In this document: in pieces, positions 1-46,456 of the stretch
Numbering within the stretch: position 1 is the first letter of the stretch
Layout: every line of letters begins with the position of its first letter
NCBI GenBank assembly: GCA_029001845.1
Contig: JAREWP010000097.1
Coordinates: 1 to 46,456 of the forward strand
Direction of reading: 5' to 3'
Length of the DNA: 46,456 nt
DNA from: Candidatus Magnetocorallium paracelense
GTDB taxonomy: Bacteria; Nitrospirota; Thermodesulfovibrionia; Thermodesulfovibrionales; Magnetobacteriaceae
Position numbers and translations under genes: made by a program
Notes under the pieces: generated by a model
What the model saw: the letters and a program-made list of their open reading frames with translations, nothing else
What the model was told of the DNA's origin: nothing
The model's database searches: none

Positions 1-187
1 TCCGATTCAATTCAGCCAATGCTTTTCGGCAACTGCCTTCCTGAAAACCTCCTTTGCTTGTTCGCCAATCAAGCCATTTACAGACTTCTCTCGACAACGC
101 TCGTCTCGATATATCCGGTTTTTCTATTATTTTATTGTTTATTTGCTCTATTATATTATTCGTAAATTCTTGACCGCATACTCGCAT
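1..187 (-). CDS. DruA/IS4-like (DUF4338-type) protein, N-terminal part, cut by window edge
   Basis: On the minus strand an ATG at 187 opens a frame that runs without a stop to base 1, giving 62 codons of a larger gene. The visible protein begins MRVCGQEFT and continues with a helical stretch holding the key run SRRALSREVCKWLDWR, then a segment ending CRKALAELNR. An Arg/Leu-rich 'LSR..C..L.WR' motif followed by 'CR.AL..L' is typical of the N-terminus of DUF4338 proteins, which occur both beside IS4-like transposases and as DruA of Druantia defence. The match is from memory of the family and cannot be aligned here. No clear ribosome binding site precedes the ATG; AAAGAG directly abuts it. Whether this is a transposase-linked copy or a defence gene depends on what lies to the left of base 1. 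Confidence 0.6.
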   Translation of the reverse strand, partial: MRVCGQEFTNNIIEQINNKIIEKPDISRRALSREVCKWLDWRTSKGGFQEGSCRKALAELNR

Positions 188-238
188 CTCTTTAGTATAC
201 TGATTATCGATCGCGGAGTCAAGTGTGTATTATGTTCA

Positions 239-356
239 TCCTTGAGGGGAGAGGACTAAGGTGAGGGGTGAAGGCGGAGAAGCGTTAACGTATCGATGAC
301 AATACCGCTATCCCCCTCACCCCAACCCTCTCCCCCTTCAAAGGGGGAGAGGGAGT
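239..356 (-). repeat. Triple-hairpin intergenic repeat, copy 1 (inverted)
   Basis: About 118 bp matching, in reverse orientation, the elements at 36361 and 45201. It has a 28-base near-perfect palindrome of CCCTCTCCCCC type at one end, a CCTCTCCCCTCA-type palindrome at the other (imperfect in this copy), and complementary GGGGTGAGG / CACCCCTCACC arms between them. No coding potential is seen. It behaves like a miniature non-autonomous or REP-type element. Confidence 0.85.
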
Positions 357-465
357 CGCTGTTTTTTACAATTTAAAAAAATATACCACAACTGTACAAA
401 AAAATGAATTCATACATATCTCGCTTTATCTCTTATCAACACTCATACATTTGTAAAAATACGAA

Positions 466-672
466 TTACTTCGACCCTGTTTTCTCAAGAGTCTGTGGTT
501 TTACGCCGCTAAAAACAAGTTTTTTATATATCTCGCATTCATTAAAATTGCTTTTGCAAAAGTGTAAGATTTTCCATGTATCCAGGCTCATGCCCGTTGA
601 AGCGTAGCACTCTTCATAGGCCTCCTCGATAAAAGGGCAGTATGCCGGTTTTGAAGAATTATCTTTTTTCAT
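466..672 (-). CDS. Small four-cysteine protein, function unknown
   Basis: A 68-residue protein starting at the ATG at 672. This start is preferred over an in-frame GTG two codons upstream because a GAGG sits eight bases before it. Cysteines at residues 12, 22, 39 and 46 occur in a C-x9-C-x16-C-x6-C spacing, inside a sequence of natural composition (YCPFIEEAYEEC near the front, CEIYKKL after the last Cys). The layout suggests a small Fe-S or zinc-binding protein. I do not recognise the family. It is isolated, between two repeat-bearing spacers, so context gives no function. It could be spurious, but the ribosome site and the ordered cysteines argue that it is real. Confidence 0.5.
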   Translation of the reverse strand: MKKDNSSKPAYCPFIEEAYEECYASTGMSLDTWKILHFCKSNFNECEIYKKLVFSGVKPQTLEKTGSK

Positions 673-724
673 CTGCACATCCTCTTTTTACAATGATTAC
701 CTCCGTTTAACCTAAAAAGCATTT

Positions 725-874
725 AGCAGTCAGCCATCAGCTGTCAGCTCTTTAATTGCAACACTTTATGGCTCAAAACAGCTTCACTTACTAAGGCGAA
801 GCTTATTATTGGCATAACATCAATTCTTTCCTTAGCTGATGGCTGACCGCTGATAGCTGATTGCTGATTGCTGT
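725..874. repeat. Inverted pair of the AGCTGAT/CAGCGGTCAGC repeat
   Basis: Two copies of a short repeat face each other at 725-750 (minus sense) and 834-874 (plus sense). Their cores, AGTCAGCCATCAGCT and AGCTGATGGCTGACC, are near-complementary. The roughly 80 bases between show nothing recognisable. Further copies are at 1022-1052 and 13993-14030. Confidence 0.75.
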
Positions 875-1021
875 TTTTTAGTTAACTGCTTCCAATACTC
901 TCTACTCTATACACTATCACCCTGAATTTTAAACTGAGTAACAATACCTTTAAGTGTGTCCGAAACGCCTGCCGGTTCTAAGCAGGAATATTACAATATC
1001 CATGCCATATACCTAAAAAAA

Positions 1022-1052
1022 AGCAGTCAGCTATCAGCGGTCAGCTTTCTGT
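1022..1052 (-). repeat. AGCTGAT-type repeat, single copy
   Basis: The core CAGTCAGCTATCAGCGG is the reverse complement of the unit at 13993. Both are flanked by an AACCTAAAAA / TTTTTAGGTT edge, which marks the repeat boundary. Confidence 0.7.
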
Positions 1053-1139
1053 TAAGAAAATACCTGAGATTCAGGAATCTTGATCCGTGAGTAAAATAAT
1101 TTGACACCGATTAATTCAAAAACAAAACCAAAGGATACT

Positions 1140-1238
1140 GTCATTCCGGTGGAAACCGGAATCCAGCGGTCCGAAACAAGGGATCAGTTCATGTATTGTT
1201 ATTCAAACAGCCTGGATTCCGGCTTTCGCCGGAATGAC
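1140..1238. repeat. ATTCCGG double-hairpin element
   Basis: Two inverted arms of 27 bases (1140-1166 and 1212-1238) enclose 45 bases. Each arm is itself a hairpin: ATTCCGGT-GGAA-ACCGGAAT on the left and, read as reverse complement, ATTCCGGC-GAAA-GCCGGAAT on the right. The T-A closing pair in one arm is C-G in the other, and both loops are of GNRA type. ATTCCGGC-type palindromes are widespread intergenic repeats in proteobacteria. Confidence 0.85.
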
Positions 1239-1261
1239 AATGGTTTACGGTTTTGTTTTTT

Positions 1262-1345
1262 AAGGGTCTGAGTCAAAATAAGTTGTATAATTTGCGCTTA
1301 AATTTAGATTGGATTTGAACAAACTGATTGAGCAAAGGAGAATAA
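1262..1345 (+). repeat. Degraded copy of the TAAGGGTCTG miniature element
   Basis: Starts TAAGGGTCTG, continues with an AT-rich stretch, and contains AACTGATTGAGCAAA, all in the same order as the left part of the intact element at 23311-23498. The right terminal repeat is missing, so this is a relic or half-element. Confidence 0.6.
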
Positions 1346-1454
1346 AACGAAGTTTCCAACGAAATAGCGGATTAGGTGAATAGGTGAACATAAAAAGTAT
1401 CTGTAAAGTGTAAACCCTGACAGATTGTAAACTTTACAAAGTGTAAAGCAATAC

Positions 1455-1547
1455 CATTAACATAAGGGGTGAAGCACCTTCCGACGGAAGCGGAGCCTTC
1501 GAGTTTAGCCGATGAAGGCGGAAGGTGCTTTGCTCCTTAAGTTAATG
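1455..1547. repeat. 93-bp inverted-repeat element
   Basis: Imperfect terminal inverted repeats of about 29 bases begin with CATTAAC and include GCAAAGCACCTTCCG (right arm, reverse complement). The centre is GC-richer and has no reading frame. The left edge CAATACCATTAAC recurs at about 27188, which suggests a shared insertion target or a second remnant. Confidence 0.75.
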
Positions 1548-1869
1548 ACAGTGAAGTGTAAAGGTGATGTATTGCGAATATAAAATAACAGATACTTACC
1601 CGGAACAATCAAAGCGTTTGACTTAACCTGTTATAAAGGATTAAGATAAATTCAACAACGTTCCTGTTCGGACAACCATTCCATACTTATCCATGGAAAA
1701 AATAACATTAACACTTCTCCTGATATTTTCTCACCCCGGCAAGGTCTTATTCCATCAATATATGGGCGGAAATATTCACCCCCTGAGCTGCGACAACAAT
1801 GGAAAAATAATCGCCTTTTCCACGGAAATGGTTGAGTAAAAGTCAAAACCTGTACTCTGTTTCGAAGTC

Positions 1870-4722
1870 ATGAAAAAATCAAAGGATAACAAATCATACG
1901 ATTCCAGGCAAACCAATCTGACTCTGCGATATGTCATCTCTCTGGTCATTGTCGTTATCGTAACTGCCGCTGCTTTTCTTTCCATTATGGCCTTTTTCTA
2001 TATCCCCAAAATAGAGAGCAAGGCCAAAAAGCAAGGCGAGCAATATGCTTCTTTTCTGGCGAAAACCATTTCTTCTCATTTATGGAATTATAACCTCAAT
2101 GCAGTTAATGAGCTGCTCGCCTCAGGCATGGCAAACAGAGATATTGTCTTAACCAGGATTTACAACGGCCCGGACATTTTCGCGGAAAATCGGGCAGTCG
2201 ATTATGAGGGAAAGGCCCCCTCCACATTTAAGGATAACGACAAATACATCGTTTTTCTCTCACAAATCATCTATAAAGATGAAAAGATCGGTCATGTCGA
2301 ATTAATCATGTCCAGAAATACGATACTATCGAAACTATATCAAAATTTTCTGGTTACAGGATCGATTGGCGCCCTGATATGCTTTGTTGTGGCTCTTACC
2401 GCTATTGTCGTAACCAGGATTTTCGTTTATAAACCTCTTTTGGAGCTAAAAGAAAGAGCCGAGGAGAACGAAAGAATCAAAAGCGGCTTTCTTGCGACAA
2501 TGAGTCACGAGATCAGAACTCCCATGAACGCCGTTATCGGCATGACGCGCCTTTGTCTTGAGACCGAGATGACCTCCAGGCAGAGAGATTACCTTGAAAA
2601 AGTATATTCAGCCTCTCAATCACTTCTTTGCATAATCAATGATATTCTGGACATTTCAAAGATAGAGGCCGGAAAACTGGAACTGGAATCTATTGAGTTT
2701 TGCCTTGACGATGTTTTAAGGGATTTATCCGACATTATTACATTAAGGGCCCGCGAAAAGGCAATTGAGTTCCTTTTCTCCGTAAACAACGACGTTCCGC
2801 GGTCGCTTACAGGGGACCCGCTGCGATTGGGTCAGATATTGCTGAATCTAACAAGCAATGCAGTAAAATTTACTGAATCCGGAGAAGTTCTTTTAAAGGT
2901 GGAAGTCATTGAAAAACATTGGGACGAGACACTTCTCCTTTTTTCGGTCAAAGATACAGGGATTGGTTTAACAAAAGAACAACAAGAAAAATTATTCGAC
3001 CTCTTCAGTCAGGCAGACAGTTCTACAACAAGGAAATTTGGCGGCACAGGGCTGGGACTGGCCATTAGTAAAAGGCTGGTCCAGATGATGAACGGTAAAC
3101 TGAATGTAGAGAGTGAAGCAGGAAGGGGGAGCACCTTTTCCTTTACCTCAAAGTTTGATCGCCATTATCATGAGAAAAAAAGGCTTGAATTGCTGTTCCC
3201 GGATTTACGCAATCTCCAGGTGTTATTAGTCGATAACAACAGAATTTCGGCAGAGGTAATAAAAGCTGCATTAGAAGCGCTTTCTTTTAAGGTTAACATT
3301 GTTTATTCCCCGCAAGATGTATTGGCTGAATTAAGAAATGCAGAAAAGGCGACACCATACAAACTGGTAGTAATGGAATTGGAGATATGGGAGCAAAAAG
3401 GAAAAGAGACCATTCGGGACATTAAGGACAACATGGCCCTCTCTCATCAACTGAAGGTCATTGTTCTAACTGCTTTGGGAAGAGAAAAAACAATCGATTT
3501 CGCAGGGAACAATGGTATCGACGGAGTGGTGACAAAGCCTGTCATTCAGTCCGATCTCTTCGATACTATAATAACGGTCTTTGGCATTGATCGTCCAAAG
3601 GAGAGACACAAAAGTGAGAGAACAGATATAACAATAATTATCAGACATCTGTCCGGTTCAAAAGTACTTTTAGTGGAAGACAATGAAGTAAACCAACAAC
3701 TGGCGATCGAGCTTCTAAAGAAGGTTGGATTAGAGGTGGAAACTGCCAATAACGGCAGAGAGGGAGTCATTGCAGTGACAGAGGGTGACTATGATTTAGT
3801 TTTAATGGATATCCAGATGCCGGAGATGGACGGATTGGAAGCAACAAGGCGCATCAGAAGCATCGAAGAGGAGCGAATGAAAACGATCCCCATCGTCGCC
3901 ATGACTGCCAATGCCATGGTAAGTGACAAAGCAAAATCTTTGGAAATGGGTATGAACGACCATATATCCAAACCAATAGACCCTGATGAACTGTATGAGA
4001 CATTGATGAAATGGATTGCGCCCGGTAAAAGTGAGCAACCATTTACGAGCCTGATAGAGGAAGCGAATAAAAAAAACACTGACAAGGATTTCTCTTTTCC
4101 GTCTCTTCCGGGTCTGTCAGTAGAAAAGGGCTTAAAAAGGATTGGCGGGAACCCTGAAGCTTACAGGAAGCTGCTTTTAAAATTTGGAGAGAATCAGACA
4201 GGAACGATTAAAAAGTTAAAGGACGCACTGGAAAAGAACGATATGAAGGAGGCAAAGGCTATTATTCATACATTAAAAGGAGTGTCAGGTAATGTCAGTG
4301 CAGAGAGAGTTCATCAGATGGCGGCGGATATGGAAAAGGAAATAAAAAAAGACCGAAAGGATAATGCAATGAACTATGTAAAGGATATCGAAGAATCCCT
4401 GAATCAGGTGCTCACATCGATATCATCACTGAAAGAAAATGAAAACGAAACCATTGAAAAGGAAGCTTCTCCTGCACAGGAAATCGATGATGGCGATCAG
4501 GAAAAAATCATTCAACACTTAAAAGAACTTACTTGGTTGATACAAGAAAGCGATACAGATTCCGAACAATATTTAAAAGAGATTAAGGAGCATTTGACAG
4601 GTACTTATGGCAAAGAGAAAGAGTACTGTCAACTTGAAATGCAATTATCCGAATACGATTATAAGAGCGCCCTTCAGACATTGAATCTTATAACCCGGGA
4701 AATTTATCGGGGGGAATTATAA
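1870..4722 (+). CDS. Membrane hybrid histidine kinase (HisKA-HATPase-REC-REC-HPt)
   Basis: A BarA-like hybrid sensor of 950 residues. A transmembrane helix (about 21-46), a roughly 115-residue periplasmic sensor and a second helix (about 161-186) lead into a HisKA dimerisation domain with phospho-His213 in [10 protein letters not shown]. The HATPase has its N-box near 322-330, a G1 box at 361 (KDTGIGL) and [10 protein letters not shown] near 391. The first receiver (about 449-570) has lost its phospho-acceptor: the strand reads VVMELEI with Glu503, and the acidic pair is DN. The second receiver (598-715) is complete with Asp647 ([11 protein letters not shown]). The HPt domain carries His800 in [11 protein letters not shown] helical tail of about 90 residues follows and resembles the tail of the kinase at 20123. 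The start has no clear ribosome site. The gene converges on the sigma-54 regulator, 18 bases apart. Confidence 0.93.
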
Positions 4723-4740
4723 TGTAATGTGGTTTATTTG

Positions 4741-6429
4741 TTACCTGATATCATATTTCCTGAGTTTATTATAAAAAGTGGTTCGTGTCATACCGAGCAG
4801 ACGGGCGGCTTCTGATTTGTTCCAGTGCGTTTTTTCCAGGGATTCCATTATTGCCGTGAATTCATCATCTTTGCTCATCGAGATATTGCCCCCCCTTTCT
4901 TTCCTGAATTCAGCAGGGAGATCGTTAACGGTTATCGTAGATTGACGGCAGGTTATGAAAGCGTGCTCCAATGTATGCTCCAGCTCTCTCACATTACCGC
5001 TCCATCGATAAATCATAAATATATCGTACACCTCATCAGACACGCCGATAATGTCCTTATTGAATTTCTGGTTGAATTTCGTTACAAAATGCTCGGTTAG
5101 CAGCGGGATATCGTCTTTTCTCTCTCTCAGAGGCGGTATGTCGATTTCCACAACTTTAAGCCTGTAATAAAGATCCTCTCTGAAACTTCCTTCCTCTATT
5201 TTTTTCTTTAAATCCTGATTAGTAGCTGCAACAATACGAACATCCACCTTTATCGGTTTAGAGTCTCCTACTCTTTCAATCTCCTTTTCCTGAAGAACAC
5301 GCAGAAGTTTCACCTGTATGGCTTGAGATATATCTCCGATTTCATCGAGTAGAATCGTCCCGCCGTCGGCAAGGTGGAATCTGCCCTGTTTATCGCTCAA
5401 AGCACCGGTAAAAGCCCCTTTTACATGCCCGAAAATCTCGCTTTCAAGCAGACTTTCAGAAAAGGCCGAACAGTTCACTTTAACATAAGGCCCCTTCCCG
5501 CGGTTTCCCTTACAGTGCAACGCCTCTGCGATAAGTTCCTTTCCCGTCCCGCTTTCTCCTTTTATCAGAACAGTAGAATCCACATTCGCGAGATTCTGTA
5601 TAAGGGAATACATCTCCTGCATTTTTTCGTTTTTCCCTATTATATTAAAAAAACAATATCGTTCGTTCACAGCCTGTTCGAGATAGGAGAGTTTCGTTTC
5701 GTCGCTTATGAGCATGACAGCGCCTTTAAGCTTTCCACCTCGATCGCTCAGAGGAGATATCTTCATTGATAGAACCTGTTTTACATTGTCTTTGCATTGG
5801 CACTCTATTCGAGCTTTTTTTACCGTTACATGTTCATCTATTGTCCTTTTTAACATATCGAAACAACCGCTGCTACATCCCTTAATTATAGATGCAAGAG
5901 ATTTCCCTACACTATTTTTTTCTATTGGCAGACAAAGTTTCTCAGCAGCAGCGTTGATCTCGATGACTTTATAATCTTTATCCACCGTTACGATTCCGTC
6001 TTCCACACTGTTGAATATGGCTTCAAGATTCTTTCTGTACCTGTTTCTTTCGTCAATAACATACTTGTGCCTGAGGGCCATTTTCGTAACACGTATCAGC
6101 ATCTCCTTTTTAACGGGTTTCACTATATAATCATAAGCGCCCAGTCGGACCGCCTCTGTCGCCGTTTCAAGGCCCGGGTAACCTGTAAAAAGAACGACAG
6201 GACAACTTAATTCTCTTTCCTTAATCCCATATAAAATGTCTATACCCGACTTGCCGCCCAAAACGATATCGCTTAAGAGTAAGTCGATCTCTTCGGAGTC
6301 GATTATTTTTATAGCACTGTCAAAATCGCAGGCCGTAAATATGACATACCCCAAATCGGAAAGCATGATCTCCAGGGTATTCAAAATAATCTCTTCGTCG
6401 TCAATAACCAGAATCTTTTCTTTTTTCAT
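4741..6429 (-). CDS. Sigma-54-dependent response regulator with PAS domain
   Basis: An NtrC-family activator of 562 residues. The receiver domain (1-120) has Asp54. A PAS-type segment (about 131-250) follows. The AAA+ domain has Walker A GESGTGKE at 291, the sigma-54 contact loop GAFTGA at 338-343, Walker B ILLDEIGD near 359, and the usual RLKVVEIDIPPLRER region. A Fis-type helix-turn-helix closes the protein (about 525-560, NKSEAARLLGMTRTTFYNKL). It should remodel RNA polymerase-sigma54 at enhancer-dependent promoters once phosphorylated. The gene is the only complete DNA-binding regulator in the signalling island. It sits 27 bases downstream of, and in the same direction as, nothing obvious except the hybrid kinase at 6457, which is its likeliest partner. 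No -24/-12 promoter was recognised nearby. Confidence 0.95.
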   Translation of the reverse strand: MKKEKILVIDDEEIILNTLEIMLSDLGYVIFTACDFDSAIKIIDSEEIDLLLSDIVLGGKSGIDILYGIKERELSCPVVLFTGYPGLETATEAVRLGAYDYIVKPVKKEMLIRVTKMALRHKYVIDERNRYRKNLEAIFNSVEDGIVTVDKDYKVIEINAAAEKLCLPIEKNSVGKSLASIIKGCSSGCFDMLKRTIDEHVTVKKARIECQCKDNVKQVLSMKISPLSDRGGKLKGAVMLISDETKLSYLEQAVNERYCFFNIIGKNEKMQEMYSLIQNLANVDSTVLIKGESGTGKELIAEALHCKGNRGKGPYVKVNCSAFSESLLESEIFGHVKGAFTGALSDKQGRFHLADGGTILLDEIGDISQAIQVKLLRVLQEKEIERVGDSKPIKVDVRIVAATNQDLKKKIEEGSFREDLYYRLKVVEIDIPPLRERKDDIPLLTEHFVTKFNQKFNKDIIGVSDEVYDIFMIYRWSGNVRELEHTLEHAFITCRQSTITVNDLPAEFRKERGGNISMSKDDEFTAIMESLEKTHWNKSEAARLLGMTRTTFYNKLRKYDIR

Positions 6430-6456
6430 TTGTTAAACTGCTTCAATTCACAGATT

Positions 6457-9400
6457 TTAAGATAAAAATCCCTCCAGGGTTTTATGTACTCTTTCAAACT
6501 CACACTCCAGAGTCGGAATCAGCTCACGCGATGTCTCCAAGTCACCTCCTCCGGCGGCTTTCTCTATTTTACGAGCGACCTCTTGTACAAAACCGGCCTT
6601 TATATTGGACGAGGCCCCTTTGATGGAGTGGGCCTGTCTCCGAACCACAACGGCGTCTTCCTCTTCCAATGCCTCTTTTAGTTTTCTTAGCTGTTTGGGC
6701 ATATCATCATAGTAAACTCCGGCGATTCTTTTGAGAAGCTTTTCATCTCCACCCAGCGCTTCAAGGGCGACCTTCCAATCCACTACATGCTCTTCCGTTG
6801 AAGTATCTGTCACTCTTGGTTCAGGTTCGGAGAGCTCTGCGTCCAACCTTTTTCCTGAAGGGGCAAACTTCCTGATAATATCGGATATCTCATTTGGCTT
6901 AAAAGGTTTTGAGATATAATCGTTCATTCCCGCATCTATACACCTCTCCTTATCGCTCTGCATGGCGTGCGCCGTCATGGCAACGATGGGTATGTCAGTG
7001 TCAAAGGGGGCGTCCTTTGTCGCTCTGATCACTTTTGTCGCTTCTATTCCGTCCATCTCAGGCATTTCAATATCCATAAATATCATATCCGGTTTTTCAA
7101 TTCTAAGTTTCTCTATAACCTCTTTGCCGTTCTCCGCTATTACAACCTTATGGCCCAGGTTCTCCAATACTCCTGTCGCCACTGCCTGGTTTACGGGGTT
7201 GTCCTCTGCAAGCAGTATTTGAACCGAATAATCAGGAGATTTCAAGGTTTCATACATATCAAGCGCTCCGTCTACAAGTTGCTCCAATTTCTTTCCTGTT
7301 ATGAGGCTTAGCACTTTGGCCTGCTTGTAAGGCTTCATCAAATAACCTGACAGTCCGATATCATCCAAAACTCGCCCGGATTTTATAAGCTCCTCTCCTT
7401 CCTTGAAACCTGCCAGCAGAATCAGCTTTGCTTCCCCTGTTTTTGTATTGCTTTTTGCTTTTGAAGCAAACTCATAGCCATCCATATCAGGCAAGTGAGA
7501 ACTTACCAGAACTATCTGAAAGGGAGTGTTTTTTTTGGTCGCCTCAATCATTGCACGAAGTCCCTCTCTTCCGCTCAACGCCTCGCGGTGCGTAAAACGC
7601 CATTCTTCCAATATATCCTTTAAAACCAAACGGCTCGTCATGTCGCTTTCCACTATCAAAATATTCGTATCATCACTCTTTATTCCCTCCATTAAAAGGG
7701 GGTGCTCTGTGCCCTCGTCTGCCACGCCCGGCCTGACAGTAAAATGAAATGTGCTTCCCAGCCCCTCATCACTTTCCACCCACATCTCTCCCTTCATCAT
7801 GCTCACAAGCTGTCTGGATATGGTTAATCCCAAGCCCGTTCCTCCGAATTTTCGGGCTATCGTTCCGTCCGCCTGGGAAAAACTCTCGAATATCCTGTCC
7901 AACCTCTCTTCCGGTATCCCTGTACCTGTATCTGTCACTGAAAAATGCAGGAAATGAGACTCTTTTCCGATATCGATTCTTTCTTTACCTCCCTCTTCAA
8001 CACCATGCTCTGCCAATATGACAATCTCTCCCTTTTCCGTGAACTTCATCGCATTACCTACAAGATTTGTCAATATCTGTCTCAGTCGAACCTGATCACC
8101 TTTCACCATTATTGGGATGGATGGTCTGATATGAGTGTAAAGATTTATTCCTTTTTTCCCGGCGCTAACCACAAAGGTTTCGCATACGCCTTCAACTGTA
8201 TAGATTAAGTCAAAGTCTACATCCTCCAGGTCCATCTTACCGGCTTCGATCTTCGAAAAATCCAGTATATCGTTGATGATGGTCAGGAGGTTGTTGGCGG
8301 AGAGTTTTGTCATCTCTATATACTCCCGCTGCTGCTCTGTCAGCTCTGTTTGCAGAACAAGATCGGTCGTGCCGATAATGCCGTTCATGGGTGTGCGGAT
8401 TTCATGACTCATCTTCGCCAAAAAATCACTTTTCGCCCTTGTCGCCTCTTCGGCTCTCTCTCTGGCCTCATGAAGTTGACGTTCCAGCTCTTTACGTTCT
8501 GTAATATCTCTTATGATGCCACTAAAAAAACGCATGCCTCCTGTTTCCCAATGAGAGAGGGAAATCTCCAGTTCCATCTCTGTTCCGTTTTTTCTCAGCC
8601 CGATGACTTCTACTGTCTTACCCTCCGTTAATTCCGATAATTCGGCATTTTTTAAATTTTCGAATACTTTAACATGGGACTCTCTGAATCTTTCCGGCAT
8701 GAGAGTTGTTACCTGCCTGTTCAATAGCTCCTCATTGCCATAACCGAATATCTCTTCTGCTTCTCTGTTGTGGTAAATGATTTTACCCTCACTATTTGTC
8801 AGGACAATACCATCCTTTGCAGACTCCGCTACCGAACGAAACTGACTTTCCGATTTCTCTAAACGCTCTTCAACCTCTTTCCGCATGGTAATGTCTTCTT
8901 TTAACGCAATAAAGTGAGTAATGGCGCCCTTTTTGTCCTTTACCGGCGCAATGGTTGCGTATTCCCAAAACAATTCGCCGTTCTTTTTCTTATTGTGAAA
9001 CTCACCCTGCCACTCCTTCCCGGATGTTATAGTTACCCAGAGATCTTTATAGAACTCCCTTCCCTGTACGCCTGACTTAAGGATACGCGGATTTTTTCCA
9101 ATGGCTTCTTCCAATGAATATCCCGTTGATTTTGTGAATTTGGTATTGACATACTCTATCTTTCCTTTCCTGTCTGTAATTACGACACTGGCCGGGCTCT
9201 GTTCAACCGCCTGGGACAGCTTTCTGACTGATTCTGTTTGCATAAGATAGGAGGCCCTCTTTTCAAGAGCTGTTATCAGCTCGTTCGCTTTTATGGGTTT
9301 ATGCAGGTATTCGTCTATATTTAGTGAAATCAATTGGATGAGCTGTGAGGTCTCATTAAATGCGGTTGTAACGATAACCGGTGTGTCAGAATTGATTTTT

Positions 9401-9627
9401 TTGATCTCAGTGATCAGTTGTACACCGTCCATCTCCGGCATTGATATATCAGTTACAACAATATCCGGCATAAATTGTTTATACAACTCAAGTCCTTTCT
9501 TTCCATTTTCCGCCTCATAGACCTCTTTACATCTCCTCTTTAATGATCTTGACACTTTATGTCGCGTCAAATCATCGTCTTCCGTATACAAAACTTTCAT
9601 TTGACTTAAAATTATGTGATTTTCCAT
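6457..9627 (-). CDS. Cytoplasmic hybrid histidine kinase (REC-PAS-PAS-HisKA-HATPase-REC-REC-HPt)
   Basis: The start is set at the ATG at 9627 (MENHIILSQ), which has GGGAG about nine bases upstream. A longer frame to 9744 would add 39 unrelated residues and overlap the next gene. The 1056-residue protein has no membrane helix. It begins with a receiver (Asp60) and has two PAS domains (about 137-255 and 260-380), each ending in a 'DIT.RK' edge. HisKA has His408, the HATPase G1 box is TDTGTGI near 566, and GGTGLGLTIS is near 596. The second receiver is degenerate: VLVSSHLPDMDG has Ser709 where Asp is expected. The third receiver is complete (Asp852). The HPt domain has His1000 in QAHSIKGASSN. 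The downstream sigma-54 regulator starts 27 bases after its stop, so the two are probably co-transcribed. Confidence 0.93.
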   Translation of the reverse strand: MENHIILSQMKVLYTEDDDLTRHKVSRSLKRRCKEVYEAENGKKGLELYKQFMPDIVVTDISMPEMDGVQLITEIKKINSDTPVIVTTAFNETSQLIQLISLNIDEYLHKPIKANELITALEKRASYLMQTESVRKLSQAVEQSPASVVITDRKGKIEYVNTKFTKSTGYSLEEAIGKNPRILKSGVQGREFYKDLWVTITSGKEWQGEFHNKKKNGELFWEYATIAPVKDKKGAITHFIALKEDITMRKEVEERLEKSESQFRSVAESAKDGIVLTNSEGKIIYHNREAEEIFGYGNEELLNRQVTTLMPERFRESHVKVFENLKNAELSELTEGKTVEVIGLRKNGTEMELEISLSHWETGGMRFFSGIIRDITERKELERQLHEARERAEEATRAKSDFLAKMSHEIRTPMNGIIGTTDLVLQTELTEQQREYIEMTKLSANNLLTIINDILDFSKIEAGKMDLEDVDFDLIYTVEGVCETFVVSAGKKGINLYTHIRPSIPIMVKGDQVRLRQILTNLVGNAMKFTEKGEIVILAEHGVEEGGKERIDIGKESHFLHFSVTDTGTGIPEERLDRIFESFSQADGTIARKFGGTGLGLTISRQLVSMMKGEMWVESDEGLGSTFHFTVRPGVADEGTEHPLLMEGIKSDDTNILIVESDMTSRLVLKDILEEWRFTHREALSGREGLRAMIEATKKNTPFQIVLVSSHLPDMDGYEFASKAKSNTKTGEAKLILLAGFKEGEELIKSGRVLDDIGLSGYLMKPYKQAKVLSLITGKKLEQLVDGALDMYETLKSPDYSVQILLAEDNPVNQAVATGVLENLGHKVVIAENGKEVIEKLRIEKPDMIFMDIEMPEMDGIEATKVIRATKDAPFDTDIPIVAMTAHAMQSDKERCIDAGMNDYISKPFKPNEISDIIRKFAPSGKRLDAELSEPEPRVTDTSTEEHVVDWKVALEALGGDEKLLKRIAGVYYDDMPKQLRKLKEALEEEDAVVVRRQAHSIKGASSNIKAGFVQEVARKIEKAAGGGDLETSRELIPTLECEFERVHKTLEGFLS

Positions 9628-9683
9628 ATATAAATACTCCCGTTCTATGCTTCGCCCCAGGAAGGCAAATCTCTTTAAACAGA

Positions 9684-9714
9684 CCTCCGATCCCTGAACT
9701 CTGCAAACAGTTAC
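9684..9714 (-). repeat. Possible copy of the GATCCCTGA repeat
   Basis: CTCCGATCCCTGAACTCTG followed by CAAACAGTTACG resembles the repeats at 23541 and 32360. It lies in the spacer between the HPt-like gene and the kinase. The similarity is partial. Confidence 0.4.
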
Positions 9715-9724
9715 GCTCAGCGTC

Positions 9725-10114
9725 TTAAAGAGCAGAAAGAACAAACAGATTGGTTACTATTTCGTGCAATCTTTTAAACTCTGCTTCAACTCTGTTAAAT
9801 AGTGTAGTTGCTTCCTGAAGATTTCCCTTTAATATGGCTTGTTCGACTTTTAATGAGGTTTTAGCGATAAGGTTTGCATTAATGTTAACAGAAGCGCCCC
9901 TGATGTTATCGGCGCGCATCCTGATTTGACGAATATCGCCTTCCTCAATGGCTTGCCGTAAAGTGTCCAGTTTTTTCGGCATATCCATACAATAGGCAGT
10001 TAACATTTTTCTTACAAGTTTTTTATCGCCATCTAAACGCTTTATTAATTTTGGTAAATCTATAATTAAACTTATATTACAACTATAATCGTTTGTTTCT
10101 TTGTTATTCATCAT
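9725..10114 (-). CDS. Stand-alone HPt-like protein lacking the phospho-histidine
   Basis: A 129-residue helical protein, clearly paralogous to the HPt domain at the C-terminus of the neighbouring kinase (shared runs: L.GD.KL..., DMPK.L..L..A.EE.D, then IRGAS.NI.A against IKGASSNIKA). At the active site the kinase reads QAHSIKGAS, whereas this protein reads RADNIRGAS, with Asp69 in place of the phospho-accepting His. The lysine of the motif is Arg. It therefore cannot carry a phosphoryl group in the usual way, and might act as a binding decoy or inhibitor of receiver domains. It lies 97 bases upstream of the kinase start on the same strand. The ribosome site is weak. Confidence 0.85.
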   Translation of the reverse strand: MMNNKETNDYSCNISLIIDLPKLIKRLDGDKKLVRKMLTAYCMDMPKKLDTLRQAIEEGDIRQIRMRADNIRGASVNINANLIAKTSLKVEQAILKGNLQEATTLFNRVEAEFKRLHEIVTNLFVLSAL

Positions 10115-10202
10115 TCTATTTCATGTAGATGGACAGTGACAGACCAATTTATTTCTGTACTCTCCCCAAGAGATTAAAATTTTATAAAGAGATAAAAACA
10201 AA

Positions 10203-10363
10203 GCGTCTTCTTTTCAATACTCCTCTTAGGTGAGATGCGAAACCAAGCTCATTAATCAAGAATCATGCCAATTATAAATGTTGTTTTTTCTTATACTGAG
10301 GAATACTTTTTTCCAAATCAGTGTCTTCTTTTTCAAGACATGTATTAAAAAAGAAGACGCCGG
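10203..10363. repeat. Imperfect inverted repeat, about 160 bp
   Basis: The left arm GCGTCTTCTTTTCAATAC (10203) pairs with the right arm GTATTAAAAAAGAAGACGCC ending near 10363, with a few mismatches. A related GTGTCTTCTTTTTCAAGACA lies between them. It may be a miniature element or a relic; no second copy is present in the window. Confidence 0.5.
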
Positions 10364-10567
10364 TATTGAAGTCGTTATTATAAAAGCTGTGGTTTTACAA
10401 TATAAGGACAAGCTTTTTTTCTATTTTGTAATCGTGCTACAATACTGTTAACAATATCTATTATAAAATTGATAAGATAATGTTTAAAGTTTAGGACCGG
10501 TTGTCATTGGTGTAAATCTCTTCATAAAGTTGTATCAATGGCTGATCAACGGCATACCCGTCTGATG

Positions 10568-10573
10568 TATAAT
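10568..10573 (+). promoter_or_regulatory. Candidate -10 box for a leaderless start of the 10581 gene
   Basis: A perfect TATAAT ends seven bases before the ATG, and no Shine-Dalgarno sequence is present. Transcription would begin at or next to the start codon. The -35 region is poor. Confidence 0.4.
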
Positions 10574-10580
10574 ATGCATA

Positions 10581-12161
10581 ATGAATAACCATATCAAAAT
10601 ACTACTATTGGAAGATAATCCGGATCATCTGGATCTGTTCAATGCCCATCTGGAAATGACATCATTCCATAATGTATCTCCCGACATAACTGATTCACTT
10701 GAAGAGGGAGTTAAACTCCTGAACAAAAAAAAATATGACCTGCTCTTCCTTGATCTGACACTTATTGACAGCAATATTTTCAACACATTGGAGAAAATTA
10801 AGGATTTGACGGAATTCTGTCCCGTTGTCGTACTGACTTCACTGGATGACACAAAAACAATCCTTGATATCATACAAAAAGGGGCTGATGACTGTTTTCC
10901 GAAATCCGATTTGTCTCCCGGTTTGCTGGAACGAAGCATTCAGTTTAACATTGATCGTCGAGCTGATAAACAAAAATTAATGGCAAGTGAAGAGAGACTT
11001 CGCGCCCTGATTTCCAACATTCCCGGAGTATCTTACAGGTGCGCCCTTGATAAAGACTGGACAATGGAATTTATCAGTGACGCCATTTACATCCTGAGCG
11101 GCTATCCTTCTTCGGATTTCATAAACAACAAAGTTCGAAGTTATGCAGGTATAATACATCCTGATGACACGGAAATGGTCGAAAATACTGTATTAAAGGC
11201 TGTTAACATAAAAAAGCCTTTTGAGATACAGTACAGAGTAATTCATTTGGACGGCACTATTAAGTGGGTTTACGAAAGGGGACAGGCTTTTTTTAATAAG
11301 AACGGTGAAGTATGCTGTCTTGACGGTGTTATCGTTGATGATACGGTACGCAAAAAAATGGAAGATAATCTTCATGAGTTAAACAGAAACCTGGAGAAAA
11401 AGGTTAAAGAAGAGATAGAAAACAGGATGCAAAAGGAGCAGCTCTTAATCCAGCAGTCTAAGTTGGCCGCCATGGGTGATATGATCGGAGCAATAGCACA
11501 TCAGTGGAGGCAGCCTCTGAATGCTCTTGGAGTAATGATACAGGACATTCAGGATGCCTATGAATTTGGGGAGCTGGACAAGAAATATATCGATGAGATG
11601 GTAAAAGACTCAGGAGATCAGATTCAGTTTATGTCAAAGACTATCGATGATTTCAGAAACTTTTACAGAGCCTCTAAAGACAAAGAGACTTTCAGTGTTA
11701 TAAAAGCAATAAAGTCGGTTGTTTCTCTTCAGGACGCCCAACTAAAACATAATCGTATTAATGTTGTAATTGATTCGAAATCAACAGGAGCTCTGACAGT
11801 CACCGGTCATCCGAATGAATTTCAACAGGTCGTCATTAATATAATAAATAACGGGAGAGACGCCATTATAGAAGCAAGGGAAGAGAGAACATTAATCGAA
11901 GGAGAAAGTGAGATATCAATAGATATTTCCCTGGAAGAAGAGACAATAACCATAATTACCGAAAATAAAGGAAAGAATATCCCTGCAGAGATTATGAACA
12001 GAATATTTGAACCCTATTTTACGACCAAGAAACTAAATGAAGGAACCGGCATCGGGTTATATATGTCAAAGGTGATCATTGAAAACAATATGGGTGGCAG
12101 GTTATTCGCCACTAATGTAAGCGATGGCGTCAGGTTTACCATAGAATTGCCGGCAAGCTGA
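10581..12161 (+). CDS. Receiver-PAS-histidine kinase with altered ATP-binding box
   Basis: A soluble protein of 526 residues. The receiver (1-125) has Asp58. The PAS domain (about 135-258) has a typical PAC edge (IIHPDD near 191, IKWVYERG near 227). A coiled coil leads to HisKA with His307 in IAHQWRQPLN, the form common in deltaproteobacterial kinases. The HATPase N-box (QQVVINIINNGRDAI) and the FEPYFTTK / GTGIGLYMSK boxes are intact. The G1 box, DxGxG in every other kinase of this window, reads NKGKN at 462-466: the adenine-contacting Asp is Asn and the last Gly is Asn. ATP binding may be weakened or lost. It could work as an allosteric or scaffold partner. It lies alone on the plus strand, followed by a pseudogene remnant. 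Confidence 0.9.
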   Translation: MNNHIKILLLEDNPDHLDLFNAHLEMTSFHNVSPDITDSLEEGVKLLNKKKYDLLFLDLTLIDSNIFNTLEKIKDLTEFCPVVVLTSLDDTKTILDIIQKGADDCFPKSDLSPGLLERSIQFNIDRRADKQKLMASEERLRALISNIPGVSYRCALDKDWTMEFISDAIYILSGYPSSDFINNKVRSYAGIIHPDDTEMVENTVLKAVNIKKPFEIQYRVIHLDGTIKWVYERGQAFFNKNGEVCCLDGVIVDDTVRKKMEDNLHELNRNLEKKVKEEIENRMQKEQLLIQQSKLAAMGDMIGAIAHQWRQPLNALGVMIQDIQDAYEFGELDKKYIDEMVKDSGDQIQFMSKTIDDFRNFYRASKDKETFSVIKAIKSVVSLQDAQLKHNRINVVIDSKSTGALTVTGHPNEFQQVVINIINNGRDAIIEAREERTLIEGESEISIDISLEEETITIITENKGKNIPAEIMNRIFEPYFTTKKLNEGTGIGLYMSKVIIENNMGGRLFATNVSDGVRFTIELPAS

Positions 12162-12224
12162 ACATCTGTTTTTTATGAAAAAGACGAAACCGGTCAGTAC
12201 CGTTAAAACACTATGTATATACTT

Positions 12225-12394
12225 TCAATATAAAACACAAAATCGCTCCTTTACAGCCTGTTCAAGACAGGTGAGTTTTGTTTCGTCGCTTATAAGCATG
12301 ACAGCACCCACGAGCCTTCCCATTTGATCATTTAAGGGAAAGGATCGTCCGACAGGCTTTAAAATCATTATGTTTTTGTCAAAATCGCTTATAT
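12225..12394 (-). pseudogene. Remnant of a second sigma-54 regulator (PAS/linker part)
   Basis: The minus strand encodes GAVMLISDETKL-CLEQAV-ERFC, nearly identical to the end of the PAS domain and linker of the sigma-54 regulator at 4741 (GAVMLISDETKLSYLEQAVNERYC). About 55 residues match before the frame ends at a stop where the intact protein continues into AAA+. There is no receiver and no AAA+ or HTH part. The upstream side runs straight into the start of the HD-GYP gene on the other strand. Silent differences show that it is an old paralogue rather than a fresh duplication. Confidence 0.8.
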
Positions 12395-12408
12395 GGAGAC
12401 CATAACAA

Positions 12409-13977
12409 TTGATGCAAGAGATTTCAAAAGCAAAGATATTAATCGTTGAAGATGAGCCGATAATCGCTACCGGAATCCAACGGCAGTTAGAGAGACTCGG
12501 ATATTCTGTTACGAATATCGTTTCGTCAGGAAAGGAGGCCATCGATGAAGTAAGCGGTAATCAACCTGATCTGATTTTGATGGATATTAAGCTCGATGGA
12601 GAAATGGACGGAATTACAGCTGCCGATCAAATTAGAAAACGATATAATATTCATGTTGTTTATCTTTCGGCCTATCAGGACGACAGCATGTTGAAACGAG
12701 CAAGAGTAACCGAACCTTATGGTTATCTTTTGAAACCACTAAATATAAAAGAAGTACATACCACGATTGAAATGGCTCTATATAAAAAGCAAATACATGA
12801 AAAAGAAGCCCGTCTTCTCCTGGAACTGGAAAAAGCAAATGAACAACTGGTATATAAGGCAATGGCTGAAAAACTCATCTCAGAAGTATCAACGGGGTTT
12901 ATTAATATTGAAACTGATGAGATAGACAGCGAAATCGGGAAATCATTGGAATTGGTTTGTAAATTCTTCGATATGGACGGAAGTTGCCTTTTTATAAAGT
13001 CCGACAATGAAAAGACGATCGACAGAGCTTATAATTGGCATGGACGGAACATAAAAGATTGCGGGAATAATCTGATCTTTCTGAAGACCGGGGAAATTCC
13101 GTGGTTAATGGGCAGACTGAACAGATTTGAGGTCACATATATACATCAACATGTCAGTCTTACGACAGAAGCCGAAAAGGAGAAAGAAATTTTACAGGCC
13201 GGCAATAGTCTTTTTCTAATCATACTGCCGATGAAATACAAAAACTCTCTCTTTGGGTTCCTGAGATTCGACTATATTGAAAGCCCTGACACATGGCGGG
13301 AAGAATATATTGAACAACTTAGAGTAATCGGGGAAATATTCACCAATGCCTTAGTGAGAAAAAGCTCCGAAAAAGCACTTCAGGAAACATTATCCGAGTT
13401 AAGGCAAACATTGAATAGCGTAATTCAGGCGCTGACAGCGACTCTGGAGATCAAAGACCCTTATACTGCCGGACATCAGCAAAGGGTTTCCGACTTAGCC
13501 GGAGCGATAGCAAAAGAGATGGGACTATCAAAAGATCAAATAGAAAGCATACGCGTAGCAGGGATCATGCACGACCTTGGAAAGATATGGATACCATCGG
13601 AAATCTTAACAAAACCGGTAAAATTACATAAAGTAGAATTTGATATCATTAAACAGCATGTACAAAGCGGGTATGAAATACTAAAAAAAATAGACTTTCC
13701 CTGGCCGATAGCAGACATTGTTCGACAGCACCATGAAAAAATGGATGGTTCCGGTTATCCCCTGGGTCTGTCTGGAGAGGAAATATCGATAGAGGGCAGA
13801 GTTTTATGTGTAGCAGATATTGTGGAAGCAATCGCCTCTCACAGACCATATCGTCCGGCCCTTGGAATGGACAAAGCGCTGGAAGAGATTTCCAAAGGCA
13901 GAGACAAATTGTATGACTCTAAAGTAGTAGATGTTTGTATCAATCTGATTAAAGAGAAGAAATTTGTATTTAAGTAG
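12409..13977 (+). CDS. Receiver-HD-GYP cyclic-di-GMP phosphodiesterase
   Basis: Either TTG (12409) or the adjacent ATG (12412) starts the gene, with GGAG at 12395-12398. The 522-residue protein has a receiver domain (Asp59, LMDIKLDGEMDG), a helical linker, a GAF-like middle region (about 150-315) and a C-terminal HD-GYP domain. The HD pair is at 388-389 (MHDLGK), followed by HHEKMDGSGYPLGL at 441-454, which holds both the second metal-binding histidines and the GYP motif. All key residues for c-di-GMP hydrolysis are present. It gives the island a second-messenger output beside the sigma-54 route. Its start region directly abuts the remnant of the sigma-54 paralogue. Confidence 0.93.
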   Translation: MMQEISKAKILIVEDEPIIATGIQRQLERLGYSVTNIVSSGKEAIDEVSGNQPDLILMDIKLDGEMDGITAADQIRKRYNIHVVYLSAYQDDSMLKRARVTEPYGYLLKPLNIKEVHTTIEMALYKKQIHEKEARLLLELEKANEQLVYKAMAEKLISEVSTGFINIETDEIDSEIGKSLELVCKFFDMDGSCLFIKSDNEKTIDRAYNWHGRNIKDCGNNLIFLKTGEIPWLMGRLNRFEVTYIHQHVSLTTEAEKEKEILQAGNSLFLIILPMKYKNSLFGFLRFDYIESPDTWREEYIEQLRVIGEIFTNALVRKSSEKALQETLSELRQTLNSVIQALTATLEIKDPYTAGHQQRVSDLAGAIAKEMGLSKDQIESIRVAGIMHDLGKIWIPSEILTKPVKLHKVEFDIIKQHVQSGYEILKKIDFPWPIADIVRQHHEKMDGSGYPLGLSGEEISIEGRVLCVADIVEAIASHRPYRPALGMDKALEEISKGRDKLYDSKVVDVCINLIKEKKFVFK

Positions 13978-13992
13978 AAAGAAAGTTTCAGG

Positions 13993-14030
13993 AGCTGAAG
14001 GCTGACCGCTGATAGCTGACTGCTGTTTTT
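13993..14030 (+). repeat. AGCTGAT-type repeat downstream of the HD-GYP gene
   Basis: AGCTGAAGGCTGACCGCTG continues as ATAGCTGACTGCTGTTTTTAGG. It matches the units at 834 and (inverted) 1022, and sits between the HD-GYP stop and the next gene. Confidence 0.75.
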
Positions 14031-14081
14031 AGGTTAATTTATTTCATAACAAGCCCTTAATGCAGATTATGGAGGTTTTGC

Positions 14082-15119
14082 ATGATAAAATCGTATAGAG
14101 TTTTTCTAATAGTCTTATTCACGATAGCCTTTTTATTGACCAGGGAAGAGTTACTTCATGCTGACAATGATCCTGCCGGTGGAAAGCCCTTTTCTTATAA
14201 TCCTGCAGAGACGATAGAAATGACGCCTGAATGGCGCAGCCGGCCTGTTACCTATGACTCAAACAACAGAAACGCAGATATCGTACTCAATCTCGATCAA
14301 CAGACAGGTCGGGTAATCAAGGATGAGATAAAAAAATTTGCTGAAAAATTTGCTCTTACGATCGTCAGCTATGATGGCACCTGCGGTAATTCTGCAGGTT
14401 TACTCTACCGTAAGAAAGTGGATATCGGGGGATTCTGCTGCCCTCCGGACAGAACGGATCGACTCCCGGGCCTTACGTTCCACACTCTGGGCGTTACACC
14501 AATCGCAATCATTGTACACCCTGACAATCCGATAGAGAATATCACGCTCAAGGAAACGAGAGATCTTTTCACGGGAGAGATTGGCAGATGGTCCGAGCTC
14601 ATCGGATCTGATGAAAAAAAGGGCTACAATATACCGGTGCAACCTGTCGCCAGATTGCACTGCAAGAAAAGACCGGGCCATTGGCGCCTGCTCCTGGACA
14701 ATGATGAATTTTTCAGCCCCGATCTCCTGGAAGTGGGAACGATTCCGGACATGATATCCATTGTAGCTTCCAACAAAGGCGCGATCGGTCATGTCGCGCT
14801 CTGGTTTGCAGAAAAATTTTATAAAAACAGGGGAAAGGTCAAGGTACTGAAAATAGACGGGCATGTTCCCCATGTACAGGAAAATCTGATTACAGGTAGG
14901 TATCCGCTGTACAAGACCTTAAGCGTGACAACATGGGAGGATAAAGGAATCAAAAATCCTCATGCAACGACATTAGTCAATTTCATTTTAAAAAAAATCG
15001 AAGGACTGGATAACGATTTCTATATTGTTCCCTCCAAAAAATTGAGGCAGGCAGGATGGAGATTTGCAGGTAACGAACTTATTGGAGAGATAAGTTTCCC
15101 ATATGGAAAAAAACCTTAG
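14082..15119 (+). CDS. Periplasmic PstS-like substrate-binding protein
   Basis: The start is well supported by TATGGAGG ahead of the ATG. A 345-residue protein with an N-terminal signal sequence (hydrophobic 7-22, likely cut near residue 27). The body looks like the PBP-like domain of phosphate-binding proteins: an early Ser/Gly-containing region 'SYDGTCGNSAGLLY', 'VDIGG', 'LTFHTLGVTPIAIIVHPDNP', 'LTLKETRDLFTGEIGRWSELIG' and 'NKGAIGHVAL'. The last pieces are typical of PstS-family proteins. No ABC permease or ATPase gene is nearby. Instead the stop overlaps the start of a sensor kinase by 17 bases, so it most likely serves as a detachable ligand sensor for that kinase, not as a transporter component. 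The ligand is unknown; phosphate is a guess. Confidence 0.85.
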   Translation: MIKSYRVFLIVLFTIAFLLTREELLHADNDPAGGKPFSYNPAETIEMTPEWRSRPVTYDSNNRNADIVLNLDQQTGRVIKDEIKKFAEKFALTIVSYDGTCGNSAGLLYRKKVDIGGFCCPPDRTDRLPGLTFHTLGVTPIAIIVHPDNPIENITLKETRDLFTGEIGRWSELIGSDEKKGYNIPVQPVARLHCKKRPGHWRLLLDNDEFFSPDLLEVGTIPDMISIVASNKGAIGHVALWFAEKFYKNRGKVKVLKIDGHVPHVQENLITGRYPLYKTLSVTTWEDKGIKNPHATTLVNFILKKIEGLDNDFYIVPSKKLRQAGWRFAGNELIGEISFPYGKKP

Positions 15120-16887
15120 AAATACCTCCATTACACTAAAGATGATTTTTCTGACAGGATTCGTTGGTCTGTTTTTATGGTTTATCAGCGATACAATTTT
15201 GACATCAAAACTCAGGAACATCTTTCAGGAACAGTTGAACGAGAGCCTAAAACAGGATGTTATACAAGGACGTATCCGCTTTGACAACTACGTAAGAGCT
15301 CACTATCAGCTTGTTAAGCTGATCATCACTCAAAAAAGCCTGTACGACTATTTTAGAGACACGTTGCCCGGCAGTTGGCCCGAAGGGGAGGAAAATCGAC
15401 CAAAGTACTATACCAGACCTCCGCCCTGGTTCCCGAAAATCTCTGCATTACGTTCCCTTATTAAAGCCAGATACTTCCTTTTACTGGACAATGAAGGTCA
15501 TGTCCGGGAAGTCTATACCCGGAGTAAGGGGGGGCTTCCCGAATTTCTCATGGCCCCGACAAAACATTTGATTCAACTCAGTTACAGTGAAAACTTTATA
15601 ACCTCTATTGAGGAAGGATTCTTTCTGATCTCTTCGGATTCTGTACGGATCGAAGAGACAAACAGCACAGCCACCTTGTTACTCGCCACCCCGATAGACG
15701 ATAAATTCCTTCTTTCTTCTCAGGCGCATTATGGTTATGATCACTTACTTGCACTGGTTGGAGGAGCAAAACCTCACATCATTGTCAGTACGAATACAGA
15801 AATCATTCCGCCGGGGACAACGATCGAGAGTCTTGAAAAAGACTATATCGTTATAGGACAGGCCACATTCGACTACGGAAACTCTGATGTATTATTGACA
15901 TTCACCTCCCTGATCCCGAAATCAAAATTAGAGCAAATGACAAACTCCGTCCTTTCCAGGGAGCGATTCCTTCGAGGGATCACAGCCGCCATATTTGTAA
16001 TATCCTTTACACTGCTGATCACCTTTATCACCAACAGGATTAACAGGCTGAGCCTCAGGCTTACGGACTTTTCAAAAAACATCCTCGGAGTGAAAGACGA
16101 GGGCTATATGAGAGGCGACCAACTGCATGTACTGGAAGACCGTTTTCAACATATGATGGAAGAAGTAATGGATTCCCGTAAAGCCATGAAAGAGCATATG
16201 GATAACCTGGAAGTACTGGTGGAACAACGGACAGGCGAATTGGTCCGATCAAGGGAGGAGATAGAGGCGTCGCTTAAGGAAAAGGAGATACTGCTCCGGG
16301 AAATCCACCACCGTGTAAAGAATAACCTCCAAATCATCACAAGCCTTTTAGACCTCCAATCCGAATATGTCGAGGATCGGGCCGTACTGGAGATATTTAA
16401 TGACAGTCAAAGTCGAATACGAGCCATGGCGTTAATACATGAAGAGCTGTATAAATCAAAGGATCTGGACAGGATCGATATTGGCGTATATATCTCGGCT
16501 CTTGTGGAAAACCTCTTCTCAACATACCATCTCGATTCAAGTCCCGTTCATACGGATATCAGAGTGGAAGAGATTTTTCTGCCTATTGATCAGGCGAACT
16601 CATGCGGCCTTATTGTCAATGAATTGGTAAGTAACTCCCTGAAATATGCCTTTAAAGACGGAAGAGAAGGGAAAATCATTGTTAAGATACATGCTGAGAA
16701 CGGTAAAGGAGTCGTAATGGTTGTAGGCGACAACGGAATCGGCATATCTCCCTCCATAGATATAAACAAAACCGAGTCCCTCGGCCTGAGACTTGTGAAT
16801 CTCCTGGCCACAAGGAAACTCAAAGGTGCTCTTGATGTTCAAAGAGATAATGGAACGATCTTTAGAATCGTCTTTCCAAAGTCTTAG
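15103..16887 (+). CDS. Membrane sensor histidine kinase of the HisKA_2 family
   Basis: The start overlaps the preceding binding-protein gene by 17 bases, indicating translational coupling. The 594-residue protein has a transmembrane helix (about 13-30), a long extracytoplasmic sensor region (about 35-288), a second helix (about 291-310), a HAMP-like and coiled-coil linker (to about 395), then HisKA_2 with EIHHRVKNNLQ at 400-410; His403 is the likely phospho-acceptor. The HATPase has the N-box 'GLIVNELVSNSLKYAF' and the G1 box 'VGDNGIGI'. It probably detects its ligand through the PstS-like partner. Its receiver partner is not next door; the minus-strand receiver-kinases beyond the convergent end are candidates. 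Confidence 0.9.
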   Translation: MEKNLRNTSITLKMIFLTGFVGLFLWFISDTILTSKLRNIFQEQLNESLKQDVIQGRIRFDNYVRAHYQLVKLIITQKSLYDYFRDTLPGSWPEGEENRPKYYTRPPPWFPKISALRSLIKARYFLLLDNEGHVREVYTRSKGGLPEFLMAPTKHLIQLSYSENFITSIEEGFFLISSDSVRIEETNSTATLLLATPIDDKFLLSSQAHYGYDHLLALVGGAKPHIIVSTNTEIIPPGTTIESLEKDYIVIGQATFDYGNSDVLLTFTSLIPKSKLEQMTNSVLSRERFLRGITAAIFVISFTLLITFITNRINRLSLRLTDFSKNILGVKDEGYMRGDQLHVLEDRFQHMMEEVMDSRKAMKEHMDNLEVLVEQRTGELVRSREEIEASLKEKEILLREIHHRVKNNLQIITSLLDLQSEYVEDRAVLEIFNDSQSRIRAMALIHEELYKSKDLDRIDIGVYISALVENLFSTYHLDSSPVHTDIRVEEIFLPIDQANSCGLIVNELVSNSLKYAFKDGREGKIIVKIHAENGKGVVMVVGDNGIGISPSIDINKTESLGLRLVNLLATRKLKGALDVQRDNGTIFRIVFPKS

Positions 16888-16889
16888 TC

Positions 16890-16916
16890 GCTTATAAATG
16901 AAATTGCGCGCAAAAA
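16890..16916 (+). repeat. 27-bp motif in a convergent spacer, copy 1
   Basis: The bases begin GCTTATAAATGAAATTG and end GCGCAAAAA. The same motif, inverted and with one mismatch, lies at 43993-44019. Both copies are between convergent genes. Confidence 0.65.
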
Positions 16917-16942
16917 GCAACAATATTTTTGATTATCACTGT

Positions 16943-18526
16943 TTATTTTACAGGCAGCATAATTATAACCTTTGTATACTCCCCATCTTCACTCTCTATT
17001 GTCAGCCTGCCTCCATGGTCGTTTATTATGCGGTTACATATACTCAGGCCCAAACCGGTGCCCTTTTTAGGCGGCTTTGTCGTAAAAAAGGGATCCATTA
17101 CTCTGTCAAGAATATCGCCGGGAATACCGATTCCCCGATCATAAACCTCGATACTTATAAAAGGACTGCTGTTTATCATTGGCTCTTTGCAAGATATGAT
17201 AAGCTTTTTTTCTTTGTGGAATTCAGGATATTTGGCGTTTAACGCATATCTTGCATTTTGCATAACATTAATAAGAACCTGCTGGATTTCCTGGGCAAAC
17301 ACTTCGATATCGGGCAGTCTCTGTGAACAACCGATTTCTATATCGATCCCGTCCTTCTTAATCTGTGTTTCCGTCAGTTTTAAAGAATCCAGTATGATAT
17401 CCATTACCGTGACGACGCATTTCTCCTGTCCCTTACTTCTTGCAAAGGAGAGCAGATTATTGACAATGTTGCCAATTCTTTCACTTAGGTGCATAATATC
17501 TTTACCGAGTTTATTGACTAAATCTGACTGATCGCTCTTATCCATAACCAGTTGAGCGCAATTCATAATGCCATATACGGGATTGTTAATTTCATGAGCC
17601 ACACCTGCTGCCAGTTCCCCAAGAGTTGACAGCTTGCTTACATGAATGGCTTCCGTCTGCAAACGGAGCCGGTCCGTTATGTCCCTGAAACTTCCAAGCA
17701 GAATCTCCTTGTCGCCGTATACGATCTTACTGCCTGTAATATCGACCGGCACTCTTTTCCCGTCTTTTCTCACAATTGCCGTATGAGTAATCGAACCTTC
17801 TCCCTGAAGCACGATTTTGGTAAAAATTTTAACGCATCTGCCAAGCTCGTCTTCAGGATGAAACTCTTTGTAGTTCATCCCGATTATCTCCTCTTTTGCA
17901 TATCCGAAAAGCAGTAAAGCCCTTTTATTGGCATCCAGTATGTCGCCATTGAGGTTACTTAAAAGTATGGCGTCACTGGCGTCGTCCATTACGGAAAGGT
18001 ACTTTGCCTCGGACTCTGCTTTGGCCTTTTTCAACTCTTTTTCCACCTCTTTACGAACCGAAATCTCATCTGTCAGTTGTCTGTTGGCGGCCTCCAATTC
18101 CAGAGTTCTCTCTTTTACACTCTTTTCAAAATCCAATTGCACCATCTTTAAAGAGATAGAGTGTTTAACCAATCCTTTAAATTCATATACATTGAAAGGT
18201 TTTCTCAGAAAGGCGTATACTCCCAGATGAAAGCATGTTTTCACATCCTGATCATCACCGTGCCCTGTTAAAATGATTGCAGAAAAAGGCGCGGCAGGAG
18301 AAAGTTTTATCTTTCTAAGAAACTCGATACCATCGATGACAGGCATTTTGAGATCAAGAATCACTAATATGGGACGATGACTTTTAAATAACTCCAGCCC
18401 CTTCTCTCCATTTGCAGCAGTAATCAATTTATAGTCGAAATCCTCCAGAGTCTCCGTTATCATCTCTTTGATGATCTCCTCGTCTTCAACAATCAGAATA
18501 GATTCGCCCGCCATCGGATATTCCAT
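16943..18526 (-). CDS. Receiver-PAS-histidine kinase
   Basis: A soluble 527-residue kinase. The receiver (about 8-125) has Asp58 (ILDLKMP). A coiled coil (about 130-172) leads to a PAS domain (about 175-290, ending 'RDITDRLRL'). HisKA has His311 in GVAHEINNPVYGI, the NtrB-like form with HEINNP. The HATPase G1 box is YDRGIGI, with MDPFFTTKPPKKGTGLGLSI following, so the catalytic boxes are complete. It is downstream of, and 36 bases from, the related receiver-kinase at 18563, so the two likely form an operon. Such receiver-first kinases usually pass signals between pathways rather than sensing directly. It converges with the HisKA_2 kinase, 55 bases apart. Confidence 0.92.
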   Translation of the reverse strand: MEYPMAGESILIVEDEEIIKEMITETLEDFDYKLITAANGEKGLELFKSHRPILVILDLKMPVIDGIEFLRKIKLSPAAPFSAIILTGHGDDQDVKTCFHLGVYAFLRKPFNVYEFKGLVKHSISLKMVQLDFEKSVKERTLELEAANRQLTDEISVRKEVEKELKKAKAESEAKYLSVMDDASDAILLSNLNGDILDANKRALLLFGYAKEEIIGMNYKEFHPEDELGRCVKIFTKIVLQGEGSITHTAIVRKDGKRVPVDITGSKIVYGDKEILLGSFRDITDRLRLQTEAIHVSKLSTLGELAAGVAHEINNPVYGIMNCAQLVMDKSDQSDLVNKLGKDIMHLSERIGNIVNNLLSFARSKGQEKCVVTVMDIILDSLKLTETQIKKDGIDIEIGCSQRLPDIEVFAQEIQQVLINVMQNARYALNAKYPEFHKEKKLIISCKEPMINSSPFISIEVYDRGIGIPGDILDRVMDPFFTTKPPKKGTGLGLSICNRIINDHGGRLTIESEDGEYTKVIIMLPVK

Positions 18527-18562
18527 AAGTTGAATGTCAGGATTAAAAAAACCTCATAACCA

Positions 18563-19762
18563 CTAAATTTTTTCAGGCAACCTGATAAGAAAACAGGCGC
18601 CCTCCCCCTCTTTGGACGTACACTCGATTTCACCCCCAAGAGCATGATTAACGGAGTTATACACAATATGGAGACCCAATCCGGTGCATCCTTTTCCCCG
18701 TTTTGTCGTATAAAAAGGATCGAATATCTTCTCCATATCCTTTTTGGCGATACCACTACCGGTGTCTTTGTATTCGATCATGATATAACCATTTTCTCTG
18801 AACACATCGATTTTAATATTTCCGCTATCTGTTCCTTCAAATGCGTGTATCAGCGAATTTAAGGTCAGATTCGTAATAACATGAGCAAAAGCGCCGGGAT
18901 AGCTGTCCAAAACAATATCGTCAGGACAATTAATCTCTACTTTAAAGGAAGTGTCTTTAAGAAGAGAGCCAATACTTTTGAGGATATCTTTCAGATACGA
19001 TTGAAGGTTAAACAGCCTTCGAGTGTGAGAGGTTTGATCGGTAGATACTTTTTTAAAGCTTTCAATCAGATCGGACGTTTTATTGAGGTGAGTGAGCAGC
19101 AGTTCGCTCAGTTTATCGGCGTCAGAGAAATACTCCTCAAGGTCGGATTTACTCATCTCGCTGTTTTCAAATAAGTTTTTTACTTTTTGAGTTATTTTTT
19201 TCAAATGAGAAGCACTTGTGATTCCAATACCTACAGGAGTGTTAACTTCATGGGCAACCCCGGCCACCAGTCTTCCCAGAGAAGCCAGCTTTTCAGACTG
19301 GACCATCTGTTTCTGAGCCCTCTCTCTAAACTCGATCTCCTTTCTGAGTTCTCTCTCGATTCTGTATCGTTCCAGATGGTTTTTAATGCGCGTCGTGACG
19401 ATTGCTGTTTTAAAAGGTTTGGTAATGTAATCCACAGCCCCCAGGGCCAACCCCTTTTCTTCATCCTGTTCCTCATCCAAAGATGTAACGAATATTACGG
19501 GAATATGCTTGGTATTGTCCAAGGACTTCAGAATTCGACACACTTCATAGCCATCCATGCCGGGCATTCGGATATCAAGAAGGATCATGTCCGGATGGTT
19601 TGTATCTGTAAGTTTGATGGCGTCCTGCCCGTTTAAGGCTACCGAGATATCATATTCCTCGTGCAACACCTCGGCAAGGGCCTGAATATTGGCAGGTGCA
19701 TCGTCTACAATCAGGATATGGGAGTTGTTTTTTTCTTTCAATATTTTTTCTGCCTTGTACAA
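18563..19762 (-). CDS. Receiver-histidine kinase
   Basis: A soluble 399-residue protein. The receiver (about 15-130) has Asp63 (LLDIRMPGMDGYEVC). A coiled-coil linker follows, then HisKA with His171 in AGVAHEVNTPVGIG, the 'HEVNTP' type. The HATPase has the N-box 'ITNLTLNSLIHAF', G1 'KDTGSGI' and 'FDPFYTTKRGKGCTGLGLHIV'. The first codon is TTG at 19762; no nearby ATG gives a complete receiver and no strong ribosome site is visible, so translation may depend on upstream genes. The order UPF0175 gene, this kinase, then the kinase at 16943, with gaps of 40 and 36 bases, suggests one transcript. Confidence 0.9.
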   Translation of the reverse strand: MYKAEKILKEKNNSHILIVDDAPANIQALAEVLHEEYDISVALNGQDAIKLTDTNHPDMILLDIRMPGMDGYEVCRILKSLDNTKHIPVIFVTSLDEEQDEEKGLALGAVDYITKPFKTAIVTTRIKNHLERYRIERELRKEIEFRERAQKQMVQSEKLASLGRLVAGVAHEVNTPVGIGITSASHLKKITQKVKNLFENSEMSKSDLEEYFSDADKLSELLLTHLNKTSDLIESFKKVSTDQTSHTRRLFNLQSYLKDILKSIGSLLKDTSFKVEINCPDDIVLDSYPGAFAHVITNLTLNSLIHAFEGTDSGNIKIDVFRENGYIMIEYKDTGSGIAKKDMEKIFDPFYTTKRGKGCTGLGLHIVYNSVNHALGGEIECTSKEGEGACFLIRLPEKI

Positions 19763-19802
19763 AAGAAAGCATCTTGAATCTTGAAATTCTCAGGATTCTA
19801 CT

Positions 19803-20063
19803 TTAAAAGGATAATTTTTCCATGTCCTTATTTAAGTCATCTTGTGTGTAATGAATTGGAATCCCAAGCTGTTTGTTTACTTCAAAGAATTCCCATTGAT
19901 TCATGTTAGCTATTTCACATGATTTACTTAAAGATATTCGCTTTCGTTCATATAAGAATATTGCAAACATACGCTTTACATCCTGACTTATGTTATCAAT
20001 ATCCAATCCTGCTTGAGATGCAACGGTTCTTGGCAACTCAAATCTTACATCAAGAGTATTCAT
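19803..20063 (-). CDS. UPF0175-family antitoxin-like protein
   Basis: An 86-residue protein. The pattern 'FAIFLYERKRISLSKSCEIANMNQWEFFEVNKQLGIPIHYTQDDL' (quoted here as separate landmarks: LYERKRISLSK, NMNQWEFFE, GIPIHYTQDDL) matches the UPF0175 family, small helix-turn-helix-like proteins usually paired with a PIN-domain toxin. A strong AGAGGTG ribosome site precedes the ATG at 20063. No toxin gene is adjacent on either side; both neighbours are histidine kinases. It may be an orphan antitoxin acting as a DNA-binding regulator of the downstream kinases, or a remnant of a lost module. Confidence 0.85.
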   Translation of the reverse strand: MNTLDVRFELPRTVASQAGLDIDNISQDVKRMFAIFLYERKRISLSKSCEIANMNQWEFFEVNKQLGIPIHYTQDDLNKDMEKLSF

Positions 20064-20085
20064 TTGAATTTCACCTCTTATAATT

Positions 20086-20113
20086 ATTATATAACTTTGT
20101 TTAATAAAATCAA
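20086..20113 (-). promoter_or_regulatory. Candidate sigma-70 promoter for the UPF0175 gene
   Basis: On the minus strand TTGATT (20108-20113) and TATAAT (20086-20091) are 16 bases apart, 23 bases before the ATG. The promoter lies just past the stop of the hybrid kinase at 20123. Confidence 0.6.
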
Positions 20114-20122
20114 AAAAAGCTC

Positions 20123-23100
20123 TTATTTCAACGAAACACCCATATCTCCGGTAATTTTCTTAAGAAGATCCAAAGAGGCCTGAAAGTCGAAACGCCTTAC
20201 CATCTCTTCCAATCTCTCCAATTCCTTTTCATATACACTATTGCTCAGATATTGACTTATCTCCTCAAGGCATTTGGCGGACTTAATGTTCTGACCTTTT
20301 AAAAGAGAGTGTAACTCAATGAAAAGAGGTGTAATTTTGTCCATTTCCAAAGCCTGCGATATCTCCTTTTCATTTAAAACCCCTTTCTCAGCTCTCCTCT
20401 TTTCACGGATTTCCGCTATCTCCTGACAACTCTTCAATACGGTGGATAATGCGTCTTCAAATCTCTCTGTCAATGACTTCAAACGATCTCTTTTTCCCTC
20501 TTTGATCTCATTCTCGATATCCACAATGACATTATATAAATCGTCGGCAGCTATATTGCCGGCAACACCTTTAATCAAATGAATTGCGCTTCCTGCTTTG
20601 TCAAAGTCTTCTTTGTCCAGAGACTCAGTGATTTCAGGCAAAATGCCCTTAAAATCACTGTGAAAGTCATAAAGCAGACCCTCTATTTTTTTCATGTTAC
20701 CACGAAATCTTTTTACGATCGTCTCTCTGTCAATGCCGGCAATGGAATCGGGGAGATCGAATTCACCGTCATCTTTGGTAACAGATGATAAAGCATCGAT
20801 ACTGCCGCCGGGGAAAGAGAATTTCCCAGATTTTTTGATCCATTTTACAAGCCTGGAATATAACATTTCAGGCTCTATCGGTTTTGTTACATAATCATCC
20901 ATACCGGCAGAGAAACACTTCTCCTGATCACCTTTCATGGCATGGGCAGTCATTGCGATAACAGGAAGATCCCGGTATTTTTCATTACTGCGAATCCTGG
21001 CAGTGGCCTGAAAGCCGTCCATCTCAGGCATCTGAATATCCATAAGTACGGCATCATAATCGTTTTCCTCAATAAAACGAATCGCCTCAAGACCGTTTGA
21101 AGCTGTATGTACAACAATCCCGACCCTCTCAAGATACTCCTCAGCCACCTGGCGATTAATACTGTTATCCTCTACAACAAGCACTCTGGCGCCGCCTGCT
21201 GCAGATTTTATCTCTACCTCGTCTTCAACCTCATCCTTCCGGACAAGTGCTGTTATTCCCGGCTGCCCGAACACTCTCATAATAGTATCGAATAGCACGG
21301 ATTGGGTGACAGGCTTTATTAAAAAACCATCCAATCCCATATTCGCCGCCTCATCCATGACCGCTTCGTTTCCAAGGGAGAGCAGGAGAAGGATTTTAGG
21401 AATTCTCACAGGGGGGTCTACTCTGTGACAGTTTCCAAAAAATTCATCTTTATTGAGTATCTCAGCCGTTGTCTCAAGCCCGTTTTTGCCCGGCATATCC
21501 CAATCCATCAGCACAATGCCGTAGGGGTTGTCATCGGCAACGGAGTTACCCAACACCTTTAAAGCCTCCTCTCCGGTGCTGACAGAAACGGGGTCGAACT
21601 GAAGGGATCGGAGAAGCTCCGTTAAGGCCTCTCTGTTGGAATCGTTATCGTCCACTACCAGGACCTTCATTCCGCGCAATTTACCGCAATGAAAGTTACG
21701 ACTCCCCTCTGAAAAACGATGTCCGAATCTGGCAGTAAAAAAGAATGTGCTTCCCTCTCCGGGTGTGCTCTCGATCCATATACGACCGTCCATCATCTCA
21801 ACGATATGCTTTGATATAGCGAGTCCGAGACCGGTGCCGCCATACTTTCGCGTCATAGAACCGTCAACTTGTGTAAAGGAATCAAATAGCTTAGGTATCT
21901 TGGACTCTTCAATTCCCGGCCCTGTATCTTTTATGGAAAACTCCAAAACCACATTATCATCCTCTTTTTCCACAAGCCTCGCTTTCATAACGATTTCTCC
22001 CTGCTCCGTAAACTTTACGGCATTTCCCAGCAAATTGGAAAAAACCTGCTCCAACCGCAGCGGATCACCTGTAAGCGCCGCAGGCAGGTCTGCAGGAACA
22101 AATAGAACCAACTCCAAATCCTTTGCTGCGGCGTCACGTCCGAAAATATCCGCCAGATGATTAAATATCTCTCGCAGCTGAAAATCGGTTGACTCCAGAT
22201 CGAGTTTTCCTGCCTCTATCTTCGAAAAATCGAGTATATCATTAATAATACTCAGGAGCGATCCCGAAGATATCCGAATCCTTGATAAATATCTCTGTAT
22301 ATGAAGAGGGGGATCGGCCTTCAGGGCTAAATCCGTGAGACTGATAACGGCATTCAAAGGCGTCCGCACTTCATGGCTCATGTTGGCGACAAACTGTCCC
22401 TTTGCAATACTGGCCTGTTCCGCTGATTTCAAAGCCCTTAGGAGTTCCTCTATCATCAATATAAATGTGTCCGACATCAGCCCGAGTTCGCTCCGAGAAC
22501 TGCTTAAATTTCTTACATCTTCATGTATCTCGTAATCTCCCTTTCTCACATTCGCCATATTAAAAGTCAAACGATCGAGTGGCCTGAGTATAAGCCTGGA
22601 GAACACTCTGCCTGTGAAAATGACAAGTACTATAGAGAGAATTGACAGGACAATCGTTAAAATAACCGTTTGAATAACATGCTTTCTGAAACCCTTCGCC
22701 TCTTCAATACTTTCTGCTGCTGCATCGGCTTTTAATCTGTTAACCTCTTCCTGGAGCTCTCTTGAGAGTTCAATAAAATCCCTATGATAATCGTTATGAT
22801 AAGAAAGATGAGTAAACTCCTTTCCTTCGATCCTGCCCATCATCTCAAGCACCACATCTTCGAACCTGTCAATCTTTAAAACAATATCACGAATTAATTC
22901 CAACTCCTCCAACTCGTCCATGTCTTCTTCTTCTTCTTCTTCTTCTTCTTCTTCTTCTTCCGCTTTATTCAGATCGTCCGATACTGCCTGTTCCCAAAGA
23001 CGACTACTCTCCTTTAATTTTTTCAATCCATCGTAAACAACTCCCTTTGCATAAATAAGCCCCTCTTTGTCCTCGGAATGATGCAAAGACTCCAGAATCG

Positions 23101-23299
23101 ACTCTCGAACATTGGACTTTACTCTCTGGAGCCAGTATGCAACATCTGCAGCGGCCCCAAATTCTCTGATATTAATCTGAACCATCCATTCCATATCCTC
23201 TTCCAACTCGCTGATGGATAATGAAACCAGAATGCCGATAAGAACGATAGGAACGCTCGATACAAGGGACAAGATTAAAAGCATTTTACGAATTTTCAT
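20123..23299 (-). CDS. Membrane hybrid histidine kinase (HisKA-HATPase-REC-REC-HPt) with poly-Glu tract
   Basis: A 1058-residue hybrid kinase. A transmembrane helix (about 8-28), a helical extracytoplasmic domain, a second helix (about 211-231) and a HAMP domain (about 232-285) lead to HisKA with His311 (MSHEVRTPLN). The HATPase G1 box is KDTGPGI at 459, with [10 protein letters not shown] at 489. Both receivers look competent (Asp601 in LMDWDMPGKNG, Asp756 in [11 protein letters not shown]). HPt has His909 in AIHLIKGVAGN. About 90 residues follow and resemble the tail of the kinase at 1870. Residues 114-125 are 12 consecutive Glu, all encoded by GAA, inside the extracytoplasmic domain. The gene faces away from the glycan operon, with a miniature element between. 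Confidence 0.94.
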   Translation of the reverse strand: MKIRKMLLILSLVSSVPIVLIGILVSLSISELEEDMEWMVQINIREFGAAADVAYWLQRVKSNVRESILESLHHSEDKEGLIYAKGVVYDGLKKLKESSRLWEQAVSDDLNKAEEEEEEEEEEEEDMDELEELELIRDIVLKIDRFEDVVLEMMGRIEGKEFTHLSYHNDYHRDFIELSRELQEEVNRLKADAAAESIEEAKGFRKHVIQTVILTIVLSILSIVLVIFTGRVFSRLILRPLDRLTFNMANVRKGDYEIHEDVRNLSSSRSELGLMSDTFILMIEELLRALKSAEQASIAKGQFVANMSHEVRTPLNAVISLTDLALKADPPLHIQRYLSRIRISSGSLLSIINDILDFSKIEAGKLDLESTDFQLREIFNHLADIFGRDAAAKDLELVLFVPADLPAALTGDPLRLEQVFSNLLGNAVKFTEQGEIVMKARLVEKEDDNVVLEFSIKDTGPGIEESKIPKLFDSFTQVDGSMTRKYGGTGLGLAISKHIVEMMDGRIWIESTPGEGSTFFFTARFGHRFSEGSRNFHCGKLRGMKVLVVDDNDSNREALTELLRSLQFDPVSVSTGEEALKVLGNSVADDNPYGIVLMDWDMPGKNGLETTAEILNKDEFFGNCHRVDPPVRIPKILLLLSLGNEAVMDEAANMGLDGFLIKPVTQSVLFDTIMRVFGQPGITALVRKDEVEDEVEIKSAAGGARVLVVEDNSINRQVAEEYLERVGIVVHTASNGLEAIRFIEENDYDAVLMDIQMPEMDGFQATARIRSNEKYRDLPVIAMTAHAMKGDQEKCFSAGMDDYVTKPIEPEMLYSRLVKWIKKSGKFSFPGGSIDALSSVTKDDGEFDLPDSIAGIDRETIVKRFRGNMKKIEGLLYDFHSDFKGILPEITESLDKEDFDKAGSAIHLIKGVAGNIAADDLYNVIVDIENEIKEGKRDRLKSLTERFEDALSTVLKSCQEIAEIREKRRAEKGVLNEKEISQALEMDKITPLFIELHSLLKGQNIKSAKCLEEISQYLSNSVYEKELERLEEMVRRFDFQASLDLLKKITGDMGVSLK
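22925..22960. repeat. (TTC/GAA)12 trinucleotide microsatellite inside the kinase gene
   Basis: Twelve perfect TTC triplets on the plus strand (GAA codons in the gene) encode poly-Glu in the sensor domain. Being a multiple of three, slippage would change sensor length without breaking the frame. Confidence 0.95.
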
Positions 23300-23310
23300 A
23301 TAATTTTCCT

Positions 23311-23498
23311 CTTAAGGGTCTGCGCAAAAATAAATTGGTCTGTTGGCGTTCATAATTGTATCATATTCGGCTGAACTGATTGAGCAAAAGCGGAGGAATA
23401 GCAGAGCTCTTTTGAGCATTTTGCGATTGAAATTCAGTCGAAGATGATATGAGTATGAAATGCAAAGAGGGTAATTTATTTTTGCGCAGACCCTTAAG
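23311..23498. mobile_element. 188-bp miniature element with perfect 26-bp terminal inverted repeats
   Basis: The ends are exact inverted copies over 26 bases, beginning CTTAAGGGTCTGCGCAAAAA. The outer CTTAAG of each end is itself palindromic. The interior is non-coding and includes AACTGATTGAGCAAA. It lies 12 bases upstream of the hybrid kinase start, between it and the acyl carrier gene. A degraded half-copy is at 1262. This is a MITE-like structure; no transposase gene is present. Confidence 0.85.
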
Positions 23499-23507
23499 TT
23501 AAGCTTC

Positions 23508-23571
23508 CACAGGCTTTAGCCTGCGGAACCCGACTCAACCGATCCCTGACCTCTGACTGCTGTGAACAGAT
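23508..23571. repeat. Short hairpin and GATCCCTGA repeat after the miniature element
   Basis: TTCCACAGGCTTTAGCCTGCGGAA forms a hairpin (read as TTCC.CAGGCT and AGCCTG.GGAA arms). It is followed by CGATCCCTGACCTCTGACTG and a GTGAACAG edge, which also occur at 32360-32400. The repeat overlaps the last codons of the acyl carrier gene. Confidence 0.5.
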
Positions 23572-23786
23572 ACTCTCTCCGTAATCTCCCTTAAAAGTTT
23601 AAAATTTTTAACAGCTTCCACTTCAGCCATAGAAAATTTTATCTGCAACTCGCTTTCAACGGCATTTATCAACAGAAGATGATTAAAGGAATCCCACTCT
23701 TCGGTATTCTCCCTGGAAAGATCGTCTGAAATACGATCCTTTGTTATATTGAAAATTTTAGAGACGATATCCTTTAACACTTCCAT
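23535..23786 (-). CDS. Acyl carrier protein-like (phosphopantetheine-binding) protein
   Basis: An 83-residue acidic helical protein starting at the ATG at 23786, one base after the stop of the glycosyltransferase gene (TAG-A-ATG), so translation is coupled. The core reads EEWDSFNHLLLINAVE: Ser33 in the DSF motif is the expected 4'-phosphopantetheine site, followed by the standard helix II. A longer frame to 23858 overlaps the upstream gene and adds non-homologous residues. It is not next to fatty acid synthesis genes. ACPs of this kind in sugar clusters carry acyl groups for surface glycan or lipid modification, but no acyltransferase or ligase is present in the operon, so the substrate is unknown. 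Confidence 0.85.
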   Translation of the reverse strand: MEVLKDIVSKIFNITKDRISDDLSRENTEEWDSFNHLLLINAVESELQIKFSMAEVEAVKNFKLLREITERVSVHSSQRSGIG

Positions 23787-23787
23787 T

Positions 23788-26664
23788 CTACACCGTCGCC
23801 TGTCCCTGAGCAACTTTATAAAAGTATCTGAAACTGTTCCGTCCCATTTGATACGCAATCGATTCGTTTTGAATCAGATATTCCAGACATAGGGAAGCCT
23901 CTATGGGGTCACCGTAGTATAATCCGCAATTACCGTCTATACAAAGTCTTCGCAAAGCATCATTTTTACCGGGAACAAGAAGGGGAAGTCCGAAGGAGAG
24001 CCACTTCATTAAATCTTCAGGTCGTAAGTCATCGTCCGATACCCACAACACATTGGCATCTTCAACATATTTATCGTCCAGCCAGTCCGCCATTATAAAA
24101 CGACAATCCATATCGCTTTGCCTTGAAAAGAGTTCCATTGCACTTGCTCCGTCAGATGAAACGTTGCCGCCGCAGCAGAGAATCAGTGTTTTGTCCAATG
24201 AAGGTTTGTTCCCTGTCATATGGTCCACTCTGTAGAGGTTAGAGACTTCTTTGACAAGGTTCACAATCGTGTATTTGGAAATCTTTTCGAATCCCCTCTC
24301 TCCAAATTCCTTAATCCTGCTTCTGTCCCGTATAAACATCGACATTTTTTCTGCAAGCGCCATGGCATTGCCTGCATCAAAGAGATACCCCGTTTTACCC
24401 TCTTCCACAAGCTCGGGGATGCCGCCCATTCTGGACGCAACAACGGGAATGGACGAGGCCATTGCCTCATAAATGCTTACAGGGTGGTTGTCGGGCCAAA
24501 CAGATGGCAGCAACATGATATCCGTATCACAATAAACTTCCTCTATGCGGCTGTTGTCTACTTTCCCGGGAAATCTGACAAAATCATCAAATCCCTTTGT
24601 CTGTACGAGCCTCATTAGCTCTTCCTTTTGCTCTCCGTCACCAAAAAAATTGATTACGATTTCCTCCCTGTTGTCGATATAAGAGAGAGCATCGAGAATT
24701 GTAAACACCCCCTTGTGCCGTCCGATGTAACCAATAAAACTGAATCTGATCCTGCCGTCTCCACAGCTCTTTTTTATTTTGGAAAAACGTTCTACATCAA
24801 TGCCATAGGGGATTACATTCATCTTCCCCTCTCCAATGCCCTCCTTTACATATCTTTTCGCCAAATATTTACTCGGAGAAACCAGATTGTCAAGCAAATC
24901 GAATTGACAGGCAATAAAATCTCTCCTCATTATCGATGGTACGCCGCCCCATCTTTCACCCGATATGAAAGGCTGGCATTCGGTGCAGGGGCATTCCTCT
25001 TCACAGATATCGCTTTCATTCTTCATAAGTGTGTTTTTATGACATATCCCCCAGTAATCGTGAAGCGTCAGCAGAGTCGGGATATTCCTTTTGGCGGCAG
25101 TCTGAATCAGCCCGACAGATAAAGCAACAATATTGTGGAAATGGACAATATCGGGAGAGAATTCATCAAGGAGATCGTTAAAACGACTCTCTACCTCTTT
25201 ATGAGTAAAATTGAAATTCCCTGCACTAAAGTCACGGTCATGAAGACATAGGCGTGTAACAGACAACTCCTCAAAGGTGTCATGCCTAAGGGAATAACGC
25301 TCTCTGTTGTTGTTTATTTCACCGGCGAATATGGTTACCTCATAGCCGAGCTTTTTTAACGTCTTTGCCTGCGTATGGGCGATCAGTTCCGCACCTCCGA
25401 TAAAATAGGGAGGATAGGAGTTGCAACAGAAAATAATTTTTTTCCTGCCTGCTGTTCTATTCACAGCCTCTTCCGCTTTTTGTCCGATTTTATCCCATGT
25501 ATAGTGCGTAAGCACCTTTTCTCTGCCCCTGGCCCCCTTTTCCTTTAACGTATCCATATCTGACAGCGCAAGGGATAGTACGGACCTGAGGTCATCGGTG
25601 TCGCCGTATTTGCACAGAAAACCTTCATCGCCTACAACACCGGGCATTGCCCCTTCATAGGTTCCCAAAACAGGTGTTCCGCAAATCCATGCTTCCAGAA
25701 ATACAATTCCAAAGGCCTCAAACTTCGAAGGAAGAACCAGCAAATCCGCCATATGGAGCATATTAACTTTATCGCTGTGAGAGAGTAACCCCATATCTAT
25801 TATACACTCTTTTTCGGATTCAGTTAAACCTCCGTATAACTCGTTAAACCATTCAAAGGAAGGACCTGCGAGAAAAAGTTTGACAGCCATTTCCGAGGCA
25901 AGCGATTTGACGGCATCAATAAGAAAGGCAATACCTTTTTCAGGCATTTTTCTGCCGAGATAAATCACCAGATTATCGTTGTTTTTAATTTTAAATTTCT
26001 TAATCGTATTCTCCCTGAAAGAGTCGAGATCAACAGGGAGATAGAGGTCAGGGTTGATCCCGTTACCTGTGACAAATATTTTTTCGCTGCACATGGATTT
26101 CGATTCAAAAAATTCTTTTTCAAAGGGAGTCACCGTAATCAGGCCGTCACAGTTTTTAAGCAGAGAGTAGTGAGTTCGTCTCTCATGATAAGGATGTCCG
26201 GGGTGAAAGTGGGGTACAATAATTGTTTTCTTTTTCATAAGACGTGCAAAGGCATAGGCGATGAAATTGTGAGGATATGGTACGGTGTTTAAAAAAACGA
26301 TATCGGCCCTCTTAATTTCACGCCACATTTTTCCGTACATTTCCGCCGAGTGGGGGCCGTAGAAATATATTTTTAACAGCTTATCAAGAAATAATCTCAA
26401 TATGCCGTGATAAACCGAATGGATGGGAAGCGATCTTTTATATCTTCGTACAGATATGCCCTGATCCAATGCCATGCGGCCAAAAGCTGTTTTACGATCT
26501 TCATCAAGGGGCTCTCTCCAGAACTCTTCCTCTTTATTAATATTCATTGTAAGTATACTGACATTATGGCCGGCTGTGGCGAGACGTCTGAACACCTCCT
26601 GACACCACGTTTCCGACCCCCCCACGGCAGGCGGATATCTCTGTATAATGCCAACGATCCTCAT
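23788..26664 (-). CDS. Tandem GT4 glycosyltransferase with a third partial GT-like domain
   Basis: A 958-residue fusion. The first GT-B/GT4 domain (1 to about 405) starts RIVGIIQRYPPAVGGSE and has the EAFGIVFLEAW donor-binding motif near 316-326. The second (about 408-810) restarts with KIIFCCNSYPPYFIGGAE, has GYIGRHKG near 645, DNHPVSIYEAMA at 725-736, and a Cys-rich insert (Cys541, 554, 558, 560, 563) after LHDYWG. The last 130 residues (from about 825) look like a shortened GT-B C-terminal half (GLPLLVPGKNDALRRLC, ending with the family's closing helices) without a donor motif. The start overlaps the upstream gene by four bases (ATGA). Two active sites in one chain could add two sugars in order, building a repeating or disaccharide unit. 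Confidence 0.92.
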   Translation of the reverse strand: MRIVGIIQRYPPAVGGSETWCQEVFRRLATAGHNVSILTMNINKEEEFWREPLDEDRKTAFGRMALDQGISVRRYKRSLPIHSVYHGILRLFLDKLLKIYFYGPHSAEMYGKMWREIKRADIVFLNTVPYPHNFIAYAFARLMKKKTIIVPHFHPGHPYHERRTHYSLLKNCDGLITVTPFEKEFFESKSMCSEKIFVTGNGINPDLYLPVDLDSFRENTIKKFKIKNNDNLVIYLGRKMPEKGIAFLIDAVKSLASEMAVKLFLAGPSFEWFNELYGGLTESEKECIIDMGLLSHSDKVNMLHMADLLVLPSKFEAFGIVFLEAWICGTPVLGTYEGAMPGVVGDEGFLCKYGDTDDLRSVLSLALSDMDTLKEKGARGREKVLTHYTWDKIGQKAEEAVNRTAGRKKIIFCCNSYPPYFIGGAELIAHTQAKTLKKLGYEVTIFAGEINNNRERYSLRHDTFEELSVTRLCLHDRDFSAGNFNFTHKEVESRFNDLLDEFSPDIVHFHNIVALSVGLIQTAAKRNIPTLLTLHDYWGICHKNTLMKNESDICEEECPCTECQPFISGERWGGVPSIMRRDFIACQFDLLDNLVSPSKYLAKRYVKEGIGEGKMNVIPYGIDVERFSKIKKSCGDGRIRFSFIGYIGRHKGVFTILDALSYIDNREEIVINFFGDGEQKEELMRLVQTKGFDDFVRFPGKVDNSRIEEVYCDTDIMLLPSVWPDNHPVSIYEAMASSIPVVASRMGGIPELVEEGKTGYLFDAGNAMALAEKMSMFIRDRSRIKEFGERGFEKISKYTIVNLVKEVSNLYRVDHMTGNKPSLDKTLILCCGGNVSSDGASAMELFSRQSDMDCRFIMADWLDDKYVEDANVLWVSDDDLRPEDLMKWLSFGLPLLVPGKNDALRRLCIDGNCGLYYGDPIEASLCLEYLIQNESIAYQMGRNSFRYFYKVAQGQATV

Positions 26665-27167
26665 GGAATAATCTCCTGTATTAAAATCAGTTGCTCTATA
26701 AAACCGCCTTTATCATCGTACAGCACAGCATCTATAGTGAATTTACCTTCAGCGGCAATATGCCCTCTCCATGAATTATCCGGTTCGAAAGTAACGTTGT
26801 CTATCAAAAAAACCGCAAGCTCCTCCCAATTATGTATGACATCAACTCTTTGACTGTTAAAGGCTTGTAAAAAAACTCTCTTTTCAAAGTAACCAAAATG
26901 ACCATATCCCTTATTCCAACTGCCGTGACGATAAATATTGATAAGTATTCTGACCCACTGCGGCGTACTGCAATGGTTTACCACTTCCAGCTTGTAACTG
27001 CAGGGCTCTCCGACTTTCGTTTTAAAAGTGTTCGACAAGAATAAGGAGAGGCTCAGGGGAATTGACTCTTTTGAAAAGGTATGGCCTGCTAAACTAAAAA
27101 AACCTTTTATTACTTTAATTGCATCGGAGAGTAACGTTCTTGTATAGAAGATGAGTTTTCTAAACAT
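26661..27167 (-). CDS. Unknown protein of the glycan operon
   Basis: A 168-residue protein I do not recognise. A basic/hydrophobic first 45 residues is followed by a region rich in beta-strand-like alternation: KVGEPCSYKLEVVNHC, WVRILINIYRHGSW, VFLIDNVTFEPDNSWRG, GKFTIDAVLYDDKG. This could be an immunoglobulin-like sandwich similar to carbohydrate-binding modules of polysaccharide export proteins, but that is only a structural guess. There is no clear signal peptide. Its stop overlaps the start of the tandem glycosyltransferase by four bases (ATGA), and galE ends 24 bases upstream, so it belongs to the operon. Confidence 0.75.
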   Translation of the reverse strand: MFRKLIFYTRTLLSDAIKVIKGFFSLAGHTFSKESIPLSLSLFLSNTFKTKVGEPCSYKLEVVNHCSTPQWVRILINIYRHGSWNKGYGHFGYFEKRVFLQAFNSQRVDVIHNWEELAVFLIDNVTFEPDNSWRGHIAAEGKFTIDAVLYDDKGGFIEQLILIQEIIP

Positions 27168-27191
27168 TTCTATATTTTTGATACAATACCA

Positions 27192-28193
27192 TTAACTTAA
27201 ACTGTCATCATATCTGCCGCCTTTTTTGAACCATATATAAGCTGTAGCGACGATTTCATCGAGCACTCTGTAGCGTGGCCGCCATTTCAAAACAGCTCGC
27301 GCCAGCCCTGCAGAAGCCACAAGACTTGGCGGATCTCCCGGCCTGCGTGCTCCCTCCACAATAGGCGCTTTTTGTCCCGTAACTCTCTCTACACTTGTGA
27401 TTACTTCACGAACCGAATATCCGTGTTCAGACCCGAGATTCAGGATTAGAGGTTCGCTGCGTTCGGTTATTTTCTCCAAAGCCAGGATATGGGCTTCAGC
27501 CAGATCGTCAACATGAATATAATCTCTTATGCAAGTTCCGTCAGGAGTATCATAATCGGTTCCGAAAATCGTTATTTTGTTGCGTCTGCCCAATAGGGCA
27601 AGCAAACAGAGGGGGATTAAGTGAGTCTCCGGATCGTGTTGTTCTCCGAGAAGACCATCAGGAGAGGACCCCGCCGCATTAAAATATCGAAGCGATGCAA
27701 AACGCAGCCCGTAAGCAGATGAATAGTCTTTTAACATCCTTTCAACCATCAACTTTGATCGACCATAGGGATTGACAGGAGATTGCGGATGATTTTCATC
27801 CATGGGAGTTGCTATCGGGTCTCCGTATGTTGCACAGGTAGAAGAAAAAATAAAGCGGTTTACACCGCTTTGACGCATCGCCTCGAGCAGGTTAAAAGTT
27901 GCTACCAGATTATTTGAATAATATTTGGCCGGATGATGGACGGATTCTTCCACAAGGGCAAAGGCCGCGAAGTGCATGACAGCATCGATTTTTTGATCTG
28001 AAAGCACCTGAGCCAACCGCTCCGGCCCGGACGCCAAATCCTCATGAATGAAAGGCAGACCCAATAATCGTGAGACCGATGCATGACCGGTGCGCAAATT
28101 ATCGAAAATAACGGGCTCATGTCCCTGTGAAGCAAGTAAACGGGCAGTATGAGAACCGATATACCCTGCCCCTCCTACAACCAATACCCTCAT
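27192..28193 (-). CDS. galE: UDP-glucose 4-epimerase
   Basis: A 333-residue short-chain-dehydrogenase-type epimerase. NAD-binding GGAGYIG is at 7-13, SSTCATYG at 117-124 supplies the catalytic Ser/Thr, and Tyr143-x3-Lys147 (YGRSK) is the catalytic pair. 'RYFNAAG', 'CIRDYIHVDDLAEAH' and 'GYSVREVI' are GalE family landmarks. It interconverts UDP-glucose and UDP-galactose, supplying galactose-type donors for the glycosyltransferase encoded downstream. It starts two bases after the stop of the methyltransferase gene. Length is normal for the family. A related 4-epimerase with another UDP-sugar substrate cannot be excluded. Confidence 0.95.
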   Translation of the reverse strand: MRVLVVGGAGYIGSHTARLLASQGHEPVIFDNLRTGHASVSRLLGLPFIHEDLASGPERLAQVLSDQKIDAVMHFAAFALVEESVHHPAKYYSNNLVATFNLLEAMRQSGVNRFIFSSTCATYGDPIATPMDENHPQSPVNPYGRSKLMVERMLKDYSSAYGLRFASLRYFNAAGSSPDGLLGEQHDPETHLIPLCLLALLGRRNKITIFGTDYDTPDGTCIRDYIHVDDLAEAHILALEKITERSEPLILNLGSEHGYSVREVITSVERVTGQKAPIVEGARRPGDPPSLVASAGLARAVLKWRPRYRVLDEIVATAYIWFKKGGRYDDSLS

Positions 28194-28195
28194 TA

Positions 28196-29746
28196 TCAGA
28201 CTTTGTAACCGATCACGGCATAATCCTGGGGACCGTAAAAAAGTTCGTTGAATCTTTTTACTATCTCCATGTCACTGTCTTTCACTTTAAATCCATCGGG
28301 GCTGGGATTGAGATTTAACACTTCAACATGACATAACCCGCGCGACTCCGTTATGAACTTCATTGTCCGGCTCGGCACAGGATTGATATGCGTCGGATCA
28401 GTATAAAAATTGCAGCTTCCCACAGCTATATTTTGAGCGTTCGGGCTTTCAAAAAGAACCATACCTCCGGGTTTGAGCACGCGTACGATTTCATCAACCA
28501 GGAGAATCAAATCGTTATGATATAAATGCTCTATTACATGAAAACATGTCAGCACGTCGAGAGCTGCATCCGGTAATGTTTTCAGATGATCAAACATATC
28601 GCTTTCCAATACATCAAGGGAACGTTCTCTGCACTGATCGATCAACACCTTGTTCCTGTCCAGTCCCCTGGCGCTATAACCTTTCTCTTTTAAAAGCTCA
28701 AGCCATTCTCCTCTGCCGCATCCGATATCGAGAATGGATACCGCTGAATCCTTTGCTGAAATTTTTGCCATAAATGGAAGATAGACATGAAGACGCTTCT
28801 TTATATCCTCCCGCGTTCCCCTGAACACATCTTCAAAAGAGACATACATGGCGTCGAGCATATGTTTTTTCTCTTCGGCAAAAACATTCAATTGCCTGTT
28901 GTCAAATGCTTCGGGCAGACGTTTTCTTGCTTCTTCAAGAAGCATATAGAGTCGTCTTTCCTGCTGGGCGACTGTCGATCTCAGAGAATGAATCGTATTT
29001 TCCAGGTCATCTATCCTTTCTCTCTTTGACATATCCAAGTACGATATCTTTTCTTGAAAAGCAGAGCTGTCATCTTCGTACCTCCTTTGCAAATCATTAA
29101 AAGCATTTGAAAGGTCCGAGCTCCGGTTTAGCAAATGATCTTGTCCGTTCCTTAACTCCGAAATAGTCGGATCAATCTGTTCCTGTTTTGTAATAATCGC
29201 GTTAATGGCTTTCGTAATCCCGTCGAACTCCCCTCTCATCTCTTCCAGCGACTGTTGCATGGATACAACGGTTTTGTGAACCTCATATTTATGCTTCTCG
29301 ATTTCCAGGAATACACTGTTTCGCAGCTCTTCCAGGGAAGAGCTTGATTTCCTGTTGACTCTTTCCAGCATGTCGGCAATCGATCTTAACGAGGCGATAA
29401 CGGCATTATTAAAACTCCGCTGTTTATCTGTAATAAAGCTCAATGCAAAAACGATGATCTTACCGAAAAAAATCGCTATTTTTCTCGTTATTCCTTTGAA
29501 GTGACTCATAGGAGTCACCTCGGCGCCGACATCCGAGTTCGAAGCCGCCGTAGTTATAACGGTTCTTAAATAATTTGTATTGATATCCGGTATATCGTTA
29601 TGTTTATCAAAGGCTGAACCGCTCTTTTCGGTATAGTATGCTTCAGAGCTGTTTTTTCGTCTTTTTGATGCCTCTGATCTGATCTGTTCCATTATGTTTT
29701 CGACATCGACATCCCCGCTTTTATGGACTCTCTTCTGTTCAGTCAT
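28196..29746 (-). CDS. SAM-dependent methyltransferase with long N-terminal coiled coil
   Basis: A 516-residue protein. The N-terminal 130 residues include a hydrophobic/amphipathic patch (about 88-105, ITRKIAIFFGKIIVFALSF) flanked by basic residues, then a predicted coiled coil (about 130-290). The C-terminal third is a class I methyltransferase: motif I SILDIGCGRGEWLELL at 337-352, acidic ligand GLDRNK near 361, CFHVIEHLYH near 401, and VLKPGGMVLFESPN near 423. Proteins of this layout occur in O-antigen/surface glycan clusters, where a coiled coil acts as a length ruler or scaffold (as in WbdD of E. coli); that comparison is an inference. It heads the operon and starts near GGAGAG. Confidence 0.88.
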   Translation of the reverse strand: MTEQKRVHKSGDVDVENIMEQIRSEASKRRKNSSEAYYTEKSGSAFDKHNDIPDINTNYLRTVITTAASNSDVGAEVTPMSHFKGITRKIAIFFGKIIVFALSFITDKQRSFNNAVIASLRSIADMLERVNRKSSSSLEELRNSVFLEIEKHKYEVHKTVVSMQQSLEEMRGEFDGITKAINAIITKQEQIDPTISELRNGQDHLLNRSSDLSNAFNDLQRRYEDDSSAFQEKISYLDMSKRERIDDLENTIHSLRSTVAQQERRLYMLLEEARKRLPEAFDNRQLNVFAEEKKHMLDAMYVSFEDVFRGTREDIKKRLHVYLPFMAKISAKDSAVSILDIGCGRGEWLELLKEKGYSARGLDRNKVLIDQCRERSLDVLESDMFDHLKTLPDAALDVLTCFHVIEHLYHNDLILLVDEIVRVLKPGGMVLFESPNAQNIAVGSCNFYTDPTHINPVPSRTMKFITESRGLCHVEVLNLNPSPDGFKVKDSDMEIVKRFNELFYGPQDYAVIGYKV

Positions 29747-29766
29747 TTACTCTCCTGTATATCCCT

Positions 29767-29839
29767 TTGATTCGAAATCAACGTCCCCGACTGTCCGCCA
29801 TCTGTACGGCGTGAAAGCCACCTCCTTACAGAGGGCCCA
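29767..29839 (-). ncRNA. Structured 5' leader of the glycan operon, candidate
   Basis: The minus-strand transcript can form hairpins at 29821-29834 (CCTC/GAGG, loop with UACA-type bases on the plus strand) and 29796-29811 (CGCC/GGCG, loop with TGTA). The two loops are complementary over four to five bases and could kiss. A further small palindrome lies at 29767-29781. The layout recalls the JUMPstart-type leaders of polysaccharide operons, but no canonical ops element is present, and no known riboswitch consensus was matched. Confidence 0.35.
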
Positions 29840-29867
29840 TCAAGTTACATTGAATGAAAGATTTTGT

Positions 29868-29897
29868 ACTTTAAGCAACTCTTTTCGTTTTTGTCAA
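29868..29897 (-). promoter_or_regulatory. Candidate sigma-70 promoter of the glycan operon
   Basis: TTGACA (29892-29897) and TAAAGT (29868-29873) on the minus strand are separated by 18 bases. The start of transcription would be about 115 bases ahead of the methyltransferase gene, leaving a leader with hairpins. Confidence 0.5.
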
Positions 29898-30146
29898 TAT
29901 TTCTCATGAATCGTTAATGAACCTGTCATGCAGGAGGATGATCAAAATGATTAATTCGCCTACTTGATAATTTAATATGAAATTTATTATTATTACCGAA
30001 TCGTTGAAACGCCTTTTAATATGAGATATCTGCATCGGCTGTTTCTAACTTCACTGTCTGATATTCAAGGTGATCGGTTAAAATTGTTTTACCTTTTTTG
30101 TTCGATGCATTGAGCATCAAAAAATTTTTGAAAGGAGGATTGTTTA

Positions 30147-30329
30147 ATGGCAGTACCTGTAATTGAAGCAGATTTATGTACCGGGTGCGAGACTTGTGTC
30201 GCGCTTTGTCCTGACGTATTTGAGATGCAGGGTGAATTAGCTGTCGTGACCAATCCTGATAAGTGCGATTCATGCGACTGTCAGGAGGCTGCCGACACAT
30301 GCCCGTCTGAAGCTATAATCTTTGAATAA
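30147..30329 (+). CDS. Small ferredoxin, [4Fe-4S]
   Basis: A 60-residue electron carrier with a strong GAAAGGAGG ribosome site. Cys11, 14, 17 and 21 form CxxCxxCxxxCP, and Cys52 sits in CPSEAI. Together Cys11, 14, 17 and 52 fit one [4Fe-4S] cluster of the single-cluster type. Additional Cys40, 43 and 45 are in an unusual CDSCDC spacing, so a second cluster is possible but non-canonical, and Cys21 may instead pair in a disulphide as in single-cluster ferredoxins. It is a single-gene unit ended by the terminator at 30334. Likely an electron donor in anaerobic redox reactions; partner unknown. Confidence 0.93.
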   Translation: MAVPVIEADLCTGCETCVALCPDVFEMQGELAVVTNPDKCDSCDCQEAADTCPSEAIIFE

Positions 30330-30333
30330 CCTG

Positions 30334-30368
30334 AATAAAGGGGCTGCTTTTCAGCCGCCCCTTTATTT
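30334..30368. terminator. Bidirectional terminator between ferredoxin and basic-tailed gene
   Basis: AATAAAGGGGCTG and CAGCCGCCCCTTTATT form a GC-rich stem with a short T-rich loop. It is followed by TTTATTT on the plus strand and, on the minus strand, by an AT-rich tail. It serves both convergent genes. Confidence 0.8.
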
Positions 30369-30869
30369 ATCGTCCCCTTCATGAACGTTTTTCTTTCTTC
30401 TCACCGCAGCTCCAACGCCGCCCGTTCTTTTTCTTGGGGCGGCAGGTTTCCCGGCAGTCCTTTTAACCGGCTTAACACCCGGCTTTTGGGCAGTACGCCT
30501 AGATTTTCTTTCAACCGTTGCTTTCTTTGCACTGCTTTTTTGTTCCTCCCCTTTGATATCTTCTTCGGCCTCTTCCAGTTTATGAATCTGAACTTCGATC
30601 TTATCAACAGCTTCTATAATAGATTGCACCTTTTCGTCGGCAGCGGGATTGCTGTTACCGGCTTTAATCAACTCGTAGACCCTACCGCCAAGATCGGTAA
30701 ATCTGCTCTGAACTTTCTGTTTTAATTCAAACAACTTTAACTGCTTTTTCCCTTCAACAGCCAGTTCGTCGGCTTTTTTTCTGACCACGATGGAACCTTC
30801 TTTAATTGCCGCAAGCCCCTCTTTGTAACCTTTCTGTACGTCCTTCCTGATTTTTTCCCAGAAATCCAT
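30363..30869 (-). CDS. Helical protein with Lys/Arg-rich histone-like tail
   Basis: A 168-residue protein with a GGAGGATAAT ribosome site. The first 110 residues are amphipathic helices (MDFWEKIRKDVQKGYKEG, later QKVQSRFTDLGGRVYELI and a coiled coil ending EEAEEDIKGEEQK). The last 55 residues are Lys/Arg/Pro/Ala-rich (AKKATVERKSRR, KPVKRTAGKPAAPRKR), similar in composition to histone H1-type tails of some bacterial DNA-binding proteins. A nucleic-acid-binding or polymer-associated role is possible. I do not recognise a named family with confidence. It converges with the ferredoxin gene and is divergent from tpiA. Confidence 0.75.
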   Translation of the reverse strand: MDFWEKIRKDVQKGYKEGLAAIKEGSIVVRKKADELAVEGKKQLKLFELKQKVQSRFTDLGGRVYELIKAGNSNPAADEKVQSIIEAVDKIEVQIHKLEEAEEDIKGEEQKSSAKKATVERKSRRTAQKPGVKPVKRTAGKPAAPRKRTGGVGAAVRRKKNVHEGDDK

Positions 30870-30980
30870 ATTATCCTCCTCTTTTATCGCTATTATTTAA
30901 CAGAAAAAGATCGGTATATAAAAAACGTATTCTTATAATTATAACTTAAAAAAACGCTAAAAATAACTATCCCCAATACC

Positions 30981-31010
30981 TTGACAATCTTTTTTTAAAT
31001 AGTTTATCAT
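30981..31010 (+). promoter_or_regulatory. Candidate promoter of tpiA-secG
   Basis: TTGACA at 30981-30986 is followed after 18 bases by TATCAT (31005-31010), with the tpiA ATG 37 bases further on behind AAAGGAG. Confidence 0.6.
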
Positions 31011-31046
31011 TCATAGCTTAATTATCTATCCAAAAGGAGATTTAAT

Positions 31047-31787
31047 ATGAGAAAACCTTTTATCGCCGCGAACTGGAAAATGTATAAAACAACAGGCGAA
31101 ACCAACGATTTTATCAAAGATTTTTTACCTGCCGTCTCTTCGGCGACAGATGTGGACATCGTACTGGCGCCGCCGTTTACATCATTACCCCTGGCTGCCG
31201 GTTTACTTAAAGGCAGTAATGTCAACTTGTCGGCACAGGATATATATTTCGAAAAAGAGGGCGCCTATACAGGCGAAATATCATCGGGAATGCTTGTAGA
31301 CATTGGCTGTCAATATGTAATAATCGGCCACTCCGAAAGAAGACAATATTTCAACGAGGACGACGAAACAGTCAATAAAAAAATCAAAGCTGCAAAAGAA
31401 GCAGGTCTTGGCGTTATTTTTTGCATTGGAGAGACGATTGAAGAGAGAGAAGGCGGAAAGACAGAGGACATTATTAAGAGAGAGGTAGACGGAGGGCTGA
31501 AGGACATAAGTCCGGACAACCTTGTTGTCGCCTATGAGCCGATTTGGGCGATCGGCACCGGCAAGACGGCGACACCTGAGATCGCTCAGGAAACACATGC
31601 CTTTGTAAGAGCAAGACTAAAGGCTCTTTATAATGACAAAGCAGATGATTTAAGAATTCTTTACGGTGGGAGCGTAAAACCTGAGAATATTTCGGAATTA
31701 ATGACCAAGCCCGATGTTGACGGCGCACTCGTTGGCGGAGCGAGCCTCAAAGCGGACAGCTTTTCGAAGATCGTTAATTTTAAATAA
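31047..31787 (+). CDS. tpiA: Triosephosphate isomerase
   Basis: The 246-residue glycolytic enzyme interconverts dihydroxyacetone phosphate and glyceraldehyde 3-phosphate. The active-site residues are all visible: Asn9 and Lys11 in ANWKMYK, His95 in IIGHSERR, and Glu164 in AYEPIWAIGTGKTA, which also begins the mobile loop 6. YGGSVKPEN near the end binds phosphate. Ribosome site AAAGGAG precedes the ATG. secG follows after two bases; this gene pair is a common arrangement in many bacteria and supports the call. Confidence 0.98.
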   Translation: MRKPFIAANWKMYKTTGETNDFIKDFLPAVSSATDVDIVLAPPFTSLPLAAGLLKGSNVNLSAQDIYFEKEGAYTGEISSGMLVDIGCQYVIIGHSERRQYFNEDDETVNKKIKAAKEAGLGVIFCIGETIEEREGGKTEDIIKREVDGGLKDISPDNLVVAYEPIWAIGTGKTATPEIAQETHAFVRARLKALYNDKADDLRILYGGSVKPENISELMTKPDVDGALVGGASLKADSFSKIVNFK

Positions 31788-31789
31788 GC

Positions 31790-32167
31790 ATGGGTACATT
31801 TTTACTTTTTATACATATCATCGTTTGTCTGGGTCTGATATTTGTAGTGCTTATCCAGAGCAGTAAAGGATCGCAAATGGGAGCCGCCTTTGGCGGTTCC
31901 AGCCAGACAATATTCGGCAGCAGGGGAGCCGCAACTTTTCTCAGTAAGCTTACCACGACAATGGCTATCGTTTTTATGCTAACGTCACTGCTTCTTACAA
32001 TCATTGCAGTTAACAAAAAATCAATCATAAAAACTCCTCCTGTAAGCTCCACCACTCTGCCGGAATCCGCCATGCCGGTTGGAGAGGCTGGAATGAAACC
32101 CGCCGGTGAACAACAGAAGTCCGGCAGCACTGCCGAGACACAGACATCTGCGGATACACAGGAATAA
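31790..32167 (+). CDS. secG: Preprotein translocase subunit SecG
   Basis: A 125-residue membrane protein with two transmembrane helices (about 4-22 and 55-76). The conserved cytoplasmic loop between them reads VLIQSSKGSQMGAAFGGSS, with FGSRGA close behind, which is the SecG hallmark. The C-terminal 45 residues are a low-complexity hydrophilic tail (Ser/Thr/Pro/Glu). It completes SecYEG with gene products encoded elsewhere. It lies two bases after tpiA and shares its promoter. Confidence 0.95.
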   Translation: MGTFLLFIHIIVCLGLIFVVLIQSSKGSQMGAAFGGSSQTIFGSRGAATFLSKLTTTMAIVFMLTSLLLTIIAVNKKSIIKTPPVSSTTLPESAMPVGEAGMKPAGEQQKSGSTAETQTSADTQE

Positions 32168-32437
32168 ACCGGAACTGACCAATAGACATCCCCTTAAATC
32201 TTAACAGGAATTACGATCATATTATCGACACGAGTAATAGTTCTCTGAGGTCGGAGATCAGAGCTTTGTGTTATATAACAGAGCCTTATTCTGATCTAAA
32301 TAGCTGTCTGTATGAGCAAATGATAACAAAACAAATAAAAGATATAGAAATCATAGCAAATACTCCGATCCCTGATCCCTGATCCCCGTGAACTGTTACT
32401 GACACGGTAACTCAGGGACGGATAAAAACTCTCGCGA
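32168..32437. other. 270-bp spacer with a GATCCCTGA repeat
   Basis: No gene is seen. At 32360-32400 the sequence CTCCGATCCCTGATCCCTG and a GTGAACTGTTACTG edge belong to the same repeat family as 23541-23571. A short hairpin, GTTAC...GGTAAC, follows at about 32393. Confidence 0.55.
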
Positions 32438-33235
32438 ATGCCGACGTTTCCAAATAAACTTATGAATCCTATAGAACTTTATAAAGAACTGCCTAAAACA
32501 AACTGTGGAGAATGCGGGCAAAAAACCTGCATGGCCTTTGCCGTAACGGTTTCAAAAGGAGATGCCACTGTTGATTCCTGCCCACACCTGGACAAAGAAA
32601 AGGCGAAATCGCTTTCAGGTTCAATTAAGAAAATAGATATAAAAGAGAAGATATACGAAGATATCAGAGAAGAGCTGAAAAAGGCTGACTTAGAAAGCAT
32701 TGCCAAAGAGATTGGCGCGGAAATTACAAAGAAGGGTATAACAGTAAAACTTATCGACACCTTCTATACAGTTAACAAAGAGTGTCACGTTATTTCCGAT
32801 GTAAAACAAAACGTCTGGTCAAAAATTTTAGTTTTACTATATTTCAAAACAGGCGGCTCAGGGGGAATGGACAACCAATGGGTCTCTTTCTCTGAATTAA
32901 AAGGCGGTATTGTAAAGGCGGAAGCATTAAAAAAGGAGTGTGAAATCCCTCTATCAGAGCTCTTTAACAGAGACGCCGAAGGAGTGTCCGCCGTTTTAAG
33001 CGCATTAAACGCCGTTGATATAGCTGACCAACCGGCGGACCGTGCATGGTGCTTACATCTTTTCCCAAAAATTCCGGTGCTCATTCTTTTCCGAAAGGGA
33101 GATGACGAATTTCCGGCTTCATCGAGGCTGCTGTTCGATAAGTCGGCAGACAGATTTCTCGATGCCGAATCTCTGGTTTTTTTATGTGAGGGATTTGTGG
33201 AGAAGATAGAAAAAATGCTGGAAGAAAAGAATTGA
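32438..33235 (+). CDS. DUF3786 protein with N-terminal CODH/ACS-type Fe-S motif
   Basis: A 265-residue soluble protein. Residues 11-50 form a four-cysteine Fe-S domain (Cys23, 26, 31 and 48: NCGECGQKTC ... SCPHL) of the kind found in the large subunit of the CODH/ACS corrinoid protein and in related redox modules. The rest matches my memory of the DUF3786 family: the landmarks are WVSFSELKGG, PLSELF and PVLILFRKGDDEFPASSRLLFD. Proteins of this type are frequent in anaerobes, and a role in acetyl-CoA, methyl-group or metal-cofactor chemistry has been guessed, without proof. Start choice is open between the ATG at 32438 and one at 32462; neither has a strong ribosome site. Confidence 0.85.
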   Translation: MPTFPNKLMNPIELYKELPKTNCGECGQKTCMAFAVTVSKGDATVDSCPHLDKEKAKSLSGSIKKIDIKEKIYEDIREELKKADLESIAKEIGAEITKKGITVKLIDTFYTVNKECHVISDVKQNVWSKILVLLYFKTGGSGGMDNQWVSFSELKGGIVKAEALKKECEIPLSELFNRDAEGVSAVLSALNAVDIADQPADRAWCLHLFPKIPVLILFRKGDDEFPASSRLLFDKSADRFLDAESLVFLCEGFVEKIEKMLEEKN

Positions 33236-33289
33236 GCATAACGAGGCATCGCAGCTCACACCGAAACACCTCGTTATAATCTTAGTTGT

Positions 33290-33457
33290 TCACCATGTAA
33301 TTACTTTATCGCTTGCCGCAACCTGATCGATTATCTCATCATAATTTTTATTGGACCTCATATCGATGATATTTACTTCTGCTGACTTTTTATGCTCATC
33401 GACAAGCTTTTGTCCGGTCTCGCCAAGGTCCTGTTTCAATATATATAAAACCTTCAT
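33290..33457 (-). CDS. DsrH/TusB-like 55-residue protein
   Basis: The ATG at 33457 has a perfect AGGAGG six bases away and gives a 55-residue protein, too short for most gene finders. It reads MKVLYILKQDL followed by GETGQKLVDEHKKS, IIDMRSNKNYDEIID and VITW. The small Rossmann-like layout with an early hydrophobic strand and an acidic helix resembles DsrH/TusB members of the DsrE fold. It is the last of three closely spaced minus-strand genes. It has no cysteine, whereas true DsrH/TusB uses or sits beside sulphur-carrying cysteines, so sulphur relay by this subunit is doubtful. Confidence 0.65.
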   Translation of the reverse strand: MKVLYILKQDLGETGQKLVDEHKKSAEVNIIDMRSNKNYDEIIDQVAASDKVITW

Positions 33458-33501
33458 TTTACCTCCTGAATATAGGCTTTCGTGAAAAGACTCATTTGAT
33501 G

Positions 33502-33774
33502 TTAATAGGCAAGAATGTTGTCATATTCAAGCAGCTTCTTTGCCAGCTCCTCAGTGGATAAATATTCCATGTTATCGTTATCCTTGTTGTTCGTAAAGAG
33601 ACTCATCTCCATTTCCGTGATCATCTCAAGGTTCATCATGTTTTCTTCATTGTCTTCTATCGTCTTATCCAGTACATAGACATCGATAATGTCATCCATT
33701 ACCGTTATACCGACACTCATTCTCAGGGCCTCGCCCTGTCTGTCTCTGACGAGGACCGCTATCTTTTTGGCCAT
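33502..33774 (-). CDS. DsrF/TusC-like 90-residue protein
   Basis: The 90-residue protein has a clear GGAGGTATCA ribosome site before the ATG at 33774. It begins MAKKIAVLVRDRQGEALRMSVG, a strand-helix start typical of the DsrE/F fold, with VYVLDKTI and an acidic mid-section (EDNEENMMNLEMITEMEMSL). It has no cysteine at all. It is 28 bases downstream of the DsrE-like gene and 44 upstream of the 55-residue gene, so the three are one operon. The family match is moderate; a non-catalytic structural subunit is likely. Confidence 0.7.
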   Translation of the reverse strand: MAKKIAVLVRDRQGEALRMSVGITVMDDIIDVYVLDKTIEDNEENMMNLEMITEMEMSLFTNNKDNDNMEYLSTEELAKKLLEYDNILAY

Positions 33775-33802
33775 TGATACCTCCTAAATATCAGATATAG
33801 AT

Positions 33803-34105
33803 TCAGATCAGCAAAACCTTGTCGGCGTCCTGGTTCATTACCGAATTCTGGTACTGGCTGCCTGCCGTGATTCCTTCGGGTATCATATCTTCCGATACGT
33901 CCCTGAGCTTACAACTGTGATCGCAAAGACTCATCGTAACGCCGCTAAGGTCTTTCAGAGCAACGACATCACTGTCCTGGCTGTGTTTTATACCGTCGTC
34001 CATCATAAAAATGATGACCTCATGCCCTTTGTTAACGGCCGATTTCGTGAGTCCCACAATGTCATCTTTATTACTGTCACGTGTGAGAAGTAAACCGAGA
34101 TTCAT
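33803..34105 (-). CDS. DsrE/TusD-like 100-residue protein
   Basis: First gene of the three, with GGAGGTGTAATA before the ATG at 34105. It begins MNLGLLLTRDSNKDDIVGLTK and contains GHEVIIFMMDDGIKH, the 'FxxDGv' signature of the DsrE fold, then MSLCDHSCKLRDV and PEGITAGSQYQNSV. Cys61 and Cys65 are the only cysteines in the three proteins and lie where DsrE/TusD proteins carry their sulphur acceptor region. A small sulphur-transfer or redox role is plausible; a complete DsrEFH heterohexamer function is not shown. No dsrAB or tus genes are in the window. Confidence 0.8.
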   Translation of the reverse strand: MNLGLLLTRDSNKDDIVGLTKSAVNKGHEVIIFMMDDGIKHSQDSDVVALKDLSGVTMSLCDHSCKLRDVSEDMIPEGITAGSQYQNSVMNQDADKVLLI

Positions 34106-34161
34106 TATTACACCTCCTTGGTTAAAATGTTATTATGTAACTCTGAATAGAGCTTGTATGA

Positions 34162-34287
34162 AAAATTATAGAGTTCCTGAGAGAGGATTTATTATCTCAT
34201 AAAGCAGGCGAAAAGATAAAGAGCATAAGAGCTGCTCAAATATTTGGAGTTGATGTAACAGCTTCTTCTCCCGAAATAATCAAATGA
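34162..34287 (+). pseudogene. Possible gene remnant, 41 codons without start
   Basis: After a stop at 34159-34161 an open stretch encodes KIIEFLREDLLSHKAGEKIK and then SIRAAQIFGVDVTASSPEII, ending in TGA. The composition is protein-like but there is no ATG or ribosome site, so it may be the tail of a decayed gene between the DsrE-like genes and vapC. I do not recognise the family. Confidence 0.3.
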
Positions 34288-34302
34288 TTACTCCTATTAA
34301 GG

Positions 34303-34701
34303 TTACCAGAGACTTCGAGCATTTTTATAATTTAGAATTCTCTCATCTTTAGTCAGTATAGTGGCATTCTCCTCTCGTGCAGTTGCGACAATAATCTGAT
34401 CAGCAGGATCGTTATGAAAAGGTTGAGGCAGCACAGTTGAACGATATGCTAAAACCGGAGAAAGAGCAACCAACCTTAGTTTTGGCATATCAAGGGCTGA
34501 GTCTATCCAGGCTTCAGGATCGCAGGAAATTCTCACTCTTTTTTTTTCAAGGAGCTTACTAAACTCCCATGGAGAAATTGCAGATAAAAGGATTTCATTA
34601 TACAACTTTGTATTGGAAATTAATTCCATTACCCTTTGAGACAATTTTTCCGGAACCATGTTCCACCAAATCCACGCATGAGTATCAAGGAGATACTTCA
34701 T
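34303..34701 (-). CDS. vapC: PIN-domain toxin (VapC-type)
   Basis: A 132-residue PIN-domain ribonuclease, the toxin of a type II toxin-antitoxin pair. Acidic metal-binding residues are in place: Asp6 in LLDTHAW, Glu46 in SPWEFSKL, Asp98 and Asp101 in HNDPADQII, and Asp119 in LTKDERI. The first codon overlaps the antitoxin stop by four bases (ATGA), the usual coupling in such operons. It would cleave RNA when free of antitoxin. Length is normal, and no disruption is seen. Confidence 0.93.
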   Translation of the reverse strand: MKYLLDTHAWIWWNMVPEKLSQRVMELISNTKLYNEILLSAISPWEFSKLLEKKRVRISCDPEAWIDSALDMPKLRLVALSPVLAYRSTVLPQPFHNDPADQIIVATAREENATILTKDERILNYKNARSLW

Positions 34702-34931
34702 TTACAGACATCCCACATTTCATCCTCTAAAGGAGAAATCAAATCTCCGTCAAAAATCAGAGTATTGGAAAGTTTACCTGGTTGAGGGGTTACATCCGGA
34801 GAATAATATGGTGTTATTTGAGCTAAGGGTTTGCCTCGTTTTGTGATAACAATAATCTCATGTGTTTTGGAAACCTGGTCTAAAATTCTTAATGCATGTG
34901 ATTTAAATTGGCTTATTCCCATGGTTTTCAT
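34698..34931 (-). CDS. Phd/YefM-family antitoxin
   Basis: The ATG at 34931 (MKTMGISQFKSHALRIL) is preferred because TAGGAG precedes it by eight bases; the longer frame to 34994 adds 21 residues from repeat-like DNA. The 77-residue protein has the N-terminal Phd/YefM DNA-binding fold (ISQFKSHALRILDQV, then IIVITKRGKPLAQITPY) and an acidic C-terminal tail (LISPLEDEMWDVCK) for toxin neutralisation. It should bind VapC and repress its own promoter at the inverted repeat at 35009. Confidence 0.9.
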   Translation of the reverse strand: MKTMGISQFKSHALRILDQVSKTHEIIVITKRGKPLAQITPYYSPDVTPQPGKLSNTLIFDGDLISPLEDEMWDVCK

Positions 34932-35008
34932 ATAGTTACTCCTAACCCGGCAAACCGGAACTAAACAAGGATCAAGGCACAAGGCAATAGGCATAAATGA
35001 AAAAACAT

Positions 35009-35025
35009 TGTTTGATATCCAAACA
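35009..35025. promoter_or_regulatory. Candidate Phd operator
   Basis: TGTTTG-ATATC-CAAACA is a perfect six-base inverted repeat with a five-base spacer. It begins one base past the -10 box in the direction of transcription and would cover the transcription start, the usual place for antitoxin autorepression. Confidence 0.55.
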
Positions 35026-35026
35026 T

Positions 35027-35055
35027 ATTATAGTCAATATAAATAGTCAAGTCAA
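35027..35055 (-). promoter_or_regulatory. Sigma-70 promoter of the phd-vapC operon
   Basis: On the minus strand TTGACT (35050-35055) and a perfect TATAAT (35027-35032) are 17 bases apart. The -35 box is inside the last codons of the heptosyltransferase gene, which ends at 35047. The leader to the antitoxin start is about 90 bases. Confidence 0.75.
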
Positions 35056-36078
35056 GGCAGATTTCAAATTATCTGCAAGAGGCTTTATCGATTCATAAAC
35101 CTCTTCAACAGACAAAGAACTCATACAATCATGGGAGCGGCACGTTCTCTTTCTGCAAGGAGAGCAATCAACATTCGATTTTATGATTGTGTGGCCTTCT
35201 CCGTATGGTCCGGTCTTTTCAGGGTCCGTTGGGCCAAACACAGCAAAAACAGGTATATCGAGAGCCGCCGCTATGTGCATGGGCCCTGTATCGTTTGTCA
35301 GCATAAATACAGCCTTTTTTATTATCTCGATCATTTCCCTCAGTGTCGTTTCACCGGTCAGGGAGACCGACTTTCCTTTGGAATATGAGACAACGGTCTC
35401 GGAATCTGTAATATCTGATTTCGATCCAATAACAACCGATCTTACCGGCAGCATCGATGCAACCACACCGAATCTCTCAGGGGGCCATCTCTTTGTTTCC
35501 CACCTGGCCCCTGGTGCAATAACGGCATAATCCTTGAGGGAAGATATTGATTCGTGAATTTTACTGAAACTCAATCCATTATCAACGGATTTATATTGTA
35601 AGGGAAAGAGTATTGTTTTTGTATCGCAGCCAAGATGTTCCGCTATTTTCATTATCTTATTTACAGCATGTGCTTTTTCGCCTCCGGCGACAGAGTGAGT
35701 ATAAAATATAACAGCCCCCTCTCTTGCCTCCTGAAAGCCGACCCGCACAGGAGAGGATGAAGCAAAAGTTAAAAGTCCGCTTCTTAACAGTCCCTGAAGA
35801 TCTACAGTCAAATCGAAGCTCTCATCTTTCAGCCCTTTCCACAGACCTCTTATCTCGCCAATTGTCTTGGGAAGTGCAACAACTCTTTTCCACTTATCCT
35901 TTTCCATTATCCAAAGCCTGTCAATCATCTCATGCCCTTCCAAAAGTCCTCTCAGTCCTCCGGCTATCACCCAGTGTATCTCCGACAAAGGATATTTCGT
36001 TCTGATTGCATTCAAAAAAGGCAGGCTGTGTACTACATCGCCAAGTGAGCTTGGCTTTATGATCAATATTTTCTTCAT
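35047..36078 (-). CDS. waaC: Family 9 glycosyltransferase, heptosyltransferase I-like
   Basis: A 343-residue GT-B enzyme. It opens KKILIIKPSSLGDVVHSLPFLNAI, the usual start of ADP-heptose:LPS heptosyltransferases of the WaaC type, with IHWVIAGG near 34, VGFQEAREGA near 111, YAVIAPGARWETKRWPPERF in the donor half and LTNDTGPMHIAAAL followed by VFAVFGPTDPEKTGPYG near the end. It would transfer L-glycero-D-manno-heptose to the Kdo region of lipid A, indicating an LPS-bearing outer membrane. The gene is single, on the minus strand, next to a repeat-filled spacer. WaaF or another GT9 member cannot be excluded. Confidence 0.88.
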   Translation of the reverse strand: MKKILIIKPSSLGDVVHSLPFLNAIRTKYPLSEIHWVIAGGLRGLLEGHEMIDRLWIMEKDKWKRVVALPKTIGEIRGLWKGLKDESFDLTVDLQGLLRSGLLTFASSSPVRVGFQEAREGAVIFYTHSVAGGEKAHAVNKIMKIAEHLGCDTKTILFPLQYKSVDNGLSFSKIHESISSLKDYAVIAPGARWETKRWPPERFGVVASMLPVRSVVIGSKSDITDSETVVSYSKGKSVSLTGETTLREMIEIIKKAVFMLTNDTGPMHIAAALDIPVFAVFGPTDPEKTGPYGEGHTIIKSNVDCSPCRKRTCRSHDCMSSLSVEEVYESIKPLADNLKSALT

Positions 36079-36140
36079 TTCATATTTAGAACTCGTGTTG
36101 TAATTATTCAGCGAAGAGTTTTAATCGACGTATCTGCGTG

Positions 36141-36228
36141 GGTGGCATGGATAAACTTGTTTATCCGTGCCTGCCTCGCTTTTTGTTTTGTGACCGTTAC
36201 ACGGACAAACAAGTTTGTCCATGCCACC
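36141..36228. repeat. GGTGGCATGG double-hairpin element
   Basis: Inverted arms of 29 bases (36141-36169 and 36200-36228) surround 30 bases. Each arm contains its own palindrome: GGATAAACTTGTTTATCC on the left, GGACAAACAAGTTTGTCC on the right. A T-A pair in the left hairpin is a C-G pair in the right, so the hairpin is kept while the sequence changed. Confidence 0.85.
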
Positions 36229-36360
36229 TTCTTGATACATAGATTAAAAAAACAACGTCTTTAACTGGATACTCACAAAAAAATGAAAATTCCTATGCAT
36301 TCAAGTTATCTTTCGTGAGTTCAAGGGTTCTGAAGTTGCGTAAGCAACGACTTTTCTTTT

Positions 36361-36488
36361 ACTCCCTCTCCCCCTTTGAAGGGGGAGAGGGTTGGGGTGA
36401 GGGGGTACGATACAATACTCGATACGGTTACGCCTCTCCACCGTCACCCCTCACCTTAATCCTCTCCCCTCAAGGGGAGAGGAGACCT
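36361..36488 (+). repeat. Triple-hairpin intergenic repeat, copy 2
   Basis: Same element as 239-356 and 45201-45328. The first hairpin (36364-36391) has a 13-base stem of CCCTCTCCCCCTT type; the last (36461-36482) has a 10-base stem of CCTCTCCCCT type; between them GGGGTGAGG and CACCCCTCACC can pair. Confidence 0.9.
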
Positions 36489-37052
36489 GAAGGGAATTTA
36501 TAGATACAAAAAATTAAATAATTAAAACAATCATGACGATAATTATTATTAATCTGACAAATAGCACGATCATCCTGTGATCCTGCCTAAAAACAAAAGC
36601 TGCCAGAGAGTGACAATTTCTGTCAGAAAACAATAATTTCCGCCAAAATATTATTATAGAAGAAATTTATTATTTTATCATTTATGTGGAAAATAAGACA
36701 CTGATTACATAGAGTTTGTGCAATTATTATACACCGCCATTCATTCAGGCACCGATAAAAACAGCAGGCTGCTTAGCTTTATACAGACTTAAAAACAGGC
36801 AAAGACAAATAAACCATGCAAATACAATGCATATCGGCTCTGCTCAAATGTGGGAAATCGATACTGCCAAGAAGATGTTCTTATCGTTTGTAAATCGGGC
36901 ATGTAAATTGCTATATTATAGATGCAATAGATGCACTGTCGATAGCAAATGAATTTAAGCTGCCGGTTTTCAAAAAATTAAAATCTTAAAAACCTCAGTT
37001 AGTTTATAAACCGATAAAAGATTACTAAACAACAAAAGGAGGAGCTTTCGTT

Positions 37053-39449
37053 ATGATAAATAGACAACCCTTCAAAAAAAATTTCTACAGAAATATAATA
37101 TTATCTTTCATTGCCTTCATTCTCTTAGCCCCCGGTTTACTCCATGCCGGATTCGAAGGGGACGTTTTTGCCATTTCCGACAAAGAGTATGACCAGCAAA
37201 ACCCCTTTGTCATATACCTGCCTGACAAAGATGTCTATCTCGTTATATGGGAGGATTGGAGGAGTTTTACAACACTTGCCGACATCTACGGACAGTTTTT
37301 AAACAGCGACGGGTCCCTGTGCGGCGACGAGTTTGTGATAACTTCCGCCATCGGTAACCAAACAGCGCCGCGAGCAGCGTACAGAGACGGAGATTTAACC
37401 GGCGATACAGGAGACGACGATGTTTTGGTCGTTTGGCAGGATACGCGATATACCGACAGTGTCAGCGGGTTTATCTATACGAGCAGCATAGACGTCAGCT
37501 CACTCGATACAATTACGTGCTCAAATCCCGTTGTAGGCAGTGAAAGCCCACTATCCCTTGATGACGACGACGATATACAGACACCAGGAACACAATCTTA
37601 TGCGAGTTCAAGAGTCTTACCAAAAATTAACTACGATATAGTAGGCGACCGATTCTTTATCGTTTGGGTGGAATCGAGAACCACCAGAAAGACTATCAGC
37701 TACGTTCCGTTTGCTTCAAATGGCCAAACGATTTCATGGACTTTCGGGGGCACTCAGTTTGTCGGATATACGACACTGGACGGAGACACCCTTGCATATG
37801 AGAGCTCGCCGACAATCATTGTAAATGAAAATGAAGGCGGAAGCCAGCCAACCAAGGCCAGACTATTTGAACGCGGCAGATCTTCTCTGGCGGAGAATAG
37901 CACGTATGAATTTTTTGAAGAAATTTCCAGTGTGGATATTGCCTGCGATATAACCACACAGGAGTGTCTGATTCTTTGGGAGGGAGTCAGATACACGGCA
38001 GCTATATCTAACACTTGTGATGACGACAATGATAACGACGCATGCGACTCCGGCGAAGTTGTCACTTCTACGGCGGAGTCAGATTCTGAAACAGGCTTTG
38101 TAGGCATATTCGGTCTCTTTGAAAAAAATATTGATCTTTCAGTAATTTCTTTATATATATCTGCGTCAGACACATCGGCGGATGCATACAACCCCTCAGT
38201 GGACTTCGACTATGTCAGCAAAAAATTTCTTGTAGCCTGGGAAGATATTTCCGCCGGTTCCGACACAAAAATACACGGTCAGCTTGTACACTCCGGGTCC
38301 GGACGATATAATAACAATTTCATTATAAGCAATCAGGATTTTGACGGCGACGGAACGGACGATCTGGCTGACTCGAGACAGACAAATCCATTTGTTTCCT
38401 ATGATCCCGTCAATCAGAGATATTTTGTTGTATGGCAGGATGGAAGAAACAGTCAACTCTCTCTTGAAAACCTCGATATTTACGGTCAAAAAGTGGATGC
38501 CGAAGGATCGTTGCGCGGAGAAAACAATGCGATTGCGGCGCAGCCTTATAACCAGTACAGCCCTGTTCTCGCTTATAACCAGGCAAACAACTACTTCCTA
38601 GCAGTTTGGAAAGACGCGACATCAACAGACGTATATACCTGCGGTGACCTTGGTTCCAAGCCGTGCGGTTCCGATATTTACGCCCAGGTTTTCTCGTTAG
38701 GTCAGCCTGCGCTGACTCTCCTGCACAGCGACGGGTCCGCTCTTGTTCCGCCGCTATTAAACGAATTCGAGTATCCTGAGGAAAGCGGCAGCGTTTCAGT
38801 GGGTTCTTCGGACTATCAATCCTTCAGAATCAGAAATACGGGAGACGATACATTAACCATAGACTATATTAATGAAAATGTCATCTGTAACGGCGCCACG
38901 AATCCGACTCTTTCCCCCTTTGCATTCGAGAGCCTTCCATTGGAGCTGGAATCGCAGGATGACGGAGAAACCCTCGATCTCGTACCGGCGGCCGAGGTGG
39001 TATTAACGGTTCTCTTTGAGCCGGAAGAAGTCGGTATCTTTAATAAATGTTTTATTATCAATTCCAACGGTGGTAACCCTCGCGTGAATATTACCGGTAA
39101 ATCTCTTGAAAATCAGGACGTTGAAGAAGAAGGAGAAGATGACGGCGGCGGCGATGACGGTGGCAGTGAAGAGGAGGAGGAGGAGCCTGTAACCACGGAA
39201 ACGCTTACAATAACAAAAAGCGGCACAGGAAGAGGAACGGTGACAAGCATTCCTTCCGGCATAAACTGCGGCAGCGACTGCGACGAAAACTATTTAAACG
39301 GTACAGTCGTCATATTGAAAGCAACCCCTTCCGATGGTTCCGAATTCGTAGAATGGTCAGGTTCCGGCGGTGAATGCGATGGTTCCGATGATACAAACTG
39401 CGTGGTTATCATGCATAACGATATGACAATAAACGCCCAATTCCAGTAA
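37053..39449 (+). CDS. Large secreted beta-propeller-like protein with InlB-type C-terminal repeat
   Basis: A 798-residue exported protein with GGAGGAG ribosome site and a signal peptide (about 1-32, LLAPGLLHA). Six or more degenerate repeats are visible, each centred on 'VxWxDxR' or 'DIYGQ': VIWEDWRS...DIYGQF, VVWQDTR, IVWVESR, ILWEGVR, VAWEDIS...KIHGQL, VVWQDGR...DIYGQK and AVWKDAT...DIYAQV. This suggests a beta-propeller of about 500 residues. About 600-690 looks like an ASPM/SPD-2-type immunoglobulin domain (SFRIRNTGDDTLTI). An acidic Glu/Asp/Gly linker precedes a final 80-residue divergent InlB B-repeat with a Cys pair (NCGSDCDENY). Likely a surface or extracellular binding protein. Confidence 0.85.
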   Translation: MINRQPFKKNFYRNIILSFIAFILLAPGLLHAGFEGDVFAISDKEYDQQNPFVIYLPDKDVYLVIWEDWRSFTTLADIYGQFLNSDGSLCGDEFVITSAIGNQTAPRAAYRDGDLTGDTGDDDVLVVWQDTRYTDSVSGFIYTSSIDVSSLDTITCSNPVVGSESPLSLDDDDDIQTPGTQSYASSRVLPKINYDIVGDRFFIVWVESRTTRKTISYVPFASNGQTISWTFGGTQFVGYTTLDGDTLAYESSPTIIVNENEGGSQPTKARLFERGRSSLAENSTYEFFEEISSVDIACDITTQECLILWEGVRYTAAISNTCDDDNDNDACDSGEVVTSTAESDSETGFVGIFGLFEKNIDLSVISLYISASDTSADAYNPSVDFDYVSKKFLVAWEDISAGSDTKIHGQLVHSGSGRYNNNFIISNQDFDGDGTDDLADSRQTNPFVSYDPVNQRYFVVWQDGRNSQLSLENLDIYGQKVDAEGSLRGENNAIAAQPYNQYSPVLAYNQANNYFLAVWKDATSTDVYTCGDLGSKPCGSDIYAQVFSLGQPALTLLHSDGSALVPPLLNEFEYPEESGSVSVGSSDYQSFRIRNTGDDTLTIDYINENVICNGATNPTLSPFAFESLPLELESQDDGETLDLVPAAEVVLTVLFEPEEVGIFNKCFIINSNGGNPRVNITGKSLENQDVEEEGEDDGGGDDGGSEEEEEEPVTTETLTITKSGTGRGTVTSIPSGINCGSDCDENYLNGTVVILKATPSDGSEFVEWSGSGGECDGSDDTNCVVIMHNDMTINAQFQ

Positions 39450-39473
39450 ATACTGGAAAACTTAAAATTTTTT
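39441..39473 (+). terminator. Possible terminator after the secreted protein gene
   Basis: TTCCAGTAAATACTGGAA forms a tight hairpin spanning the stop codon. A run of T follows about nine bases later. The stem is short and AT-rich in part, so this is a weak call. Confidence 0.4.
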
Positions 39474-39540
39474 CCTTAGTCCTTTGGTGTCTTTGTGGTA
39501 AATATCATGACACTGTTAAAAGAATCTTCACAAATTATTA

Positions 39541-39576
39541 CAGCAGGAGTCACAGCCTTACAAGTGTCTCCTGCTG
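39541..39576. repeat. CAGCAGGAG inverted repeat in a convergent spacer
   Basis: CAGCAGGAGTCAC and GTGTCTCCTGCTG pair with one mismatch around a 10-base loop. It could act as a weak bidirectional terminator between the secreted protein and copA; no T tract follows. Confidence 0.5.
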
Positions 39577-39647
39577 TCCCCCAACTTAAAGTCACCTATA
39601 GGCAGATGACTCTCACAACCAAAAGCAATTAATTTAAATACAGCGAC

Positions 39648-39708
39648 CAATCATCAATCATCAATCATCAATCATCAATCATCAATCATCAATCGTCAAT
39701 CGTCAATC
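39648..39708. repeat. CAATCAT heptamer tandem repeat ending in the copA stop codon
   Basis: Six CAATCAT units are followed by two CAATCGT units and a partial CAATC. The last units supply the stop codon of copA (39703-39705, minus strand). A similar CAATCGTCAAT-type run follows the stop of the minus-strand antiporter near 44075. Confidence 0.9.
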
Positions 39709-42114
39709 CGAAAGCTTCTTCCTTCTCAAGCGAATCGAATTACTTACAACAGAAACCGAACTAAAAGCCATTGCAGCGCCTGCAAACATAGGATTCATTA
39801 ATGGTCCGCCAAAGAGATAGAGAACGCCTGCGGCAACGGGAATACCGATTATATTATAGAAAAAGGCCCAAAAGAGATTCTGCTTAATGGTTTTCAATGT
39901 TATCCTGCTCAGGGAGATCGCCTCATGCACGCCTCTCATATCTCCCTTTATCAGCGTTATATCGGAAGCCTCCATGGCAATATCCGTCCCCGCACCCATC
40001 GATATACCGATATCGGCCTCAGCCAGAGCAGGCGCGTCGTTTATACCGTCCCCCACCATGGCAGTACACTTTCCTTCGCTCATTATCTCCCTTATCACTT
40101 CTACCTTCCCCTCAGGCAAAACATCTGCGTAAAAGCGATCGATTCCCGCTGTTTTTGAAATATTGGAAGCTGTATTGGCGTTGTCCCCGGTGAGCATTAC
40201 CACCTCTATTCCGAGCTGTTTCAAAGATGCAACTGCATCGGTCGAGCCGCTTTTTAACGAATCTGCAACTCCCAATATGGCAATGACCTCACCTTCAAAA
40301 GACACAAGAACAGACGTTTTGCCTTTTGAGTTCAGACTTGCAGCTTTTTCAATAATATCGTCATCTATGGTACAGCTCTTTTCCACAAGAGATTTATTGC
40401 CTATAACGATTTCCCTTCCTTCTAAATAGCCCCTCACGCCGCCTCCCGGAAACGCCGTAAAGTCGTCAGGTTCCATGAAAGTTAATCCCAGAGACTCGGC
40501 CTTTTTAACGATAGCAAATGAAATCGGATGTTCGGACTTACTTTCTACAGAAGCAGCAGCTTGCAAAACCCTGTTTTCCTCTGCGTCTCTGAAAGTAATA
40601 ATATCTGTCAACTCCGGTTCTCCCTTTGTAATCGTACCTGTCTTGTCCATTACGACGACATCGAGTTTATGAGCCCTTTCAAGGGCTGCCGCGTCTCTGA
40701 TAAGGATTCCCTTTTCAGCGCCTTTGCCGGCGCCTACCATTATGGCCGTAGGAGTGGCGAGCCCCAAAGCACAGGGGCATGCAATTATCAGAACTGAAAT
40801 AAAGTTCATCATTGCCATGGTAAAGGTCGGCTCCGGCCCGAATATATACCACAATAGAAAAGTAATTATGGCAATACTCAGCACAAGGGGGACAAACACA
40901 GAGGCCACTTTGTCTGCAAGCCTCTGAACAGGAGCCTTGCTTCCCTGCGCCTCTTCCACCAATCGAATGATTTGAGAAAGAGCCGTGTTTTTGCCAACTT
41001 TCATAGCTCTCAGCTTAAAAGAACCGGCCCTGTTTATTGTTCCTCCAAACACACTGTCTCCCATAACCTTATCAACGGGCAGGCTTTCGCCGGTAAGCAT
41101 GGATTCGTCTACAGCAGAGTTGCCTGAGGTTATCTCACCATCTACAGGGATCCTCTCCCCCGGCTTTACGATGATAATATCGCCTGTTGTTACTTCTGTT
41201 ATGGGAATCTTCATTTGCTCTCCATTTCGTTCTACAATGGCCGTCTTTGCCTGAAGTCCCATCAGCTTTCTCACGGCTTCCGAAGTTTTACCCTTGGCGC
41301 GAGATTCAAGGAGCCTCCCGAAAAGTATCAGTGTTATGATAATGGCCGATGTATCGAAGTAGAGGTGAGGGGTAATTCCTCTCTCTATAAACATCTCCGG
41401 CAAAAGCGCCGCCGTGGCGCTATAGAAGTAGGCCGTAGATGTGCCCACAGCAACCAATGTATTCATATTCGTTGAGAAGTGTTTCAAAGCCTGGAAAGCT
41501 GCCTTATAAAAGCGCATTCCGGAGATAAACTGTACCGGAGTGGCAAGAGCAAAAAGTAAATAACTGTTAGATAAAAGAGGAACCGTAAACATCGTGCCGA
41601 TAAAAATCAATACCGAGAATACTGCCGCCGCCAGGAAATGTTTTAAAAGAGAAGCCTGCTCTCTCTCCCTCACCAACAGCTCTCTGTCCGTAAACTCTTC
41701 TGTCAGGGGAATCGCCTCGTAACCCTGGTCATCTATTGTTTTAACGAAACTTTCAAACCCCGTAATTGTTGGTATATATTCGACAGCGGCCTTTTCAGAG
41801 GCAAGATTGACATTAACGGAGAGGACTCCTTCCAGTCCCTTTAATGCTGTTTCGGCAGCAGCGGAGCAGGCCGCGCAGGACATACCCTTAATGGAAAATT
41901 CGATTTTCGAAACAGCGATATCGTAACCCTCCCCTTTTATAACGCCTGCAAGTGTTTCCACGGAGAGATCGTCCTCTGCATTTACAGAGACCTTTTCGGA
42001 AGCAAAATTAACGGATGCATTGTTCACTCCCTCCAGCTCTCCCAAGGCCCTTTCCACGGCGCTTACGCAAGCGGCGCAGGACATACCCCTTACAGGTAAT
42101 GTAATATTTTTCAT
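39703..42114 (-). CDS. copA: Copper-translocating P-type ATPase
   Basis: An 803-residue P1B ATPase for Cu(I) export. Two heavy-metal-binding domains carry GMSCAAC (Cys13/16 and Cys80/83). Eight membrane helices are expected. Thr-Gly-Glu-Ser is near 341, the membrane metal site CPC is at 446-448 ([13 protein letters not shown]), the phosphorylated Asp490 is in [12 protein letters not shown], His529-Pro530 is in SEHP, and [23 protein letters not shown] closes the P domain. Every motif is intact. No MerR/CsoR-type regulator or chaperone gene lies beside it, and no clear copper-responsive operator was found upstream. Its stop codon lies in a tandem repeat. Confidence 0.97.
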
Positions 42115-42258
42115 AATACGCTATAAACTCTCCAAAAATTTTTTATTCAGACTCTGATTATAACATTAGAGCTAAAAAAAGAGTGAATAAGTTATAATAG
42201 ACTTACTATTTCTCCTGTTTATAAGGACTTTTCATTCCACCTTTTTTTGAGTTGTAAA

Positions 42259-43092
42259 ATGGACAATTTGCATCCGCTGTTACATGATCAGATAAAAGAG
42301 TTTCTCGGCGATACAAAGTCTCTTCCGCCGAAGTGGAAAGACTTTATAGAAGCTGTGAACGGCTCTTATAAATCTCTGGAAGTGGATAAGGAAGGTAAAC
42401 AGACAAAACTGGTCAAAGAGCTTGAAAGCGTCAATAATGAACTCAAAGACTTTGCCTATGTTGTTTCCCACGATTTAAAAGCCCCATTGCGAGCGATCGG
42501 TTCATTATCGGAGTGGATATATACGGACTATAAAGATGTACTTGATGACGACGGCAGGGAACAACTGGAGTTGTTAATGTCCAGAGTCAGGAGAATGCAC
42601 GAACTCATAGAGGGAGTGCTTCAATATTCCAGAATAGGACGCATTCGAGAAGAGATGACAGAGATCGACCTGAACGAACTTTTGACCAAGATTATAGACA
42701 GCCTTGGGCCTCCCGGACATATCTCAATAATCGCTGAGGATAATCTCCCCACTGTCAGGTTCGAAAGTACTCGCTTAAATCAGGTATTCCAAAACCTCAT
42801 AGGAAATGCGATTAAATATATGGATAAACAGGAGGGGCTGATAAAGGTAAATTGTATTGACAACGACGAATTCTGGCAATGTTCGGTCTCAGATAACGGG
42901 CCCGGAATTGACGAAAAGAATTTCGAGCAGATATTTCAGATATTTCAGACCCTGAGGCCCAGAGATGAAGTGGAAAGCACCGGCATAGGGCTTACAATAG
43001 TAAAAAAAGTAATCGAGCTGTACGGCGGGAAAATATGGGTGGAATCCGCTATAGGAGAGGGCAGCACTTTTTTATTTACAATTAGGAAGTAA
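42259..43092 (+). CDS. Small soluble histidine kinase
   Basis: The ATG at 42259 is preferred; a TTG four codons earlier is possible. A TATAAT at 42195-42200 is a possible -10 box. The 277-residue protein has a short N-terminal helical region, then a HisKA domain with FAYVVSHDLKAPLRAI, the 'SHDLKAPL' type common in phytochrome-like kinases, and a HATPase with N-box 'FQNLIGNAIKY', G1 'SDNGPGI' and 'ESTGIGLTIVKKVIELYGG'. No sensor domain is seen, so it may listen to partner proteins. The nitroreductase gene starts two bases after its stop. Confidence 0.9.
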   Translation: MDNLHPLLHDQIKEFLGDTKSLPPKWKDFIEAVNGSYKSLEVDKEGKQTKLVKELESVNNELKDFAYVVSHDLKAPLRAIGSLSEWIYTDYKDVLDDDGREQLELLMSRVRRMHELIEGVLQYSRIGRIREEMTEIDLNELLTKIIDSLGPPGHISIIAEDNLPTVRFESTRLNQVFQNLIGNAIKYMDKQEGLIKVNCIDNDEFWQCSVSDNGPGIDEKNFEQIFQIFQTLRPRDEVESTGIGLTIVKKVIELYGGKIWVESAIGEGSTFLFTIRK

Positions 43093-43094
43093 AA

Positions 43095-43676
43095 ATGATA
43101 ATTGAAAATCTTGTAAAAGAAAACCGCAGTTTCAGGAAATTTTGTCAGGAAGAACCTGTTTCCGGGGATACATTAAAGTATCTTGTTAACCTGGGCAGGT
43201 GTTCGGCCTCCTCGGCGAATCTTCAACCCCTTAGATATATCATTTCTCATGAATCGGAAATGAACGGAAAAATTTTCTCCTCTCTTGCCTGGGCAGGTTA
43301 TTTAAAAGACTGGCCGGGCCCCGAGGAGGGTAAGAGACCGACCGCGTATATCGTCATACTGGGAGACAGTGATGTCAGCAAAAATGTTATATCCGATCAG
43401 GGGATTGCAGCACAGAGTATTTTACTCGGCGCCCGTGAAATCGGGCTTGGAGGTTGCATTATCGGCTCTTTTAACAAAAAATCTCTTGCAAAGACACTCC
43501 AAATTCCAGAGAAATACGATATCCTGCTGGTCCTTGCACTTGGAAAGCCTGACGAAGATGTTGTAATCGTAGATACAAAACAAGGCGAAAGTATAAAGTA
43601 CTGGAGAGACGAAGAGGGAGTCCACTACGTCCCGAAGCTGAGACTGGAAGATATTATTCTCGATTTTTCGGAATAG
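43095..43676 (+). CDS. Nitroreductase-family FMN protein
   Basis: A 193-residue nitroreductase-family protein. The start reads MIIENLVKENRSFRKFCQEEPVSGDTLKYLVNLGRCSASSANLQP: the Arg-Ser-Arg/Phe-Arg start and the SSANLQPLRY loop bind FMN. LGAREIGLGGCIIGSFNKKSLA and ILLVLALGKPDED are standard for the family. The substrate is unknown. AGGAAG overlaps the kinase stop, and the two genes are two bases apart, so one transcript encodes both. Length fits the family. Confidence 0.9.
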   Translation: MIIENLVKENRSFRKFCQEEPVSGDTLKYLVNLGRCSASSANLQPLRYIISHESEMNGKIFSSLAWAGYLKDWPGPEEGKRPTAYIVILGDSDVSKNVISDQGIAAQSILLGAREIGLGGCIIGSFNKKSLAKTLQIPEKYDILLVLALGKPDEDVVIVDTKQGESIKYWRDEEGVHYVPKLRLEDIILDFSE

Positions 43677-43840
43677 TAAACTATCCCATACCAATTAAAA
43701 ACACTCAGGTATTTAGACTATAGGCTGAAGCAAAAATCATATGATTTGGGTGCGACGGGTAATATAAAAGCTTGAAGTTATTATCGATAACGTATGTTTT
43801 GCCTAACCCGGCAAGCTGGAACCAAAAAGGTTTCCTGCTA

Positions 43841-43978
43841 CAGATTAATGACAAATGACAAAAACCAAATGTCAAATCAAATCCAAATGACTAAATGTCA
43901 AAGCTTGCCGACTTCCCTTTTTTTGACATTCGAGCTTTGGCATTGATTTGGCCTTTGAGCTTTGAAATTTGACATTCA
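43841..43978. repeat. AAATGTCAAA-type inverted repeat
   Basis: Left part: ACAAATGACAAAAACCAAAT, GTCAAATCAAATCCAAAT and CTAAATGTCAAAGC. Right part, inverted: GAGCTTTGGCATTGATTTGG, then TTTGAGCTTTGAAATTTGACATTC. Each side is itself made of short ATGTCAAA units. The type is common in environmental genomes. Confidence 0.7.
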
Positions 43979-43992
43979 GAAATATTGTTGTT

Positions 43993-44019
43993 TTTTTGCG
44001 CACAATTTCATTTATAAGC
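43993..44019 (-). repeat. 27-bp motif in a convergent spacer, copy 2
   Basis: Reads TTTTTGCGCACAATTTCATT followed by TATAAGC. It is the inverted copy, with one mismatch, of 16890-16916. It is again located between convergent genes. Confidence 0.65.
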
Positions 44020-44109
44020 ACCTAAGTAGTTACAAACGAAGCATCTACAATTATTAATGAGCAATCCTTTAAATCGTCAATCGAAAATCGTCAATTAATC
44101 TGAACCTCG

Positions 44110-45090
44110 CTACCCCTTTTGTATCAAATAAATCATATATCCTCCATAGCAAGACAAAAGGCTTACGCCCCCCACTCTCGTAAGCACAAAATTCTTTCTC
44201 ATCAGCAGCCATGGCAGGAAGCTTATAAACATCATCACTGCGTAATCTATAATAAGTCCGCTTTCAAAAAACCCGCCTTGAATCGGAATCGCCTTTACCA
44301 TGGCTGACGCACCGAGAACGCTCATTATATTGAATACATTGCTTCCCACAAGATTACCAAGGCTGATATCCATCTCCTTTTTTATTGCCGCCACAACGGA
44401 GGTGGCAAGCTCAGGCAGAGAAGTACCGAAGGCTACAATTGTGAGCCCGATAAATTTCTCGCTCACTCCGAGAATAGTCATAATTTTAACTGCTGACTCG
44501 ACAACAAGCTGCGCGCCCGCCACCACGCCTGTAATACCTGCTATTATCATTATGATCTGCTTCTTCCGGGATGTTATGCCGCCGGCCTCTTCCACTTCCG
44601 AAATATCGACATTCACTTCATTGTCCGCCGACGCATTCGGACTCTTGACGGCCATTCGATAATTAAAATATGTATAAAGCAAAACTCCGACAAAGAGCGT
44701 AACGCCCTCCATTCTGCCAATTATTGAATCCATCGAAAGGAAAAAAAGATACAGAGAGATAACCAGCATAAGGGGTATGTCTCTGTTAATAACCGATCTG
44801 TTGCTCATAATAGGTTGAAAAACCGAGGCCGTTCCCAATACCAGCGCAATGTTACAAATATTGCTGCCAATCACATTACCAATGGCTATCATACTTTTTC
44901 CCTGTAGAGATGAAATCAGGCTGACAACAAGCTCCGGCGCAGATGTGCCAAAGGCCACGACTGTCAAACCGATTACAATTGGCGTGATACCCATGCTTTT
45001 GGCGAGACTTGCGGAACCTTTCACGAGCCAGTCCGCCCCGTAATAAAGCATTATAAAACCGATTATAGAGAAAAATAAGTATAAGAGCAC
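44110..45090 (-). CDS. Na+/Ca2+ antiporter family protein (CaCA, YrbG-like)
   Basis: A 326-residue inner-membrane cation/Ca2+ exchanger. About ten hydrophobic segments are arranged in two halves, each with the alpha repeat: GTSAPELVVSLISSLQG with IGNVIGSNICNIALVLG in the first, GTSLPELATSVVAA with LGNLVGSNVFNIMSVLG in the second. The conserved Glu of each 'GTS.PEL' and the Asn of 'GSN..N' form the ion site. A hydrophilic Glu/Asp-rich loop (about 150-175) links the halves. GGAGG lies eight bases before the start (TACATCCTCC region on the plus strand). The gene is alone on the minus strand and its physiological ion is not shown. Confidence 0.93.
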   Translation of the reverse strand: MLLYLFFSIIGFIMLYYGADWLVKGSASLAKSMGITPIVIGLTVVAFGTSAPELVVSLISSLQGKSMIAIGNVIGSNICNIALVLGTASVFQPIMSNRSVINRDIPLMLVISLYLFFLSMDSIIGRMEGVTLFVGVLLYTYFNYRMAVKSPNASADNEVNVDISEVEEAGGITSRKKQIIMIIAGITGVVAGAQLVVESAVKIMTILGVSEKFIGLTIVAFGTSLPELATSVVAAIKKEMDISLGNLVGSNVFNIMSVLGASAMVKAIPIQGGFFESGLIIDYAVMMFISFLPWLLMRKNFVLTRVGGVSLLSCYGGYMIYLIQKG

Positions 45091-45200
45091 GTTACATCCT
45101 CCTTGTGGAATTCTTGATCTTTAATAATTAGTTGGCAAAGATTAAATGTAATTAAAGGAGTTGATGGTAGCATAAATCGTACTCTTTTGTTAACTCAAAT

Positions 45201-45328
45201 ACTCCCTCTCCCCCTTTGAAGGGGGAGAGGGTTGGGGTGAGTGGGTGCGGTAAGGTACTCGATTCGGTAACGCTTCTCCACCGTCACCCCTCACCTAAAT
45301 CCTCTCCCCTCAAGGGGAGAGGAGACTT
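45201..45328 (+). repeat. Triple-hairpin intergenic repeat, copy 3
   Basis: Same orientation as copy 2. Small differences from it lie in the middle section (GTGGGTGCGG against GGGGGTACGA) and the downstream edge (GAGACTTGAAGAG against GAGACCTGAAGGG). The hairpin ends are unchanged. Confidence 0.9.
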
Positions 45329-45469
45329 GAAGAGAATTTCTTCGAAATTCCTCAAACGTTAAATCAAAGCTGTTTGGCAGCGGCTTTACCGGTTTAAATA
45401 TTAGCTGTCAGCTAAAAAAACTCCATAATTCATGTTCACCTTATGGGTGAGCGGCTTTTTCATGAGTTG

Positions 45470-45511
45470 TTCCGGCAGTTAGCGGAAACCTGACTGCCGG
45501 CAGCTTTTTTT
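45470..45511 (+). terminator. Terminator-like hairpin before the nuclease-like gene
   Basis: CCGGCAGTTAG pairs with CTGACTGCCGG (one mismatch) and is followed by CAGCTTTTTTT. No gene on the plus strand ends just upstream, so it may insulate the next promoter or belong to a decayed gene. Confidence 0.55.
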
Positions 45512-45537
45512 GAGATGACGCATCCCTGTGGTATAAT
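45510..45537 (+). promoter_or_regulatory. Sigma-70 promoter giving a leaderless start
   Basis: TTGAGA (45510-45515), 16 bases, then TATAAT (45532-45537). The ATG of the nuclease-like gene follows five bases after the -10 box, so the transcript would start at or next to the start codon. Confidence 0.65.
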
Positions 45538-45542
45538 AAGAA

Positions 45543-46262
45543 ATGCCTGACAGAACGGAGTGGCATAAACTGTTGGGAATGGTTCTAACGCCCTTATTCG
45601 AGAAATTGGGTTATGAAACAAGGCTTGAGACAGACCTCTCATTAAAGAGTCAACTTATAGATATAGTTGTAATAAAGAGAGTGGAGGTAAAGGATTTCAG
45701 TCAGGTACTGGACAGAATATATTGGGGCGCCTTTGACAATTTAAATGAACACAACCTGATATCTTTTAAGTCATATGCTGAGACTTTCGGATCATTTGAG
45801 GCAGAGGAGTTGTATGGACATTCGATAAACTACTGCAAACAGCAGAGAGTCCCCAGAGGGGCTGTCAATCTTTACGCTATAGTGCATCACTATCCGGAGC
45901 AGTTTTTGAAGCCCTTTAAGGATACGGGATTTTTGAAGAACAAGAATGACAGGGGAGTGACAGACTTTGACACGGGAGCATTTAAGAAGATAAGGTTTAT
46001 AAGAACCAGGGAGACGGATAACCCGTTGTTGGGACTTTTTTCGGGAGAGATAGAGAATATAGAGAGGAGTTATAATAGATTAAAAAGAGAAGGAACCCTG
46101 ATTTCCGGTGTGAGCGGTTATTTAAAAAAGATCGGGAAATATATAGGAGAGGTGATAAAAATGTATACCAAAGAGGATTTTTTCAAAGAGTTTCCCCCCA
46201 CGGTGTTAAATTCCACAATAAACCGATCAAATAATTACATAAAAAACGAGACAACAAATTAA
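45543..46262 (+). CDS. Rpn/PD-(D/E)XK-type nuclease-like protein (transposon-associated)
   Basis: A 239-residue protein. The start MPDRTEWHKLLGMVLTPLFEKLGYETRLETDL and the core SQLIDIVVIKR recall the Rpn/putative transposase group, which has a PD-(D/E)XK-like core (Asp40 and Lys45 in IDIVVIK are candidate catalytic residues). ENIERSYNRLKREG and EVIKMYTKEDFFKEF near the C-terminus are similar to tails of that group. No ribosome site is present; a TATAAT lies five bases before the ATG. Such genes are often multicopy and may act in recombination. Assignment is by pattern only. Confidence 0.6.
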   Translation: MPDRTEWHKLLGMVLTPLFEKLGYETRLETDLSLKSQLIDIVVIKRVEVKDFSQVLDRIYWGAFDNLNEHNLISFKSYAETFGSFEAEELYGHSINYCKQQRVPRGAVNLYAIVHHYPEQFLKPFKDTGFLKNKNDRGVTDFDTGAFKKIRFIRTRETDNPLLGLFSGEIENIERSYNRLKREGTLISGVSGYLKKIGKYIGEVIKMYTKEDFFKEFPPTVLNSTINRSNNYIKNETTN

Positions 46263-46350
46263 TCCATACAGATTTTAATGAAGAGAGAAAAAGAAGAAAA
46301 GCTAAGAGATGGTAAGTAAGAAGAGATGAGCATAAAAAGAGCAGAGACTC

Positions 46351-46378
46351 CGGGAAAAGCAGTAAAGTAATCCCGGAG
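46351..46378. repeat. CTCCGGGA inverted repeat
   Basis: CTCCGGGA and TCCCGGAG pair perfectly over eight bases around a 12-16-base AT-rich loop. No T tract follows. It may end the transcript of the nuclease-like gene or be another small repeat. The rest of 46263-46456 is purine-rich without a recognised feature. Confidence 0.4.
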
Positions 46379-46456
46379 CACAGAGAGAGCAGGAAAATTC
46401 TGAATCAGAACAATTTTAAATCCTGATTAATATTAAGAACTGAATTGATCTCAAGG

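What the first reader, a model, noticed from the sequence alone, without database searches (positions are those of the whole stretch)
9725..10114. Free-standing HPt protein with Asp in place of the phospho-histidine
The gene is a paralogue of the neighbouring kinase's HPt domain and keeps the surrounding signature (IRGASVNINA), but the residue that should carry the phosphoryl group is Asp69. A protein kept at this length with an ordered fold but no active site suggests a decoy that competes for receiver docking, or a permanently negative mimic. Paralogy and the missing His are seen directly; the inhibitory role is inference.
Basis: partly seen in the sequence, partly recalled or inferred. Interest (0 to 1): 0.75.

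Follow-up and report, generated by a model that had tools for sequence, protein, structure and literature searches.

The report
Histidine-less phosphotransfer protein beside its kinase
This small bacterial protein has the shape of a phosphate-relay protein but carries an aspartate where the phosphate-carrying histidine should be; a second copy in the same genome, also beside a related sensor kinase, has kept the same change, so it is probably a maintained, phosphate-inert regulator rather than a broken gene.

Summary
ORF 9725-10114(-) encodes a 129-aa HPt-fold protein (Pfam Hpt 35.1 bits; AlphaFold2 core pLDDT 92-96; best solved match P. aeruginosa HptB) with Asp69 where His should be. It is not a decayed singleton. 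A second free-standing copy in the same genome (contig C39, 119 aa, 45% identical) also has Asp in the same motif (MRADNIxGASVN) and also lies beside a hybrid kinase. The two kinases are full-length paralogues. Among 54 HPt matches in this genome, 51 have His, one weak hit has Ser, and only these two have Asp. The two D-HPts form one clade, with or without the motif columns, and descent of either from its own neighbour's HPt domain is rejected. Synonymous sites are near saturation while the motif is conserved, which indicates purifying selection. The C39 copy has no histidine at all, so no conserved alternative His acceptor exists. None was found in the 230 held genomes of the class. Best reading: a phosphorylation-inert docking partner (bacterial pseudo-HPt, AHP6-like) of the kinase's receivers. 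Inertness and maintenance are well supported; inhibition is inference. Histidine-less bacterial HPt domains are known (0.9%), so this is a new variant of a known kind.

The parts
9725..10114 (-). Free-standing Asp-HPt (pseudo-HPt), 129 aa, Asp69 at the phospho-His position; no clear Shine-Dalgarno upstream; GC3 0.31
9884..9922 (-). Pseudo-active-site helix segment R65-N77 (RMRADNIRGASVN); 11 of 13 residues shared with the C39 paralogue, with mostly synonymous codon differences
6457..9627 (-). Neighbouring hybrid kinase K52 (REC-PAS-PAS-HisKA-HATPase-REC-REC-HPt), 1056 aa from the likely ATG at 9627; first and last receivers have intact active sites, the middle receiver has Ser at the phospho-Asp position
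6487..6723 (-). HPt domain of K52 with canonical His (QAHSIKGASSN)
4741..6429 (-). Receiver plus sigma54-activator type response regulator, same strand, 27 bp downstream of K52; probable member of the same transcription unit
   Evidence: sequence and position; domain reading is from the sequence, the operon is inference
9662..9714 (.). Copy of a dispersed ~53-bp repeat (at least 40 copies in the genome) in the 97-bp gap between the Asp-HPt and K52

Best explanation
The gene encodes a bacterial pseudo-HPt: a free-standing HPt four-helix bundle that cannot carry a phosphoryl group because Asp replaces the acceptor His, kept under selection as part of a duplicated [hybrid kinase + Asp-HPt] pair. 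Most likely it docks on the phospho-acceptor receiver(s) of its partner kinase, or of the downstream response regulator, through the conserved pseudo-active-site helix. It would thereby compete with the true HPt domain and damp or gate the phosphorelay, as AHP6 does in plants. Shown: fold (predicted), missing His, absence of a conserved alternative His, paralogue with the same change, single origin, purifying selection, adjacency to paralogous kinases. Inferred: docking on receivers, competition, negative effect on signalling.
For: The HPt fold is retained (Pfam; AlphaFold2; Foldseek hits HptB 7c1i, ArcB 2a0b, plant HPts). A second copy on C39 also has Asp and lies beside kinase K39, a paralogue of K52 (58% identical over 918 aligned residues) with the same layout. 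The two Asp-HPts form a clade at 99/97 support, 95/90 without motif columns; pairing each with its own kinase's HPt is rejected. Fourfold sites are near saturation (8 of 21 identical, 0.23 expected) while amino-acid identity is 45%, against 14-32% mean expected under neutrality at d = 0.6-1.3. The kinases' own HPt domains diverged similarly (49%). The pseudo-active site is more conserved than the rest (11/13 vs 43/106, Fisher p 0.003), with 8 of 11 shared codons differing synonymously, including the Asp codon. Gly at H+4 is kept in both; in Ypd1 this position affects phosphotransfer geometry at the receiver interface (PMC6341664). Receivers 1 and 3 of both kinases look catalytically intact.
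Against: No binding, expression or phenotype data. It is found in one genome only. The window copy is AT-shifted (GC3 0.31 vs 0.47 for its kinase) and has no clear ribosome-binding site, though several neighbouring genes also lack one. H+3 Lys, which contacts the receiver in Ypd1, is Arg here and Ala in the paralogue, so docking may be altered. Gene order differs at the two loci (upstream vs downstream of the kinase).
Confidence: 0.5

Rival explanations
1. Phospho-inert adaptor that binds the kinase (for instance its DHp domain, HPt or pseudo-receiver) and tunes or localises it, without competing for receiver docking.
For: Both genomic copies sit beside paralogous kinases; both kinases have a middle pseudo-receiver with Ser at the phospho-Asp position; H+3 Lys is lost, which may weaken classical docking.
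Against: The most HPt-like docking helix is kept (11 of 13 residues). The pseudo-receiver also occurs in related kinases of genomes without an Asp-HPt, so the two are not specifically linked.
Confidence: 0.22
2. Decaying duplicate: a non-functional remnant of an HPt gene.
For: Missing His; AT-shifted composition and no clear ribosome-binding site for the window copy; confined to one genome.
Against: Two intact ORFs keep the same Asp with a synonymous codon change. Fourfold sites are near saturation against 45% protein identity; neutral simulations at d=0.6-1.3 gave mean identities of 14-32%, and the frame stayed open in under 1% of runs at d=0.6 or more.
Confidence: 0.13
3. Phosphatase-type co-regulator: Asp69 with Asn70 is presented to the receiver active site and promotes dephosphorylation of phospho-Asp, as acid/amide pairs do in CheZ, CheX or HisKA phosphatase motifs (recalled, not tested here).
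For: Asp69 sits where His faces the receiver's phospho-Asp, and Asn70 is invariant in both copies.
Against: The adjacent D-N pair does not match the spacing of the known motifs (DxxxQ, ExxN/T; from general knowledge); no support beyond residue identity.
Confidence: 0.08
4. An active phosphotransfer protein that uses another acceptor residue (H117 or Asp69 itself).
For: The window copy has one His, H117.
Against: The paralogue has no His at all; H117 lies in the last helix, not at the active-site position; an HPt bundle has no Mg-binding acidic pocket for Asp phosphorylation (general knowledge).
Confidence: 0.03

Closest known systems
Arabidopsis AHP6 / plant pseudo-HPts
   Same: Free-standing HPt-fold proteins with the acceptor His replaced (Asn in AHP6); presumed derived from active HPts; AHP6 inhibits the cytokinin phosphorelay (PMC3572949, PMC4709007).
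   Different: Plant proteins; Asn rather than Asp; not encoded beside a kinase; AHP6 inhibition is shown genetically, here it is inference.
His-less Hpt domains of ChpA (P. aeruginosa) and of CheA3
   Same: Bacterial HPt-fold domains lacking the acceptor His; not phosphorylated in vitro in ChpA; role undetermined (PMC10782961).
   Different: Embedded in multi-Hpt CheA proteins, whereas this is a separate gene apparently duplicated together with a hybrid kinase.
Pseudomonas aeruginosa HptB
   Same: Closest solved structure by sequence profile and by fold (7c1i); free-standing HPt.
   Different: HptB keeps the phospho-accepting His and is an active phosphotransfer protein.
Free-standing HPt of genome G397 (same class, family f15)
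   Same: Lies directly after a hybrid kinase of related layout; HPt of similar length.
   Different: Keeps His (AHTISGAS), with Ser at H+3; groups with kinase HPts in the tree, not with the Asp copies (though one clade with them is not rejected, p-AU 0.115).

Membership tests
HPt domain (Pfam PF01627) | Sequence profile match above the curated cut-off | tested here: met
   35.1 vs 24.6 bits for the window copy; the paralogue is just under, 23.7 bits
HPt domain (Pfam PF01627) | Four-helix bundle | tested here: met
   AlphaFold2 pLDDT 92-96 in the core; Foldseek best hits are HPts, TM (query) 0.71-0.80
Functional HPt phosphotransfer protein | Phospho-accepting His in the H-x-x-K-G motif | tested here: not met
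   D69 here and Asp in the C39 paralogue; His in 51 of 54 genome HPts
Pseudo-HPt (AHP6-like) | HPt fold with acceptor His replaced, free-standing | tested here: met
Pseudo-HPt (AHP6-like) | Maintained by selection rather than decaying | tested here: met
   (two copies only)
Pseudo-HPt (AHP6-like) | Inhibits a phosphorelay by competing for partners | not testable with these tools
   needs biochemistry or genetics

The most novel reading that the evidence does not exclude
A dedicated bacterial pseudo-HPt inhibitor encoded as a module with its hybrid kinase and duplicated with it: a bacterial counterpart of plant AHP6, in which an Asp-bearing decoy sets the gain of a phosphorelay.
Probability: 0.4. 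Interest if true: 0.75.

Novelty: new variant of a known kind. Interest (0 to 1): 0.55.

Why it matters
About 0.9% of bacterial Hpt domains lack the His (90 of 10,312; PMC12632262) and the role of such domains is stated to be undetermined (PMC10782961). The cases described there sit inside large CheA proteins. A small free-standing pair, each next to its kinase, with the same Asp retained through deep divergence, is an unusually clean system for testing whether bacteria use HPt decoys as plants use AHP6.

Tried and rejected
Decayed singleton: rejected by the second Asp copy and the codon evidence. Recent duplication of the neighbouring kinase's HPt: rejected by AU tests, also with motif columns removed. 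Alternative conserved His: none in the paralogue. Specific coupling to the middle pseudo-receiver of the kinases: the same substitution occurs in related kinases without an Asp-HPt. Wider distribution: the genome-contig scans gave no HPt; the 32 pattern matches lie in unrelated proteins (several look like MurC) or in short frames, and none matched an HPt profile. The two extra phylum pattern hits lie in short frames unrelated to HPt. Plasmids: none. A viral-contig scan with the kinase was uninformative. RNA element in the intergenic repeat: no Rfam match. NCBIfam gave no meaningful family. Promoter-like sites upstream are consensus matches only. My first HPt census read minus-strand loci on the wrong strand and was redone.

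Full report
Observation. The ORF at 9725-10114 on the minus strand is intact, 129 aa, and starts at ATG. It matches Pfam Hpt at 35.1 bits, cut-off 24.6. The active-site stretch reads RADNIRGASVNINA where the adjacent hybrid kinase reads QAHSIKGASSNIKA, so Asp69 occupies the phospho-His column. An AlphaFold2 model built with window HPts gives a confident bundle (core pLDDT 92-96, helices 31-58, 61-77, 81-95, 99-128). Its best solved matches are HPts: P. aeruginosa HptB, a Shewanella HPt domain, maize ZmHP2, ArcB. Profile search agrees (7c1i, 2.6e-9).

How unusual it is. The Pfam Hpt model finds 54 places in this 6.0-Mb genome. Aligned, 51 have His in the active column, one sub-threshold match inside a larger protein has Ser, and two have Asp: the window protein and a free-standing 119-aa protein on contig C39. 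A survey in the literature gives 0.9% His-less Hpt domains in bacteria (PMC12632262).

A second copy answers the decay question. The C39 protein is 45% identical, carries MRADNIAGASVN, contains no histidine at all, and lies downstream of hybrid kinase K39. K39 and the window kinase K52 are paralogues along their length (58% identity over 918 aligned residues) with receiver, PAS, HisKA, HATPase, two receivers and a His-bearing HPt. In maximum-likelihood trees the two Asp proteins form a clade (99/97 support; 95/90 with the motif columns removed). Joining the window protein to K52's HPt is rejected (p-AU 0.009 and 0.010), and joining the C39 protein to K39's HPt likewise (0.0007 and 0.001). So the Asp form most simply arose once, before the two copies split, and was not copied recently from its present neighbour. 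The simplest history is duplication of a kinase plus Asp-HPt pair, although gene order now differs (Asp-HPt upstream of K52, downstream of K39).

Selection. Fourfold-degenerate sites between the two copies are close to saturation (8 of 21 identical, 0.23 expected), as they are between the kinases (0.31, expected 0.25), yet protein identity is 45%, similar to the 49% between the kinases' own HPt domains. Neutral simulation at d = 0.6-1.3 gives mean identities of 14-32% and almost never an open frame. The pseudo-active site is among the most constrained parts: 11 of 13 residues at 65-77 are shared against 43 of 106 elsewhere (Fisher p 0.003, region chosen from the motif), and 8 of the 11 shared codons differ synonymously, including the Asp codon itself (GAT/GAC). 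Helix stretch 38-49 (LTAYCxDMPKKL) is equally conserved (11 of 12). Cautions: only two copies and few fourfold sites; the window copy is AT-shifted (GC3 0.31 vs 0.47) and has no clear ribosome-binding site, like several neighbours.

Distribution. All 230 genomes that the search held for the class were searched by profile, plus a phylum sample of 396, the order by DNA pattern and about 85,000 species by pattern. No other Asp copy with this motif was found. The nearest comparable case, genome G397, has a free-standing HPt directly after a related kinase but keeps His (AHTISGAS).

Mechanism. Without His the protein cannot relay phosphate in the usual way. What is preserved is the surface an HPt uses to dock on a receiver, including Gly at H+4, while Lys at H+3 is lost (Arg here, Ala in the paralogue). 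Receivers 1 and 3 of both kinases look catalytically intact. The best-supported role is therefore a phosphate-inert docking partner competing with the true HPt, as plant AHP6 does (PMC3572949; PMC4709007). Adaptor, phosphatase-like and decay alternatives are ranked separately. Inhibition itself is not shown.

Known context. His-less Hpt domains occur in ChpA and in CheA3, with undetermined roles (PMC10782961). The literature searches here found no described bacterial free-standing pseudo-HPt, but only open-licence papers were searched. Verdict: real, maintained, a new variant of a known kind.

Noticed in passing
window 9662-9714; at least 40 places in the genome: A dispersed ~53-bp repeat (83-94% identical copies) lies between the Asp-HPt and kinase K52; no Rfam family matches. 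Possibly a small non-autonomous mobile or REP-like element.
   Followed up: partly
window, K52 residues 654-778 (ATG numbering); K39 and K22 in L076 and L078: The middle receiver of these tandem-receiver kinases lacks the phospho-Asp (Ser in K52 and K39, apparently Gly in K22; Ser in several related kinases of the family), so it is a pseudo-receiver common to the kinase class.
   Followed up: partly
L077 6679-10308 (G397): Kinase, free-standing HPt with His but Ser at H+3 (AHTISGAS), then a lone receiver: a candidate complete phosphorelay in a row.
   Followed up: no
L076 9048-9404: The spacer between K39 and its Asp-HPt holds short TCAGC-rich repeats, so both Asp-HPt loci have repeats in the kinase/HPt gap.
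   Followed up: no
G000 contig C9:59142-59330(-), L100: A weak HPt match inside a ~1015-aa frame has Ser at the His position (QQASLLKES), a possible further His-less HPt.
   Followed up: no
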